From assembly GCF_003569765.1 (NCBI RefSeq), contig NZ_QXMG01000041.1, positions 1 to 53,276 of the forward strand: 53,276 bases of DNA. The letters are read 5' to 3'. Each line of letters opens with the position of its first letter. The first letter of the stretch is position 1. The stretch comes from Caldimonas tepidiphila (GTDB lineage: Bacteria > Pseudomonadota > Gammaproteobacteria > Burkholderiales > Burkholderiaceae_C). Shown here one piece after another: positions 1 to 53,276 of the stretch. A model generated the notes under the pieces. That model made no database searches. It worked only from the letters and a program-made list of their open reading frames with translations, and was not told the DNA's origin. The position numbers and the translations under genes were made by a program.

Positions 1-1
1 C

Positions 2-36
2 AAACCCCCGGTCGCTATGCAGCGGTCGGGGGTTTT
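2..36 (+). terminator. Rho-independent terminator
   Basis: A hairpin with outer arms AAACCCCCG and CGGGGGTTT, an inner CGCT/AGCG stem and an ATGC loop is followed by GTTTTGCTTTT. It probably ends a plus-strand transcription unit lying to the left of the window. The T-run on the plus side gives the direction; the gene it serves is not visible. Confidence 0.7.
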
Positions 37-265
37 GCTTTTGGGGCCGCAGAATCGGGCGAAGATTCGCTGCTTTGCTGAACCAGCGGATCGGGGCTGG
101 TGTTTGCCACCAACTCTGGCACGCAACTCTGCAGCAGGATTGCGTTGCTGCCGCGGATGCACATGCCTTGCCGTCGGATCCAACTCTTTTGCTGCCTTCG
201 AACCCCTTCCGGAAAACGAGTGCTCTCCTAGAGACAATCGGACAGCTTGAACCCGAAATGCAAGA
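37..265. other. intergenic region, no gene seen
   Basis: Between the left-edge terminator and the hairpin downstream of fnr I see no convincing gene. Short open frames exist on the plus strand but lack ribosome binding sites and recognisable domains. No tRNA, repeat array or clear promoter was found. Confidence 0.5.
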
Positions 266-283
266 GGGCGCCCGTAGGCGCCC
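266..283 (-). terminator. possible fnr terminator hairpin
   Basis: A perfect seven-base-pair stem (GGGCGCC/GGCGCCC) with a four-base loop lies 40 bases beyond the fnr stop. On the minus strand it is followed by TCTTGCATTT, a weak T-rich tail. It is a plausible terminator for fnr, but the T-tract is poor. Confidence 0.4.
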
Positions 284-322
284 CTGATCGTGCCACGACT
301 CATCAAGCCGCGAACCCGGTCT

Positions 323-1066
323 TCAGCAACTTGTGTTGTTCACCAGCCGGCGCAGGCCGTCCTCGTTGAGGATGCGGATCTGCCGCTGCTTTACCTCGAG
401 CAAGCCGTCGTCCTGGAATTTGGAGAAAGTGCGGCTCACTGTCTCCAGCTTGAGGCCCAGGTAGCTGCCGATCTCCTCCCGTGTCATGCGCAAGATCAGT
501 GCGGACGGAGAAAAGCCCCGCGCCTGCAGGCGTTGCGTCAGATTGAGAAGGAAGGCGGCGAGCCGTTCTTCGGCACGCATGCTTCCGAGCAGCAGCATGA
601 CGCCGTGGTCCCGGACGATCTCCCGACTCATGATCTTGTGGAACTGATGCTGCAGGTCGGTGAACTCGCGTGAAAGGTCTTCGAGCTGCGAGTACGGAAT
701 GACGCAGACCTGGGAGTCTTCCAGCGCGACCGCGTCGCAGGTGTGCCGATCGTTGCTGATGCCGTCGAGGCCGAGGAGCTCGCCCGCCATCTGGAATCCG
801 GTCACCTGGTCCCGCCCATCCTCTGCCGAGACGCAGGTCTTGAAGAAGCCGGTACGCACGGCGTAGAGCGACTGGAATGCGTCCCCGACATGGAAGAGGG
901 CGTCACCTCGATGAACCGAGCGGCGTGTGGCAATCAGGGAATCGAGCCGTTCGAGTTGCTGTGCGGACAGGCCCACCGGAAGGCAGAGCTCGCGCAGGCT
1001 GCAACTCGAGCAGGCGACTTTGAAAGAATCCAGTTTCATTTTTCGGGCACCCTCATCCTTGCTCAT
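323..1066 (-). CDS. fnr: FNR-type oxygen-sensing regulator
   Basis: A Crp/Fnr family activator that senses oxygen through a [4Fe-4S] cluster and controls anaerobic and microaerobic genes. With this start the protein is 247 residues, the usual length. Three clustered cysteines (C19, C22, C28) and C121 in the motif SQVCVIPY match the four ligands of E. coli FNR (20, 23, 29, 122). The cyclic-nucleotide-binding-like barrel follows, then a helix-turn-helix with EEIGSYLGLKLETVSRTFSK near the C-terminus, typical of FNR recognition of TTGAT half-sites. The start is uncertain: ATG at 1066 fits family length but has no clear ribosome site; an upstream ATG at 1183 has a GAGG and would add 39 residues. 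It is divergent from hemN, with an FNR-like box between them. Confidence 0.9.
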   Translation of the reverse strand: MSKDEGARKMKLDSFKVACSSCSLRELCLPVGLSAQQLERLDSLIATRRSVHRGDALFHVGDAFQSLYAVRTGFFKTCVSAEDGRDQVTGFQMAGELLGLDGISNDRHTCDAVALEDSQVCVIPYSQLEDLSREFTDLQHQFHKIMSREIVRDHGVMLLLGSMRAEERLAAFLLNLTQRLQARGFSPSALILRMTREEIGSYLGLKLETVSRTFSKFQDDGLLEVKQRQIRILNEDGLRRLVNNTSC

Positions 1067-1234
1067 TATGGAGCCAGCAGCCGGGCCGGCCGGGAAACGC
1101 GAGCGCTCGCGAAGGGGCGCGGCTTCCTCGGCCGTGCCGCACGCAGGCGTTTCTAGCGATGGGACCTGGTTTTTCTGGAGCATGATGGACCTCAAGTTCT
1201 GGCAATATTGTTTCCTTGAAGGGGCCGCGCGCAC

Positions 1235-1248
1235 TTGAGGAATGTCAA
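1235..1248. promoter_or_regulatory. FNR box between fnr and hemN
   Basis: The 14-mer TTGAG-GAAT-GTCAA matches the FNR consensus TTGAT-N4-ATCAA at the core TTGA/TCAA bases with correct spacing. It lies in the divergent fnr/hemN intergenic region. On the minus side an AATATT at 1204-1209 is placed about right for a -10 element activated from this box, suggesting fnr autoregulation. For hemN the box sits about 40 bases before the chosen start. Confidence 0.65.
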
Positions 1249-1283
1249 GGCAAGGGCGGCTGTCTCTGGCACAGTCGGCGTCC

Positions 1284-2687
1284 ATGGTCCCCTCCCAAAG
1301 TCCCCTCTCCGAAGAGTTGCTGCGGCGCTTCGACGTGCCCGGGCCGCGCTACACCTCCTATCCGACGGCCGATCGCTTCGTCGAGGCCTTCACTTCGGCG
1401 CATTACGCACAAGCCCTCCAACAGCGGGCCAGCGGTGTCGGAACCGTGGGCGGGCGGCTGTCTCCCTTGTCCCTCTACGTGCACATCCCGTTCTGCGAGT
1501 CGGTGTGCTACTACTGCGCCTGCAACAAGGTCATTACCCGTCATCACGAACGTGCGGCGGATTACCTCGCGGCGCTGGAGACGGAGATCGGGCTCAACGT
1601 TGCGCTGCTCGGCCCTGAGCAGCCGGTGTCGCAGTTGCACTTCGGCGGTGGCTCGCCCACCTTCCTCAGCGACACGGAACTCGCCCGCGTGATGGACACC
1701 TTGCGCAGGTCGTTCCGATTGGCCGCGGGCGGCGAGTACTCGATCGAGGTGGATCCTCGGACCGTGACGCCGAGCCGGCTGGCCCATCTCTGGAGCCTCG
1801 GCTTCAACCGCCTGAGCTTCGGCGTGCAGGACTTCGACGCCGAAGTGCAGAAGGCGGTTCATCGGGTGCAGTCCCGCGAGGCCGTGGTCTCGCTGGTGCA
1901 GGCTGCGCGCGAGATCGGCTTCGAGTCGATCAACGTGGACCTGATCTACGGTCTGCCACGCCAGACGCCGGAGTCGTTTGCCGAAACGGTGCGGCAGGTC
2001 GGGGAGTTACGGCCCGACCGCATCGCGCTGTATGCCTACGCCCATCTGCCGCAGCGGTTCAAGCCGCAGCGGCGCATCGACGCCACGCAACTCCCGGGGG
2101 CGGCTGCCAAGATCGCCATGCTGTCGCAGGCGATCTCGGGTTTCCTGGAGCACGGCTACGACTACATCGGCATGGATCATTTCGCGCTGCAGGACGATGC
2201 ATTGTCCGTTGCGAAGCGTCAGGGACGGCTGCATCGCAACTTCCAGGGCTACAGCACGCAGCCGGACTGCGACCTGCTCGGGCTCGGCGTATCGGCCATC
2301 GGAAGGGTCGGCGTCACTTACAGCCAGAACGCGAAGACCTTGCCGGAGTACTACGACGCGCTGCGGCAAGGGCAGCTTCCGGTCGTGCGGGGGCTGGCGC
2401 TCAGCCGCGACGACCTCGTGCGGCGCGCGGTCATCATGGCGCTGATGTGCCAGGGCCACGTGGTGTTCGAGTCGATCGAGCTGTCCTACCTCGTGGATTT
2501 CCGCGCGCAGTTCGCGGCCGAGCTCGAGCGGCTCGAGCCTTTCGCCGAGATGGGACTTGTCGAGATCGCGGAGGACGGCGTCGAGGTCACGCCAACGGGC
2601 TGGTACTTCGTGCGCGCGATCGCGATGGTCTTTGACAAGTACCTGCAGGCGGATCGGACGCGCGAGAAGTTCTCCAAGATCATCTGA
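1284..2687 (+). CDS. hemN: oxygen-independent coproporphyrinogen III oxidase
   Basis: A radical SAM enzyme that converts coproporphyrinogen III to protoporphyrinogen IX without oxygen in heme synthesis. With this start the protein is 467 residues. The conserved DVPGPRYTSYPTAD stretch lies near the N-terminus and the cluster motif CESVCYYCAC (C71, C75, C78, C80) is the HemN type CX3CX2CXC. A start 14 codons earlier (1242) would lie inside the FNR box, so the internal ATG at 1284 is preferred, although its ribosome site is weak. FNR control fits its role in anaerobic heme supply. The stop overlaps the next ATG (TGATG), so the two genes are probably co-transcribed. Confidence 0.93.
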   Translation: MVPSQSPLSEELLRRFDVPGPRYTSYPTADRFVEAFTSAHYAQALQQRASGVGTVGGRLSPLSLYVHIPFCESVCYYCACNKVITRHHERAADYLAALETEIGLNVALLGPEQPVSQLHFGGGSPTFLSDTELARVMDTLRRSFRLAAGGEYSIEVDPRTVTPSRLAHLWSLGFNRLSFGVQDFDAEVQKAVHRVQSREAVVSLVQAAREIGFESINVDLIYGLPRQTPESFAETVRQVGELRPDRIALYAYAHLPQRFKPQRRIDATQLPGAAAKIAMLSQAISGFLEHGYDYIGMDHFALQDDALSVAKRQGRLHRNFQGYSTQPDCDLLGLGVSAIGRVGVTYSQNAKTLPEYYDALRQGQLPVVRGLALSRDDLVRRAVIMALMCQGHVVFESIELSYLVDFRAQFAAELERLEPFAEMGLVEIAEDGVEVTPTGWYFVRAIAMVFDKYLQADRTREKFSKII

Positions 2688-3409
2688 TGCTTTCCAGTCT
2701 GCTGCTCACCGCACTGCTGATGGGGCTCGCCGGCGGGCCTCATTGCATTGCCATGTGTGGCGCAGCCTCCGCGGGCGTCGTCAGCGGATGCGGCGTTCGG
2801 CGGCAGCAGGGATTGCTCGCCTTCCAGGGCGGACGGGTCTTCGGCTACGGCCTGCTCGGCGCGATCGTCGCCGCGTCGGCGCAAGCCCTCCAGTGGGGCG
2901 CCGCGAACAGCGCGTTGCTCAAGCCCTTCTGGGGCATGTTCCATCTCTCGGTGGCATTGCTCGGGCTCTGGCTGCTCTGGAGCGGACGACAACCGGCTTG
3001 GCTCGACGGATGGGCGCGCCGGGTCTGGGAGCGGCTGCGCTGGACGCGCCTGGAGGTCGCGGGGCAGCGCTGGCCGGGAGCGCTTCGCGCTGCGACGGCG
3101 GGCGGGCTCTGGGCCTTCTTGCCCTGCGGGCTGCTGTATTCCGCGCTGATGGTCGCGGCGCTCGCTCCTTCCCCGCTAGGCGGCGCGGCCGTGATGGCCG
3201 CCTTCGCGGCGGGCTCGGGCCTGGCCTTGCATCTCGTGCCCGCCTTCTGGCTCTGGTGGCGCGGACGGGGAGCAGCGGCGGCGGCCTCGCAGAACACGAT
3301 CTCCGGGGCGGCGGCGGTCCGGGTGGCCGGCCTCGCGCTAGCCTCCGCCTCGTTCTGGGCGGTGGGTCATGCGCTCTGGCTGGAGTACGGGGCCCGGGTC
3401 TGTCGCTGA
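2687..3409 (+). CDS. TauE/SafE-like (DsbD_2/UreH-type) membrane protein
   Basis: A 240-residue polytopic membrane protein. The N-terminus carries GLAGGPHCIAMCGA, the signature of the cytochrome c biogenesis/UreH-type transmembrane family usually annotated 'sulfite exporter TauE/SafE family'. A second motif FLPCGLLYSAL lies in the middle, and there are about six hydrophobic segments. Family members commonly sit with cbb3 oxidase (cco) genes, fnr and hemN; a role in metal or redox handling for oxidase maturation is inferred from that context, not shown. It overlaps the hemN stop by one base. The substrate is unknown. Confidence 0.75.
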   Translation: MLSSLLLTALLMGLAGGPHCIAMCGAASAGVVSGCGVRRQQGLLAFQGGRVFGYGLLGAIVAASAQALQWGAANSALLKPFWGMFHLSVALLGLWLLWSGRQPAWLDGWARRVWERLRWTRLEVAGQRWPGALRAATAGGLWAFLPCGLLYSALMVAALAPSPLGGAAVMAAFAAGSGLALHLVPAFWLWWRGRGAAAAASQNTISGAAAVRVAGLALASASFWAVGHALWLEYGARVCR

Positions 3410-3571
3410 GCCGGCGCCTTGCGGCAGGGGCGGCCCGCCCGGCGCGGTGCCGCCATTTTGTCCGGGAGGTACTCGTCGCCGGCATGCAAGTGGGCAGACA
3501 GCTTGCCTGCCGTAAAATCTTTCACACCGGAACGCATCCCCCTAACCCCGTATCGCGCGGAGCAATCTCAC

Positions 3572-4825
3572 ATGTACCAGCACATCAAGGTGCCCGAGGG
3601 CGGGCAGAAGATCACCGTCAACGCCGACTTCTCGCTCAACGTTCCCGATCAGCCGATCATTCCGTACATCGAAGGTGATGGCACCGGCTTCGACATCACC
3701 CCGGTGATGATCAAGGTGGTGGATGCGGCGGTGGCCAAGGCCTACGCGGGCCGGCGCAAGATCCACTGGATGGAGATCTATGCCGGTGAGAAATCCACCA
3801 AGGTCTACGGTCCGGATGTCTGGCTTCCTGAAGAGACGCTGCAGGTGCTCAAGGAGTACGTGGTTTCGATCAAGGGGCCGCTGACGACACCTGTCGGCGG
3901 TGGCATCCGCTCGCTCAACGTCGCGCTGCGCCAGGAACTCGATCTCTACGTCTGCCTGCGGCCGGTGCGCTACTTCAACGGGGTGCCCTCGCCGCTAAAG
4001 GAGCCCCAGAAGACCGACATGGTCATCTTCCGCGAGAACTCGGAGGACATCTACGCCGGCATCGAGTACGAGGCGCAGAGCGACAAGGCGAAGATGCTGA
4101 TCGACTTCCTGACCAACGAGTTCGGCGTCAAGAAGATCCGCTTCCCGGAGACCTCCGGCATCGGCATCAAGCCGGTGTCGCGCGAGGGCACCGAGCGCCT
4201 GATGCGCAAGGCGGTGCAGTACGCGATCGACAACGACAAGCCCTCCGTGACGATCGTGCACAAGGGCAACATCATGAAGTTCACCGAGGGCGGCTTCCGC
4301 GACTGGGCCTACGCGCTGGCGCAGAAGGAGTTCGGCGCCGAGCCGATCGACGGCGGCCCGTGGTGCAAGTTCAAGAATCCGAAGACGGGCAAGGACATCA
4401 TCGTCAAGGATTCCATCGCGGACGCCTTCCTGCAGCAAATCCTGCTGCGCCCGGCCGAGTACTCGGTGATCGCGACGCTGAACCTGAATGGCGACTACAT
4501 CTCCGACGCGCTGGCGGCACAGGTCGGTGGCATCGGCATCGCTCCGGGCGCCAACCTGAGCGACTCGATCGCGATGTTCGAAGCCACCCACGGCACCGCG
4601 CCGAAGTACGCCGGCAAGGACTACGTGAACCCGGGCTCCGAGATCCTGTCGGCCGAGATGATGCTGCGCCACATGGGCTGGACCGAGGCGGCCGACCTGA
4701 TCATCAGCTCCATGGAGAAGGCGATCCTGTCGAAGAAGGTCACCTACGACTTCGCGCGCCTGCTCGAAGGCGCCACCCAGGTGAGCTGCTCGGGCTTCGG
4801 CCAGGTCATGATCGACCACATGTGA
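3572..4825 (+). CDS. icd: NADP-dependent isocitrate dehydrogenase
   Basis: TCA cycle enzyme that oxidises isocitrate to 2-oxoglutarate with NADP. The protein is 417 residues, close to E. coli Icd (416). The N-terminal [15 protein letters not shown] loop and [15 protein letters not shown] are diagnostic. S114 in GGIRSLN corresponds to the substrate-binding serine that AceK phosphorylates in enterobacteria. An in-frame extension upstream to 3419 has no family similarity. The gene stands alone, with a shared terminator between it and the convergent cold-shock gene. A TAAAAT at 3512-3517 could be a -10 element, but I see no good -35. Confidence 0.97.
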
Positions 4826-4844
4826 TCCCGCCGATCCGAATCGC

Positions 4845-4875
4845 AAAAAAGCCCGCTTCAGCGGGCTTTTTCTTT
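4845..4875. terminator. bidirectional terminator, icd / cold-shock gene
   Basis: An A-run, then GCCCGC-TTCA-GCGGGC, then TTTTTCTTTT. The A-run on the left and T-run on the right let the hairpin work on both strands. It lies 20 bases after icd and 40 bases after the convergent cold-shock gene. Confidence 0.85.
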
Positions 4876-4914
4876 TGAGCGCAAGATACCGAGCGGGGCT
4901 GGACTTCCCGTTGG

Positions 4915-5184
4915 TCAGTCGGTCAGCGCGGCCTGGGTTCCGTCGCTGCTCGACAAGGTGCTGGCGGGAGCGCGGACTGCCTCGACCGGGCGAATGTTCT
5001 TCGCCAGTCGTCCCTTGGGGCCCTCGACGAGATCGAAGCTCACCCGGCCACCCTGCTTCAGGGTGCGGAAACCTTCCATCTGGATGGCGGAGAAGTGCGC
5101 GAAGACATCATCGCCCCCCCCGTCCGGTTCGATGAAACCGAACCCCTTGGCATCGTTGAACCATTTCACTTTGCCGAATCCCAT
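4915..5184 (-). CDS. CspA-family cold-shock protein
   Basis: A single-stranded nucleic-acid-binding cold-shock domain protein, 89 residues. RNP1 (KGFGFI, residues 13-18) and RNP2 (VFAHF, 27-31) are intact and the aromatic residues W8, F15 and F17 are present. The domain ends near residue 68. A tail of about 20 residues rich in Ser, Ala and Thr follows, unlike the usual 67-70 residue proteins. A strong ribosome site AGGGAGG precedes the ATG, and a good sigma-70 promoter lies just upstream. Confidence 0.92.
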
Positions 5185-5216
5185 AACACCTCCCTGGATA
5201 CTCTAATGTGCTAGTC

Positions 5217-5246
5217 ATTCTCCGGGCGCGGGCGAAGGGGTGTCAA
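5217..5246 (-). promoter_or_regulatory. sigma-70 promoter of the cold-shock gene
   Basis: On the minus strand a perfect TTGACA (5241-5246) is followed after 18 bases by GAGAAT (5217-5222). Transcription would start near 5210 and leave a leader of about 26 bases. This is short compared with the long cold-shock leaders of enteric cspA. Confidence 0.6.
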
Positions 5247-5389
5247 GCCAGCGCCCAGTGCAGGCACAGCATATGGCCTCCCATGTAAGGGTCCTACCCC
5301 CAGGGGAGGGGCTCCAGCCGAAGTTGTAACACATTCGCGGGGGCGCTTGACCTTGGGCGCGCTGGCGTCAAATGGAAGGCACGCTCTTT

Positions 5390-5404
5390 GCGAGAGGCTC
5401 TCGC
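5390..5404 (+). repeat. perfect dyad upstream of clpS
   Basis: GCGAGAG-G-CTCTCGC is a perfect inverted repeat with seven-base arms around one base, ending directly before TAGAAT, which resembles a -10 hexamer. It could be an operator or a hairpin in a leader. I recognise no regulator for it. Confidence 0.35.
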
Positions 5405-5420
5405 TAGAATGAACTTCATC

Positions 5421-5771
5421 ATGTCCAGCCCACCCGACAAGCCCCGCGTCCCCCCCGGCCCCGTTCCAGACGAGGGCCAGGGTTCCGTCGTTGCAGAGCG
5501 CCAGAGCGCCAAGACGCAGCCACCGCCGATGTACCAGGTGGTGATGCTCAACGACGATTACACGCCGATGGAGTTTGTCGTCATGGTGCTGCAGCAGTTC
5601 TTCCAGCGCGACCTGGAAGCCGCGACTCAGATCATGTTGAAGATCCACCATGAAGGGCGGGGTGTCTGCGGCGTCTACACCAAGGACGTCGCGGCCACAA
5701 AGGTTGAATTGGTGCTTGCCGCCGCGCGTCGCGCGGGGCATCCTTTGCAGTGCATTATGGAGGCAGCATGA
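5421..5771 (+). CDS. clpS: ClpA adaptor protein ClpS
   Basis: Adaptor that hands N-degron substrates to ClpAP. The protein is 116 residues with this start: a proline-rich flexible N-terminal tail, then the core beginning [18 protein letters not shown]44, D45, D46 and M50 are in the positions of the N-degron pocket residues of E. coli ClpS (N34, D35, D36, M40). Alternative in-frame starts lie at 5388 and 5409. The stop overlaps the clpA start (ATGA), so the pair is translationally coupled. Confidence 0.95.
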
Positions 5772-8068
5772 TTGCTCAGGAACTTGAAGTCAGCCTGCAT
5801 ATGGCGTTCGTCGAGGCACGCCAGCAGCGTCATGAGTTCATCACGGTGGAGCACTTGTTGCTTGCCCTGCTGGACAACCCGTCGGCCGCGGAGGTGCTGC
5901 GCGCCTGCTCGGCCAGCATCGAGGATCTGCGCAAGAGCTTGACGCAGTTCATCAAGGAGAACACGCCCACGGTGGGTGGCTCCGACGAGGTCGATACCCA
6001 GCCGACGCTGGGATTCCAGCGCGTGATCCAGCGCGCGATCATGCACGTCCAGTCGACCGGCAGCGGCAAGAAGGAAGTGACCGGCGCGAACGTGCTGGTG
6101 GCGATCTTCGGCGAGAAGGACTCGCACGCGGTCTACTACCTGCATCAGCAGGGCGTGACGCGCCTCGACGTCGTCAACTACATCGCGCACGGCATCAAGA
6201 AGTCCGATCCGCCCGAGACCCCGCGTCCGAGCGACGGTGCCGCGCCCGAGGCCGAGAAGGAGGAGTCCGACGGCAAGGGCTCGCCGCTGGAGCAGTTCAC
6301 CCAGAACCTGAACCAGCTGGCGCGCGAGGGCAAGATCGATCCCCTGATCGGCCGCGAGCACGAGGTCGAGCGCGTGATCCAGGTGCTGTGCCGCCGGCGC
6401 AAGAACAACCCGCTGCTGGTCGGCGAGGCCGGTGTCGGCAAGACCGCGATCGCCGAGGGCCTGGCCTGGCGCATCACCGAGAACGACGTGCCCGAGGTGC
6501 TCGCCGACTCGACCGTCTACGCGCTCGACATGGGCGCGCTGCTGGCCGGTACCAAGTACCGCGGCGACTTCGAGCAGCGCCTGAAGGCGGTGCTCAAGGC
6601 GCTGAAGGACCAGCCGGGCGCGGTGCTGTTCATCGACGAGATCCACACGCTGATCGGCGCCGGCGCCGCATCGGGCGGCACGCTCGACGCGAGCAACCTG
6701 CTCAAGCCCGCGCTCAGCTCGGGCCAGATGAAGTGCATCGGCGCGACCACCTTCAGCGAGTACCGCGGCATCTTCGAGAAGGACGCGGCGCTGTCGCGGC
6801 GCTTCCAGAAGATCGACGTGGTCGAGCCCTCGGTCGAGCAGACCGTGGAGATCCTCAAGGGCCTGAAGTCGCGCTTCGAGGAGCACCACAGCGTCAAGTA
6901 CGCGATGGGCGCGCTGCAGGCGGCGGCGGAGCTTTCCGCCAAATTCATCAACGACCGTCACCTTCCCGACAAGGCGATCGACGTGATCGACGAGGCGGGC
7001 GCGGCGCAGCGCATCCTGCCCAAGAGCAAGCAGAAGAAGACCATCACGCGCGCCGAGGTCGAGGAGATCGTCGCCAAGATCGCGCGCATTCCGCCGGCGA
7101 GCGTCTCCAACGACGACCGCTCGAAGCTGCGCAACCTCGACCGCGACCTGCGCAGCGTGGTGTTCGGCCAGGACGCCGCGATCGACGCGCTGGCGGCCGC
7201 CATCAAGATGGCGCGCTCGGGCCTGGGCAAGCCGGACAAGCCGATCGGCTCCTTCCTGTTCAGCGGCCCGACCGGCGTCGGCAAGACCGAGGTCGCGAAG
7301 CAGCTCGCCTACATCCTGGGCATCGACCTGATCCGCTTCGACATGTCGGAGTACATGGAGCGCCACGCGGTCAGCCGCCTGATCGGCGCGCCTCCGGGCT
7401 ATGTCGGCTTCGACCAGGGCGGCCTGCTGACCGAGGCGATCACGAAGAAGCCGCACGCGGTGCTGCTGCTCGACGAGATCGAGAAGGCGCATCCGGACGT
7501 CTTCAACGTGCTGCTGCAGGTGATGGACCACGGCTCGCTGACCGACAACAACGGGCGCAAGGCCGACTTCCGCAACGTCGTGATCATCATGACGACCAAC
7601 GCGGGCGCCGAGACGATGCAGAAGGCGGTGATCGGCTTCACCAACAGCCGCGAGCAGGGCGACGAGATGGCCGACATCAAGCGGCTGTTCACGCCCGAGT
7701 TCCGCAACCGGCTCGACGCGATCATCAACTTCCGTGCGCTCGACGAGGAGATCATCCTGCGGGTGGTGGACAAGTTCCTGCTCCAGCTCGAGACGCAGCT
7801 GGCCGAGAAGAAGGTCGAGGTCGCCTTCTCCGACGCGCTGCGCAAGCACCTGGCGCGCAAGGGCTTCGATCCGCTGATGGGCGCGCGCCCGATGCAGCGC
7901 CTGATCCAGGACACGATCCGTCGCGCGCTGGCCGACGAGCTGCTGTTCGGCCGCCTGGTCGACGGCGGTCGCCTCACGGTGGACCTCGACGACAAGGAGG
8001 AGGTGGTGCTGGACATCCAGCCGGCCCGCCGCAGCGACAAGCCGAAGGCGGAGCCCGCCACCGCCTGA
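5768..8068 (+). CDS. clpA: ATP-dependent Clp protease ATPase subunit ClpA
   Basis: AAA+ unfoldase that feeds substrates to ClpP. It is 766 residues, close to E. coli ClpA (758). The N-domain begins [14 protein letters not shown]. The two ATPase modules have Walker A motifs at about residues 219-226 (GEAGVGKT) and 500-507 (GPTGVGKT), with Walker B LFIDEIH in the first and [12 protein letters not shown] in the second. The start was placed at 5768 because family members begin MIAQELE; an ATG 18 bases upstream is also in frame. A terminator follows the stop. Confidence 0.98.
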
Positions 8069-8116
8069 CGGCGAGCGAAGGGGCGGCCCCCGAGGGCCGC
8101 CGCCTCCCGATCCCTG

Positions 8117-8141
8117 AACCCGGCCCCGTGCCGGGTTTTTT
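8117..8141 (+). terminator. clpSA terminator
   Basis: ACCCGGC/GCCGGGT stem with a short GC loop followed by TTTTTT, about 50 bases after clpA. It abuts the stop codon of the convergent mtfA. Confidence 0.85.
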
Positions 8142-8929
8142 CATGCGTCGGCGAACGCGGCCGGGTCCTGACGGAAGTAGCCGGCCAGCAGCCGGTAGAG
8201 CTCGGGGTGCTCCCGGGCGAAACCGCGCGGGCTGACGAAGAAGGATTCGGACGCGACGGCGAAGAACTCGTCGATGCCTTCGGCGCCATAGGGATCGAGG
8301 AAGGTGTCGAGGCCGGCGTCCACCTCCTCGCAGAAGCGCTCGTAGGCGGCGTCGATCGTCCCGGCCCAGGCCTCGCGCTGCGCCTGCGTCGGCAACGGCG
8401 GCATGCCGTCGGCCTCGCCGTCGAGCAGGTCGAGGACGTGGGCGAACTCGTGCACCACGACGTTGTAGCCGAGCCCGGCGCTGTCGCCGGCCTCGCAGAC
8501 GTCACGCCAGGACAGCATGACCGGCCCGCCGTCCATCGCCTCGCCGGCCAGCCGCTCCTCGTACTGGTGCACCACGCCGTCCTCGTCGACCACCTCGCGG
8601 CGCGCCAGCACCTCGTCGGCGTGCATCACGATGCCGACGAAGCCGTCGTAGAGCTCGATGCCGAGCTTGAGCACCGGCAGGCAGGCCTGGGCGGCGACCG
8701 CGACCGCCGCCTCGTCGCTGACCTCGAAGCCGCCGGCGCCCTGGAACTCCTTGCGGTCGAGGAACAGCGTCGAGAGCCGGCGCAGCTCCAGCATGTCGGC
8801 CTCGTCGCGCCAGTTGAGGAAGGGAAAGCGCGCGAGCGTCAGCTGCCACAGCGGCTCGGGAATCGCGCGCCGCTGCAGCACGCGCTGCTCGCGGGCCTGC
8901 CGCAGTTGTCGCCACCAGCGTCCCAGCAT
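8141..8929 (-). CDS. mtfA: zinc-dependent peptidase MtfA (M90 family)
   Basis: A 262-residue protein of the MtfA family. In E. coli MtfA binds the repressor Mlc and has aminopeptidase activity. The zinc site HEFAH lies at residues 160-164 and is followed by a conserved acidic region; FVSPRGFAREHPELYRLLAGYFRQDP near the C-terminus is typical. It starts 10 bases after the lpxH stop, so it is the last gene of the minus-strand ppiA-ppiB-lpxH-mtfA run. Nothing in the window shows whether an Mlc-like partner exists here. Confidence 0.92.
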   Translation of the reverse strand: MLGRWWRQLRQAREQRVLQRRAIPEPLWQLTLARFPFLNWRDEADMLELRRLSTLFLDRKEFQGAGGFEVSDEAAVAVAAQACLPVLKLGIELYDGFVGIVMHADEVLARREVVDEDGVVHQYEERLAGEAMDGGPVMLSWRDVCEAGDSAGLGYNVVVHEFAHVLDLLDGEADGMPPLPTQAQREAWAGTIDAAYERFCEEVDAGLDTFLDPYGAEGIDEFFAVASESFFVSPRGFAREHPELYRLLAGYFRQDPAAFADA

Positions 8930-8938
8930 CGCGTCGCG

Positions 8939-9778
8939 TCAGGCGGGGGAGGGTGCGACGGGCAGGCGCTGCAGGCCGTCCCCGGTCAGGCGCAGCACGT
9001 CGCCGCGGATGCGGTCCGGTGCGACGTCGAACTCCCAGTCGCTCAGCACGTGGCGCCAGCAACCGTCCGCGAGGGCATGATCGGCGGGGCGGTGGGTGTG
9101 GCCGTGGATCATCGCCGGCGCGTCGCAGGCCTGCAGCCAAGCGAGCGCGGCCTGCGCGTCGACGTCGGCGCCCAGCCCGTCCGGCTGCCTGGCCGCGTCC
9201 GGCGCCGGGCCGCCCTGGCGCTGCCGGCTCTCGGCACGCAGCGCGGCCGCGATTTCGCGGCGCCGCGCCAGCGGCTGCGCGAGGAACTCCGCCTGCCAGC
9301 GCGGATTGCGCACCGTGGCGCGAAAGCGCTGGTAGTCGCGGTCCTCCAGGCAGAGCGCGTCGCCGTGCGTCAGCAGCAGCGAGCGCCCGAAGGCGCGCAG
9401 CAGCGTCGGATCGGCGAGGCCGACCACCCCGCTGCGCGCCAGGAAGGCCGGGCCGACCAGGAAGTCGCGGTTGCCCGGCAGGAAGGCCAGCGTGAGCCGG
9501 CGCGACAGCTGCGCGAACAGCTCGGCGCACTCGCGCTCGAAGCCCTCGTCGGCCGCGTCGTCGCCGACCCAGGCCTCGAACAGGTCGCCGAGCATGAAGA
9601 CCGCGTCGGCCGGGGTGGCCAGCAGGTGCGCGCGCAGCGCCGCGAAGGTGCGCGGCTGCGCCCCCTGCAGGTGCAGGTCCGACAGGAAGTCGATGCAGCG
9701 CCAGTGCGCCGGGGCCTCGAGGACCTGCGGCGCGAACGGCGCTGCGCCGGGCGCGGGCACAGGCGGGAACGAGGCCAT
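8939..9778 (-). CDS. lpxH: UDP-2,3-diacylglucosamine diphosphatase
   Basis: Lipid A pathway enzyme that cleaves UDP-2,3-diacylglucosamine to lipid X and UMP at the inner membrane. It is 279 residues, somewhat longer than E. coli LpxH (240), with about 25 extra N-terminal residues. Metallophosphatase motifs are in order: D34-x-H36 (FLSDLHL), GDLFEAWVGDD around D65, GNRDF near N103, THGD near H138 and HGHTHR (H225, H227). The start lies 8 bases after the ppiB stop. The frame stays open far upstream, but those residues are a shadow of ppiB and ppiA. Confidence 0.93.
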   Translation of the reverse strand: MASFPPVPAPGAAPFAPQVLEAPAHWRCIDFLSDLHLQGAQPRTFAALRAHLLATPADAVFMLGDLFEAWVGDDAADEGFERECAELFAQLSRRLTLAFLPGNRDFLVGPAFLARSGVVGLADPTLLRAFGRSLLLTHGDALCLEDRDYQRFRATVRNPRWQAEFLAQPLARRREIAAALRAESRQRQGGPAPDAARQPDGLGADVDAQAALAWLQACDAPAMIHGHTHRPADHALADGCWRHVLSDWEFDVAPDRIRGDVLRLTGDGLQRLPVAPSPA

Positions 9779-9786
9779 CCGCGGGA

Positions 9787-10281
9787 TCAGACCTCGACGG
9801 CCTTCTGGATCACGACGTCCTCGAGCGGCACGTCGTCGTGGAAGCCCTTGCGGCCGGTCTTCACGCCACGGATCTGGTCGACCACGTCCTGGCCGGCGAC
9901 GACCTTGCCGAACACCGCGTAGCCCCAGCCCTGCGGCGTCTCGGAGCGGAAGTTCAGGAAGTCGTTGTCGGCGACGTTGATGAAGAACTGCGCGGTGGCG
10001 GAGTGCGGCGCGTTGGTGCGCGCCATCGCCAGCGTGTACTTGTCGTTCTTCAGCCCGTTGTTGGCCTCGTTCTGGATCGGCGCGTCGGTGGGCTTCTGCT
10101 GCATGCCGGGCTCGAAGCCGCCGCCCTGGACCATGAAGCCGTTGATGACGCGGTGGAACACCGTATTGTCGTAGTGGCCCTTGCGCACGTAGTTCAGGAA
10201 GTTCTGCGCGGACAGCGGGGCCTTCTCCGCGTCGAGTTCGATGCGGATCACGCCGAGGTTGGTGTGGAGTTCGACAGCCAT
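9787..10281 (-). CDS. ppiB: cytoplasmic peptidyl-prolyl isomerase B
   Basis: Cyclophilin-type prolyl isomerase of 164 residues with no signal peptide. The family core is present: [39 protein letters not shown] and [11 protein letters not shown]. The catalytic arginine lies in FHRV. The start codon follows the ppiA stop directly (TAAATG), and the two proteins are clearly paralogous, one exported and one cytoplasmic. Confidence 0.95.
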
Positions 10282-10848
10282 TTACTTCTCCAGGGAGATT
10301 TGCTTGATGAGGACCGGCTCGACCGGCACGTCGCCGTGCGGGCCGCGGCGGCCGGTCTTGACGGACTTGATGCGATCGACCACGTCCATGCCGCTGGTGA
10401 CGCGCCCGAACACCGCATAGCCGTTGCCGTCGCGCGAGTTGGCGGCGTCGAGGAAGGCGTTGTCGGACACGTTGATGAAGAACTGCGCGCGCGCGGAGTT
10501 CGGATCCATCGTGCGCGCCATCGCGATCGTGCCGCGCCTGTTGGCCAGGCCGTTGCGGCTCTCGAGCGGGATCGCGGCGCGCGATGCCGGCTTCTCGCTC
10601 ATGTCCGGCGTGAAGCCGCCGCCCTGGATCATGAAGCCGTCGATCACGCGGTGGAAGATGGTGCCGTTGTAGTGGCCTTCCTTGACGTAGTGCAGGAAGT
10701 TCTCGACGGTCTTCGGCGCGCGGGCCGCGTCGAGCTCGACGACGATGTCGCCGGCCGAGGTGCTCATCTTCACGGTCTGCGCCTGCGCGGCGGCGGCCAG
10801 GGCGGACAGCAGCAGGGCGGCGGCGAAACGGACGGTGCGTGGCTTCAT
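10282..10848 (-). CDS. ppiA: periplasmic peptidyl-prolyl isomerase A
   Basis: Cyclophilin-type prolyl isomerase of 188 residues. The first 23 residues form a clear Sec signal peptide (positive start, hydrophobic core, cleavage after AQA), so it acts in the periplasm. [15 protein letters not shown] and [18 protein letters not shown] are the cyclophilin signatures. It is the first gene of the minus-strand run ppiA-ppiB-lpxH-mtfA. Its promoter is probably in the 390-base region shared with cysS. Confidence 0.93.
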
Positions 10849-11238
10849 GCGGGTCGGTGTGGTGGTGGGGGTTCGAGCGCGGCAGGCCCGGCGCGGCAGC
10901 GCCGATCGGCGGTCCTGCCTCACGGGGCGGGACGCGGTGCGGCAGGCCGTCGCAGGCGCCGCCAGGGCGTCCCCGGCAAGCCGCGTGCGACGGGGGCGGG
11001 CGTGCAGCGTTCGACGGAATGCGAGGGCCTGACGCGGCACCCGCCGACACCCGGCCGCCCCTGCCGGTATACTCGACTGATTGTATCGTAGCCCTTTGCG
11101 GCTTCCTTCCCCCGCCTCTCCCCCCGAGCCTCGCCGGCTGCCCCGCGGCAGCGCGCCCGGCCCTGCCTTGCGCGTCCGGTGTCCCGGGCGCGCTCGTCGC
11201 GGACGCGGACGAGGCGCCCGCCGACGAACCCTGCACCC
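10849..11238. promoter_or_regulatory. divergent ppiA / cysS control region
   Basis: A 390-base region with no gene I can support. On the plus strand CCGACA (11044-11049) and TATACT (11068-11073), 18 bases apart, form a likely cysS promoter that leaves a leader of about 160 bases. On the minus strand TACAAT (11080-11085) is a possible -10 for ppiA, with no clear -35. The two elements are back to back. No repeats or terminators were found in the rest. Confidence 0.5.
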
Positions 11239-12618
11239 ATGACGCTGTCGATCTACAACACGCTTTCCCGCCGCATCGAGCCCTTCGAGCCGATCGAGCC
11301 GGGTCACGTCCGCATGTACGTGTGCGGCATGACGATCTACGACCTGTGCCATGTGGGTCACGCGCGCATGATGATGGCGTTCGACGTGGTGCAGCGCTGG
11401 CTGAAGGTGATGGGATACCGCGTCACCTACGTGCGCAACATCACCGACATCGACGACAAGATCATCCGCCGCGCGCTCGAGCGCGACATCCCGATCCGCC
11501 AGCTCACCGACGAGATGACGGCGGCGATGCATGCCGACATCGGCGCGCTCGGCATCGAGCCCCCGACGCACGAGCCGCGCGCCACCGACTACGTGCCGCA
11601 GATGCTCGACCTGATCGGCACGCTCGAGCGCAAGGGGCTGGCCTACCGGGCCTCCAACGGCGACGTGAACTACGCGGTGCGGCGTTTCCCCGGCTACGGC
11701 AAGCTCTCGGGCAAGTCGCTCGACCAGCTGCGCGCCGGCGAGCGCGTGGCGGTGGCCGACGGCAAGGAGGATCCGCTCGACTTCGTGCTGTGGAAGTCCG
11801 CCAAGGAGAGCGAGCCCGAGGACGCGAAGTGGGACGCCCCCTACGGCCGCGGACGCCCGGGCTGGCACATCGAGTGCTCGGCGATGAGCTGCGCGCTGCT
11901 CGGCGAGCACTTCGACATCCACGGCGGCGGCATGGACCTGCAGTTCCCGCACCACGAGAACGAGATCGCGCAGAGCGAGGGCGCGAGCGGCCGTCCTTTC
12001 GTCAACGTCTGGATGCACAACGGCTTCGTCAACGTCGACAACGAGAAGATGTCGAAGTCGCTCGGCAACTTCTTCACGATCCGCGACGTGCTCGCGCGCT
12101 ACGACGGCGAGACGCTGCGCTTCTTCATGCTGCGCACGCACTACCGCAGCCAGTTCAACTTCAGCGACGCGCACATCGACGACGCGCGCCAGGCGCTGCG
12201 CCGGCTCTACACCGCGCTCGACGCGGTGCCGCCCGCGCCGCCCAGCCGGATCGACTGGTCTCAGCCCCACGCTGCGCGCCTGCGCGCGGTGATGTGCGAG
12301 GACTTCAACACGCCCGAGGCGCTGGCGGTGCTGTTCGAGCTCGCCTCCGAGGTCAACCGCAGCCGCTCGGCCGAGCTCTCGGGCCTGCTGAAGGCGCTGG
12401 GCGGCACGCTCGGCATCCTGCAGCGCGCGCCGCGCGAGTACCTGCAGGGCGGGGCGGCGTCGGAGGACGCCTCGGAGATCGAGGCCCTGATCGCCGCGCG
12501 CGCCGAGGCCAAGAAGGCGAGGAACTTCGCCGAGGCCGACCGCATCCGCGAGCAGCTCGCGGCGCAGGGCATCGTGCTGAAGGACGGCCCGCAGGGCACC
12601 ACCTGGGTCAAGGCCTGA
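11239..12618 (+). CDS. cysS: cysteinyl-tRNA synthetase
   Basis: Class I aminoacyl-tRNA synthetase of 459 residues (E. coli 461). HVGH at 38-41 is the HIGH motif and KMSKS at 270-274 is the second ATP-binding motif. C30 in [10 protein letters not shown] and the later HIECSAM and H/E residues form the zinc site that recognises cysteine. The first in-frame ATG with family similarity is at 11239. The following gene starts 8 bases after the stop, suggesting co-transcription. Confidence 0.98.
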
Positions 12619-12626
12619 GCGCCCGG

Positions 12627-13268
12627 ATGGTCAAGGTCGTCACGCCTGATTATTGGGACGAGGCCTGCGGGCATCTCGCGGAGCGAGACCGCGTGATGGC
12701 CAAGCTGATCCCGCAGTTCGGCGAAGCCCGGCTGCAGAGCCGCGGCGACGCCTTCACGACGCTGGCGCGCTCAATCGTCGGCCAGCAGATCTCGGTGAAG
12801 GCTGCGCAGGCGGTGTGGGAGCGCTTCACCGCGCTGCTGCCCGGGCCGGCGAGCCGCATCGCGCCGGCGGCGCTGCTCGCGCTCGCGCCCGAGACGATGC
12901 GCGCGGCCGGGCTGTCGGCGCGCAAGGTGGAGTACCTGCTCGACCTCGCGAGCCACTTCGAGTCGGGCGCGGTGCATGTGCGCTCGTGGAAGTCGATGGA
13001 CGACGAGGCGATCATCGATGAGCTGGTGGCGATCCGCGGCATCGGCCGCTGGACTGCCGAGATGTTCCTGATCTTCCACCTGATGCGGCCGAACGTGCTG
13101 CCGCTCGACGACGTGGGGCTGCTCAAGGGCATCAGCCAGAACTACTTCAGCGGCGAGCCGGTGTCGCGCGCCGAGGCGCGCGAGGTCGGCGAGGCCTGGG
13201 CGCCGTTTCGCTCGGTTGCGACATGGTACATTTGGCGCAGCCTCGACCCCCTGCCGGTGGAGTACTGA
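12627..13268 (+). CDS. HhH-GPD DNA-3-methyladenine glycosylase, AlkA-like
   Basis: A base-excision DNA repair glycosylase of 213 residues. The helix-hairpin-helix is [18 protein letters not shown], followed by the catalytic aspartate in [30 protein letters not shown] is a typical AlkA/Mag1-type segment. It is shorter than E. coli AlkA (282) because the N-terminal domain is missing, as in many proteobacterial homologues. The exact substrate range cannot be read from sequence. It lies between cysS and accA. Confidence 0.9.
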
Positions 13269-13371
13269 AAGGCGCCCGGTCCCTGCGCGACCGGCTTTCT
13301 GTCGTCCGAACCTCGCCTTGCCACCGGCGACGCGGGTCGGGCGGATTTTCGTCTGACGACGGGATCAGTGG

Positions 13372-14343
13372 ATGAGCAAGAAACACTTCCTCGAGTTCGA
13401 GCAGCCGATTGCCGAGCTCGAATCCAAGATCGACGAGCTGCGCTACGTGCAGAGCGAGTCCGCGGTCGACATCTCCGAGGAGATCGACCGCCTCAGCAAG
13501 AAGAGCCAGCAGCTCACGAAGGACATCTACTCGCGCCTCACGCCCTGGCAGGTGACGCAGATCGCGCGCCATGCGCAGCGTCCCTACACGCTGGACTACG
13601 TGGCCGAGATCTTCACCGAGTTCGAGGAGTTGCACGGCGACCGCGCCTTCGCGGACGACAAGTCCATCGTCGGCGGCATCGCGCGCTTCAACGGCCAGCC
13701 CTGCATGGTGATCGGCCACCAGAAGGGCCGTGACACCAAGGAACGCGCCGCGCGCAACTTCGGCATGTCGCGCCCCGAGGGCTACCGCAAGGCGCTGCGC
13801 CTGATGAAGCTGGCCGAGAAGTTCGGCCTGCCGGTGTTCACCTTCGTCGACACGCCGGGCGCCTATCCCGGCATCGGCGCCGAGGAGCGCGGCCAGTCCG
13901 AGGCGATCGGCCGCAACATCTTCGAGATGGCGCAGCTGGAGGTGCCGATCATCGCCACCATCATCGGCGAGGGCGGCTCGGGCGGGGCGCTGGCGATCAG
14001 CGTCGGGGACCAGGTGCTGATGCTGCAGTACTCCGTCTACTCGGTGATCTCCCCCGAGGGCTGCGCGTCGATCCTGTGGAAGACCGCCGAGCGCGCGTCG
14101 GACGCCGCCGAGGCGCTCGGCATCACCGCGCACCGCCTCAAGGCGCTGGGCCTCGTGGACAAGATCGTCAACGAGCCGGTCGGCGGTGCGCACCGCGACC
14201 CGAAGCAGATGGCGGCCTACCTGAAGCGCGCGCTCAATGACGCGCTGCGCCAGGTCAGCGACCTCAAGCCGAAGGAGCTGCTGCAGGCGCGCTACGAGCG
14301 GCTGCAGGGCTACGGCCGCTTCACCGACACCAAAGAACGCTGA
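13372..14343 (+). CDS. accA: acetyl-CoA carboxylase carboxyltransferase, alpha subunit
   Basis: Subunit of the carboxyltransferase that makes malonyl-CoA for fatty acid synthesis; its partner is AccD, not in this window. It is 323 residues, like E. coli AccA (319). [19 protein letters not shown] at the start, [25 protein letters not shown] and [15 protein letters not shown] are the family signatures. The stop codon overlaps the tilS start (TGATG). Confidence 0.97.
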
Positions 14344-15713
14344 TGAGCCGGGACGCCGCCGCCGCGCCGGGCGTGGTGGCGGTGGCCTGGAGCGGAGGGC
14401 GGGACTCCACCGCCTTGCTGCATGCGACCGTCCACGCGGCGCATTCGCTCGGATACCCCGAGGTCCTCGCGCTGCACGTCCACCACGGCCTGCAGCCGGA
14501 CGCCGACGACTGGCTCGCACACTGCGAGCGGCTCGCGGCGCGCTGGCGGCACGAGGGCCTGCCGCTGCGCTTCGAGCACCGCCGCCTCGCGCTACGGCTG
14601 CGTGCGGGCGACAGCGTCGAGGCCGAGGCGCGGCGCGCGCGCTATGCCGCGTTGCGCGAGATGGCGCTGGGGCACGGCGCCGCCGAGGTCTGGCTGGCGC
14701 ATCACCGCCGCGACCAGGCCGAGACCTTCCTGCTGCAGGCGCTGCGCGGCGCCGGCGCCGCCGGCCTCGCCGCGATGCCGCGCGCGATCGGGCGCGACGG
14801 CATCCTCTGGGTGCGGCCCTGGCTCGAGCGGCCGCGCGAGGCGATCGAGGCCTACGTCGCGCAGCACGCGCTCCCCTACGTGGACGACGGCAGCAATGCC
14901 GACACGCGGCTTGCGCGCAACCGGCTGCGGCACGCGGTCTGGCCGGCGCTCGCCACGGCCTTCCCGAGTGCCGAGGCGACGCTCGCCGACAGCGCGCGCC
15001 GCGCCCAGGAGGTGCGCGCCTGCCTGGCCGACCTGGCCGGCATCGACCTGCAGGGACTGCGCACGCCTCAGGGCCTCGACGTGGCCGGGCTGCTGGCGCT
15101 GCCGGCGCATCGTGCCCGCAACGCGCTGCGTGCCTGGTTTCGTTCCGCCGCCGGCCGGGCGCTGCCGGCGACGCTCTGCGAGCGGCTGATGATGGAGCTG
15201 CCGGGCGGCCGCGCCGCGCGCTGGCCGATGGCCGACGGCGCGCTCGAGTGCTACCGGGGGGGCTTGTCCTGGCGGGCGGCGCCACGACCGGGAAGCGGAA
15301 GTACGGGGCCTGCCGCCCCGGAGGCGTTCACGGACGACGGCACGCCGGACGAGTCTGCAAGGCCGCTGCTGCGCCTGGACCGGCCCGGCGACCACCGCGC
15401 GCGCGGCTGGCCGGGCGTGCTGCGGGTCGAGCCGGTCGCGGAGAAGGGGATCGAGCCCGCGCGGCTCGCGGCGGTGCGCCTCGCGCCACGGCAGGGCGGC
15501 GAGCAGTTCCAGTTCGCACCCGCGCGACCGGCCCGTTCGCTGAAGAAGCAGTACCAGGCGCTCGGCGTGCCGGCCTGGCTGCGCGGCGGCCCCCTGCTGT
15601 GGCAGGGCGGGCAACTCCTCTACGTGCCGGGGCTCGGCATCGATGCGCGCGCCTGGGCGCCGCCGGGCGTGCCGCAGCTCTCGGTGACCTGGCTGCCGGA
15701 CGACGCGGGCTGA
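14343..15713 (+). CDS. tilS: tRNA(Ile)-lysidine synthase
   Basis: ATP-dependent enzyme that changes C34 of the CAU-anticodon tRNA-Ile to lysidine so it reads AUA. It is 456 residues. The PP-loop SGGRDS is at residues 17-22, with GRDS in place of the usual GKDS, and LAHHRRDQAETFLLQALRGAG is the family signature of the N-terminal ATP pyrophosphatase domain. The C-terminal part ends with the substrate-binding domain (VPAWLRGGPLLW). It is coupled to accA by a one-base overlap, an arrangement common in betaproteobacteria. Confidence 0.95.
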   Translation: MSRDAAAAPGVVAVAWSGGRDSTALLHATVHAAHSLGYPEVLALHVHHGLQPDADDWLAHCERLAARWRHEGLPLRFEHRRLALRLRAGDSVEAEARRARYAALREMALGHGAAEVWLAHHRRDQAETFLLQALRGAGAAGLAAMPRAIGRDGILWVRPWLERPREAIEAYVAQHALPYVDDGSNADTRLARNRLRHAVWPALATAFPSAEATLADSARRAQEVRACLADLAGIDLQGLRTPQGLDVAGLLALPAHRARNALRAWFRSAAGRALPATLCERLMMELPGGRAARWPMADGALECYRGGLSWRAAPRPGSGSTGPAAPEAFTDDGTPDESARPLLRLDRPGDHRARGWPGVLRVEPVAEKGIEPARLAAVRLAPRQGGEQFQFAPARPARSLKKQYQALGVPAWLRGGPLLWQGGQLLYVPGLGIDARAWAPPGVPQLSVTWLPDDAG

Positions 15714-15737
15714 TTCCGCCTCCCCGCTCGCTGCGGC

Positions 15738-16535
15738 TCAGCGCGGCGCCGGTGGCAGCCAGTCGGGCTGCTCGAGCAGCCGCTGCCAATCCATGTTGAA
15801 GGGGGCCGCCAGCGGCGATTCCAGGCGCAGCGGCGTGCCGTCGCGCGGGTGCGGCAGCTCCAGCGCCTCGGCATGCAGCCACAGGCGCTGCAGGCCCAGG
15901 CGAGCGGCCCACCAGCGGTTGTGCACGCCCTTGCCGTAGCTCGCGTCGCCGACGATCGGGTGGGCGATGTGCTTCAGGTGGCGGCGCAGCTGGTGCTGCC
16001 GCCCGGTCTGAGGTTGCAGCGCCATCAGCGCATAGCGCAGGCTGGCGTGTCCCGGCGCGGCGAGGCCCGCGGGCAGCGTCCCGGGCAACCCGGCGAGCGG
16101 GCACTCCATGCGGCGCAGCCGCCGGTAGTGCGTCAGCGCGGGCTGGGCCTCGGCGTTTACGCCGCGGTCGGTGCGCGGCAGCTCCTCCTCGATGCGCCGC
16201 AGCGGGTGGTCGATGCGGCCCTCGTCGGCCGGCCAGCCGCGCACGAAGGCGACGTAGCGCTTGCGCACCTCGCCGGCCTCGAAGCGCTCCGCCGCGGCGC
16301 GCGCCGCCTCGCTGCTGAGCGCCATCAGCAGCACGCCGGAGGTGCCGCGGTCGAGCCGGTGCACCGGAAAGACGTGGCGCCCGAGCAGGTCGCGCACGAG
16401 CTGCAGCGCGAAGCGCTCGTCGCGGTTCGCGATCGGGCTGCGGTGCACGAGCAGCCCGGGCGGCTTGTGGACGGCGACGTAGTCGGCGTCCTGCCACAGC
16501 GGCAGCGGATCGGGGCAGGGAAGGCTGTTGTCCAT
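15738..16535 (-). CDS. truC: RluA-family tRNA pseudouridine synthase, TruC-like
   Basis: A 265-residue RluA-family pseudouridine synthase without an N-terminal S4 domain. The catalytic motif HRLDRGTSG contains D62; LQPQTGRQHQLRRHLKHIAHPIVGD is the second signature. The short length and lack of S4 fit TruC (tRNA position 65), but another RluA-type target is possible. It is convergent with tilS. On the minus strand it starts 36 bases after nasA, possibly as the last gene of that transcription unit. Confidence 0.85.
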   Translation of the reverse strand: MDNSLPCPDPLPLWQDADYVAVHKPPGLLVHRSPIANRDERFALQLVRDLLGRHVFPVHRLDRGTSGVLLMALSSEAARAAAERFEAGEVRKRYVAFVRGWPADEGRIDHPLRRIEEELPRTDRGVNAEAQPALTHYRRLRRMECPLAGLPGTLPAGLAAPGHASLRYALMALQPQTGRQHQLRRHLKHIAHPIVGDASYGKGVHNRWWAARLGLQRLWLHAEALELPHPRDGTPLRLESPLAAPFNMDWQRLLEQPDWLPPAPR

Positions 16536-16571
16536 CGTAGGCGGGCACTGTAGCGCGCCCGCCCCGCCGTG

Positions 16572-19379
16572 TCAGGCCGCGGCCATCTGCCCCCGCACCA
16601 GCTTCTTCAGCTCCGGGATGCAGGAGCCGCAGTTGGTGCCGCACTTGAGCCGGCCCTGCAGCTGCGCGAGCTGCTCGTCGGCCGAGCCCGCGCAGCCGAT
16701 CAAGGTCTCGGCGATCTGCGGCTCGGTGACGTTGAAGCAGGTGCAGACCTGCCGCCCGCGCGCCGCGACCGCGACGGGCGGCCTGCCGCCGGGCGCGAGC
16801 AGCGCGCGCCCGTAGGCGTCGGCCGGCAGCTCGTCCTGCAGCAGCGCCCGGATCCAGCCCTCGGCGCTGGTGTCGCCCGCCAGCACGAAGGCCTCCAGCC
16901 GCGACGCCGCGCCATCGCGCACGAGGCGCATCGCGCGGCGCTGGCCGCGGCGGCGGTCCTCGTAGCGCAGCACCTCGCGCCCGGCGAGCCCGAGCAGGCC
17001 CTCGATGCGCGCGATCAACTCCTCGCTCGCCGGCTCGTAGTCGGCGGCGCGCAACAGCAGGCCGCTCATGCCGCGCGGGCTCGGCTCGCGGCCGAAGGGC
17101 ACGCAGCTCGCGAAGGCGAAGGACGGCATCAGCGCCCGCAGGGCCTCGCGCGCCGCCGGCGCGGCGTCCTCGGGCAGCCAGGCCATGCCGAGCAGCGTCC
17201 ACGGCATCTCGGCCTTCAGCACCTTCACCGCGCTGTGCTTGAGCTCCGGCTGGCGCGAGCCGGGGCAGAAGGCGGGCGAGGTCAGCGCATTGACGCCGGC
17301 GAGCGGCTCGCCCTGGCTGCCGCGTCCCGAGAGCACCTCCTCGCCCCAGTGCATCGCGATGAAGGCCTGCGCCGGCTGGACCTGCTCGCTGCCCTCGACC
17401 GGCAGCACGATCGAGCCCCGGCGCGAGGTGACATGCACCAGCTCGCCGGGCTTCAGCCCGCGCCGCGCGAGGTCCTGCGGGTTGAGCTGGATCGCGGGCT
17501 CCGGGACGTGGCCGAACAGCCGCCCGAGCAGGCCGGTGCGGCTCATGCCGTGCCACTGGTCGCGCAGCCGGCCGGTCGTCAGGCTGAAGGGGTAGCGCGC
17601 GTCGCGCGGCTCGGCCACCGGCCGGTAGGGCGCGGCGACGAAGCGGGCGCGGCCGTCGGGCGTCGGGAAGACGCCGTCCTCATAGAGGCGGGCGCGGCCC
17701 CAGCGGCCCTGCGCGTCGGGCGCGGCGCCTTCCGGGCAGGGCCACTGCTGCGGGCCGTCGCGCTCGATCAGCGCGTAGCTCAGGCCGGTGATGTCGAGGT
17801 CGCGCCCGCGCGTGGTCTCGCGGTGCTCGTTCCAGACCGACTCGGGCGTCTCGTAGGGGAACAGCGTGGCCTGCCCGTTCAGGCGCTGCGGCAGGCGGCG
17901 CTCCAGGCGGCGCGCGAAGTCGACCACCATCGACCAGTCGTGCCGCGCCTCGCCGGGCGCCGCCACTGCCGGGCGCACGCGGCTGATGCGGCGCTCGGAG
18001 TTCGTGACGGTGCCGTCCTTCTCGCCCCAGGTGGTGGCGGGCAGCAGCAGGTCGGCCCAAGCGCAGGTGGCGGTGCTGTTGAACGCCTCCTGGACGACGA
18101 CGAACTCGCAGCGCTCCAGCGCGCGGCGCACCGTGGCCTGGTCGGGCATCGACTGCGCCGGGTTGGTGCAGGCGATCCACAGCGCCTTCACCTCGCCGTC
18201 GGCCGCGGCCTGGAACAGCTCGACCGCGCTGCGGCCCGGCACGGACGGCACGTCCGCCACGCGCCACAGGCGCGCCACCTCGGCGCGGTGTTCGGGATTG
18301 CCGAGGTCGCGGTGCCCCGACAGCAGGTTGGCGAGTCCGCCCACCTCCCGGCCTCCCATCGCGTTGGGCTGGCCTGTCAAGGAAAAGGGGCCGGCGCCGG
18401 GGCGGCCGATCTGGCCGGTGGCGAGATGCAGGTTGACGAGCGCGGCGTTCTTCGCGGTGCCGCTGCTGCTCTGGTTCAGGCCCTGGCAGTAGAGCGACAG
18501 CGTGGCCTTCGACTGCGCGAACCAGTGCGCGGCCTTCACGATGTCGGCCTCCTCCAGCCCGCAGATGCGCGCGGTCTCCTTCGGCGTGAACTCGCGCACC
18601 AGCTCGCGCAGCGCCTCGAAGCCGCTGGTGTGCGCGTCGATCCAGGCGCGGTCGACCAGGCCCTCCCACAGCATCACGTGCAGCATGCCGTGGAAGAGCG
18701 CGACGTCGGTGCCGGGCAGCAGCGGCAGGAAGAGGTCGGCCACGTCGGCGGTCTCGGTGCGCCGCGGGTCGGCCACCACCAGCCTCATGCCGGGACGGGC
18801 CTTGCGCGCCTCCTCGATGCGGCGGAACAGGATCGGGTGGGCCCAGGCGGTGTTGGAGCCGACGATGAAGATCAGCTCGCTGTGGTCGACGTCCTCGTAG
18901 CAGGCCGGTGGCGCATCGGCGCCGAGCGTCTGCTTGTAGCCGGCCACCGCGCTGCTCATGCACAGGCGCGAGTTGGTGTCGATGTTGTTGGTGCCGATCA
19001 GGCCCTTGGCGAGCTTGTTGAAGACGTAGTAGTCCTCGGTCAGCAGCTGGCCCGAGATGTAGAAGCCGACCGCGTCGGGGCCGTGCGCGCGCACGATGCC
19101 CGCGAAGCGCTCCGCGGCCTCGTCGAGCGCGGCGTCCCAGCCGACGCGCTGCGGCGCCTCGCCGCGCGCGGCGCGCCGCATCGGGTGCAGCAGCCGCGCG
19201 TGGCGGGTCAGCGGCGCGGCGGCGGTCAGGTGCAGCGTGCTGCCCTTGGTGCACAGTCTGCCGAAGTTCGCCGGGTGGTCCGGGTCGCCGCGCACGCCGG
19301 TGATCTGGGCGCCGTCGGACTCGATGACGACGCCGCAGCCGACGCCGCAGTAGGGGCAGGTGCTCTTGGTTTCACGCAC
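16572..19379 (-). CDS. nasA: assimilatory nitrate reductase catalytic subunit
   Basis: Cytoplasmic molybdopterin enzyme reducing nitrate to nitrite, 935 residues. The N-terminal [4Fe-4S] site uses C8, C11, C15 and C43 (TCPYCGVGCG and FGRLCTKG). Molybdopterin-binding regions such as LFIVGSN-like LIFIVGSNTAWAHP and QPNAMGGREVGGLANLL follow. A C-terminal BFD-like [2Fe-2S] domain (about 877-935; C879, C881, C913, C917, C920) is an extra electron entry site, as in other NasA/NasC proteins. The GTG at 19379 is chosen because AAGGAG lies seven bases before it; an ATG at 19433 would overlap nirD by 19 bases. Last gene of the nirB-P-box protein-nirD-nasA run. Confidence 0.93.
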   Translation of the reverse strand: MRETKSTCPYCGVGCGVVIESDGAQITGVRGDPDHPANFGRLCTKGSTLHLTAAAPLTRHARLLHPMRRAARGEAPQRVGWDAALDEAAERFAGIVRAHGPDAVGFYISGQLLTEDYYVFNKLAKGLIGTNNIDTNSRLCMSSAVAGYKQTLGADAPPACYEDVDHSELIFIVGSNTAWAHPILFRRIEEARKARPGMRLVVADPRRTETADVADLFLPLLPGTDVALFHGMLHVMLWEGLVDRAWIDAHTSGFEALRELVREFTPKETARICGLEEADIVKAAHWFAQSKATLSLYCQGLNQSSSGTAKNAALVNLHLATGQIGRPGAGPFSLTGQPNAMGGREVGGLANLLSGHRDLGNPEHRAEVARLWRVADVPSVPGRSAVELFQAAADGEVKALWIACTNPAQSMPDQATVRRALERCEFVVVQEAFNSTATCAWADLLLPATTWGEKDGTVTNSERRISRVRPAVAAPGEARHDWSMVVDFARRLERRLPQRLNGQATLFPYETPESVWNEHRETTRGRDLDITGLSYALIERDGPQQWPCPEGAAPDAQGRWGRARLYEDGVFPTPDGRARFVAAPYRPVAEPRDARYPFSLTTGRLRDQWHGMSRTGLLGRLFGHVPEPAIQLNPQDLARRGLKPGELVHVTSRRGSIVLPVEGSEQVQPAQAFIAMHWGEEVLSGRGSQGEPLAGVNALTSPAFCPGSRQPELKHSAVKVLKAEMPWTLLGMAWLPEDAAPAAREALRALMPSFAFASCVPFGREPSPRGMSGLLLRAADYEPASEELIARIEGLLGLAGREVLRYEDRRRGQRRAMRLVRDGAASRLEAFVLAGDTSAEGWIRALLQDELPADAYGRALLAPGGRPPVAVAARGRQVCTCFNVTEPQIAETLIGCAGSADEQLAQLQGRLKCGTNCGSCIPELKKLVRGQMAAA

Positions 19380-19414
19380 AGCGCAACTCCTTGCTGGCTT
19401 GGGGAGGGGGATTG

Positions 19415-19786
19415 TCAGTCGCAATGTCCGCATTCGGCATGGGACGGCTCGTCGAGCGCGAGGCGGTCGAGCTCGTCGACGTCGAGCGCGACGCAGCCGT
19501 CCTCGACGCGCACCGAGAAGCGCGGCGTGCGGCCCTCGTCGGGCGCGCGGGCGCAGCCGTCCTCCAGGCCGATCGTCCAGTTGTGCAGCGGGCAGGCGAC
19601 GCTCTCGCCGAACACGATGCCCTGGCTCAGCGGGCCGCCGCGGTGCGGGCAGCGGTCGAGCAGCGCGTAGACCTTGTCCCCGCCGGTGCGGAACAGGGCG
19701 ATGGCGGGGCCGCGCGCGCGCCGCACCTGGCGGGCGCCCTTGAGGGGGATGTCCTCGACGCGGCAGACGGTTTTCCATTGACTCAT
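19415..19786 (-). CDS. nirD: nitrite reductase small subunit (Rieske protein)
   Basis: Small subunit of NADH-dependent assimilatory nitrite reductase, 123 residues. The Rieske [2Fe-2S] ligands are all present: C46-x-H48 and C65-x2-H68 (CPHRGGPL, CPLHNW). In enterobacterial NirD these ligands are lost, so this one probably carries a real cluster. A Cys- and His-containing tail (HAECGHCD) ends the protein. It is separated from nirB by the inserted P-box protein gene. Confidence 0.93.
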   Translation of the reverse strand: MSQWKTVCRVEDIPLKGARQVRRARGPAIALFRTGGDKVYALLDRCPHRGGPLSQGIVFGESVACPLHNWTIGLEDGCARAPDEGRTPRFSVRVEDGCVALDVDELDRLALDEPSHAECGHCD

Positions 19787-19828
19787 GGGAGGCTCTCGAA
19801 GGATGTGGGGTAGGTGTGGAGCGGGGCC

Positions 19829-20650
19829 TCAGGCGGCGAGCCGCGCGTACTGGCCGGTGACGCGGTCCATCAGGTCGAGGATGTTCTCGCTGGTGCTGAA
19901 GACCTGGGCGGCGCGCGTGGCGCCGGCGCTGCCCTCCGCGCCGCGCTCGAGCGCGTTCTCGAAGAACACCCATTGCTGCCGCGCGAGCTCGAGGTCGCCG
20001 CGGATCGACGCGGTGGCCTGCGGCGCGGCGTCGAGCTCGCGCAGCGCGCGCACGAACTCCGCGCGCGCGGCGTCGAACTCGGCCCGCGCATTGGGCAGCG
20101 TCACGTTCCAGGACTGCACCAGGAAGAACTTCGCGGTGCGCTGCGACAGCATGCGCTGGCGGCCGGCGATGTTGACGAGCCGGCCCACCGGCTGGCCCGA
20201 GTGCTTCTCGAGCTGCGCGGTGCCCTGCTGCGCGAGCTGCAGCACGCGCGTGTCGAGCGCGATCAGCTCCGGCGTTGCGGTGCGCGCGGGCGCGGTGCCG
20301 ACGAGCGCGGTCTTGTACTGCCCCCACACCGGCTCGAGCGCGTCGTAGGTGCCGCGGATCTCGGGCGTCGGCGCGAAGAGCTTCAGCTCGACGAGCTGGC
20401 GGTCGAACAGCGCCATCGAGTCGTGCAGCACGCGCTCGGCGCGCGGCACGTCGATGCCCTGGCCGATCGCGAGCCAGGCCTTGGCCATGCGCTGCGACAG
20501 CATGCGCTGGCGGCCGGCCTTGTTGATCGCCTCGTTGAGGCTGTGGATCTGGGCGCGCGCGGCCGGGACGGCCGCGGCGAGGAGGCAGGCGCCGGCGGCC
20601 TGCATCAGGCGGCGGCGGGAGGCGGGCACGGGGGCGAAGCGATGACTCAT
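19829..20650 (-). CDS. Tat-exported protein with two NarX-like P-box motifs
   Basis: A 273-residue protein of the PilJ/'type IV pili methyl-accepting chemotaxis transducer N-terminal' family. The N-terminus SRRRLM plus a hydrophobic stretch and ARA|Q looks like a twin-arginine signal, so it should act in the periplasm. Two copies of a motif, AINKAGRQRMLSQR (41-54) and NIAGRQRMLSQR (160-171), resemble the nitrate-binding P-box of the NarX sensor, whose K49, R54 and R59 contact or surround nitrate; all three are matched in the first copy. The rest is helical. There is no transmembrane output domain, so it is a soluble binding protein. It sits between nirB and nirD. ATG 20650 is preferred over TTG 20668. 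Confidence 0.85.
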   Translation of the reverse strand: MSHRFAPVPASRRRLMQAAGACLLAAAVPAARAQIHSLNEAINKAGRQRMLSQRMAKAWLAIGQGIDVPRAERVLHDSMALFDRQLVELKLFAPTPEIRGTYDALEPVWGQYKTALVGTAPARTATPELIALDTRVLQLAQQGTAQLEKHSGQPVGRLVNIAGRQRMLSQRTAKFFLVQSWNVTLPNARAEFDAARAEFVRALRELDAAPQATASIRGDLELARQQWVFFENALERGAEGSAGATRAAQVFSTSENILDLMDRVTGQYARLAA

Positions 20651-20701
20651 TCTCGTTCTCGGTGGCAAGGGAGTGCGGGCAAGGGGGCGGCGCGCGCGGC
20701 C

Positions 20702-23146
20702 TCAGATCTCGATCGGCGCGAACTGGCGTGCGTCGACCGCCGCCTTCTCCTGCTCGAACCAGGGGTCGGGCTCGCCGTCGAGCGCGAACTGCAGCCGCTC
20801 CCATAGCGCGCGCCGGTTCCCGGCGTCGTCGAGCACCTTCTTCCTCACATGGTCGAGGCCGACGCGCTTGACCCAGTGGCAGGTGCGCTCCAGGTACCAG
20901 CCCTCCTCGCGGTAGAGCTGCAGGAAGGCGCCGCTGTACTCCATCACCTCCTCGGGCGTCCTGACCTTCACGAGGAACTCGGCGACCTCGGTCTTGATGC
21001 CGCCGTTGCCGGCGACGTAGATCTCCCAGCCGGAGTCGACGCCGATGATGCCCACGTCCTTGATGCCGGACTCGGCGCAGTTGCGCGGGCAGCCCGACAC
21101 CGCGATCTTGACCTTGTGCGGCGCGTACATCTTCCACAGCGCGCGCTCGATGTCCTTGCCCATCTGCGTGCTGTCCTGCGTGCCGAAGCGGCACCACTCG
21201 CTGCCGACGCAGGTCTTCACGGTGCGCAGCGCCTTCGCGTAGGCGTGGCCGCAGGGCATGCCGATGTCCTTCCAGACACCGGCGAGGTCCTCCTTCCTGA
21301 CGCCGAGCAGGTCGATGCGCTGCCCGCCCGTGACCTTGACGGTTGGGATCCGGTACTTGTCCACCGCGCCGGCGATGCGGCGCAGCTCGTCGGCGGTGGT
21401 CTCGCCGCCGAACATGCGCGGGATCACCGAGAAGGTGCCGTCCTTCTGGATGTTGGCGTGGGCGCGCTCGTTGATGAAGCGGCTCTGCGGGTCGTCCTTC
21501 GCCTCCTTGGGCCAGGTCGAGATCAGGTAGTAGTTGACCGCGGGGCGGCAGGAGCTGCAGCCGTCCGGGCTGCGCCAGTCGAGCGCCCGGTACACGCCGT
21601 CGATGGTCAGCAACTTCTGCTCGCGAATCGCGTCGCGCACCTCCTGGTGGCTGTGCTCGGTGCAGCCGCACATCGCCTTGTTCTTCGGCGAGGCGGAGTA
21701 GTCGCCGCCGGCGGTGAACATCAGCAGCTGCTCGACGAGGCCGGTGCAGGAGCCGCAGGAGGCGCTCGCCTTGGTGTGCTTCCTCACGTCCTCGAGCGTG
21801 AACAGGCCCTTCTCCTTGATCGCCTTGCAGACCGCGCCCTTGGTGACGCCGTTGCAGCCGCAGACCTCGTCGCTGTCCGCCATCGCGGCGGCCTTGCTCT
21901 GGCCCTGGTGGCCCGTGTCGCCGAGGTTCGATTCGCCGAACATCAGCTTGTCGCGCAGCTCGGCGACGTTCTTGCCCTCGCGCACCAGCTTGAAGTACCA
22001 GCTGCCGTCGACCGTGTCGCCGTAGAGGCAGGCGCCGACGAGCCGGTCGTCCTTGAGCACGAGCTTCTTGTAGACGCCGCCCCAGGGGTCGGACAGCACG
22101 ATCTCCTCGGTGCCCTCGCCGCCCATGAAGTCGCCGGCGGAGAACAGGTCGATGCCGGTGACCTTCAGCTTGGTCGAGACCTGGCTGCCGGTGTAGCGGC
22201 CGATGCCGAACTCGGCCAGGTGCGTCGCGCAGACCTTGCCCTGCTCGAAGAGCGGGGCGACCAGCCCGTAGGCGATGCCGCGGTGCGCCGCGCACTCGCC
22301 CACCGCGTAGATGCGCGGATCGGTGACGGTCTGCAGCGTGTCGGTCACGACGATGCCGCGGTTGCACAGCAGCCCGGCCTTCTCGGCGAGCTCCACGTTC
22401 GGGCGGATTCCGGCCGCCATCACGACGAGGTCGGCGGGGACCTCGCTGCCGTCCTTGAACTGCACCGCCTTCACCCGGCCGGCCTTGCCGCCGTCGCGGT
22501 CCCCGACCAGCGCCGCGGTCTGCGCCGGCAGCAGGAACTTCAGGCCGCGCTCCTCGAGCGACTTCCTCAGCAGGCCGCCGGCCACCGAGTCGAGCTGGCG
22601 CTCCATCAGCCAGTCGCCGATGTGCACCACCGTCACCTGCATGCCGCGCAGCATCAGGCCGTTGGCGGCCTCCAGGCCGAGCAGGCCGCCGCCGATCACG
22701 ACCGCGTGCCTGTACGTCTTCGCCGCCTCGATCATCGCGTTCGTGTCGGCGATGTCGCGGTAGCCGATCACGCCGTCGAGCTCGCGGCCGGGCACCGGCA
22801 GCATGAAAGGGTTGGAGCCGGTGGCCAGCAGCAGCCGGTCGTAGGCGGCCTCGGTGCCGTCCTCGGCGCGCACGACGCGACGGCGCCGGTCGATCTCGAC
22901 CACCTTCTTGCCCAGGTGCAGCGTGATGCCGTGCTCCTCGTACCACGACAGCGGGTTGAGGACGATCTCCTCGAGCGTCTGCTCGCCGGCGAGCACCGGC
23001 GATAGCAGGATGCGGTTGTAGTTCGGGTGCGGCTCGGCGCCGAACACCGTGATCTCGTAGAGGTCCGGGGCGATCTTCAGCAGTTCCTCGAGCGTGCGCA
23101 CGCCCGCCATGCCGTTGCCCACCATCACCAGCTTCATCTTCTTCAT
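20702..23146 (-). CDS. nirB: nitrite reductase (NADH) large subunit
   Basis: Siroheme enzyme reducing nitrite to ammonium in the cytoplasm with NADH, 814 residues. The order is: FAD/NAD(P)-binding reductase (VMVGNGMAG at the start, VVIGGGLLGLEAANGL), two BFD-like [2Fe-2S] regions (VCGCNGVTKG, ASCGSCTGLVEQLL, MCGCTEHSHQEV), then the nitrite reductase module with the siroheme-[4Fe-4S] cysteines in CVGSEWCRFG and SGCPRNCAESG. An AGGAG eight bases before ATG 23146 sets the start. It is the first gene of the minus-strand cluster and has a sigma-54-like promoter upstream. Confidence 0.96.
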   Translation of the reverse strand: MKKMKLVMVGNGMAGVRTLEELLKIAPDLYEITVFGAEPHPNYNRILLSPVLAGEQTLEEIVLNPLSWYEEHGITLHLGKKVVEIDRRRRVVRAEDGTEAAYDRLLLATGSNPFMLPVPGRELDGVIGYRDIADTNAMIEAAKTYRHAVVIGGGLLGLEAANGLMLRGMQVTVVHIGDWLMERQLDSVAGGLLRKSLEERGLKFLLPAQTAALVGDRDGGKAGRVKAVQFKDGSEVPADLVVMAAGIRPNVELAEKAGLLCNRGIVVTDTLQTVTDPRIYAVGECAAHRGIAYGLVAPLFEQGKVCATHLAEFGIGRYTGSQVSTKLKVTGIDLFSAGDFMGGEGTEEIVLSDPWGGVYKKLVLKDDRLVGACLYGDTVDGSWYFKLVREGKNVAELRDKLMFGESNLGDTGHQGQSKAAAMADSDEVCGCNGVTKGAVCKAIKEKGLFTLEDVRKHTKASASCGSCTGLVEQLLMFTAGGDYSASPKNKAMCGCTEHSHQEVRDAIREQKLLTIDGVYRALDWRSPDGCSSCRPAVNYYLISTWPKEAKDDPQSRFINERAHANIQKDGTFSVIPRMFGGETTADELRRIAGAVDKYRIPTVKVTGGQRIDLLGVRKEDLAGVWKDIGMPCGHAYAKALRTVKTCVGSEWCRFGTQDSTQMGKDIERALWKMYAPHKVKIAVSGCPRNCAESGIKDVGIIGVDSGWEIYVAGNGGIKTEVAEFLVKVRTPEEVMEYSGAFLQLYREEGWYLERTCHWVKRVGLDHVRKKVLDDAGNRRALWERLQFALDGEPDPWFEQEKAAVDARQFAPIEI

Positions 23147-23178
23147 ACTGCGCACTCCTGAAACGGGGCGTCGCCAAC

Positions 23179-23192
23179 GCAAGCGACATGCC
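23179..23192 (-). promoter_or_regulatory. sigma-54-like promoter of nirB
   Basis: On the minus strand GGCATGTCGCTTGC has the invariant GG and GC separated by exactly ten bases and a TTGC at -12. Transcription would begin near 23167, 20 bases before the nirB start. The -24 part differs from TGGCAC at the first and last positions, so this is a weaker match than the one upstream of narK. It contains a 10-base word that recurs near narK. Confidence 0.5.
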
Positions 23193-23210
23193 CGGGTTGT
23201 TCCACGCCGC

Positions 23211-23228
23211 CGCAGCAGGCCTGCTGCG
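23211..23228. repeat. perfect 18-bp palindrome upstream of nirB
   Basis: CGCAGCAGGCCTGCTGCG is self-complementary over all 18 bases. It is centred about 52 bases upstream of the predicted nirB transcription start, a position that would suit an activator or repressor dimer. It is not an NtrC-type GCACC-N5-GGTGC site. It also lies before the divergent phosphatase/kinase gene. Confidence 0.55.
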
Positions 23229-23295
23229 CGGCACGACGGGTAGAAAAGAACGTGTCGAGAACCATGAATCGCGCCGCCGGGCGCGCCGTCGGGCG

Positions 23296-25026
23296 GTGAG
23301 CTACGACGTGGACAGCGGCGCCTGCAGCCGCAGCGGGCAGCGCGAGGCGAACGAGGATTTCGCCGCGGTGGTGCATCCGGCGCCCCAGGATGAGGCGCGC
23401 GGGCTGATCGCCGCGGTGGCCGACGGCGTGTCGAGCGGCGGCGCGGGCGCGGAGGCCGCGCGCAGCACCGTGCGCAGCGTGCTCCAGGACTTCCACGCCA
23501 CGCCCGCCACCTGGGACACCACGGTCGCGCTCGACCGGCTCATCGGCGCGCAGAACGCCTGGCTCGCCGACCACAACCGGCGCCGCCAGGGCAGCGCGGG
23601 CGGCGGGGTCACCGCGATGTGCACGCTCACCGCGCTGGTGCTGCGCGGCCAGGGCTGGGCGATCGCCCACGTGGGCGACACGCGCTGCTGGCTGCTGCGC
23701 GGCGGCGAGTGCCTCCAGCTCACGCAGGACCACTGCCTCGACCATCCCGACCTGCGCAGCCAGCTCACGCGCGCGATCGGGCTCGACGCGCACGTCCACG
23801 TCGACTACGTCGAGGGCGAGCTGCGCCCGGGCGACACCTTCGTGCTCACGAGCGACGGCGTGCACGGCGTGCTCAGGCGCGAGCGCATCGCGGCGCTGGC
23901 GGGCGAGGGCGGCGCGCAGCAGGCGGCCGAGGCGCTGGTCGACGCGGCGCTGGCCGCCGGCAGCCGCGACAACGTCACCGCGATGGTGCTGCGCGTGCGC
24001 GGCCTCGCGCCCGGCCGGCTCGACGACCTGCTGCGCCGCAGCCGGCTGCTGCCGGCGCCACCACGGCTGAAGCCCGGCGAGAGCCTCGACGGCTACACCG
24101 TCCTCGCGCAGCTCGCCGACACCGGCGTGCACCGGCTCTACCGGGCCCGCGACGAGCGCAGCGGCGCCGAGGTGGTGCTCAAGGCGCTGCACGAGGCGCG
24201 CGCGAGCGACCCCGAGGAGCGCGCGATGCTCGCGCACGAGGCCTGGCTCGGCCAGCGCCTGACCGCGCGCGACGCGCGGGGCCTGGTGCGCGTGCACGAG
24301 CCGCGCGACCCGAGCGCCTTCTACGTCGTGTTCGACTGGCATGCCGGCCGCACGCTCGAGGAGCTGCTCGCGCAGGGCCGGCGCTTCGAGGTCGCCGAGG
24401 TAGTCGACGGCGCGATCGCGGTCGCCCGCGCGCTTGGCCGGCTGCACCGCATGGGCGTCGTGCATCGCGACGTCAAGCCCGACAACCTGCACCTCGGCGA
24501 GGACGGCCAGTGGCGGCTGCTCGACCTCGGCGTCGCGCTGTCCGGCCGCGAGCCGGCGGTGCAGCGCGAGCTGCACGCCGGCACGCCGAGCTACATGAAC
24601 CCCGAGCAGTGGGACGGCGGACCGCAGGGCGAGGGCGAGGGTGCCGACGCGATGAGCGACCTCTACGCCCTCGGCGTCACGCTCTACCGCTGGCTGACGG
24701 GCCGGCTGCCCTACGGCGAGATCGAGCCCTGGCAGACCGCGCGCTTCCGCCGCGATCCGCGCGCACCGTCGCGGCTGCGCCCGGACGTGCCGATCTGGCT
24801 CGACCACGTGGTGCTGAAGGCCGTGGCGCGCGAGCGGTCGCGCCGCTTCGAGACCGCCGAGGAGCTCGTGCTGGCGCTGCAGCGCGGCGCCTCGCGGGCG
24901 CTGCCCGCACCGGGCGCCACGCCGCTGGTCGCGCGCGACCCGGCCGCGCTGTGGAAGATCGGCCTGGCGGTCTCGCTGCTCTTCAACGCGCTGCTCGTGA
25001 TCTGGCTGCTGTTCCTGCCGCGCTGA
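23296..25026 (+). CDS. bifunctional PP2C phosphatase / Ser-Thr protein kinase
   Basis: A 576-residue fusion. Residues 1-235 form a PP2C domain (GQREANEDF, AVADGVSSGG, AHVGDTRCW, TSDGVHGVL, SRDNVTAMVL), which dephosphorylates Ser/Thr. Residues about 265-540 form a Hanks-type kinase: VVLKALHEA holds the lysine, HRDVKPDN has the catalytic D392, DLG replaces DFG, and GTPSYMNPEQW is the activation segment end. A single hydrophobic helix at about 552-574 anchors the C-terminus. The enzyme can both add and remove phosphate; its substrate is unknown. Homologues are known next to nitrate assimilation genes in Burkholderiales. GTG 23296 is chosen because the PP2C domain begins there; ATG 23188 would add 36 low-similarity residues and overlap the nirB control region. 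Confidence 0.85.
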   Translation: MSYDVDSGACSRSGQREANEDFAAVVHPAPQDEARGLIAAVADGVSSGGAGAEAARSTVRSVLQDFHATPATWDTTVALDRLIGAQNAWLADHNRRRQGSAGGGVTAMCTLTALVLRGQGWAIAHVGDTRCWLLRGGECLQLTQDHCLDHPDLRSQLTRAIGLDAHVHVDYVEGELRPGDTFVLTSDGVHGVLRRERIAALAGEGGAQQAAEALVDAALAAGSRDNVTAMVLRVRGLAPGRLDDLLRRSRLLPAPPRLKPGESLDGYTVLAQLADTGVHRLYRARDERSGAEVVLKALHEARASDPEERAMLAHEAWLGQRLTARDARGLVRVHEPRDPSAFYVVFDWHAGRTLEELLAQGRRFEVAEVVDGAIAVARALGRLHRMGVVHRDVKPDNLHLGEDGQWRLLDLGVALSGREPAVQRELHAGTPSYMNPEQWDGGPQGEGEGADAMSDLYALGVTLYRWLTGRLPYGEIEPWQTARFRRDPRAPSRLRPDVPIWLDHVVLKAVARERSRRFETAEELVLALQRGASRALPAPGATPLVARDPAALWKIGLAVSLLFNALLVIWLLFLPR

Positions 25027-25055
25027 GACGGGTGCCGGGTGCGCGGCAGGGCGGC

Positions 25056-25343
25056 TCAGCGCAAGCGGCCGACGTAGCGACCGCCGCTCGGCTCGGACGG
25101 CGCACCCGCTGGCTTCGCCGCGGCCGGCGGTGCGGCTGGCTGCGGCTCGGGAATCATCCGGAGCGAGTTCATCAGCTCGAGCCCCGCCATCAGCAGCTCC
25201 TCGTCCGTCGTGTCCATCACGGCGGTGAGGGTCTGGAGCGCGAACTCCCGGTCTGTCGCAAACCGCACCACATCGAAATTCTTCCCCTGGCGTGCCGCGA
25301 GCGTGCGCAGCCGGGCGATCTTCTGCAAGCTGGCCTGATCCAT
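25056..25343 (-). CDS. small uncharacterised protein of the nitrate locus
   Basis: A 95-residue protein with no recognised domain. Residues 1-62 are predicted helical and polar (begins MDQASLQKIARLRTLAARQGK) and include a TDEELLMAGLELMNSLR segment. The remainder is a Pro/Ala-rich flexible tail. A good ribosome site (AGGGG) lies six bases before ATG. It is convergent with the kinase/phosphatase gene (30 bases apart) and follows narK on the same strand after 111 bases. It could be a partner or substrate of the kinase, but that is only context. Confidence 0.65.
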   Translation of the reverse strand: MDQASLQKIARLRTLAARQGKNFDVVRFATDREFALQTLTAVMDTTDEELLMAGLELMNSLRMIPEPQPAAPPAAAKPAGAPSEPSGGRYVGRLR

Positions 25344-25454
25344 GTCGTCCCCTGTCGGCTATGTCGGTTTTGTCAGTGATCCGTTCGGCGGGCCCGAACC
25401 GGCGCGGCGACGCATATCGCGTGCCACGGCCGGTGCGGCGGGGTGCGGGTGGCA

Positions 25455-26717
25455 TCAGGCGCTCCGCGTGGCGCGCGAGGTGCCGGGCCGCGGGGCCGCG
25501 GCGGGCGTGCCGGGCCGGGCCCGCCCGCCCTTCTCGGCCCAGGTGCGCGTCCAGCGCAGCTGCACGAGGCGCAGCATCGCGAGCATCGCCAGCGCGAGCG
25601 CGGCGAAGGCGACGAAGCCCCACAGGTAGGTGCCGGCGTACTGCTTCGAGAGGCCCATCGCGTTGGGCAGGAAGCCGCCGCCGAGCGCGCCGACCTCGCC
25701 GATCATCGAGCCGGCCACCGCGGTGGTCAGCGGCCAGCGCAGCGGCACGAGCTGGAACAGCGCGCCGTTGCCCGCGCCCAGGGCGGCGAAGCACAGCATG
25801 AACAGCAGCGTCGTCACCACCACCGAGCCGCCGGCGAAGCCGCACATCACGAGGGTCACGGCCACCGCGAGCAGCACGCCGGTGAGCGTGTTGATGCCGC
25901 CGATGCGGTCGGACACGTAGCCGCCGAGCACGCGCACCGCCGAGCCCATCAGCGTCGCGAGCATCGTCAACTGCCCCGCCTCGACCTTGGTGACCTTGAA
26001 CTGGTCGTAGAAGTAGGTGGGCAGGAAGCTCGCGAGGCCGATGAAGCCGCCGAAGGTGACGATGTAGATCAGGCTGAAGGCCCAGCCGTCCTTCTCGAAC
26101 AGGCAGGAGACGTGCTCGCGGAAGGTCTGGTGCTCGCGGTCGGGCGGCTCCTTCGCGCAGAACCACATCACCGCCATCGGCACCAGCATCGTCAGCGCGG
26201 CCAGGCCGTACACGGTCTGCCAGCCGTAGGCGGTGGCCAGCGGCGGCGCGAACAGCACCGCGAGCACGGTGCCGGAGTTGCCGGCGCCGGCGATGCCCAT
26301 CGCCAGGCCCTTGTAGCGCGGCGGATACCAGCCGCTGCCCAGCGACAGCGCGACGCCGAAGCTCGCGCCGGCGATGCCCAGCAGCACGCCCATCAGCAGC
26401 ACGTCGTCGTAGCTGTCGACCGCGACGTAGCCGAACACCAGCGCGGCGATCACGAGGCCCATCTCGACCATCGCGGCGTTCTTGCGCCCGATGTACTGCG
26501 CCAGCACGCCGAGCGGGAAGCGCATCAGCGCGCCGGCGAGGATCGGCACCGAGATCATGAAGCCCTTCTGCGCCGGCGTGAGGTTGAAGGCTTCGCCGAT
26601 GAACGGGCCCATCGCGCCGTTGAGCACCCAGATCGCGAAGCAGAAGTCGAAGTAGAGGAAGGAGGCGAAGAGCGTCGGCCAGTGGCCCGCCTTCATGAAG
26701 GTCTTGTAGCTGGACAT
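25455..26717 (-). CDS. narK: NarK-type nitrate/nitrite transporter (MFS)
   Basis: Major facilitator superfamily protein of the nitrate/nitrite porter family, 420 residues with about twelve membrane segments. ALMRFPLGVLAQYIG in the second helix carries the anion-binding arginine, and the glycine-rich family signatures are SFGVALSLGSGWYPPRYKGLAMGIAGAGNSG and EVGALGGGFLPNAMG. In assimilation clusters it brings nitrate into the cell for NasA. The MSSYKTF start at 26717 is the family start; the longer open frame upstream is leader. A leader of about 258 bases with hairpins separates it from its sigma-54 promoter. Confidence 0.92.
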   Translation of the reverse strand: MSSYKTFMKAGHWPTLFASFLYFDFCFAIWVLNGAMGPFIGEAFNLTPAQKGFMISVPILAGALMRFPLGVLAQYIGRKNAAMVEMGLVIAALVFGYVAVDSYDDVLLMGVLLGIAGASFGVALSLGSGWYPPRYKGLAMGIAGAGNSGTVLAVLFAPPLATAYGWQTVYGLAALTMLVPMAVMWFCAKEPPDREHQTFREHVSCLFEKDGWAFSLIYIVTFGGFIGLASFLPTYFYDQFKVTKVEAGQLTMLATLMGSAVRVLGGYVSDRIGGINTLTGVLLAVAVTLVMCGFAGGSVVVTTLLFMLCFAALGAGNGALFQLVPLRWPLTTAVAGSMIGEVGALGGGFLPNAMGLSKQYAGTYLWGFVAFAALALAMLAMLRLVQLRWTRTWAEKGGRARPGTPAAAPRPGTSRATRSA

Positions 26718-26776
26718 CGTGGGTCTTTCGCAGGTGCGGGCGCGGTTCTCAGCAAGGACGGCCCGGGGCCGGACGC

Positions 26777-26853
26777 AGCGACATGCCGCCGCGCGGCAGC
26801 GGCCGGGGGGGCGGGACGGGGACGGCTCGGAAGGCGCGGTGGCGCATGTCGCT
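26777..26853. repeat. 10-base inverted repeat in the narK leader
   Basis: AGCGACATGC (26777-26786) and GCATGTCGCT (26844-26853) are exact inverted copies with 57 bases between them, within the narK leader. The same word occurs a third time upstream of nirB (23182-23191). It could be a protein-binding site, or the arms of a long stem in the leader RNA. Confidence 0.45.
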
Positions 26854-26858
26854 CTCCA

Positions 26859-26892
26859 GGGAAACTGCAGCGCCCGGCGCGGGCCGGGGGCG
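26859..26892 (-). terminator. possible attenuator hairpin in the narK leader
   Basis: On the minus strand CGCCC pairs with GGGCG and GGC with GCC around a four-base loop, with a two-base bulge (hairpin 26871-26892), followed by CTGCAGTTTCCC. The stem is strong but the T-tract is only three bases. It lies directly after the six-base-loop hairpin, as a terminator would in an ANTAR-controlled leader. Confidence 0.4.
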
Positions 26893-26908
26893 GGGAGGGC
26901 ACATGGCG

Positions 26909-26926
26909 GCGCACGGCACTGTGCGC
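26909..26926 (-). promoter_or_regulatory. ANTAR-type hexaloop hairpin in the narK leader
   Basis: On the minus strand GCGCAC-AGTGCC-GTGCGC is a perfect six-base-pair stem closing a six-base loop with A at loop position 1 and G at position 4. These are the conserved loop bases of RNA targets bound by ANTAR proteins. The opposite strand gives loop GGCACT, which does not fit, so the direction agrees with narK. An ANTAR gene is divergent from it. Confidence 0.6.
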
Positions 26927-26951
26927 GTGACCGGCGGTGCTGTCGCACGGT

Positions 26952-26973
26952 CGAGGTGCAGCGTCACACCTCG
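26952..26973 (-). promoter_or_regulatory. first leader hairpin of narK
   Basis: On the minus strand CGAGGTG and CACCTCG form a perfect seven-base-pair stem around an eight-base loop TGACGCTG, or eight pairs and loop GACGCT if a U-G pair closes it. It begins within two or three bases of the predicted sigma-54 transcription start. It may be the first of the paired stem-loops an ANTAR protein binds, but its loop has G rather than A at position 1. Confidence 0.5.
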
Positions 26974-26984
26974 GGGCGCTCTGT

Positions 26985-27001
26985 TCGCAACAGCCGTGCC
27001 A
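26985..27001 (-). promoter_or_regulatory. sigma-54 promoter of narK
   Basis: On the minus strand TGGCACG-GCTG-TTGCG matches the sigma-54 consensus TGGCACG-N4-TTGCW at all but the last base, with GG and GC ten bases apart. Transcription should start near 26975. Nitrogen-limitation control through NtrC is expected for such a promoter; I did not find an obvious NtrC site. Confidence 0.75.
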
Positions 27002-27113
27002 GCAGGAGGCGGTGGCCTCCCTGCAGCCCGGCCTGCTCTATGCTTGCGGACTTTTTCGCCCTGCCGCGCCCATGCGGGGCCCAGAGAACCAAGAAGAGAA
27101 AGTACCCGCCGCG

Positions 27114-28388
27114 ATGACCACCGCCTTGCTGCTCGTGACCGAGGGGCCGCAGACCCCGCCGCTCGCCGCCGACCTCGCGTCGCTCGGCATTCACGTCCTT
27201 GGTGCGAGCGACGGCGTCAATCTGGTGCGCGAGGTGGCGCGCCAGGTGCCCGACGTGCTGGTGTGCTGGACGCCGAGCCCGGATGCGGCGCTGCTCGCGG
27301 CGCTCGCGGCGCTGCGCGACACCGCGCCGCTGCCGGTGGCGCTGTTCACGCTCGACGCGGACGTGACGCTGATGGAGGGGGCGCTCGACAGCGGCGTGCA
27401 TGCCTACGTCGTCAGCGGCTACGGCCTCGCGCGCCTGCGGCCGACCCTGCACCTGGCGCAGCTGCGCTTCCGGCGCGAGTCGCGCCTGCGTCGAGAGATG
27501 CAGGAGCTCGGCGAGCGCTTCGAGGAGCGCAAGCTCGTCGACCGCGCCAAGGGCATCCTGATGCGCGCGACGCAGGTCTCCGAGGACGAGGCCTTCCGCG
27601 TGCTGCGCACCGCGTCGATGCACGTCAACCAGCGCGTCGGGCAGGTCTCGCGCCAGATCATCGACGCGGCGCACCACGCCGAGTCGGTCAACCGCGCGGG
27701 CCAGCTGCGCATGCTGTCGCAGCGGCTCGTGAAGCTGCACGCGCTGCGCTGCGCCAACGCCGACGAGGCCGGCGCGACCCGGCTGCTGGCGCAATCGGTG
27801 CAGCGCGCCGAGCAGACGCTCGCGCATCTCGAGCGCTCGCTGTCCAGGCCCACCTTCGGCGACCTCGTCGACGCGGTCAAGGGCACCTGGCGCGAGCTGA
27901 AGGCCGAGCTCGACGCGGAGCCGCGCCGCGTGCGGCTGCGCGAGCTCGACGAGCATGCCGAGCGGCTGATGACGCAGGCCGAGCAGCTCACGCTCAGCCT
28001 CGAGACCGCCGGCAGCACGCCGCCGCTGCACGTGATCAACGTCTGCGGGCGCCAGCGCATGCTGTCGCAGCGGCTTGCCAAGCAGGCGCTGCTGACGACG
28101 CTGCTGCCGCGCGACGTGGCGGCCGCGATCGCCGAGGCCGCCGCCGAGACGCAGGCGCGCTTCGAGCAGGCGATGACCCATCTCGCTGGCATCCCGCTGA
28201 GCTCGGCCGAGATCCGGGAGGGGCAGGAGCTCGCCCTGCAGGAATGGCGCCGGCTGCTCGACGGCGTGCAGCGCGTGCACGGCCCGGCCGGGCGGCTGCT
28301 GCTGGCCGAGGCGAGCGAGGCGCTGCTGGAGCAGCTCGACCGGCTCACCGAGCGCTACGAGCGCAGCATGCAGACGCTGATCGGCTGA
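27114..28388 (+). CDS. ANTAR antiterminator fused to NarX-like P-box sensor
   Basis: A 424-residue regulator. Residues 1-118 fold like a receiver, but the phospho-acceptor position is C51/W52 (DVLVCWTPSP), so it is a pseudo-receiver. Residues about 125-185 are an ANTAR RNA-binding domain (RKLVDRAKGILMRATQVSEDEAF, then VNQRVGQVSRQII). The C-terminal 235 residues carry two P-box-like motifs, NRAGQLRMLSQR (193-204) and NVCGRQRMLSQR (309-320), matching R54 and R59 of NarX. ANTAR proteins bind leader hairpins and prevent termination. The known NasR uses a NIT domain for nitrate; here the PilJ/P-box module probably does that job. It is divergent from narK. The start is not certain; ATG 27072 is also in frame. 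Confidence 0.85.
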   Translation: MTTALLLVTEGPQTPPLAADLASLGIHVLGASDGVNLVREVARQVPDVLVCWTPSPDAALLAALAALRDTAPLPVALFTLDADVTLMEGALDSGVHAYVVSGYGLARLRPTLHLAQLRFRRESRLRREMQELGERFEERKLVDRAKGILMRATQVSEDEAFRVLRTASMHVNQRVGQVSRQIIDAAHHAESVNRAGQLRMLSQRLVKLHALRCANADEAGATRLLAQSVQRAEQTLAHLERSLSRPTFGDLVDAVKGTWRELKAELDAEPRRVRLRELDEHAERLMTQAEQLTLSLETAGSTPPLHVINVCGRQRMLSQRLAKQALLTTLLPRDVAAAIAEAAAETQARFEQAMTHLAGIPLSSAEIREGQELALQEWRRLLDGVQRVHGPAGRLLLAEASEALLEQLDRLTERYERSMQTLIG

Positions 28389-28549
28389 GGCCGCTTTCCG
28401 CAGCGCGACGCGCGGGCAGCGCTACCGTGGCCGTCCGGCTCCGGCAAGACCTCTTTCTCCCCCTGGAAACGAGGTCGCGCAAACGATCACAATCGGATAA
28501 CAATGCTTTCACGAGAATGACGCGGCTTCGGCCCCTGTATGCAGGCGAG

Positions 28550-29617
28550 ATGATTTCAGCCGAAGAGACCCTTTCCGCCGACGTCCTGGAGCAGATGCTC
28601 CGGCAGGCCCACGCGCGCGGCTGCGACGACCACCGCTTCCTGCAGCACCTGCAACTCGCGGTCGAGCCCTTGCGCGCCGGGGTGTTCGCGAAGGATCCGC
28701 AAGGGCGCTACCTGTTCGTGAACCAGGCGGCGGCCGACGTGATCGGGCTGCCGGCCGCGCAGATCGTGGGTCGCCGCGACACCGACATCTTCCCGGCCGA
28801 ACTCGCGCACCGCATCGTCGAGCTCGACCGCAGCGCCCGCAGCCAGCGCCGCGCGCTGGAATGCGAGGAGGCGCTGCCGGCGCCGGGGCAGCCCGGGCTG
28901 GAGCGCGACTTCTTCTCGGTGCGCGTGCCGGTCTCGCAGCGCGAGAGCGACCCGCTGCAGCCGCTGTGCGGCATCTGGATCGAGATCACCGAGCTGCGCC
29001 GCACGCAGGACCAGTTGCGCCAGGCGCTCGCGCAGTTGCAGCACGACGCTGCGGCCGGGGCGAGCGGCCCGGACGGGCAGGTGCGCGACCCGCTGACCGG
29101 CGTCTATGCACGCGGGCACTTCGAGGAGCAGGTGCGCCGCGAGATCGAGGTCTCGCTGCGCGAGCATCGCGAGTTCGCGCTCGTCACGGTGGAGGTCGAC
29201 GCCTTCGATGCGCTGATCGGGGAGCACGGGGTCGCGGCCGGCGAGCGCGTGCTGCAGGCGCTCGGCCTGCAGCTGCGCGCGAGCACGCGGGCGATGGACG
29301 CGCCCTGCCGGCTCGGCGACGAGCGCTTCGCGGTGCTGCTGTCAGGCATCGGCCTGGCCACCGCGCATGCGCGCATGGAGAACGTGCGCCGCCAGTGCGA
29401 GGCCCTGCCGGTGATGCACGAGGGGCGCGAGATCCGCTTCACCGTCTCGGTGGGGGTGGCCTGCTTCCCGCACACCACCGCCCGGCCGGACGCGCTGCTG
29501 CCGGCGGCCGAGCGGGCGCTGGCGCAGGCGCGCGAGCGGGGCGCCAACACGGTCGCGCTGGCCAGCATCTCCTTCGATGCGCCGGCCGCCGGCCTCGACG
29601 AGCCGCTGTCCTTCTGA
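28550..29617 (+). CDS. PAS-GGDEF protein with degenerate active site
   Basis: A 355-residue protein. A PAS domain lies at about 35-150 (FAKDPQGRYLFVNQAAADVIG) and a GGDEF-fold domain at about 178-345, beginning DPLTGVYARGHF. The signature GGDEF reads GDERF (256-260, in RLGDERFAVLL). The first metal-binding Asp (VEVDAFD, D217) is kept. Loss of the GG pair suggests reduced or no cyclic-di-GMP synthesis, so it may be a receptor or scaffold. ATG 28517 in frame is an alternative start; neither has a good ribosome site. It follows the ANTAR gene by about 160 bases on the same strand. Confidence 0.85.
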   Translation: MISAEETLSADVLEQMLRQAHARGCDDHRFLQHLQLAVEPLRAGVFAKDPQGRYLFVNQAAADVIGLPAAQIVGRRDTDIFPAELAHRIVELDRSARSQRRALECEEALPAPGQPGLERDFFSVRVPVSQRESDPLQPLCGIWIEITELRRTQDQLRQALAQLQHDAAAGASGPDGQVRDPLTGVYARGHFEEQVRREIEVSLREHREFALVTVEVDAFDALIGEHGVAAGERVLQALGLQLRASTRAMDAPCRLGDERFAVLLSGIGLATAHARMENVRRQCEALPVMHEGREIRFTVSVGVACFPHTTARPDALLPAAERALAQARERGANTVALASISFDAPAAGLDEPLSF

Positions 29618-29622
29618 GCGTC

Positions 29623-29643
29623 GCCGGCCCCGCAGGGGCCGGC
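29623..29643. terminator. hairpin between convergent genes
   Basis: GCCGGCCCC-GCA-GGGGCCGGC is a perfect nine-base-pair stem midway between the GGDEF gene and the convergent TauE/SafE gene. It lacks a T-run on both sides, so termination efficiency is doubtful. Confidence 0.45.
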
Positions 29644-29654
29644 CGGCAAGCGGC

Positions 29655-30497
29655 TCAGCCGCGCAGGCCGCGGTACAGCATGTAGGCGGCCAGCAGGTAG
29701 AGCAGCACCGCGAAGGCGCGCTTGAGCTGCCTGACGTTCATGCGGTGCGCGGTGCGCGCGCCGAGCGGCGCGGTGGTCACGCTCGCGAGCGACACCACCA
29801 CCAGCGCCGGCACGTAGAGGAAGCCGAGCGCGCCGGGGGGCATCTGCGGCAGGTCCCAGCCGGCCCAGATGTAGCCGATCGTGCCGGCCAGCGCGATCGG
29901 GAAGCCGAGCGCGGCCGAGGTGCCCACCGCCTGGTGGATCACGACGTTGCACCACGTCATGAAGGGCACCGAGACGAAGCCGCCGCCCGCGCCGACGAGC
30001 GCCGACAGCGCACCGATGCCGCTGCCCGCAGCAAGCATGCCGCCGGTGGCGGGCAGCTGGCGCGAGGGCTTGGGCTTGCGGTCGAGGAACATCTGCGTCG
30101 CCGAGAAGCCGACGAAGCCGGCGAACAGCAGCGCGAGCGCGTTCGACGGCAGCGCCTTCGCGATCTGCGCGCCGAGCATCGAGCCGATCACGATGCCGGG
30201 GGCGAGCCGGGCGAAGATGTCCCAGCGCACCGCGCCGCGGGCCTGGTGCGCGCGCACCGACGACACCGATGTGAAGCAGATCGTCGCGAGCGAGGTGGCG
30301 ACCGCGGTCTTGACCACCAGGTCGGCCGGGAAGCCCTGGATGGTCAGCAGCATCGTCATGAAGGGCACCAGCAGCATGCCGCCGCCGATGCCGAGCAGGC
30401 CCGCGAGAAATCCGGTGCAGCAGCCGAGCAGCAGCAGCTCGGCGATCAACAGCCAATCGAGATCCAAGACGACTCCATCCGTTCCGCCCGCTTCCAT
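29655..30497 (-). CDS. TauE/SafE (TSUP) family membrane transporter
   Basis: A 280-residue membrane protein with about eight hydrophobic segments arranged as two repeats. The family motifs FLAGLLGIGGGMLLVPFM and SALVGAGGGFVSVPFMTW occur at matching places in the two halves. Members export organosulfur compounds or sulfite, but the substrate cannot be told from sequence. It is a distinct family from the gene at 2687-3409 although both are often labelled 'sulfite exporter'. The start MEAGGTDG is the most upstream ATG that fits. Confidence 0.88.
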   Translation of the reverse strand: MEAGGTDGVVLDLDWLLIAELLLLGCCTGFLAGLLGIGGGMLLVPFMTMLLTIQGFPADLVVKTAVATSLATICFTSVSSVRAHQARGAVRWDIFARLAPGIVIGSMLGAQIAKALPSNALALLFAGFVGFSATQMFLDRKPKPSRQLPATGGMLAAGSGIGALSALVGAGGGFVSVPFMTWCNVVIHQAVGTSAALGFPIALAGTIGYIWAGWDLPQMPPGALGFLYVPALVVVSLASVTTAPLGARTAHRMNVRQLKRAFAVLLYLLAAYMLYRGLRG

Positions 30498-30623
30498 GCG
30501 GGCACAAGGGCTGAAGTGTCGCGCAATCGGCGCGCAGCCGTCGAGGCGCAGGCGCCCGGAACGTGCAATGCGGGGGAGGGAAGGCGCCGTGCAGTGCTGG
30601 CTTGCCTGCAGGGCCGGGGGAAG

Positions 30624-30805
30624 GAGGGTGTCCGCCGCGAGCCGTGAGCCGCATTCCTGAACCCAGGGGATTCAGGTGGGCGAGGTCAGTCGGGCTTCGG
30701 GTTCGTCTGACGCGAGACGATCACACCCGCCGGACATTTTCCAAGCCCTTGCTCAGAGAGCATCGGTTCAAGGAAATATAGAACCCACGCGAACGCAACG
30801 GACGG
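30624..30805 (-). ncRNA. ssrS: 6S RNA
   Basis: Directly downstream of zapA on the same strand, where ssrS is found in most gamma- and betaproteobacteria. On the minus strand a TAGAAT (30810-30815) is a suitable -10. The predicted RNA is about 182 bases. The ends can pair (GGGTCCGTCC near the 5' end with GGCGGACACCC near the 3' end). A CTTGAACC...GAGCAAGG arm lies in the 5' half, and the 3' arm hairpin CCTGAATCCCCTGGGTTCAGG resembles the CUUGAACC/GGGUUCAAG hairpin of E. coli 6S. Exact ends are estimated. 6S RNA sequesters sigma-70 RNA polymerase in stationary phase. Confidence 0.8.
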
Positions 30806-30919
30806 ACCCATTCTAAGCGGCCGGCCCGATCGACCCGGCAGGCCGGGCCTGTTCGGCTCAGGGATACCGCAGGCGCCGCTTGCATTGCGGTGCGCCGGGG
30901 TGCAGGCGCGCGAGCAAGC

Positions 30920-31252
30920 TCAGCGCGTCGTGCCGCCCTGGGCGCTCAGCGCCTCGTCGAGACGACGCAGCAGTGCTTCCAGGCGGGCGCCGGAGGCCGG
31001 GTCGCTGTCGGCCGATGCCGGGGCCTGCGCGGGCGCCGGCGGCGCCTGCCGGCTGCGCTCGGCGAGTTCGTAGGCGATGTTGAGCGCGGCGAGCACGGCG
31101 ATGCGCTCGCGCGCCTTGACCTTGCCGGCATCGCGGATCGCGCACATCTCGCGGTCCACGTTCTCCACCGCATCGAGCAGCGCCGCCTCGCCTCCCTCGG
31201 TGCAGCCGAGGAGGTAGCTCTGCCCCATGATCGTCACCTCGAGCTGCTTCAT
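30920..31252 (-). CDS. zapA: cell division protein ZapA
   Basis: A 110-residue protein that bundles FtsZ filaments at the Z ring. The N-terminal QLEVTIMGQSYLLGC and the helix VDREMCAIRDAGKVKARERIAVLAALNIAYEL are typical. The C-terminus after a Pro/Ala linker is a short coiled coil. Its start overlaps the stop of the upstream coiled-coil gene (ATGA). The 6S RNA follows. Confidence 0.93.
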   Translation of the reverse strand: MKQLEVTIMGQSYLLGCTEGGEAALLDAVENVDREMCAIRDAGKVKARERIAVLAALNIAYELAERSRQAPPAPAQAPASADSDPASGARLEALLRRLDEALSAQGGTTR

Positions 31253-31464
31253 GCGGAACTCCCGGAGGAACCGTCGCCCACCGGAAGGCGCTCGAGCAGC
31301 GCGTCCACGCGCTGCCGCGCCGCGACCAGGCGCGCGTGCAGACCGTCGCGCTCCTGCGTGACCTCCGCGAGCTGGCGCTCGAGCTCCGCGCAGCGGCGTT
31401 GCATTTCCTCGTGGCGCACGAGCAGGCGCTCCACGCGTTCAGCGAGTTCTTCGAATCGTGACAT
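31249..31464 (-). CDS. small coiled-coil protein, ZapB-like
   Basis: A 71-residue protein that is almost entirely a coiled coil (EELAERVERLLVRHEEMQRRCAELERQ, then QERDGLHARLVAARQRVDALLERL). It is the small protein encoded just upstream of zapA in proteobacteria (TIGR02449 type). A role in division with ZapA is inferred from position and resemblance to ZapB. Its stop overlaps the zapA start. Confidence 0.8.
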   Translation of the reverse strand: MSRFEELAERVERLLVRHEEMQRRCAELERQLAEVTQERDGLHARLVAARQRVDALLERLPVGDGSSGSSA

Positions 31465-31540
31465 CGGCGCGACCGGGCGGTGGAAGGGTGGGCGGCAAGG
31501 AGCGCCGATTGTAGGCGCTGGACCTTCTCGTCGGCTTTCG

Positions 31541-32182
31541 TCAGCCGGGTGCCGGCGTCTTCGGGCGGAAGTCGCAATACGGCGCCACTTGGCATTTCCA
31601 GCACAGCGGCTTGCGCGCCTGGCAGACGTAGCGGCCGTGCAGGATCAGCCAGTGGTGCGCATCGACCGCGTAGGCGGGCGGCACGCGCTTCAGAAGCTGC
31701 AGCTCGACCGCCAGCGGCGTCTTGCCCCGCGCGAGGCCGGTGCGGTTGCCGACGCGGAAGATGTGCGTGTCCACGGCCATCGTCGGCTGGCCGAAGGCGA
31801 CGTTGAGCACCACGTTGGCGGTCTTGCGCCCGACGCCGGGCAGCGCCTCGAGCGCCTCGCGCGTGCGCGGCACCTCGCCGCCGTGCAGCTCGACGAGCAT
31901 GCGGCAGGTCTCGAGCAGGTGGCGGGCCTTGCTGCGGTAGAGGCCGATCGTGCGGATGTACTCGCACAGCCGCTCGTTGCCGAGCGCGAGGATCGCCTGC
32001 GGCGTGTTCGCGACCGGGAAGAGGCGCCGCGTGGCCTTGTTGACGCCGACGTCGGTGGCCTGCGCCGACAGCAGCACCGCGACGAGCAGCTCGAACACCG
32101 AGGTGTACTCCAGCTCGGTGGCGGGTTCGGGATTGGCGGCCTTCAGCGTCGCGAAGAAGGGCGCGATGTGCGCCGCCTTCAC
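31541..32182 (-). CDS. nth: endonuclease III
   Basis: DNA glycosylase/AP lyase for oxidised pyrimidines, 213 residues (E. coli 211). The helix-hairpin-helix [21 protein letters not shown] holds the catalytic lysine, and [11 protein letters not shown] the catalytic aspartate. The C-terminal [4Fe-4S] site C-x6-C-x2-C-x5-C is intact. The start is GTG at 32182, overlapping the rnfB stop as GTGA; there is no ATG in a suitable place. Confidence 0.95.
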
Positions 32183-32850
32183 GCCCGGTCCTGCGGGCGG
32201 CGGGCACGCGCGCGGGCGAGCGCCGCCTCGATCACGCTGCGCTTGCGCTCGATCTGCGCTGGATCCGTCAGCCGGGTCTCGGTCTCGAGGTGGGCGAGCT
32301 TGTGCTCGGCCTTGGCGGCGAGCCGCGCCTCGTTGTCCCGCTTGTCGCGCTCGACGCGCAGGCGGTGGAAGTCGTAGCGCCGGCGTGCCTCGGCCGCCTG
32401 TTCGGGCGACCACGCGGCCCAGCCGGTGGCGCCGCCGCTCGCGTCGACGAGCGAGATGCAGTCGACCGGGCAGACCGGCAGGCACAGCTCGCAGCCGGTG
32501 CACTGCGCGTCGACGACCACGTGCATCTGCTTGGAGGCGCCGAAGATCGCGTCCACCGGGCAGGCCTTGATGCACAGCGTGCAGCCGATGCACCAGTCCT
32601 CGTCGATCACCGCGAGCAGCCGCGGCCCCTCGGCCCCATGGCGCGGGTCGAGCGGCAGCACAGGCCGGCCGGTGGCGCGCGCAAGGCGGACCACGCCCTC
32701 GGCGCCGCCGGGCGGGCACTGGTTGATGCCGGCGGTGCCGGAGGCCACCGCGCGGGCATAGCTTTCGCAGTCGGGCTGGCCGCAACGCGTGCACTGCGTC
32801 TGCGGCAGCAGGGCGTCGATCAGCGCGGCTTGGTCGTCGGTCGGGGTCAA
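32179..32850 (-). CDS. rnfB: RnfB-like iron-sulfur protein
   Basis: A 223-residue electron transfer protein. An N-terminal Fe-S module has the cysteines [13 protein letters not shown] plus a later NQCPPGG, and two ferredoxin-type [4Fe-4S] sites follow ([24 protein letters not shown]). It lacks the N-terminal membrane helix of classical RnfB, and no other rnf genes are nearby, which is usual for betaproteobacterial rnfB-nth pairs. It may pass electrons to an unknown partner. A charged coiled-coil region ends the protein. It is coupled to nth by overlap. Confidence 0.85.
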
Positions 32851-32881
32851 GGCTCGGTCGGGAACAGGAAAAGCCGCGACT

Positions 32882-34126
32882 TTACCTGTCGTGCTGAGCG
32901 ATGAACTGGCGGATCTCCGGATAGACCATCTCGCGCCAGCGGCGACCCGAGAAGATGCCGTAGTGGCCGGCGCCGATCGCGGTGTAGTGGTGGCGATGCT
33001 CCTGGGGGATGCCGCTGCACAGCGCCTGGGCGGCCTCGGTCTGGCCGGCGCCCGAGATGTCGTCGAGCTCGCCCTCGACCGTCATCAGCGCGGTGGTCTT
33101 GATGTCCTGCGGACGCACCGTTTCGCCCTTGACCACCCAGGTGCCGTTGACGAGCGCGAAGTCCTGGAACACCGTCCTGATCGTCTCGAGGTAGTACTCG
33201 GCCGGCATGTCGAGCACCGCGTTGTACTCGTCGTAGAAGGCGCGGTGGGCCTCGGCGCTTTCCTCGTCGCCGCGCACCAGGTCGAGGAAGTAGTCGTAGT
33301 GCGAGTTCAGGTGCCGGTCTGGGTTCATCGCGACGAAGCCGGTATGCTGCAGGAAACCGGGGTAGACGCGGCGGCCGCTGCCGGGGTAGTTCGGCGGCAC
33401 GCGGTAGATCACGTTGTTCTCGAACCAGGAGTAGCTCTTGTTGAGCGCGAGGTTGTTGACCGCGGTCGGCGACTTGCGCGCGTCGATCGGCCCGCCCATC
33501 ATCGTCATGCTGCGCGGCGTCTTCTCGCCGCGGCTCGCCATCAGCGAGATCGCGGCGAGCACCGGCACGGTGGGCTGGCAGACCGAGATCACGTGCACGT
33601 TGTCGGCGCCGATGTGGCGGATGAACTCCTGCACGTACTCGACGTAGTCGTCGAGGTGGAAGGGGCCGTCCGACAGCGGCACCATGCGCGCGTCGATCCA
33701 GTCGGTGATGTAGACCTTGTGGCCCTGCAGCAGCGTGCGCACCGTGTCGCGCAGCAGCGTGGCGTGGTGGCCCGACAGCGGCGCGACGACGAGCACCGTC
33801 GGGTGGTCCTTCATCTTCTCGAGCACCGCGACGTCGTCGGTGAAGCGCTTGAAGCGCAGCAGCCGGCAGAAGGGCTTGGCGAGCGCGACCTGCTCCTGCA
33901 CCGCGACGTCGACGCCATCGACGGCCACGCTGCGGATGTTGAACTCCGGCTTCTCGTACTCCTTGGCCAGCCGGTGCATCAGGTCCAGGCCCGCCGACAG
34001 GCGCTGCGCCATCGGCACGTGCGTGAAGGGCGACAGAGGATGGCTGTAGAGCTTGGAGGAGGCGCTCGCGAACTCCGAGAACGGGCTCAGCAGCGCGCGG
34101 TGGGTTTCGTACAACTGATACAGCAT
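32882..34126 (-). CDS. phaZ: intracellular polyhydroxybutyrate depolymerase
   Basis: Mobilises stored PHB in granules. It is 414 residues with the start [16 protein letters not shown] typical of PhaZ1. The nucleophile is C183 in SVCQPTVP, the same position as in Cupriavidus necator PhaZ1, replacing the serine of normal lipase boxes. A C-terminal histidine is in [16 protein letters not shown]. It shows the organism stores PHB. The gene stands alone; the 224 bases upstream to the aminotransferase terminator hold no promoter I can define with confidence. Confidence 0.95.
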
Positions 34127-34350
34127 TTCAGCCTCTCATCGTGAAGGGGCGGCGCAGGGGCCGTCCCGAGTCGTCTGTGATCCGGTGGCAGGGAGTCCGG
34201 CCTGAAACTGGCAAAAAGTGCAACGGTACAGCTTGTCGCGAAATGTTTCTGGAGTCTGGCCTCCAGGCGCCGGACGCTATCTTGCAGGAGTGACGGCGTT
34301 ATTACACGGGGTTCTTGGCAATTTCCGTTCCTATTGCCGGGATGGCAGGA

Positions 34351-34378
34351 AAAGAAAAAGGGGCTCGAAGAGCCCCTT
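34351..34378 (-). terminator. aminotransferase terminator
   Basis: On the minus strand AAGGGGCTC-TTC-GAGCCCCTT is a perfect nine-base-pair stem followed by TTTCTTTT-type sequence. It lies about 30 bases after the aminotransferase stop. Confidence 0.9.
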
Positions 34379-34406
34379 GGGATGTCCGGCCGGCAGCGGG
34401 CGGCGC

Positions 34407-35600
34407 TCAGACCACCTTGGCGATCGCGGCGGCGACCGCGTCGATGTTCTTGCTGTTGAGCGCGGCGACGCAGATGCGGCCCGAGTCGACGCCGTAGACG
34501 CCGAACTCGCTGCGCAGGCGCTGCATCTGCTCCTTGTTCAGGCCCGAGTAGCTGAACATGCCCTTCTGGCGCGTGATGAAGCTCAGGTCCTGCTGCACGC
34601 CCGCGGCCTTGAGCTTCTCGACCAGCGCCTCGCGCATCTGCTTGATGCGCACGCGCATCGCGGCGAGCTCGTCCTCCCACTGCTGGCGCAGCTCGGGCGT
34701 GCTCAGCACGGTGGTGACCACCTGCGCGCCGTGCGTCGGCGGGTTGGAGTAGTTGGTGCGGATCACGCGCTTGAGCTGGCTCAGCACGCGGCCGGCCTCC
34801 TCCTTGCTCTCGCAGACCACGCTCAGCGCGCCGACGCGCTCGCCGTACATCGAGAAGCTCTTGGAGAACGAGGTCGCGACGAAGAAGTTCAGGCCCGCGT
34901 CGAGGAAGCGCTTGACCACCGCGCCGTCCTCGGCGATGCCCTCGCCGAAGCCCTGGTAGGCCATGTCGAGGAAGGCGACGAGGCCGGCCGCCTTGACCGC
35001 GTCGATCACCTGGCCCCACTGCTCGGCCGTCAGGTCGTAGCCGGTCGGGTTGTGGCAGCAGGCGTGCAGCACCACGACGGTGCCGGCCGGCGCGGCCTGG
35101 AGCGCCGCGAGCATGCCGTCGAAGTTGATGCCACGCTTGTCGGCGTCGTAGTAGGGGTAGGTGCCGACGGGGAAGCCCGCGCTCTCGAACAGCGCGCGGT
35201 GGTTCTCCCAGCTCGGGTCGCTGATCAGCACCTGCGCGCCCGGGTTCAGGCGCTTGAGGAAGTCGGCGCCGATCTTCAGGCCGCCGGTGCCGCCGAGGCC
35301 CTGCACGGTGGCGATGCGGCCGCTCTGCACTGCCTCGTCGCCGAAGACCAGGCCCTGCACGGCCTTGTCGTAGGCCGCGATGCCGTCGATCGGCAGGTAG
35401 CCCTTCGGCTTGGCGGCCTCGATCAGCTGCTTCTCGGCCGCGGCCACGCAGGCCAGCAGCGGCAGCTTGCCGTTGTCGTCGTAGTAGACGCCCACGCCCA
35501 GGTTGACCTTGGCCGGGTTGGGGTCGGCGGCGAATTGCTCGTTGAGGCCCAGGATCGGGTCGCGGGGGGCCATTTCGACGGCGGCGAAAAGCGATGCCAT
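34407..35600 (-). CDS. tyrB: aromatic/aspartate aminotransferase, class I
   Basis: PLP-dependent aminotransferase of the AspC/TyrB group, 397 residues. [16 protein letters not shown] holds the Schiff-base lysine; [13 protein letters not shown] and the DPSWENH segment are typical. It probably makes tyrosine, phenylalanine and/or aspartate from the keto acids with glutamate; sequence alone does not separate TyrB from AspC. The start [21 protein letters not shown] is the family start. It is divergent from uvrB. Confidence 0.88.
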
Positions 35601-35763
35601 GAAGGGTGTCCTTGGATGTCGGCGGTGGGGAAGCGGTGCGTGCCCGTTTGGGCTACGCTTTACAGCTCTCGGCCTTGCAAAGGGCAGGGCAGCCCTCCAT
35701 TTTAAGGCTGGCGGCACTGCCGCCGCGCCGTTCCCGGCTTCTCCACCGTCCCGCACCCATCCC

Positions 35764-37845
<2,082 letters not shown>

Positions 37846-37930
37846 GCTTGGCGTGCCATGCTAGGGTGTCCGAGCGTGATGGCGGGCACAGAAACTGCAA
37901 TCGTGGCCATAGGAACTTCCTCACGCAAAC

Positions 37931-37960
37931 TTGACCAAAAAACTGAGTTACGGGTAGAAT
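37931..37960 (+). promoter_or_regulatory. isc operon promoter
   Basis: TTGACC (37931-37936) and TAGAAT (37955-37960) are 18 bases apart, a good sigma-70 promoter for iscR. Transcription should start near 37967, giving a leader of about 90 bases. An IscR-like site overlaps the start. Confidence 0.7.
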
Positions 37961-37983
37961 TCGACTAAATTGCTCAGGTTAAG
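37959..37983 (+). promoter_or_regulatory. IscR type 1 binding site (probable)
   Basis: The core GACTAAATTGCTCAGG corresponds closely to GACCAATTTACTCGGG of the E. coli iscR operator. It spans the predicted transcription start, where [2Fe-2S]-IscR would repress. A wider inverted repeat TCGACT (37961-37966)/AGTCGA (37982-37987) surrounds it. Confidence 0.6.
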
Positions 37984-38058
37984 TCGAGGGAAAACCCCGG
38001 TCACAAGCCGTCTTGGGTCAATCGCTTCCGGAATCACGGAGCACAAGGAGAGTCTTCC

Positions 38059-38589
38059 ATGCGCCTCACTACCAAAGGTCGTTTCGCCGTCACCGCCATG
38101 ATCGATCTGGCCCTGCGCGAGCACACGGGGCCGGTTGCACTGGCGGCGATCAGCCAGCGCCAGCAAATCTCGCTGTCCTACCTCGAGCAGCTGTTCGGCA
38201 AGCTGCGCCGCCACGAGCTCGTCGAGAGCACGCGCGGCCCTGGCGGCGGCTATTCGCTCGGCCGCAAGGCCGAGGAGATCACGGTTGCCGACATCATCGT
38301 CGCAGTCGACGAGCCGATCGACGCCACCGGCTGCGCCGGCAAGGAGAACTGCCTGGGCGACCAGGGCCGCTGCATGACGCACGACCTGTGGGCCAGCCTG
38401 AACGCGAAGATGATCGAGTACCTCGACTCGATCTCGCTGAAGAAGCTGGTCGAGGACCAGCTCGCCCGCGGCATCTCGATCGAGGAGCAGCCGGTCAAGC
38501 GCGCGATCTCCAGCCAGCCGGTCGTCAAGCCGATCAAGGTGAACGCGCCGAATTCGGTGTTCGCGCTCGGCAACGCCTTCAACAAGTAA
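38059..38589 (+). CDS. iscR: Fe-S cluster regulator IscR
   Basis: Rrf2-family regulator of 176 residues that senses [2Fe-2S] supply and represses its own operon. The winged helix begins MRLTTKGRFAVTAMIDLA. Cluster ligands C92, C98 and C105 with H108 match the C92/C98/C104/H107 set of E. coli. A strong ribosome site (AAGGAGAG) precedes the ATG. First gene of iscR-iscS-iscU-iscA. Confidence 0.97.
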   Translation: MRLTTKGRFAVTAMIDLALREHTGPVALAAISQRQQISLSYLEQLFGKLRRHELVESTRGPGGGYSLGRKAEEITVADIIVAVDEPIDATGCAGKENCLGDQGRCMTHDLWASLNAKMIEYLDSISLKKLVEDQLARGISIEEQPVKRAISSQPVVKPIKVNAPNSVFALGNAFNK

Positions 38590-38637
38590 TCCTTCAGTCG
38601 CCCCGGGGGTGCCGGGGCGCCCTGTGAGAACGTCAAA

Positions 38638-39858
38638 ATGGACATGACCCCGCACTTCCCGATCTACATGGATTACGGCGCGACGACGCCGGTCGATCCG
38701 CGCGTGGTGGACGCGATGGTGCCCTGGCTGCGCGAGCACTTCGGCAACCCGGCGTCGCGCAGCCACGCCTGGGGCTGGGAGGCGGAGGAGGCGGTGGAGA
38801 AGGCGCGTGCGCAGGTCGCCTCGCTGATCCACGCCGACCCGCGCGAGATCGTCTGGACCTCGGGCGCCACCGAGTCGAACAACCTCGCGCTCAAGGGCGC
38901 CGCGCACTTCTACAAGACCAAGGGCAAGCACCTCGTCACGGTGAAGACCGAGCACAAGGCGGTGCTCGACACGATGCGCGAGCTCGAGCGCCAGGGCTTC
39001 GAGGTGACCTACCTCGACGTGCAGCCCGACGGCCTGCTCGACCTGGAGCAGTTCAAGGCCGCGCTGCGTCCCGACACGATCCTCGCGTCGGTGATGTACG
39101 TGAACAACGAGATCGGCGTGATCCAGGACATCCCGACGCTCGGCGCGATCTGCCGCGAGCGCGGCATCATCTTCCATACCGACGCGGCCCAGGCCACCGG
39201 CAAGGTGAAGATCGACCTGCAGGCGCTGCCGGTCGACCTGATGAGCCTGGCCTCGCACAAGACCTACGGGCCCAAGGGCATCGGCGCGCTGTACGTGCGC
39301 CGCAAGCCGCGCGTGCGCCTGGAAGCGCAGATGCACGGCGGCGGCCACGAGCGCGGCATGCGCTCGGGCACCTTGCCGACGCACCAGATCGTCGGCATGG
39401 GCGAGGCCTTCCGCATCGCGCAGGAGGAAATGGACAGCGAGCGCGAGCGCATCCGCGGCCTGCAGCAGCGCCTGCTCGACGGCCTGAAGGACATCGAGCA
39501 GGTCTTCATCAACGGCGACATGGAGCGTCGCGTTCCGCACAACCTGAACATCTCGTTCAACTTCGTGGAAGGCGAGTCGCTCATCATGGGCATCAAGGGC
39601 ATCGCGGTGTCCTCGGGCTCGGCCTGCACCTCGGCGAGCCTCGAGCCGAGCTACGTGCTGCGCGCGCTGGGCCGCAGCGACGAGCTCGCGCACTCCTCGC
39701 TGCGCATGACGATCGGCCGCTTCACGACCGAGGAAGAGATCGACTACGCGGTCTCCACGCTGCGCGAGCGCGTCGCCAAGCTGCGCGAGCTGTCTCCGCT
39801 GTGGGAGATGTACAAGGACGGCGTGGATCTGAGCACGATCCAGTGGGCCGCCCATTGA
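38638..39858 (+). CDS. iscS: cysteine desulfurase IscS
   Basis: PLP enzyme that takes sulfur from cysteine for Fe-S clusters and tRNA thiolation, 406 residues. [13 protein letters not shown] begins the conserved part; [17 protein letters not shown] contains the PLP lysine and [17 protein letters not shown] the active cysteine. The start could also be two codons later. It lies 48 bases after iscR and 19 before iscU. Confidence 0.97.
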
Positions 39859-39877
39859 CGAGATTGGAGAAGCAGTC

Positions 39878-40264
39878 ATGGCATACAGCGAAAAAGTTGT
39901 CGACCACTACGAGAACCCCCGCAACGTCGGCTCCTTCGAGAAGGGTGACGAGACGGTCGGCACCGGCATGGTGGGTGCGCCCGCCTGCGGCGACGTGATG
40001 AAGCTGCAGATCAAGGTCAACCCGAGCACCGGCGTGATCGAGGATGCGCGCTTCAAGACCTATGGCTGCGGCTCGGCGATCGCGTCGAGCTCGCTCGTGA
40101 CCGAGTGGGTCAAGGGCCGCACGCTCGACGAGGCGATGGCGATCAAGAACAGCCAGATCGCCGAGGAACTGGCGCTGCCCCCGGTGAAGATCCACTGCTC
40201 GATCCTGGCCGAGGACGCGATCAAGGCGGCGGTGCAGGACTACAAGGCACGCCACACCGGCTGA
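39878..40264 (+). CDS. iscU: Fe-S cluster scaffold IscU
   Basis: Scaffold on which new Fe-S clusters are built, 128 residues. Three conserved cysteines are in [21 protein letters not shown] and [17 protein letters not shown] just before the third cysteine is the motif recognised by HscA. It belongs to the isc operon. Confidence 0.98.
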
Positions 40265-40293
40265 GCCGGGCGGCGACAAGGGGAGATGACAGG

Positions 40294-40617
40294 ATGTCGG
40301 TGACCTTGACCGAAGCCGCGGCACGGCACGTGTCGCGCTACCTCAGCCGGCGCGGCAAGGGCGTGGGCGTGCGCCTGGGCGTGAAGACCACGGGCTGCTC
40401 GGGACTGGCCTACAAGCTGGAGTACGCCGACGAGGTGGCGCCCGAGGACCATGTGTTCGAGGACCACGGCGTGAAGGTGCTGATCGACCCGAAGAGCCTG
40501 CCCTACCTCGACGGCACGCAGCTCGACTTCGTGCGCGAGGGCCTCAACGAGGGCTTCCGCTTCAACAATCCTCGCGAGAAGGACCGCTGCGGTTGCGGCG
40601 AGTCGTTCCGGATCTGA
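40294..40617 (+). CDS. iscA: iron-sulfur assembly protein IscA
   Basis: A-type carrier protein of 107 residues. The three conserved cysteines are in TTGCSGLAY and the C-terminal CGCGESF. The start ATG at 40294 follows GGAGATGACAGG. A terminator lies 34 bases after the stop, separating it from hscB. Confidence 0.97.
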
Positions 40618-40650
40618 ACTTGTCCCGCATTCCGCCCGTCTGCTGAAGGA

Positions 40651-40678
40651 CGCCCGGCTTCGGTCGGGCGTTTTCTTT
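40651..40678 (+). terminator. terminator between iscA and hscB
   Basis: CGCCCGGC-TTCG-GTCGGGCG is an eight-base-pair stem with a stable tetraloop, followed by TTTTCTTT. It would end the iscRSUA transcript. A TATGAT immediately after it (40678-40683) might be the -10 of a separate hscBA-fdx promoter, but no good -35 is seen. Confidence 0.8.
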
Positions 40679-40806
40679 ATGATCGCGCCCCGGCCGGGGG
40701 CATTGCGAGGGGTGCGAGGGCAGGGATCGCATCGGTTCTCGCGGTCGTGGCATCGAGCGTGCTTGTGCCCGCCCCGTCCGACCTTCCGACCACCACCCGG
40801 CACGCC

Positions 40807-41325
40807 ATGAAACTCGACGACGACGACTTCGAACTGTTCGGCCTCCCGCGCCGCTTCGCGCAGGACCGCGCCGCCCTCGACGCGCGCTGGCGCGCGCTGC
40901 AGGCGGAGGTGCACCCGGACCGTTTCGCCTCGGACGGGGCGGCCTCGCAGCGCGTCGCGATGCAGTGGGCGGTGCGCGTCAACGAGGCCTACCAGCGGCT
41001 GAAGGACCCGGTCAAGCGCGCCGCCTACCTGTGCGAGCTCGGCGGCGTGGCGGTGCAGAGCGAGAGCAACACCGCGATGCCGCCGGCCTTCCTGATGCAG
41101 CAGATGGAGTGGCGCGAGTCGCTCGAGGAGGCGCGCTCGCCCGAGGCCGTCGAGGCGCTCGCCGACGAGGTGGCCGCGCGTCGCCGCGCGATGCTCGAGG
41201 CGCTGCAGTCGCTGCTAGACGAGCGGCAGGACTTTTCCGCGGCGGCCCAGCAGGTCAGAGCCCTCATGTTCGTCGAGCGCTTTGCCGAGGACGTCGAGCG
41301 CCGGCTGGAAGCGCTGGAACAATAA
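40807..41325 (+). CDS. hscB: co-chaperone HscB
   Basis: J-domain co-chaperone that brings IscU to HscA, 172 residues (E. coli 171). The J-domain starts [12 protein letters not shown] and holds HPDRF. The C-terminal three-helix part ([20 protein letters not shown] onward) binds IscU. ATG at 40807 gives family length; an upstream in-frame ATG at 40747 does not. Confidence 0.95.
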
Positions 41326-41374
41326 CGACAATCGCCCGCACGGCCGCACGGTCGCCGGGCTTCATCTGCGAGCC

Positions 41375-43231
41375 ATGGCCCTTCTACAGATCTCAGAACC
41401 CGGGCAATCGCCCGATCCGCACGAGCGGCGCATCGCGGTCGGCATCGACCTCGGCACCACGCACTCGCTCGTCGCCTCGGTGCGCAACGGCGTGCCCGAG
41501 TGCCTGCCCGACGACCAGGGGCGCGTGATCCTGCCCTCGGCCGTGCGCTACCTCGGCGAAGGCCGGCGCCAGATCGGCCACGAGGCGCTCGCCGAGCAGG
41601 CCCGCGACCCCGAGAACACCGTCGTCTCGGTCAAGCGCTTCATGGGCCGGGGCCTCGCCGACATCGTCGACCGCGACAAGCTGCCCTATCAGTTCGTCGA
41701 GGCGCCCGGCATGGTGATGCTGCAGACGCGCGACGGCGTGAAGTCGCCGGTGGAGGTCTCGGCCGAGATCCTCGCGACGCTGCGCTACCGCGCCGAGGAC
41801 ACCTTCAACGACGACATCTTCGGCGCCGTCATCACGGTGCCGGCCTACTTCGACGACGCGCAGCGTCAGGCGACCAAGGACGCCGCGAAGCTCGCCGGCC
41901 TGAACGTGCTGCGCCTGATCAACGAGCCCACCGCCGCAGCGATCGCCTATGGGCTGGAGAACGGCTCCGAGGGCCTGTACGCGGTCTACGACCTTGGCGG
42001 CGGCACCTTCGACATCTCGCTGCTGCGCCTCTCGAAGGGCGTGTTCGAGGTGGTCGCGACCGGCGGCGACTCGGCCCTCGGCGGCGACGACTTCGACCAC
42101 CTGCTCGCCGACTGGGCGCTCGAGCAGGCCGGCGTGCTCGCCGACAGCGCCCAGGACAAGCGCGCCGTGCTCGTCGCCGCGCGCGCCGCCAAGGAACAGC
42201 TCTCGTCCCAGCCGCAGGCCACGCTGCGCTGCACGCAGGGCGGGCGCGAGATCGCGGTCGAGATCGACCGCGCGCAGTTCGACCTGCTGACCCGGCCGCT
42301 CGTGGACCGCACGCTCGCCGCGGTGCGCAAGGTGCTGCGCGACGGCAAGGTCGATCGCGGCGAGGTGCAGGGCATCGTGATGGTCGGCGGCTCCACGCGC
42401 ATTCCGGCCGTGCAGGCCGCGGTCGGCGCCTTCTTCGGGCGCGAGCCGCTGACGAACCTGAACCCCGACGAGGTCGTCGCGCTCGGCGCGGCGATCCAGG
42501 CCCACGCGCTTGCCGGCAACCGCGACAGCACCGACCTGCTGCTGCTCGACGTGATCCCGCTGTCGCTCGGCCTCGAGACGATGGGTGGCCTGGTCGAGCG
42601 CATCATCCCGCGCAACAGCACCATCCCGACCGCGCGCGCGCAGGACTTCACCACCTTCAAGGACGGCCAGACCGCGATGGCCATCCACGTGCTGCAGGGC
42701 GAGCGCGAGCTCGTGAGCGACTGCCGCTCGCTCGCGCGCTTCGAGCTGCGCGGCATCCCGCCGATGGCCGCCGGCGCGGCGCGCATTCGCGTCACCTTCC
42801 AGGTCGACGCCGACGGGCTGCTGAACGTCACGGCGCGCGAGGAGACCTCCGGCGTCGAGGCGAACGTCGCCGTCAAGCCGAGCTACGGCCTCGCCGACGA
42901 GGACATCGCGCGCATGCTGGCCGAGAGCTTCACGACCGCCGAGGAGGACATGCGCCAGCGCGCGCTGCGCGAGGCGCGCGTCGAGGCCGAGCGCATGGAC
43001 CTCGCGACGCTGGCCGCGCTCGAGCGCGACGGCGACCTGCTGTCGGCCGAGGAGCGGGCAAGCATCGACGCGCTGCTCGCGCAGGTGCGCGAGGCCGCGC
43101 GCGGCGAGGACCACCACGCGATCGAGGCCGCCGTCGAGGCGCTGGCCAAGGGCACCGAGGCCTTCGCCGCAGAACGTATGAACCGCAGCATCCGCGACGC
43201 CCTGTCCGGACGCCGCGTCGAGGAGATGTGA
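41375..43231 (+). CDS. hscA: Hsp70-type chaperone HscA
   Basis: Specialised Hsp70 that transfers clusters from IscU, 618 residues (E. coli 616). The ATPase domain shows [43 protein letters not shown] and [11 protein letters not shown], and the substrate domain [23 protein letters not shown]. It starts 49 bases after hscB. Confidence 0.97.
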
Positions 43232-43235
43232 ACCC

Positions 43236-43574
43236 ATGCCCATCATCAAGATCCTGCCCCACGCCGAATACTGCCCCGAGGGCAAGCAGATCGAGGCCCC
43301 GGCGGGCACCTCGATCTGCGAGGCGCTGCTCGACAACGGTGTCGAGATCGAGCATGCCTGCGACCTGAGCTGCGCCTGCACCACCTGCCACGTCATCGTG
43401 CGCGAGGGCTTCAACTCGCTCAACGAGCTCGACGAGTGCGAGGAGGACCTGCTCGACCGCGCCTGGGGGCTGGAGGCGCAGTCGCGCCTGAGCTGCCAGG
43501 CCATCCTCGCGCAGCAGGACGTGACGATCGAGATCCCGAAGTACACGATCAACCACGCCCGCGAGAACCACTGA
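43236..43574 (+). CDS. fdx: [2Fe-2S] ferredoxin of the isc system
   Basis: Adrenodoxin-type ferredoxin that supplies electrons for cluster assembly, 112 residues. The ligands are in CDLSCACTTCHVIV and LSCQAI. It starts four bases after hscA. No iscX gene follows, unlike in enterobacteria. Confidence 0.96.
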   Translation: MPIIKILPHAEYCPEGKQIEAPAGTSICEALLDNGVEIEHACDLSCACTTCHVIVREGFNSLNELDECEEDLLDRAWGLEAQSRLSCQAILAQQDVTIEIPKYTINHARENH

Positions 43575-43581
43575 GCCGCGC

Positions 43582-44295
43582 ATGAGCCGACAGATCTTCC
43601 TCGACACCGAGACCACGGGCCTGAGCGCCGAGGGCGGCGACCGCCTCGTCGAGATCGGCTGCGTGGAGATGGTGAATCGCCGCCTCACCGGCGAGGTCAA
43701 GCACTTCTACCTGAACCCCGAGCGGTCGAGCCATCCGGACGCGGTGCGCATCCACGGCCTGACCGACGAGTTCCTCGCCGACAAGCCGGTGTTCGCGGCG
43801 GTCGCCGACGAGCTGATGGACTGGCTCGCGGGCGCCGAGATCATCATCCACAACGCCGCCTTCGACGTCGGCTTCCTGGATGCCGAGCTGCGCCGGCTCG
43901 GCCGGCCGCGCTTCGTCGAGCAGGTGGCGCAGATCACCGACTCGCTGCAGATGGCGCGCGAGATGTTCCCCGGCAAGGCCAACTCGCTCGACGCGCTGTG
44001 CCGCCGCCTGGAGGTCGACAACTCCAACCGCACCTTCCACGGCGCGCTGCTCGACGCGGGGCTGCTGGCCGAGGTCTACATCCAGATGACGCGCGGCCAG
44101 GAGTCCCTGGTTATCGACGCGGGCGAGGAGCGGACCGAGACGCTGGAGCTCGAGCGCATCGACTTCGGCCAGTTCACGCTGCCGGTGCTGTGCGCCACCG
44201 CCGAGGAACTGGCGGCCCACGAGGCGGTCCTTGCAGAAGTTGACAAAAATTCTGGGGGAAAGACCTTGTGGCGCCAGGAAACTGTGCCACAATAG
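43582..44295 (+). CDS. dnaQ: DNA polymerase III epsilon subunit
   Basis: Proofreading 3'-5' exonuclease, 237 residues (E. coli 243). ExoI is FLDTETTGL, ExoII HNAAFDVGFLDAEL, and ExoIII includes SLDALCRR...RTFHGALLDAGLLAEVY with the catalytic His and Asp. It starts eight bases after fdx. The last bases contain a likely promoter for the tRNA that follows. Confidence 0.96.
   Translation: MSRQIFLDTETTGLSAEGGDRLVEIGCVEMVNRRLTGEVKHFYLNPERSSHPDAVRIHGLTDEFLADKPVFAAVADELMDWLAGAEIIIHNAAFDVGFLDAELRRLGRPRFVEQVAQITDSLQMAREMFPGKANSLDALCRRLEVDNSNRTFHGALLDAGLLAEVYIQMTRGQESLVIDAGEERTETLELERIDFGQFTLPVLCATAEELAAHEAVLAEVDKNSGGKTLWRQETVPQ
44266..44293 (+). promoter_or_regulatory. possible tRNA-Val promoter
   Basis: TTGTGG (44266-44271) and CACAAT (44288-44293), 16 bases apart, lie inside the end of dnaQ about 50 bases before the tRNA. 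The match is moderate. Confidence 0.4.
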
Positions 44296-44342
44296 CGTTC
44301 TTCGCTGCTGACGAAGACAGACGCAGCGAAGACCGGATTCCC

Positions 44343-44417
44343 GGGTGGTTAGCTCAGCGGTAGAGCACTGCCTTCACACGGCAGGGGTCACAGGTTCAAT
44401 CCCTGTACCACCCACCA
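44343..44417 (+). tRNA. tRNA-Val (CAC)
   Basis: A 75-base cloverleaf with encoded CCA. The acceptor stem is GGGTGGT/ACCACCC, the D-arm is AGCTCAGCGGTAGAGC, the anticodon arm is CTGCC-TTCACAC-GGCAG with anticodon CAC (codon GUG), and the T-arm contains GGTTCAATCC. An integrase gene follows, so its 3' end is a likely attachment site. Confidence 0.97.
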
Positions 44418-44424
44418 AACAGAG

Positions 44425-44458
44425 AAGCCCCGTAAGTCATTGATTTACGGGGCTTTTT
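44425..44458 (+). terminator. terminator after tRNA-Val
   Basis: AAGCCCCGTAA and TTACGGGGCTT form a perfect eleven-base-pair stem with a nine-base loop, followed by TTTCC. It begins eight bases after the tRNA. Confidence 0.9.
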
Positions 44459-44578
44459 CCTTTCCGCTCCTCTTCCCGAACGTTCCCGCACCAGCCCATT
44501 GGGCCGGCGCGCTGGTGCGTTTGCGCCAAATTTGCGCCACTGGACTCCTGGACCTCAAACGTACAAGGAGCTCCTCCG

Positions 44579-45946
44579 ATGGCCAGCATCCGCCGCCGCA
44601 GCGCGTGGCGCGTCATTGTCGCCGGCAAGCCCGAGCTTGCCTCCGTCCATTCCACGCAGAAGCAGGCCCAGGCCACTGCCGCCCGGCTCGCGGCCGCCGG
44701 CCATGCGGACGTGCGCTGCTCGCGTGCGCCCGGTGGCAGCTGGGAGGTGCGCATCCGTCGTCAGGGCGCCCCCGCGCTCGTCAAGACCTTCCCGCGCAAG
44801 GACCTCGCCGAGGAGTGGGCGGCCGCGCGCGAAGGCGAGATCGTCAAGCGGGAGTTCGTCGATTACAGGGAGGCCGAGCGCAACACGCTCGGCGACCTGC
44901 TGCGCCGTTACCGCACCGAGCGGCTCGCCGGGCGCGACAGGCACGATGCGGACTGCGTGCGCATCGCCCGGCTCTGCGAGCATCCGCTCGCCGCGATCCG
45001 CATGTCACTGCTCAAGCCCGCGGACGTGGCCGGCTATCGGGACGAGCGCCGGCAGGTGGTCAAGGGAGCAACGGTCAAGAAGGAGCTCGAGCTGATCGCC
45101 CGTGTCATCAGCGTTGCGCGCGCCGAGTGGGGCGTGCAACTGGTCCAGAACCCGGCCTCGGGGCGGCTCGTGCGACGACCCGATCCGGAGCCCGGTGACG
45201 AGCGCGACCGCCGCCTGGCGGAGCGGCACGTCGTGATGATCGACGGCGTCCCCGAGCCGGGTCAGGGCAGGGCGGCGAGCCGGCGCAAGCAGGCCGGTGA
45301 GCTCTATGTGCACGATCCGGAGGCCGCGGCGTTGCTGGAGATGCCTCAGACCGAGCAGCAGGCGCTGCTGCGCGCCTGCCGCTATCCGCACTGGTACGTG
45401 CAGCGCAAGGCGAACGTGACCGAGGCCACGCGAGAAGCCCGCGAGAGGCGCTCTGCCGAGGCGCCTGTGAAGGCGCGGATGCGCGGTGGGTTGCGGTTGT
45501 GGGCGGTCGTGAGCTTCGCGATCGAGACCGCGATGCGCCGGGGCGAGATGGTGAAGCTGCGCTGGAGCCATGTGCGGCTCGACGAGGGCTACCTGGAGCT
45601 GCCGGGCGCCATCACGAAGAACCGGCGGCCCCGCATGGTGCCGCTGACGCTGCGCGCGCGGCGCATCCTGGCGACCCAGCCGCGCGCGGGCGAGCTCGTC
45701 TTCGACACGAACGTCAACACCGTCAAGCTCGCCTTCCGGCGTGCGCTGAAGCGAGCGCAATGCCAGGATCTGCGGATGCACGACCTGCGCCATGAGGGCA
45801 CCAGCCGGCTGTTCGAGCGCACCGACTTGCGCGAAGCCGAGATCGGCTGGGTGACCGGGCATACGGACCGGCGGATGTTGAACCGGTACTACAACAAGCG
45901 TCCCGCCGAGTTCGTCGAGCGGTTCCGGCAGTCGTTCAAGAAGTAG
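44579..45946 (+). CDS. tyrosine recombinase / integrase
   Basis: Site-specific recombinase of the phage/island integrase family, 455 residues. Catalytic residues are readable: R320 (ETAMRRGE), H401 and R404 (HDLRHEG), H428 (GHTD) and Y437 (NRYYNK). An N-terminal arm-binding region and a SAM-like core domain (about 100-190) precede it. A stretch of about 80 residues (about 205-285) between core and catalytic domain is unusually long. AAGGAG eight bases before the ATG supports the start. It lies 161 bases after tRNA-Val in the same direction, the usual arrangement at an integrated element. Confidence 0.93.
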   Translation: MASIRRRSAWRVIVAGKPELASVHSTQKQAQATAARLAAAGHADVRCSRAPGGSWEVRIRRQGAPALVKTFPRKDLAEEWAAAREGEIVKREFVDYREAERNTLGDLLRRYRTERLAGRDRHDADCVRIARLCEHPLAAIRMSLLKPADVAGYRDERRQVVKGATVKKELELIARVISVARAEWGVQLVQNPASGRLVRRPDPEPGDERDRRLAERHVVMIDGVPEPGQGRAASRRKQAGELYVHDPEAAALLEMPQTEQQALLRACRYPHWYVQRKANVTEATREARERRSAEAPVKARMRGGLRLWAVVSFAIETAMRRGEMVKLRWSHVRLDEGYLELPGAITKNRRPRMVPLTLRARRILATQPRAGELVFDTNVNTVKLAFRRALKRAQCQDLRMHDLRHEGTSRLFERTDLREAEIGWVTGHTDRRMLNRYYNKRPAEFVERFRQSFKK

Positions 45947-46601
45947 GGTGCGCCGCCTCTAGGTCGAGACGAAGGGGGCGTTGTTACTGAGATGCCCCTG
46001 GCTCTTGCTCCACCAAGAAAAAACCTTTTAGTGTCAACAACTTGCGTCGGCTGCCCAGGGAGCGGCCCACGCAAAAGGATGGCACCTCAATGTGTACCTC
46101 CCCCATCGTACTGACAGCAGCCCCGCCGGATCAGCCGCGGCAGCAGAACTGGAGCGGCATCCCGGGCCTTCCGGCAGGAGGGCGCTGTCTGTCTCGTGAG
46201 GCATTTCACGCATGTTTTGAGGTGGACGGGCCTGCATCCATCCTGGAGAGCACTCCCTTGCTTCCCATGTCGCACATCGTTCGCGCGGCCTGGGGCTCAC
46301 TGGCGCTTGTGGAGGGCGCCACAGCTTTTATGCACTTTTATGAAAAATTATGTCGGCCTCCTCAGAGGGCAGCAGCGCGGTCCGCGGACCTGTAGGTGGC
46401 CTTTCGACCCCAAGGCCTGCCTGCAAATCGCTATAGTCCGTGCCCCTCCCTGGGCCAGGTTGTCCAACTCCAACAACTGTCGTTTCGACGGCGGCAGCCT
46501 TGAGGAAAGACAGCCGCCGTCCTTGCTTGGATCCGGGATTCAAAGGGGGCTGGAACCGCGGAGCCGCGCTCGCCGACCGAGCAAGCCCGCGGGTACCGCT
46601 C
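45947..46601. other. non-coding or degraded region after the integrase
   Basis: A 655-base stretch without a gene I can support. One open frame (46090-46395, 101 codons) has a weak ribosome site but no recognisable domain or coding character. At 46325-46342 CTTTTATG occurs twice, ten bases apart, in an A+T-rich patch unlike the surroundings. Base composition is visibly lower in G+C than the flanking genes, as in decayed accessory DNA. No tRNA or direct repeat of the tRNA-Val end was found. Confidence 0.5.
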
Positions 46602-47615
46602 TCAATCGTTCTTGATCTGGTGCTCCTTAACCAAGCGGGCGAATCGCGTCGTGTCGGCAGCGATCTGCTGCCGCATCTGCTCCGAGGTGTTGCCGATCGG
46701 CTCGGCCCCGATCTCCTCCATGCGCTTGCGGAAGTCCGGCGACTGGATGATCTTGACCATCTCCGCGTTCAGCCGGGCGACGACCTCCGGGGGCGTTCCG
46801 GCCGGGGCCAGCACGCCGAACCAGGTGCCCAGGTCGAAGCCCTTGAGCCCGCTCTCCTCCAGCGTCGGCACGTCCGGCAGCGCGGAGGAGCGCTTCGCGG
46901 TGGTGACGGCCAGCGCGCGCAGCTTGCCGGCCTTGATGTGCGGCAGCACGGGCGTGACGGTGTCGAAGGACATCGTGACCTGGCCGCCCATCAGGTCCGT
47001 AACCAGCGGGCCGCTGCCCTTATAGGGCACATGCACGAGATCGACGCCGGTCTCGGCCGAGAACTGCGTGCCGATCAGGTGCTGGAGCGTGCCCGCGCCG
47101 TTGGAGCCGTAGGTCAGCCCGCCCGAGGAAGTCTTGGCCGAGGCGATCAGCTCCTGGGCGGTCTTCGCGGGCGTGCTCGTGTTGACCGTGAGCACGTTGG
47201 GCACGAGGGCCACCGTGGTGATCGGCGCGAAGCTCTTCTCGAAATCGTAGGGGAGGGTCTTGTAGACGCTGGTGGCGATCGTGTGGTGGACCGCGCCCAT
47301 CAGCAGCGTGTGGCCGTCCGGCCGGGCCTTGGCCACTCCGGCCGCGCCCAGGGTCGCGCCGGCGCCCGGCTTGTTCTCGATGATGACGGGCTGGCCCAGC
47401 GACTGGCGCAGCTTGTCGCCCAGCGCGCGGGCCAGCACGTCGGTCGTGCCGCCGGCCGCGAAGGGCACGACCAGGGTGATGGGCCGCGCGGGCCAGGCCT
47501 GCGCCAGGGCGGAGGTCCCGCTCAGGGCACACAGCCCGGCGATGCCAAGGGCCAGGACGGTGCGGCGGGTCGTGTTGCGGGTCGCGAGGCGACCGTGGGT
47601 GGAAGGTGCAGTCAT
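46602..47615 (-). CDS. Bug-family (TctC-like) periplasmic solute receptor
   Basis: Extracytoplasmic receptor of the Bordetella uptake gene family, 337 residues. A signal peptide with RRTVLALGIAGLCAL and cleavage after ALA precedes the mature part. WPARPITLVVPFAAGGTTDVLARALGDKL and QPVIIENKPGAGATLGAAGVAKARPDGHTLLMG are the family signatures. Such receptors bind carboxylates for tripartite TctAB transporters, or act with orphan sensors. It lies downstream of ttuE, so tartrate or a related diacid is the likely ligand; no tctA/tctB gene is in the window. AGGAGA precedes the ATG. Confidence 0.9.
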   Translation of the reverse strand: MTAPSTHGRLATRNTTRRTVLALGIAGLCALSGTSALAQAWPARPITLVVPFAAGGTTDVLARALGDKLRQSLGQPVIIENKPGAGATLGAAGVAKARPDGHTLLMGAVHHTIATSVYKTLPYDFEKSFAPITTVALVPNVLTVNTSTPAKTAQELIASAKTSSGGLTYGSNGAGTLQHLIGTQFSAETGVDLVHVPYKGSGPLVTDLMGGQVTMSFDTVTPVLPHIKAGKLRALAVTTAKRSSALPDVPTLEESGLKGFDLGTWFGVLAPAGTPPEVVARLNAEMVKIIQSPDFRKRMEEIGAEPIGNTSEQMRQQIAADTTRFARLVKEHQIKND

Positions 47616-47634
47616 CGTTGTCTCCTCTGGGAGC

Positions 47635-47651
47635 GGGGCGCGGAGCGCCCC
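47635..47651 (-). terminator. hairpin between ttuE and the receptor gene
   Basis: GGGGCGC-GGA-GCGCCCC (plus-strand reading) is a perfect seven-base-pair stem. On the minus strand it lies just before the ribosome site of the receptor gene and has no T-run. It might stabilise or separate transcripts. Confidence 0.3.
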
Positions 47652-47716
47652 GGGATCTAGAAAGCACAACCCGGCGGGCGGCCAGGGTTCATGGGGGAAG
47701 CCGGCGGGGGACGTGG

Positions 47717-47739
47717 GCGCGAGAACGTTCCACTCGCGC
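47717..47739. repeat. inverted repeat downstream of ttuE
   Basis: GCGCGAG and CTCGCGC form a perfect seven-base stem around nine bases, 40 bases after the ttuE stop. With the hairpin at 47635-47651 it is the second stem in this 163-base gap. It lacks a T-run in both directions. Confidence 0.3.
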
Positions 47740-47778
47740 ACGGGCGGGGACCGGCGCTCGGGCATGCCGTTCACCGCC

Positions 47779-49197
47779 TCACTGCACCTGCGCGATGCGC
47801 AGCAGGTTGGTCGTTCCCGCCACCGCGAAGGGCAGGCCGGCGGAGATGACGATCGGCTGGCCCACTTCGCCGAAGCCCTCGCGGCGCGCGGTGAGGCCCG
47901 CAAGATCAGTCATCTCGGGCACGTCCACCACCTCGTGGCAGAGCACCGAGTGCACGCCCCAGACCAGCGCGAGCCGGCGCGCGGTGGCCACGCGCGGCGT
48001 CATGCCGAGGATGGGCACCTGGGGCCGCTCGCGGGCCATGCGCAGTGCGGAATAGCCTGAGCTGGTGTAGGCCACGGTGGCCGGGACCTTGAGTAGCCGG
48101 GCAACATGGCGAACGGCATAGCCGATGGCATCGGCGGCCTCCGCGCGAGGGGCGGTGTGCGAGGCCTGGATGGCTTGGTGGTAGTGCTCGTCGGCCTCGG
48201 TGCGGGCGATGATGCCGTCCATCATGCGCACCGCCTCGACGGGGTACTTGCCCGAGGCGGACTCGGCCGAGAGCATTACGGCGTCGGCGCCGTCGTAGAC
48301 CGCGGTGGCCACGTCCGAGGCCTCGGCCCGCGTGGGCACCGGCGCGCTGACCATAGACTCCAGCATCTGCGTCGCGACGATGACCGGCTTGCCGGCCTGC
48401 CGGCAGGTGCGCACGATGAGCTTCTGCAGCGAGGGCACCTGCTCGGCCGGCATCTCCACGCCCAGGTCGCCGCGGGCGACCATCACCGCGTCCGACGCCT
48501 CGACGATGGCCGCGAGGCTCTGGATCGCCGAGGGCTTCTCCAGCTTGGCGACGATGGAAGCGCGGCCCTGGACGATCTCCTTGATCTCGGCGATGTCCTC
48601 GGGCCGCTGAACGAAGGACAGGGCGATCCAGTCCACGCCGAGCGTGAGGCCGAAGTCGAGATCGCAACGGTCCTTCTCGGTCAGCGCCGAGAGCGGCAGC
48701 ACCACGCCGGGCACGTTAACGCCCTTGCGCTCGGAGAGATGGCCGCCGGTCACGACGCGCGTCTCAGCGAAGTCCCGGCCGTGGCGCTCGACGCGCAGGT
48801 GCACGCGCCCGTCGTCCAGCAGCAGGTCGGCGCCCGGTTCCAGCGCGGCGAAGATCTCGGGATGCGGCAGCGGCACACGCGTCGCGTCCCCGGGCGTCTT
48901 CGTGTCCAGGTCGAGCCGGAAGCCCGCACCCTCGGCCAGCTGGATCGGCCCTTGCGCGAAGGTGCCGATGCGCAGCTTCGGTCCCTGCAGGTCGAGCAGC
49001 ACGCCGATCGGGCGGCCCCGCTCGCGCTCGATCGCGCGGATCAGGTCCAGGCGGCGCTGGTGGTCATCATGGCTGCCGTGGCTGAAGTTGAGCCGGAACA
49101 CGTCCGCGCCCGCGTCGAACAGCGCCTCGATGACGGAACGGGTGCTGCTGGCAGGGCCCAGCGTAGCGACTATCTTTGCATTGCGATGGCGTCGCAT
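47779..49197 (-). CDS. ttuE: pyruvate kinase (TtuE type)
   Basis: Converts phosphoenolpyruvate and ADP to pyruvate and ATP, 472 residues. RRHRNAKIVATLGPASS at the start, RLNFSHGSHDDH, the magnesium/K+ region VAKLEKPSA and VARGDLGVEMP, and ATQMLESMVSAPVPTRAEASDVA are all conserved. It follows ttuD with one base between them. As in the Agrobacterium vitis tartrate cluster ttuC-ttuD-ttuE, a dedicated pyruvate kinase finishes the pathway from glycerate. It could also serve general glycolysis. Confidence 0.93.
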   Translation of the reverse strand: MRRHRNAKIVATLGPASSTRSVIEALFDAGADVFRLNFSHGSHDDHQRRLDLIRAIERERGRPIGVLLDLQGPKLRIGTFAQGPIQLAEGAGFRLDLDTKTPGDATRVPLPHPEIFAALEPGADLLLDDGRVHLRVERHGRDFAETRVVTGGHLSERKGVNVPGVVLPLSALTEKDRCDLDFGLTLGVDWIALSFVQRPEDIAEIKEIVQGRASIVAKLEKPSAIQSLAAIVEASDAVMVARGDLGVEMPAEQVPSLQKLIVRTCRQAGKPVIVATQMLESMVSAPVPTRAEASDVATAVYDGADAVMLSAESASGKYPVEAVRMMDGIIARTEADEHYHQAIQASHTAPRAEAADAIGYAVRHVARLLKVPATVAYTSSGYSALRMARERPQVPILGMTPRVATARRLALVWGVHSVLCHEVVDVPEMTDLAGLTARREGFGEVGQPIVISAGLPFAVAGTTNLLRIAQVQ

Positions 49198-49198
49198 G

Positions 49199-50491
49199 TC
49201 AGGGTCTCCGGAAAGGGCCTGCAGGGCCGGTGACGAGAACGGCACGGAAGTCGTTGACGTTCGTGAGGGTCGGGCCGGTGATGACGGCGTCTCCCAGGGC
49301 CTCGAAGAAGGCGTGGGCGTCGTTGTCGGCGAGCGCGTCGCGGGGCCGCAGGCCGAGGGCCCAGGCGCGTGTGAGGGAGTCGGGGGCCCAGAGCGCGTCG
49401 GCGGTCTCCTCCTGGCCATCGACGCCGTCGGTGTCGCCTGCGAGGGCGTGGACCGTCGGGGCGCCGTCGAGCGCGAGGCCCAGGGCCAGCAGGCATTCCA
49501 CGTTGCGCCCGTCCCGGCCGCTCCCGCGCACCGTCACGGTGGTCTCGCCACCGGACAGCAGCACGCAGGGTAGCTCGAAGGGCTGGCCCCGGCCGGCCGC
49601 CTGCAGCGCGATTCCGGCTAGGACCTTGCCCACGTCGCGCGCCTCGCCCTCGATCGCGTCGCCGAGGATGTGGGCCGCGATGCCTCCTTCGCGCGCTACG
49701 GCGGCCGCGGCTTCCAGCGCCTGCTGCGGCGTGGCGATGAAGCGGGTCTCGATCTCCGGCAGTCGCGGGTCGCCGGGCTTCAGCGTTTCGCCCTCGCCGC
49801 TGTGCAGGATCTCGAGCACCCGCGGCGGCACCTCGATGCCGTAACGGCGCAGGATATCCAGCGCATCGGCGCAGGTGGTCGGGTCGGGCACCGTGGGGCC
49901 GGAGGCGATGTCGATCGGGTCGTCCCCGGGCACGTCGGAGATGAGCAGGTTGAGCACACGCGCCGGGCTGCAGGCCGCGGCCAGACGGCCACCCTTGATG
50001 GCCGACAGGTGGCGGCGCACGCAGTTCATCTCGGCGATGGTCGCGCCGCTCCTGAGCAGCGCGCGGTTGACCGCCTGCTTGTCCTGTAGCGTCAGGCCCG
50101 GCAGCGGCAGGGGCAGCAGCGAGGAACCGCCGCCGGAGAGGAGGCACAGCACCAGGTCGTCGGCCGTGAGGCCTCTCACTAACTCCAGCATGCGGCGCGC
50201 GGCGCGCTCGCCGGCTGCGTCCGGCACTGGGTGCGCGGCCTCGACGATCTCGATGCGCTCGCAAGGGACTGCGTAGCCGTAGCGGGTCACGACGAGCCCT
50301 TCCAGCGGCCCTGGCCAGTGACTCTCGAAGGCCTGGGCCATTGCGGCGGAAGCCTTGCCCGCGCCGATGACGATCAGGCGGCCCCGGGGCGGCGCCGGCA
50401 GGAAGTCCGGGATCCGCAGCCGCGGCTGGGCCGAGGCGATCGCGGCGTCGAACATGCGCCGCAGCAGGCGCTGCGCGTCGTCCTGGTTCAT
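49199..50491 (-). CDS. ttuD: glycerate 2-kinase / TtuD (MOFRL family)
   Basis: A 430-residue protein of the GckA/TtuD family. The N-terminal domain has VIGAGKASAAMAQAFE and LCLLSGGGSSLLPLP; the C-terminal MOFRL domain has VLLSGGETTVTVRG and GTDG-like AGDTDGVDGQEETADALW. Members were first called hydroxypyruvate reductase, but most characterised ones phosphorylate glycerate. Placed between ttuC and ttuE it would make 2-phosphoglycerate for later conversion to phosphoenolpyruvate and pyruvate. Confidence 0.9.
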   Translation of the reverse strand: MNQDDAQRLLRRMFDAAIASAQPRLRIPDFLPAPPRGRLIVIGAGKASAAMAQAFESHWPGPLEGLVVTRYGYAVPCERIEIVEAAHPVPDAAGERAARRMLELVRGLTADDLVLCLLSGGGSSLLPLPLPGLTLQDKQAVNRALLRSGATIAEMNCVRRHLSAIKGGRLAAACSPARVLNLLISDVPGDDPIDIASGPTVPDPTTCADALDILRRYGIEVPPRVLEILHSGEGETLKPGDPRLPEIETRFIATPQQALEAAAAVAREGGIAAHILGDAIEGEARDVGKVLAGIALQAAGRGQPFELPCVLLSGGETTVTVRGSGRDGRNVECLLALGLALDGAPTVHALAGDTDGVDGQEETADALWAPDSLTRAWALGLRPRDALADNDAHAFFEALGDAVITGPTLTNVNDFRAVLVTGPAGPFRRP

Positions 50492-50592
50492 GGTCGGTGG
50501 TCCTTGCAGTCCGGGTCGGGCGCGCAGGGCGCGGCCCCGAGGTCGCGCCGTGTTGCGGCGGACCTCGGCCCGGGGTGGGCGGGGGAAGGCGT

Positions 50593-51681
50593 TCAGGCGG
50601 CGCGGCGCTGTGCCGGCGCGGCAATCAGCTCGCAGACGGCTTGCGTCACCTGGGCCGTGGTGGCCCGGCCGCCAAGGTCACCGGTGTGGAGCGCGGGGTT
50701 GGCAGTGACCTTCTCGATGGCGCGCATCACGCGCTCGGCCGCGGCCTGCTCGCCCAGGTGCTCGAGCATCATGACCACCGACCAGAAGGTGCCGACCGGA
50801 TTGGCCAGGCCCTTGCCCATGATGTCGAAGGCGGAGCCGTGGATCGGCTCGAACATCGAGGGGTAGCGGCGTTCGGGATCGATGTTGCCGGTGGGCGCGA
50901 TACCGAGGCTGCCGGCCAGCGCCGCCGCCAGGTCGCTCAGGATGTCGGCGTGCAGGTTGGTCGCGACGATGGTGTCGAGCGTGGCGGGCTTGTTGACCAT
51001 GCGCGCGGTGGCGGCGTCCACCAACTCCTTGCCCCAAGTCACGTCCGGAAACTCCTTGGAGACCTGCAGCGCGATCTCGTCCCACATCACCATGGCGTGG
51101 CGCTGCGCATTGCTCTTGGTGACGACGGTCAGCAGCTTGCGCGGACGGGACTGGGCCAGCTTGAACGCGAAGCGCATCACGCGCTCGACGCCGGCGCGGG
51201 TCATCATCGACAGGTCGGTGGCCGCCTCCAGCGGGTGGCCCTGGTGCACGCGGCCGCCCACGCCCGAGTACTCGCCTTCCGAGTTCTCGCGCACGATGAC
51301 CCAGTTCAGGTCCTCGGGCCCGCAGCGCTTGAGCGGCGCATCGATGCCGGGAAGGATCCGGGTCGGGCGCACGTTGGCGTACTGGTCGAAGCCCTGGCAG
51401 ATCTTCAGGCGCAGGCCCCACAGCGTGATGTGGTCCGGGATGTCCGGATCGCCCGCGAAGCCGAACAGGATCGCGTCCTTGCCGCGCAGCGCGTCCAGGC
51501 CGTCGGCGGGCATCATTTCGCCATGCTCGCGGTACCAGTCACCGCCCCAGCCGAAGTTCTCGAATTCGAACGCGAAGGAGCCGTCAGCCTTCGCCAGGGC
51601 TTCCAGAACCTGGCGGCCTGCGGGGATCACTTCCTTGCCGATGCCGTCGCCGGGAATCGTTGCGATCTGGTAGGTCTTCAT
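50593..51681 (-). CDS. ttuC: tartrate dehydrogenase/decarboxylase
   Basis: NAD-dependent beta-decarboxylating dehydrogenase of the isopropylmalate dehydrogenase superfamily, 362 residues. ATIPGDGIGKEV starts the conserved part, VIVRENSEGEYSGVGGR contains the tartrate dehydrogenase-type substrate loop, and SMFEPIHGSAFDIMGKGLANPVGTFWSV is typical. TtuC proteins oxidise tartrate and decarboxylate it to glycerate. First gene of the ttuC-ttuD-ttuE-receptor run, divergent from a LysR regulator gene with 113 bases between. Confidence 0.92.
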   Translation of the reverse strand: MKTYQIATIPGDGIGKEVIPAGRQVLEALAKADGSFAFEFENFGWGGDWYREHGEMMPADGLDALRGKDAILFGFAGDPDIPDHITLWGLRLKICQGFDQYANVRPTRILPGIDAPLKRCGPEDLNWVIVRENSEGEYSGVGGRVHQGHPLEAATDLSMMTRAGVERVMRFAFKLAQSRPRKLLTVVTKSNAQRHAMVMWDEIALQVSKEFPDVTWGKELVDAATARMVNKPATLDTIVATNLHADILSDLAAALAGSLGIAPTGNIDPERRYPSMFEPIHGSAFDIMGKGLANPVGTFWSVVMMLEHLGEQAAAERVMRAIEKVTANPALHTGDLGGRATTAQVTQAVCELIAAPAQRRAA

Positions 51682-51794
51682 CTCGGTGTCTCCAAAGTCG
51701 GTGAGCGAATGAGGTGGGACTGTAGGGACTGGACACCCCCGAGAAGCAGGCCTAAAGTGAATCCACTATTAACTTGGATTTAAAGGTTGATGCC

Positions 51795-52637
51795 GTGTCT
51801 GCGTCCCTCCAACCCGCCGAACTCGGCTTCTTCACACAGCTGGCCAGCAGCCCCAGCCTGAGCGCGGCCGGACGCGACATGGGGATCACCACCGCCGCCG
51901 TCAGCAAGCACCTGGCGCAGATGGAGAAGCGCCTGGGCGTGGCGTTGGTGAACCGCACCACGCGGCGCATGAGCTTGACGCCGGAGGGCGAGGTGCTCGT
52001 GGAGCATGCGCGGCGCATCTTGCGCGAGATCGACGACCTGCAGGAACTGCTGAGCTCACAGAAGGGCACGCCCAAGGGCCTGTTGCGCGTGAACGCGACG
52101 CTCGGCTTCGGCCGATCGCATGTCTCGCCGGTCGTCTCACGCTTTGTGCAGCAGTACCCGGACGTCGACGTGCAGCTCCAGCTCTCCGTCAATCCGCCAC
52201 CGCTCAGTGACGATGCCTTTGACGTCTGCATCCGCTTTGGCGAGCCGCCGGATGCCCGGGTGATCGCGCGGCGCGTCGCCCCCAACCGGCGCGTGCTGTG
52301 CGCCTCGCCCGACTACCTGGCCCGCCACGGCCATCCGAAGGAGCCGCGCGACCTGATGAGCCACAACTGCATCGGCATCCGGCAAGGCGACGAGGCCTAC
52401 GGACTGTGGAGGCTGACCACCGGGCGCGGGGCCAAGGAGCACACGGAGTCGATCAAGACGCGCGGGAACGTCACGACCAACGACGGCGAGATCGCGGTCA
52501 ACTGGGCCTTGGACGGACTGGGCATCGTCATGCGCGCCGAGTGGGATGTGAACCGGTATCTAGCATCCGGCAGGCTGGTGCAGGTACTGCCCAAGGGAGC
52601 TTCTAGAAACCGCCCCTGCGGCATGATGCGGGGATGA
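51795..52637 (+). pseudogene. LysR-family regulator (TtuR-like), 3' end cut by IS
   Basis: LysR-type regulator divergent from ttuC, so probably its activator. The GTG at 51795 has AAAGG eight bases upstream. The helix-turn-helix (LSAAGRDMGITTAAVSKHLAQMEKRLG) and most of the effector domain are intact. Family similarity ends at SGRLVQVLP (residue 266). The next 14 codons come from an inserted IS5-like element and end at TGA 52637, so about 30-40 C-terminal residues are missing. DNA binding might remain, but effector response and oligomerisation are probably impaired. Confidence 0.85.
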
Positions 52638-53276
52638 GCAGCAAGAAGACACAGTACACCGATAGCCTGGAGCGCATGGGCGAGCTGGTGGACTTCGAGC
52701 AGGTGGCGGCTGCAGTGGATGCGGCCTGCCCCAGGCCCGATCGCAGCAAGGGCGGGCGGCCTCCGTATCCGACACGCAGCTTCCAGCGCTTCTGCGGCCT
52801 GGCCGACGAGCTGCGCATCCCGGACGCGCGCACGGTCTGGCTGTTCAAGCAGCGGCTCGCGCAGGGCGGGCTTGGCGCGCAGGCGATCTTCGATGCGGTG
52901 CAGCAGCAGTTGCAGGCCCAGGGCTACATCCCGAGGGGCGGTCAGATCGTGGACGCCACCATCGTGCGTGCGCCCATCCAGCACCTCGACAAGGAAGAGA
53001 AGGCTCTCGTCCAGCAGGGCGCCGTGCCGCTGGAGTGGGGCGCGAAGAAGAGCAGCCACAAGGACTGCGAGGCGCGCTGGACAACAAGCTGCACGCCAAC
53101 GTCGATGCGCGCTACAAGCTCATCCGGCGCTACAAGGTCACGCCCGCTAATGTGGATGATGGCAATACCCTCCCGGAGGTCATCGACGCATCCAACACCG
53201 CCGCGCGGCTGTACGCGGACCGTGGCTACGACCGCCGAGCCAGCAGGGAGTTGCTGGCCGAGCACGGCTGCAAGGA
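52596..53276 (+). mobile_element. IS5-family insertion sequence, left part
   Basis: Starting at about GGAGCTTCTAGAAACCGCC, the sequence leaves LysR homology and becomes an IS5-like element with a transposase reading away from the insertion point. A CTAG at 52603-52606 fits the YTAR target of IS5-group elements. The right end is outside the window, so the terminal repeats cannot be matched. The left boundary is uncertain by about ten bases. Confidence 0.8.
52634..53276 (+). pseudogene. IS5-family transposase, frameshifted and window-truncated
   Basis: The ATG at 52634 opens a frame encoding an IS5-type N-terminal region (SFQRFCGLADELRIPDARTVWLFKQRL) and the first catalytic Asp in QIVDATIVRAP. 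Near 53080, after KDCEARWTT, similarity moves to a different frame that encodes NKLHANVDARYKLIRRYKVTP and the second catalytic region LYADRGYDRRA. The usual His/Tyr-rich segment between them (about ten codons) is missing, so a small out-of-frame deletion is likely. The protein would be inactive. It continues past the window end. Confidence 0.8.

Follow-up and report, generated by a model that had tools for sequence, protein, structure and literature searches.

The gene at positions 27114-28388 of the window (the whole analysed stretch of 53,276 nucleotides from Caldimonas tepidiphila) most likely encodes a nitrate-responsive ANTAR regulator which, judging by its sequence, would be NasR-like in action, assembled from PilJ units and with the reversed domain order. 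The best explanation of the data, and a quite probable one, is a cytoplasmic one-component nitrate regulator acting via hairpins P1 and P2 of the divergent narK or nirB transcript. Its basis consists of domain architecture, conservation, gene context, a promoter match and a covarying RNA element. From these we infer that nitrate is bound, that the site is shared and that RNA is bound, as well as the direction of control and termination or stalled translation as the block that is relieved.

Such a protein would represent a second way to build a single-protein nitrate regulator acting via RNA, parallel to NasR, with PilJ units and the opposite domain order. A covarying candidate RNA target adjoins the gene, which makes sensor-to-ANTAR switching testable in a new geometry.

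Domain Organization of the Regulator

The protein and its domains are located as follows:

27114-28388, + strand: ANTAR-PilJ regulator gene, 424 aa; ATG at 27114, stop codon at 28386-28388 (Pfam)
27114-27473, + strand: receiver-like domain without the acceptor Asp, residues about 1-120 (Pfam, model, alignment)
27504-27662, + strand: ANTAR RNA-binding domain, residues 131-183 (PF03861, 1.3e-17)
27663-28013, + strand: first PilJ/NarX-type unit, residues 184-300 (PF13675; predicted helices; duplication)
28029-28385, + strand: second PilJ/NarX-type unit, residues 306-424 (McpN 6gcv profile match, 8.8e-11; helices; duplication)

The gene extent given by the original prediction, which was made from the letters alone, is right, and its ANTAR assignment is borne out by a score of 63.8 bits against the Pfam cut-off of 27.3. 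PilJ (PF13675) matches the regulator in two stretches (1.9e-21, Pfam). Both PilJ and ANTAR are matched in all 21 aligned regulator sequences, whose identity to the window protein goes down to 33%. A NIT domain (PF08376) gave no match in the regulator at E up to 1 (Pfam); in the comparison proteins L087, L088 and L090 it is matched at 9.1e-59, 8.4e-53 and 1.9e-44, respectively.

The N-terminus matches Response_reg at 0.014, under the cut-off of this family (Pfam). The predicted absence of the acceptor Asp from this pseudo-receiver was confirmed, the corresponding position (W52, by eye) being Asp in one of the 21 rows. The same alignment contains neither a conserved acidic pair near residues 8-11 nor a conserved lysine near residues 98-103. 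The highest 19-residue hydropathy of the regulator is 1.51 and no membrane segment is apparent; therefore, the sensor module should be cytoplasmic. A nitrate-type sensor module in a chain of this kind supports the earlier proposal of a periplasmic-type module placed inside a cytoplasmic protein. An hhalign comparison of the two C-terminal halves (probability 98.8, 28% identity) identifies them as a duplication.

Nitrate-Box Motifs and Predicted Fold

Each PilJ unit carries one nitrate-box motif:

27687-27734, + strand: nitrate-box motif 1, VNRAGQLRMLSQRLVK, residues 192-207 (G196 and R199 invariant, 21/21)
28035-28082, + strand: nitrate-box motif 2, INVCGRQRMLSQRLAK, residues 308-323 (G312 and R315 invariant, 21/21)

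Both motifs are present as originally described, VNRAGQLRMLSQR from residue 192 and INVCGRQRMLSQR from residue 308. In the 21-row alignment the invariant residues are N193, G196, R199, M200, L201, S202, Q203 and R204 of motif 1, and N309, G312, R313, Q314, R315, M316, Q319, R320 and K323 of motif 2. The two motifs are not a product of chance, because these residues are invariant in 21/21 rows, PilJ and ANTAR accompany them in all of these, and the halves are duplicated. G-x-x-R, described as the nitrate-binding part (PMC8199190), is found in both motif copies of all 21 sequences. The strict N-box published in the McpN paper is fitted by neither window motif, each being off by one residue, and is present in 5 of the 21 rows; despite this mismatch, the G and R of GxxR are retained in both window motifs.

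The designation of these motifs as NarX-like P-boxes stands as to the nitrate-box type and does not stand as to NarX affinity. By profile comparison, the nearest solved sensor of the second C-terminal half is the McpN PilJ domain with nitrate bound (6gcv, 8.8e-11), followed by PilJ, whereas the match to NarX (3ezh) is far weaker, at 0.006; the motifs are thus nearer to the PilJ/McpN N-box. PilJ domains with an N-box occur in transcriptional regulators, among other proteins (PMC6381276).

With the 21-row alignment, AlphaFold2 modelled the full chain with a mean pLDDT of 91.8 and a pTM of 0.72, and residues 184-424 with a pLDDT of 94.1 and a pTM of 0.91. The latter model contains eight helices, which can be read as two four-helix sets, so that the four-helix fold expected by the original prediction in the C-terminal part is found at the level of structure prediction. 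The nearest solved folds of the full chain are EutV (6ww6, the best), Rv1626 and AmiR. For the C-terminal half, Foldseek returned no solved structure at E 0.001 (top row talin, E 0.14). Among the 50 fold matches listed of 222, the highest TM-score, 0.62 and non-significant, belongs to NasR chain B, a likeness of the modelled half that is suggestive only. As to the overlay on the NarX/NarQ sensor proposed earlier, NarQ fragments reach TM-scores of 0.26-0.36, and NarX, like McpN, is absent among the same 50 of 222 matches. The two PilJ copies are best read, by analogy with NasR, as each providing half of one site within the same chain, in which R199 and R315 of the two GxxR could face each other as the comparison with NasR and NarX suggests.

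Comparison with Known Systems

NasR of Klebsiella oxytoca resembles the regulator in uniting a nitrate sensor and ANTAR in one chain and in having a hexaloop-hairpin leader ahead of nitrate-assimilation genes. However, the NasR sensor is a NIT domain (PF08376) placed before ANTAR, whereas here tandem PilJ units follow ANTAR and a receiver-like domain. NasT of the NasS-NasT system shares the receiver-like domain, ANTAR and the control of nitrate assimilation. Sensing in that system relies on the separate NasS (PMC3795266), whereas here a PilJ pair is fused to the chain, so the layout of receiver and ANTAR only is not that of this protein. EutV (receiver-ANTAR) provides the best fold match of the full model and also has a dual-hairpin RNA target; in contrast to the present protein, which misses the acceptor Asp, it is phosphorylated, and an additional helix occupies the P1-P2 linker here.

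On the sensor side, the McpN PilJ domain of Pseudomonas aeruginosa belongs to the same PilJ family, has the N-box residues and is the best solved sequence match. It differs in being the periplasmic domain of a chemoreceptor, while the regulator has two copies per chain and no apparent membrane segment. The NarX/NarQ sensors share a P-box-like motif, especially with motif 1 (AGQLRM), but they are periplasmic, reside in histidine kinases and match weakly in sequence (0.006 and worse).

One-protein nitrate ANTAR regulation (NasR), PilJ nitrate domains and the dual-hairpin target are already known, and the latter has been reported upstream of genes for nitrate transporters and nitrite reductase (PMC3369931). 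The combination of ANTAR with a fused PilJ pair and the domain order are new in the sense that no description of an ANTAR-PilJ regulator was found in open-licence literature. Figure 1 of PMC3369931 gives 17 ANTAR architectures, and PilJ-ANTAR may be among them.

Nitrate-Assimilation Genes around the Regulator

The following genes lie divergently from the regulator:

25455-26717, - strand: NarK-family MFS transporter, the gene behind the leader (TIGR00886 2.9e-71, below the curated cut-off; MFS_1)
20702-23146, - strand: NirB, nitrite reductase large subunit (TIGR02374 3.4e-278, over the cut-off)
19415-19786, - strand: NirD, small subunit (TIGR02378 5.7e-25, over the cut-off)
16572-19379, start approximate, - strand: molybdopterin reductase "NasA", named from its place beside nirBD

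The best NCBIfam matches of "NasA" are formate dehydrogenase alpha (2.6e-157), NasA (6e-142) and NasC (4e-139), all below cut-off. Past the divergent narK, the order is a PP2C-kinase gene, nirB, a secreted double-N-box PilJ gene, nirD and the NasA-type reductase.

Among 20 homologous loci, 15 have narK as the immediately divergent gene and four have nirB, and one locus stops at a contig end. With narK or nirB divergent in 19/20 loci, the nitrate-assimilation context assumed in the original prediction is supported. Contigs were also scanned for relatives: a single regulator protein as a query gave none, and the C-terminal alignment gave at least 215 confirmed stretches, of which 80 loci were kept (55 regulator and 25 PilJ-only). 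In these counts L160 is classed as PilJ-only on its translation (by eye); of the 55 regulator loci and L160, 56 in all, 50 were translated, and for L123, L129, L134, L143, L144 and L154 the assignment is by tblastn span. In 48 of the 55 regulator loci narK or nirB lies upstream on the divergent strand (1.7 kb away in L167); the remaining seven comprise two with NarK genes of another type, four contig ends and L142 with neither. NasA is found at 1e-200 in 19/21 regulator genomes and in 105/150 genomes overall. Of the two regulator genomes without it, one is a fragmented assembly (G104) and the other, G143, contains a NasA-like match at 40%.

The gene between nirB and nirD (19829-20650, - strand) encodes a small protein that, by eye, starts with a Tat-like signal and carries a PilJ pair with two strict N-boxes, perhaps a periplasmic nitrate-binding accessory. 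Similar PilJ-pair genes are located in the nas operon of L025, L031 and L037 (3/20 loci) and elsewhere in the window genome (C24).

The narK Promoter and Leader RNA

The region between the regulator and narK contains a promoter match and an RNA element, which is described by R1, a covariance model built on 10 training leaders:

26987-27001, - strand: sigma-54-type -24/-12 promoter of narK, TGGCAC-N5-TTGC (10/11 positions)
26895-26974, - strand: narK leader RNA element, model R1 (E 6.6e-13 in its own genome; the window is a training sequence)
26953-26972, - strand: hairpin P1, 7 bp, hexaloop GACGCU (covariation)
26929-26952, - strand: helix M between P1 and P2 (paired cells 82% in A3, 83% in A6)
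26909-26926, - strand: hairpin P2, 6 bp, hexaloop AGUGCC (covariation)
26899-26940, - strand: possible helix X, GCAC 26940-26937 with GUGC 26902-26899, crossing M (weaker than P1/P2; 80% of cells paired in A6)

Promoters were scored against the sigma-54-type -24/-12 consensus. The best match reaches at least 9/11 in 19 of the 20 divergent regions (the window and 19 others), against 4% in blockwise shuffles. A P1-type hairpin (at least 6 pairs, hexaloop R-N-N-G-N-N) is situated 10-16 nt past the promoter GC in 19/20 regions (shuffles 1.25%), and 10/20 regions have a second such hairpin, alignable and at a near-fixed distance.

In these 10 aligned sequences, 95% of the P1 and P2 cells are paired, with 17 double-change cells against 5.0 in shuffles. 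In 29 MAFFT-aligned leaders, 28 of them outside the training set and all picked by model matches, 94.4% of the cells are paired, with 32 double-change cells against 9.2. The narK leader, earlier put forward as the candidate RNA target, thus does possess covarying ANTAR-type hairpins. Helix M and helix X, which connects the M loop with the segment past P2, covary too, their cell counts in A6 being above shuffles; counted as pairs changed on both sides, M is not above shuffles (281/500) and X is borderline (46/500). Since M and X cross, they should be alternatives or form a pseudoknot.

NasR and EutV targets are described as two hairpins with A at loop position 1 and G at position 4 (PMC7496416, PMC3369931). 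Position 4 is G in both loops of all 29 leaders; position 1 is A in 15 and G in 14 for P1, and A in 22 and G in seven for P2. In the window, the P2 loop fits this rule, while the P1 loop has G at position 1. The predicted fold of the window element contains P1, M and P2, and its folding energy is ordinary (z -1.2, 25/200 shuffles as low). Rfam has no family for the narK leader.

A leader ahead of the window nirB was considered and rejected, as no ANTAR-type hairpin was found upstream of this gene and R1 is significant in the genome only at narK (next match 0.3). A weak sigma-54-like match (8/11) precedes nirB. Inside the narK leader (26749-26847, - strand) there is a 32-codon open frame with a ribosome-site-like stretch GGAGA, possibly a leader peptide; similar short frames were seen by eye in the leaders of L028 and L034.

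Relation of the Leader to the Regulator

Among the 20 family regions, R1 is strong only in the 10 training regions; the other 10 score E 0.0013 or worse, and nine of them still have P1. At E 0.05, R1 is matched in 32/55 regulator loci, each time directly upstream of the regulator and on the strand divergent from it, and in 0/25 PilJ-only loci, leaving 23 regulator loci without a match; L140 has an extra opposite-strand match (E 0.018) overlapping the true one. At E 0.002 there are 28/55 regulator loci, 24 of which are not identical to a training sequence (the leaders of L098, L101, L109 and L111 are).

At E 0.01, R1 is found in 18 of the 150 family genomes: the 10 training loci, G056, G046 and six genomes in which the regulator is not found at E 1e-30. 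In G056 the element precedes the nirB operon far from the regulator gene. The G046 match (E 0.009) was taken as chance, with no window marker proteins near it. Of the six genomes, G091, G103, G129 and G078 have a NasT-like protein, and G097 and G109 carry NIT-ANTAR on the same contig as nas genes; G078 also has NIT-ANTAR elsewhere. The leader is therefore not specific to ANTAR-PilJ, and its format is not tied to one ANTAR design. Mutual exclusion between NIT-ANTAR and ANTAR-PilJ was considered and dropped, 4/21 regulator genomes having both, which is about chance (36/150).

The window genome also holds a NasT-like ANTAR protein (G000 C20). In six of the 21 regulator genomes (G011, G046, G058, G067, G133, G139) there is no second ANTAR among the matches listed, down to 8.7e-8 (in G046 the second match is at 8.5e-7); ANTAR-PilJ is therefore the only strong ANTAR candidate there.

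Elsewhere in the window genome (L078, 8820-9120), an NrtA-like gene comes after the NasT-like gene and has a sigma-54-type site (10/11) and one ANTAR-type hairpin with the loop AACGGC; this is a possible separate NasT target. A second ANTAR-like family (L093-L097, from G046, G091, G103, G078 and G056) is characterized by an acceptor-type receiver motif LLDIRM and a weak ANTAR tail with MHRYSL.

Distribution and Apparent Transfer

The regulator is present in 21/150 genomes of the same family, the window included (E 1e-30). Among 274 genomes of the class searched at 1e-45, the full protein was recovered from no more than two, the window genome and one further member of its family, which points to a narrow lineage; two partial matches cover residues 2-187. 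In the Alphaproteobacteria, Lichenibacterium ramalinae and a Beijerinckiaceae genome bin have the regulator, an R1 leader and a NarK-family gene behind it (in the bin, NarK is below the curated cut-off). In the protein tree (49 rows, midpoint root; L126, 193 aa, left out) this pair are sisters (99/96) inside a group (97/92) of otherwise betaproteobacterial rows. Since the pair is nested among betaproteobacteria and has the leader, the regulator and leader appear to have been transferred together. A homologous cluster resides on a Comamonadaceae plasmid, where the regulator homologue carries the name "type IV pilus chemotaxis transducer domain protein"; the present assignment bears on such database naming.

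Proposed Mechanism and Alternatives

The regulator would serve as a cytoplasmic one-component sensor of nitrate, perhaps of nitrite too, for nitrate assimilation. Within the one chain, its two PilJ units would pair as a pseudo-dimer around a single nitrate site, to which each would contribute one GxxR arginine. When the sigma-54-type promoter fires, the nascent RNA would fold into P1, M and P2. Nitrate binding could free or reposition the ANTAR domain, and the nitrate-bound protein would hold P1 and P2, the two hexaloop hairpins found 5' in the narK transcript (nirB in some relatives), whereupon narK expression would proceed. NtrC controls sigma-54 promoters, and the Klebsiella nasF operon has the same two-layer logic. 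Because transcription would start from a sigma-54-type promoter, the logic should be that of a cell short of nitrogen and with nitrate present.

That the leader is really targeted by a NasT-like protein, with ANTAR-PilJ acting elsewhere or merely modulating, is unlikely. The NasT-like protein of the window genome and the four genomes that combine the leader with such a protein and lack ANTAR-PilJ at E 1e-30 speak for this possibility, but the NasT-like gene has a neighbour of its own, the NrtA-like gene with its sigma-54-type site and single hairpin (scored with no shuffle baseline). Moreover, six regulator genomes have no other strong ANTAR among the matches listed, and throughout the family the leader adjoins the regulator, with which it appears to have been transferred. 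It is very doubtful that the PilJ units have lost nitrate binding and act instead as a scaffold for dimerisation or receive another ligand. For this speak PilJ of P. aeruginosa, a case without nitrate binding (PMC6381276), and the window motifs, both one residue off the strict N-box. Against it stand the invariance of G and R of GxxR in both motifs (21/21), the lack of N-box conservation in PilJ itself (PMC6381276) and the nitrate-assimilation neighbourhood.

In a variant of the regulator model favoured here, ANTAR bound to P1/P2 would shift the M/X helices before the ribosome site, and control would be translational or Rho-dependent with no intrinsic terminator. This output is quite possible, if somewhat short of probable. 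No U-tract terminator was seen in the window narK leader, and P2 does not overlap an intrinsic terminator there, an overlap seen in about 30% of ANTAR-type RNA matches (PMC3369931). A hairpin follows the element in 21/36 leaders (shuffles 28%), only two of them with at least 4 T in the 8-base tail. In addition, M and X both covary yet cross, and ANTAR-RNA pairs of actinobacteria are reported to control translation or termination (PMC8164766). On the other hand, M and X could coexist as a pseudoknot, and termination is the step at which EutV, NasR and AmiR are described to act (PMC3369931, PMC7496416). A terminator-like match is found in 10/34 leaders against 2.5 expected from shuffles; in five of these the match is P2, followed by a T-rich tail, and in the other five it is a hairpin directly past the element. 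A wider and tentative reading, on the doubtful side, builds on both the nitrate sensor and the RNA. The pseudo-receiver, ANTAR and fused PilJ pair would be the third nitrate-ANTAR design to have been built separately, and would act as a portable nitrate switch cassette travelling with its own leader and placeable ahead of different nitrate genes. The leader would be a real RNA switch, with M and the crossing X as alternatives and an output that needs no intrinsic terminator. As the leader format is common to NasT-like, NIT-ANTAR and ANTAR-PilJ genomes, these sensors would, on the cassette reading, have been swapped over a fixed RNA.

Other Features of the Window

A fused PP2C phosphatase/Ser/Thr kinase gene (about 23299-25026, + strand) is located inside the cluster, and a similar gene is near the regulator in 15/20 loci. 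A PAS-GGDEF diguanylate cyclase gene (28550-29617, + strand) adjoins the regulator, with a similar gene nearby in 10/20 loci. A 6S RNA (30625-30807, - strand; Rfam RF00013, 56 bits) lies near a TauE/SafE gene.
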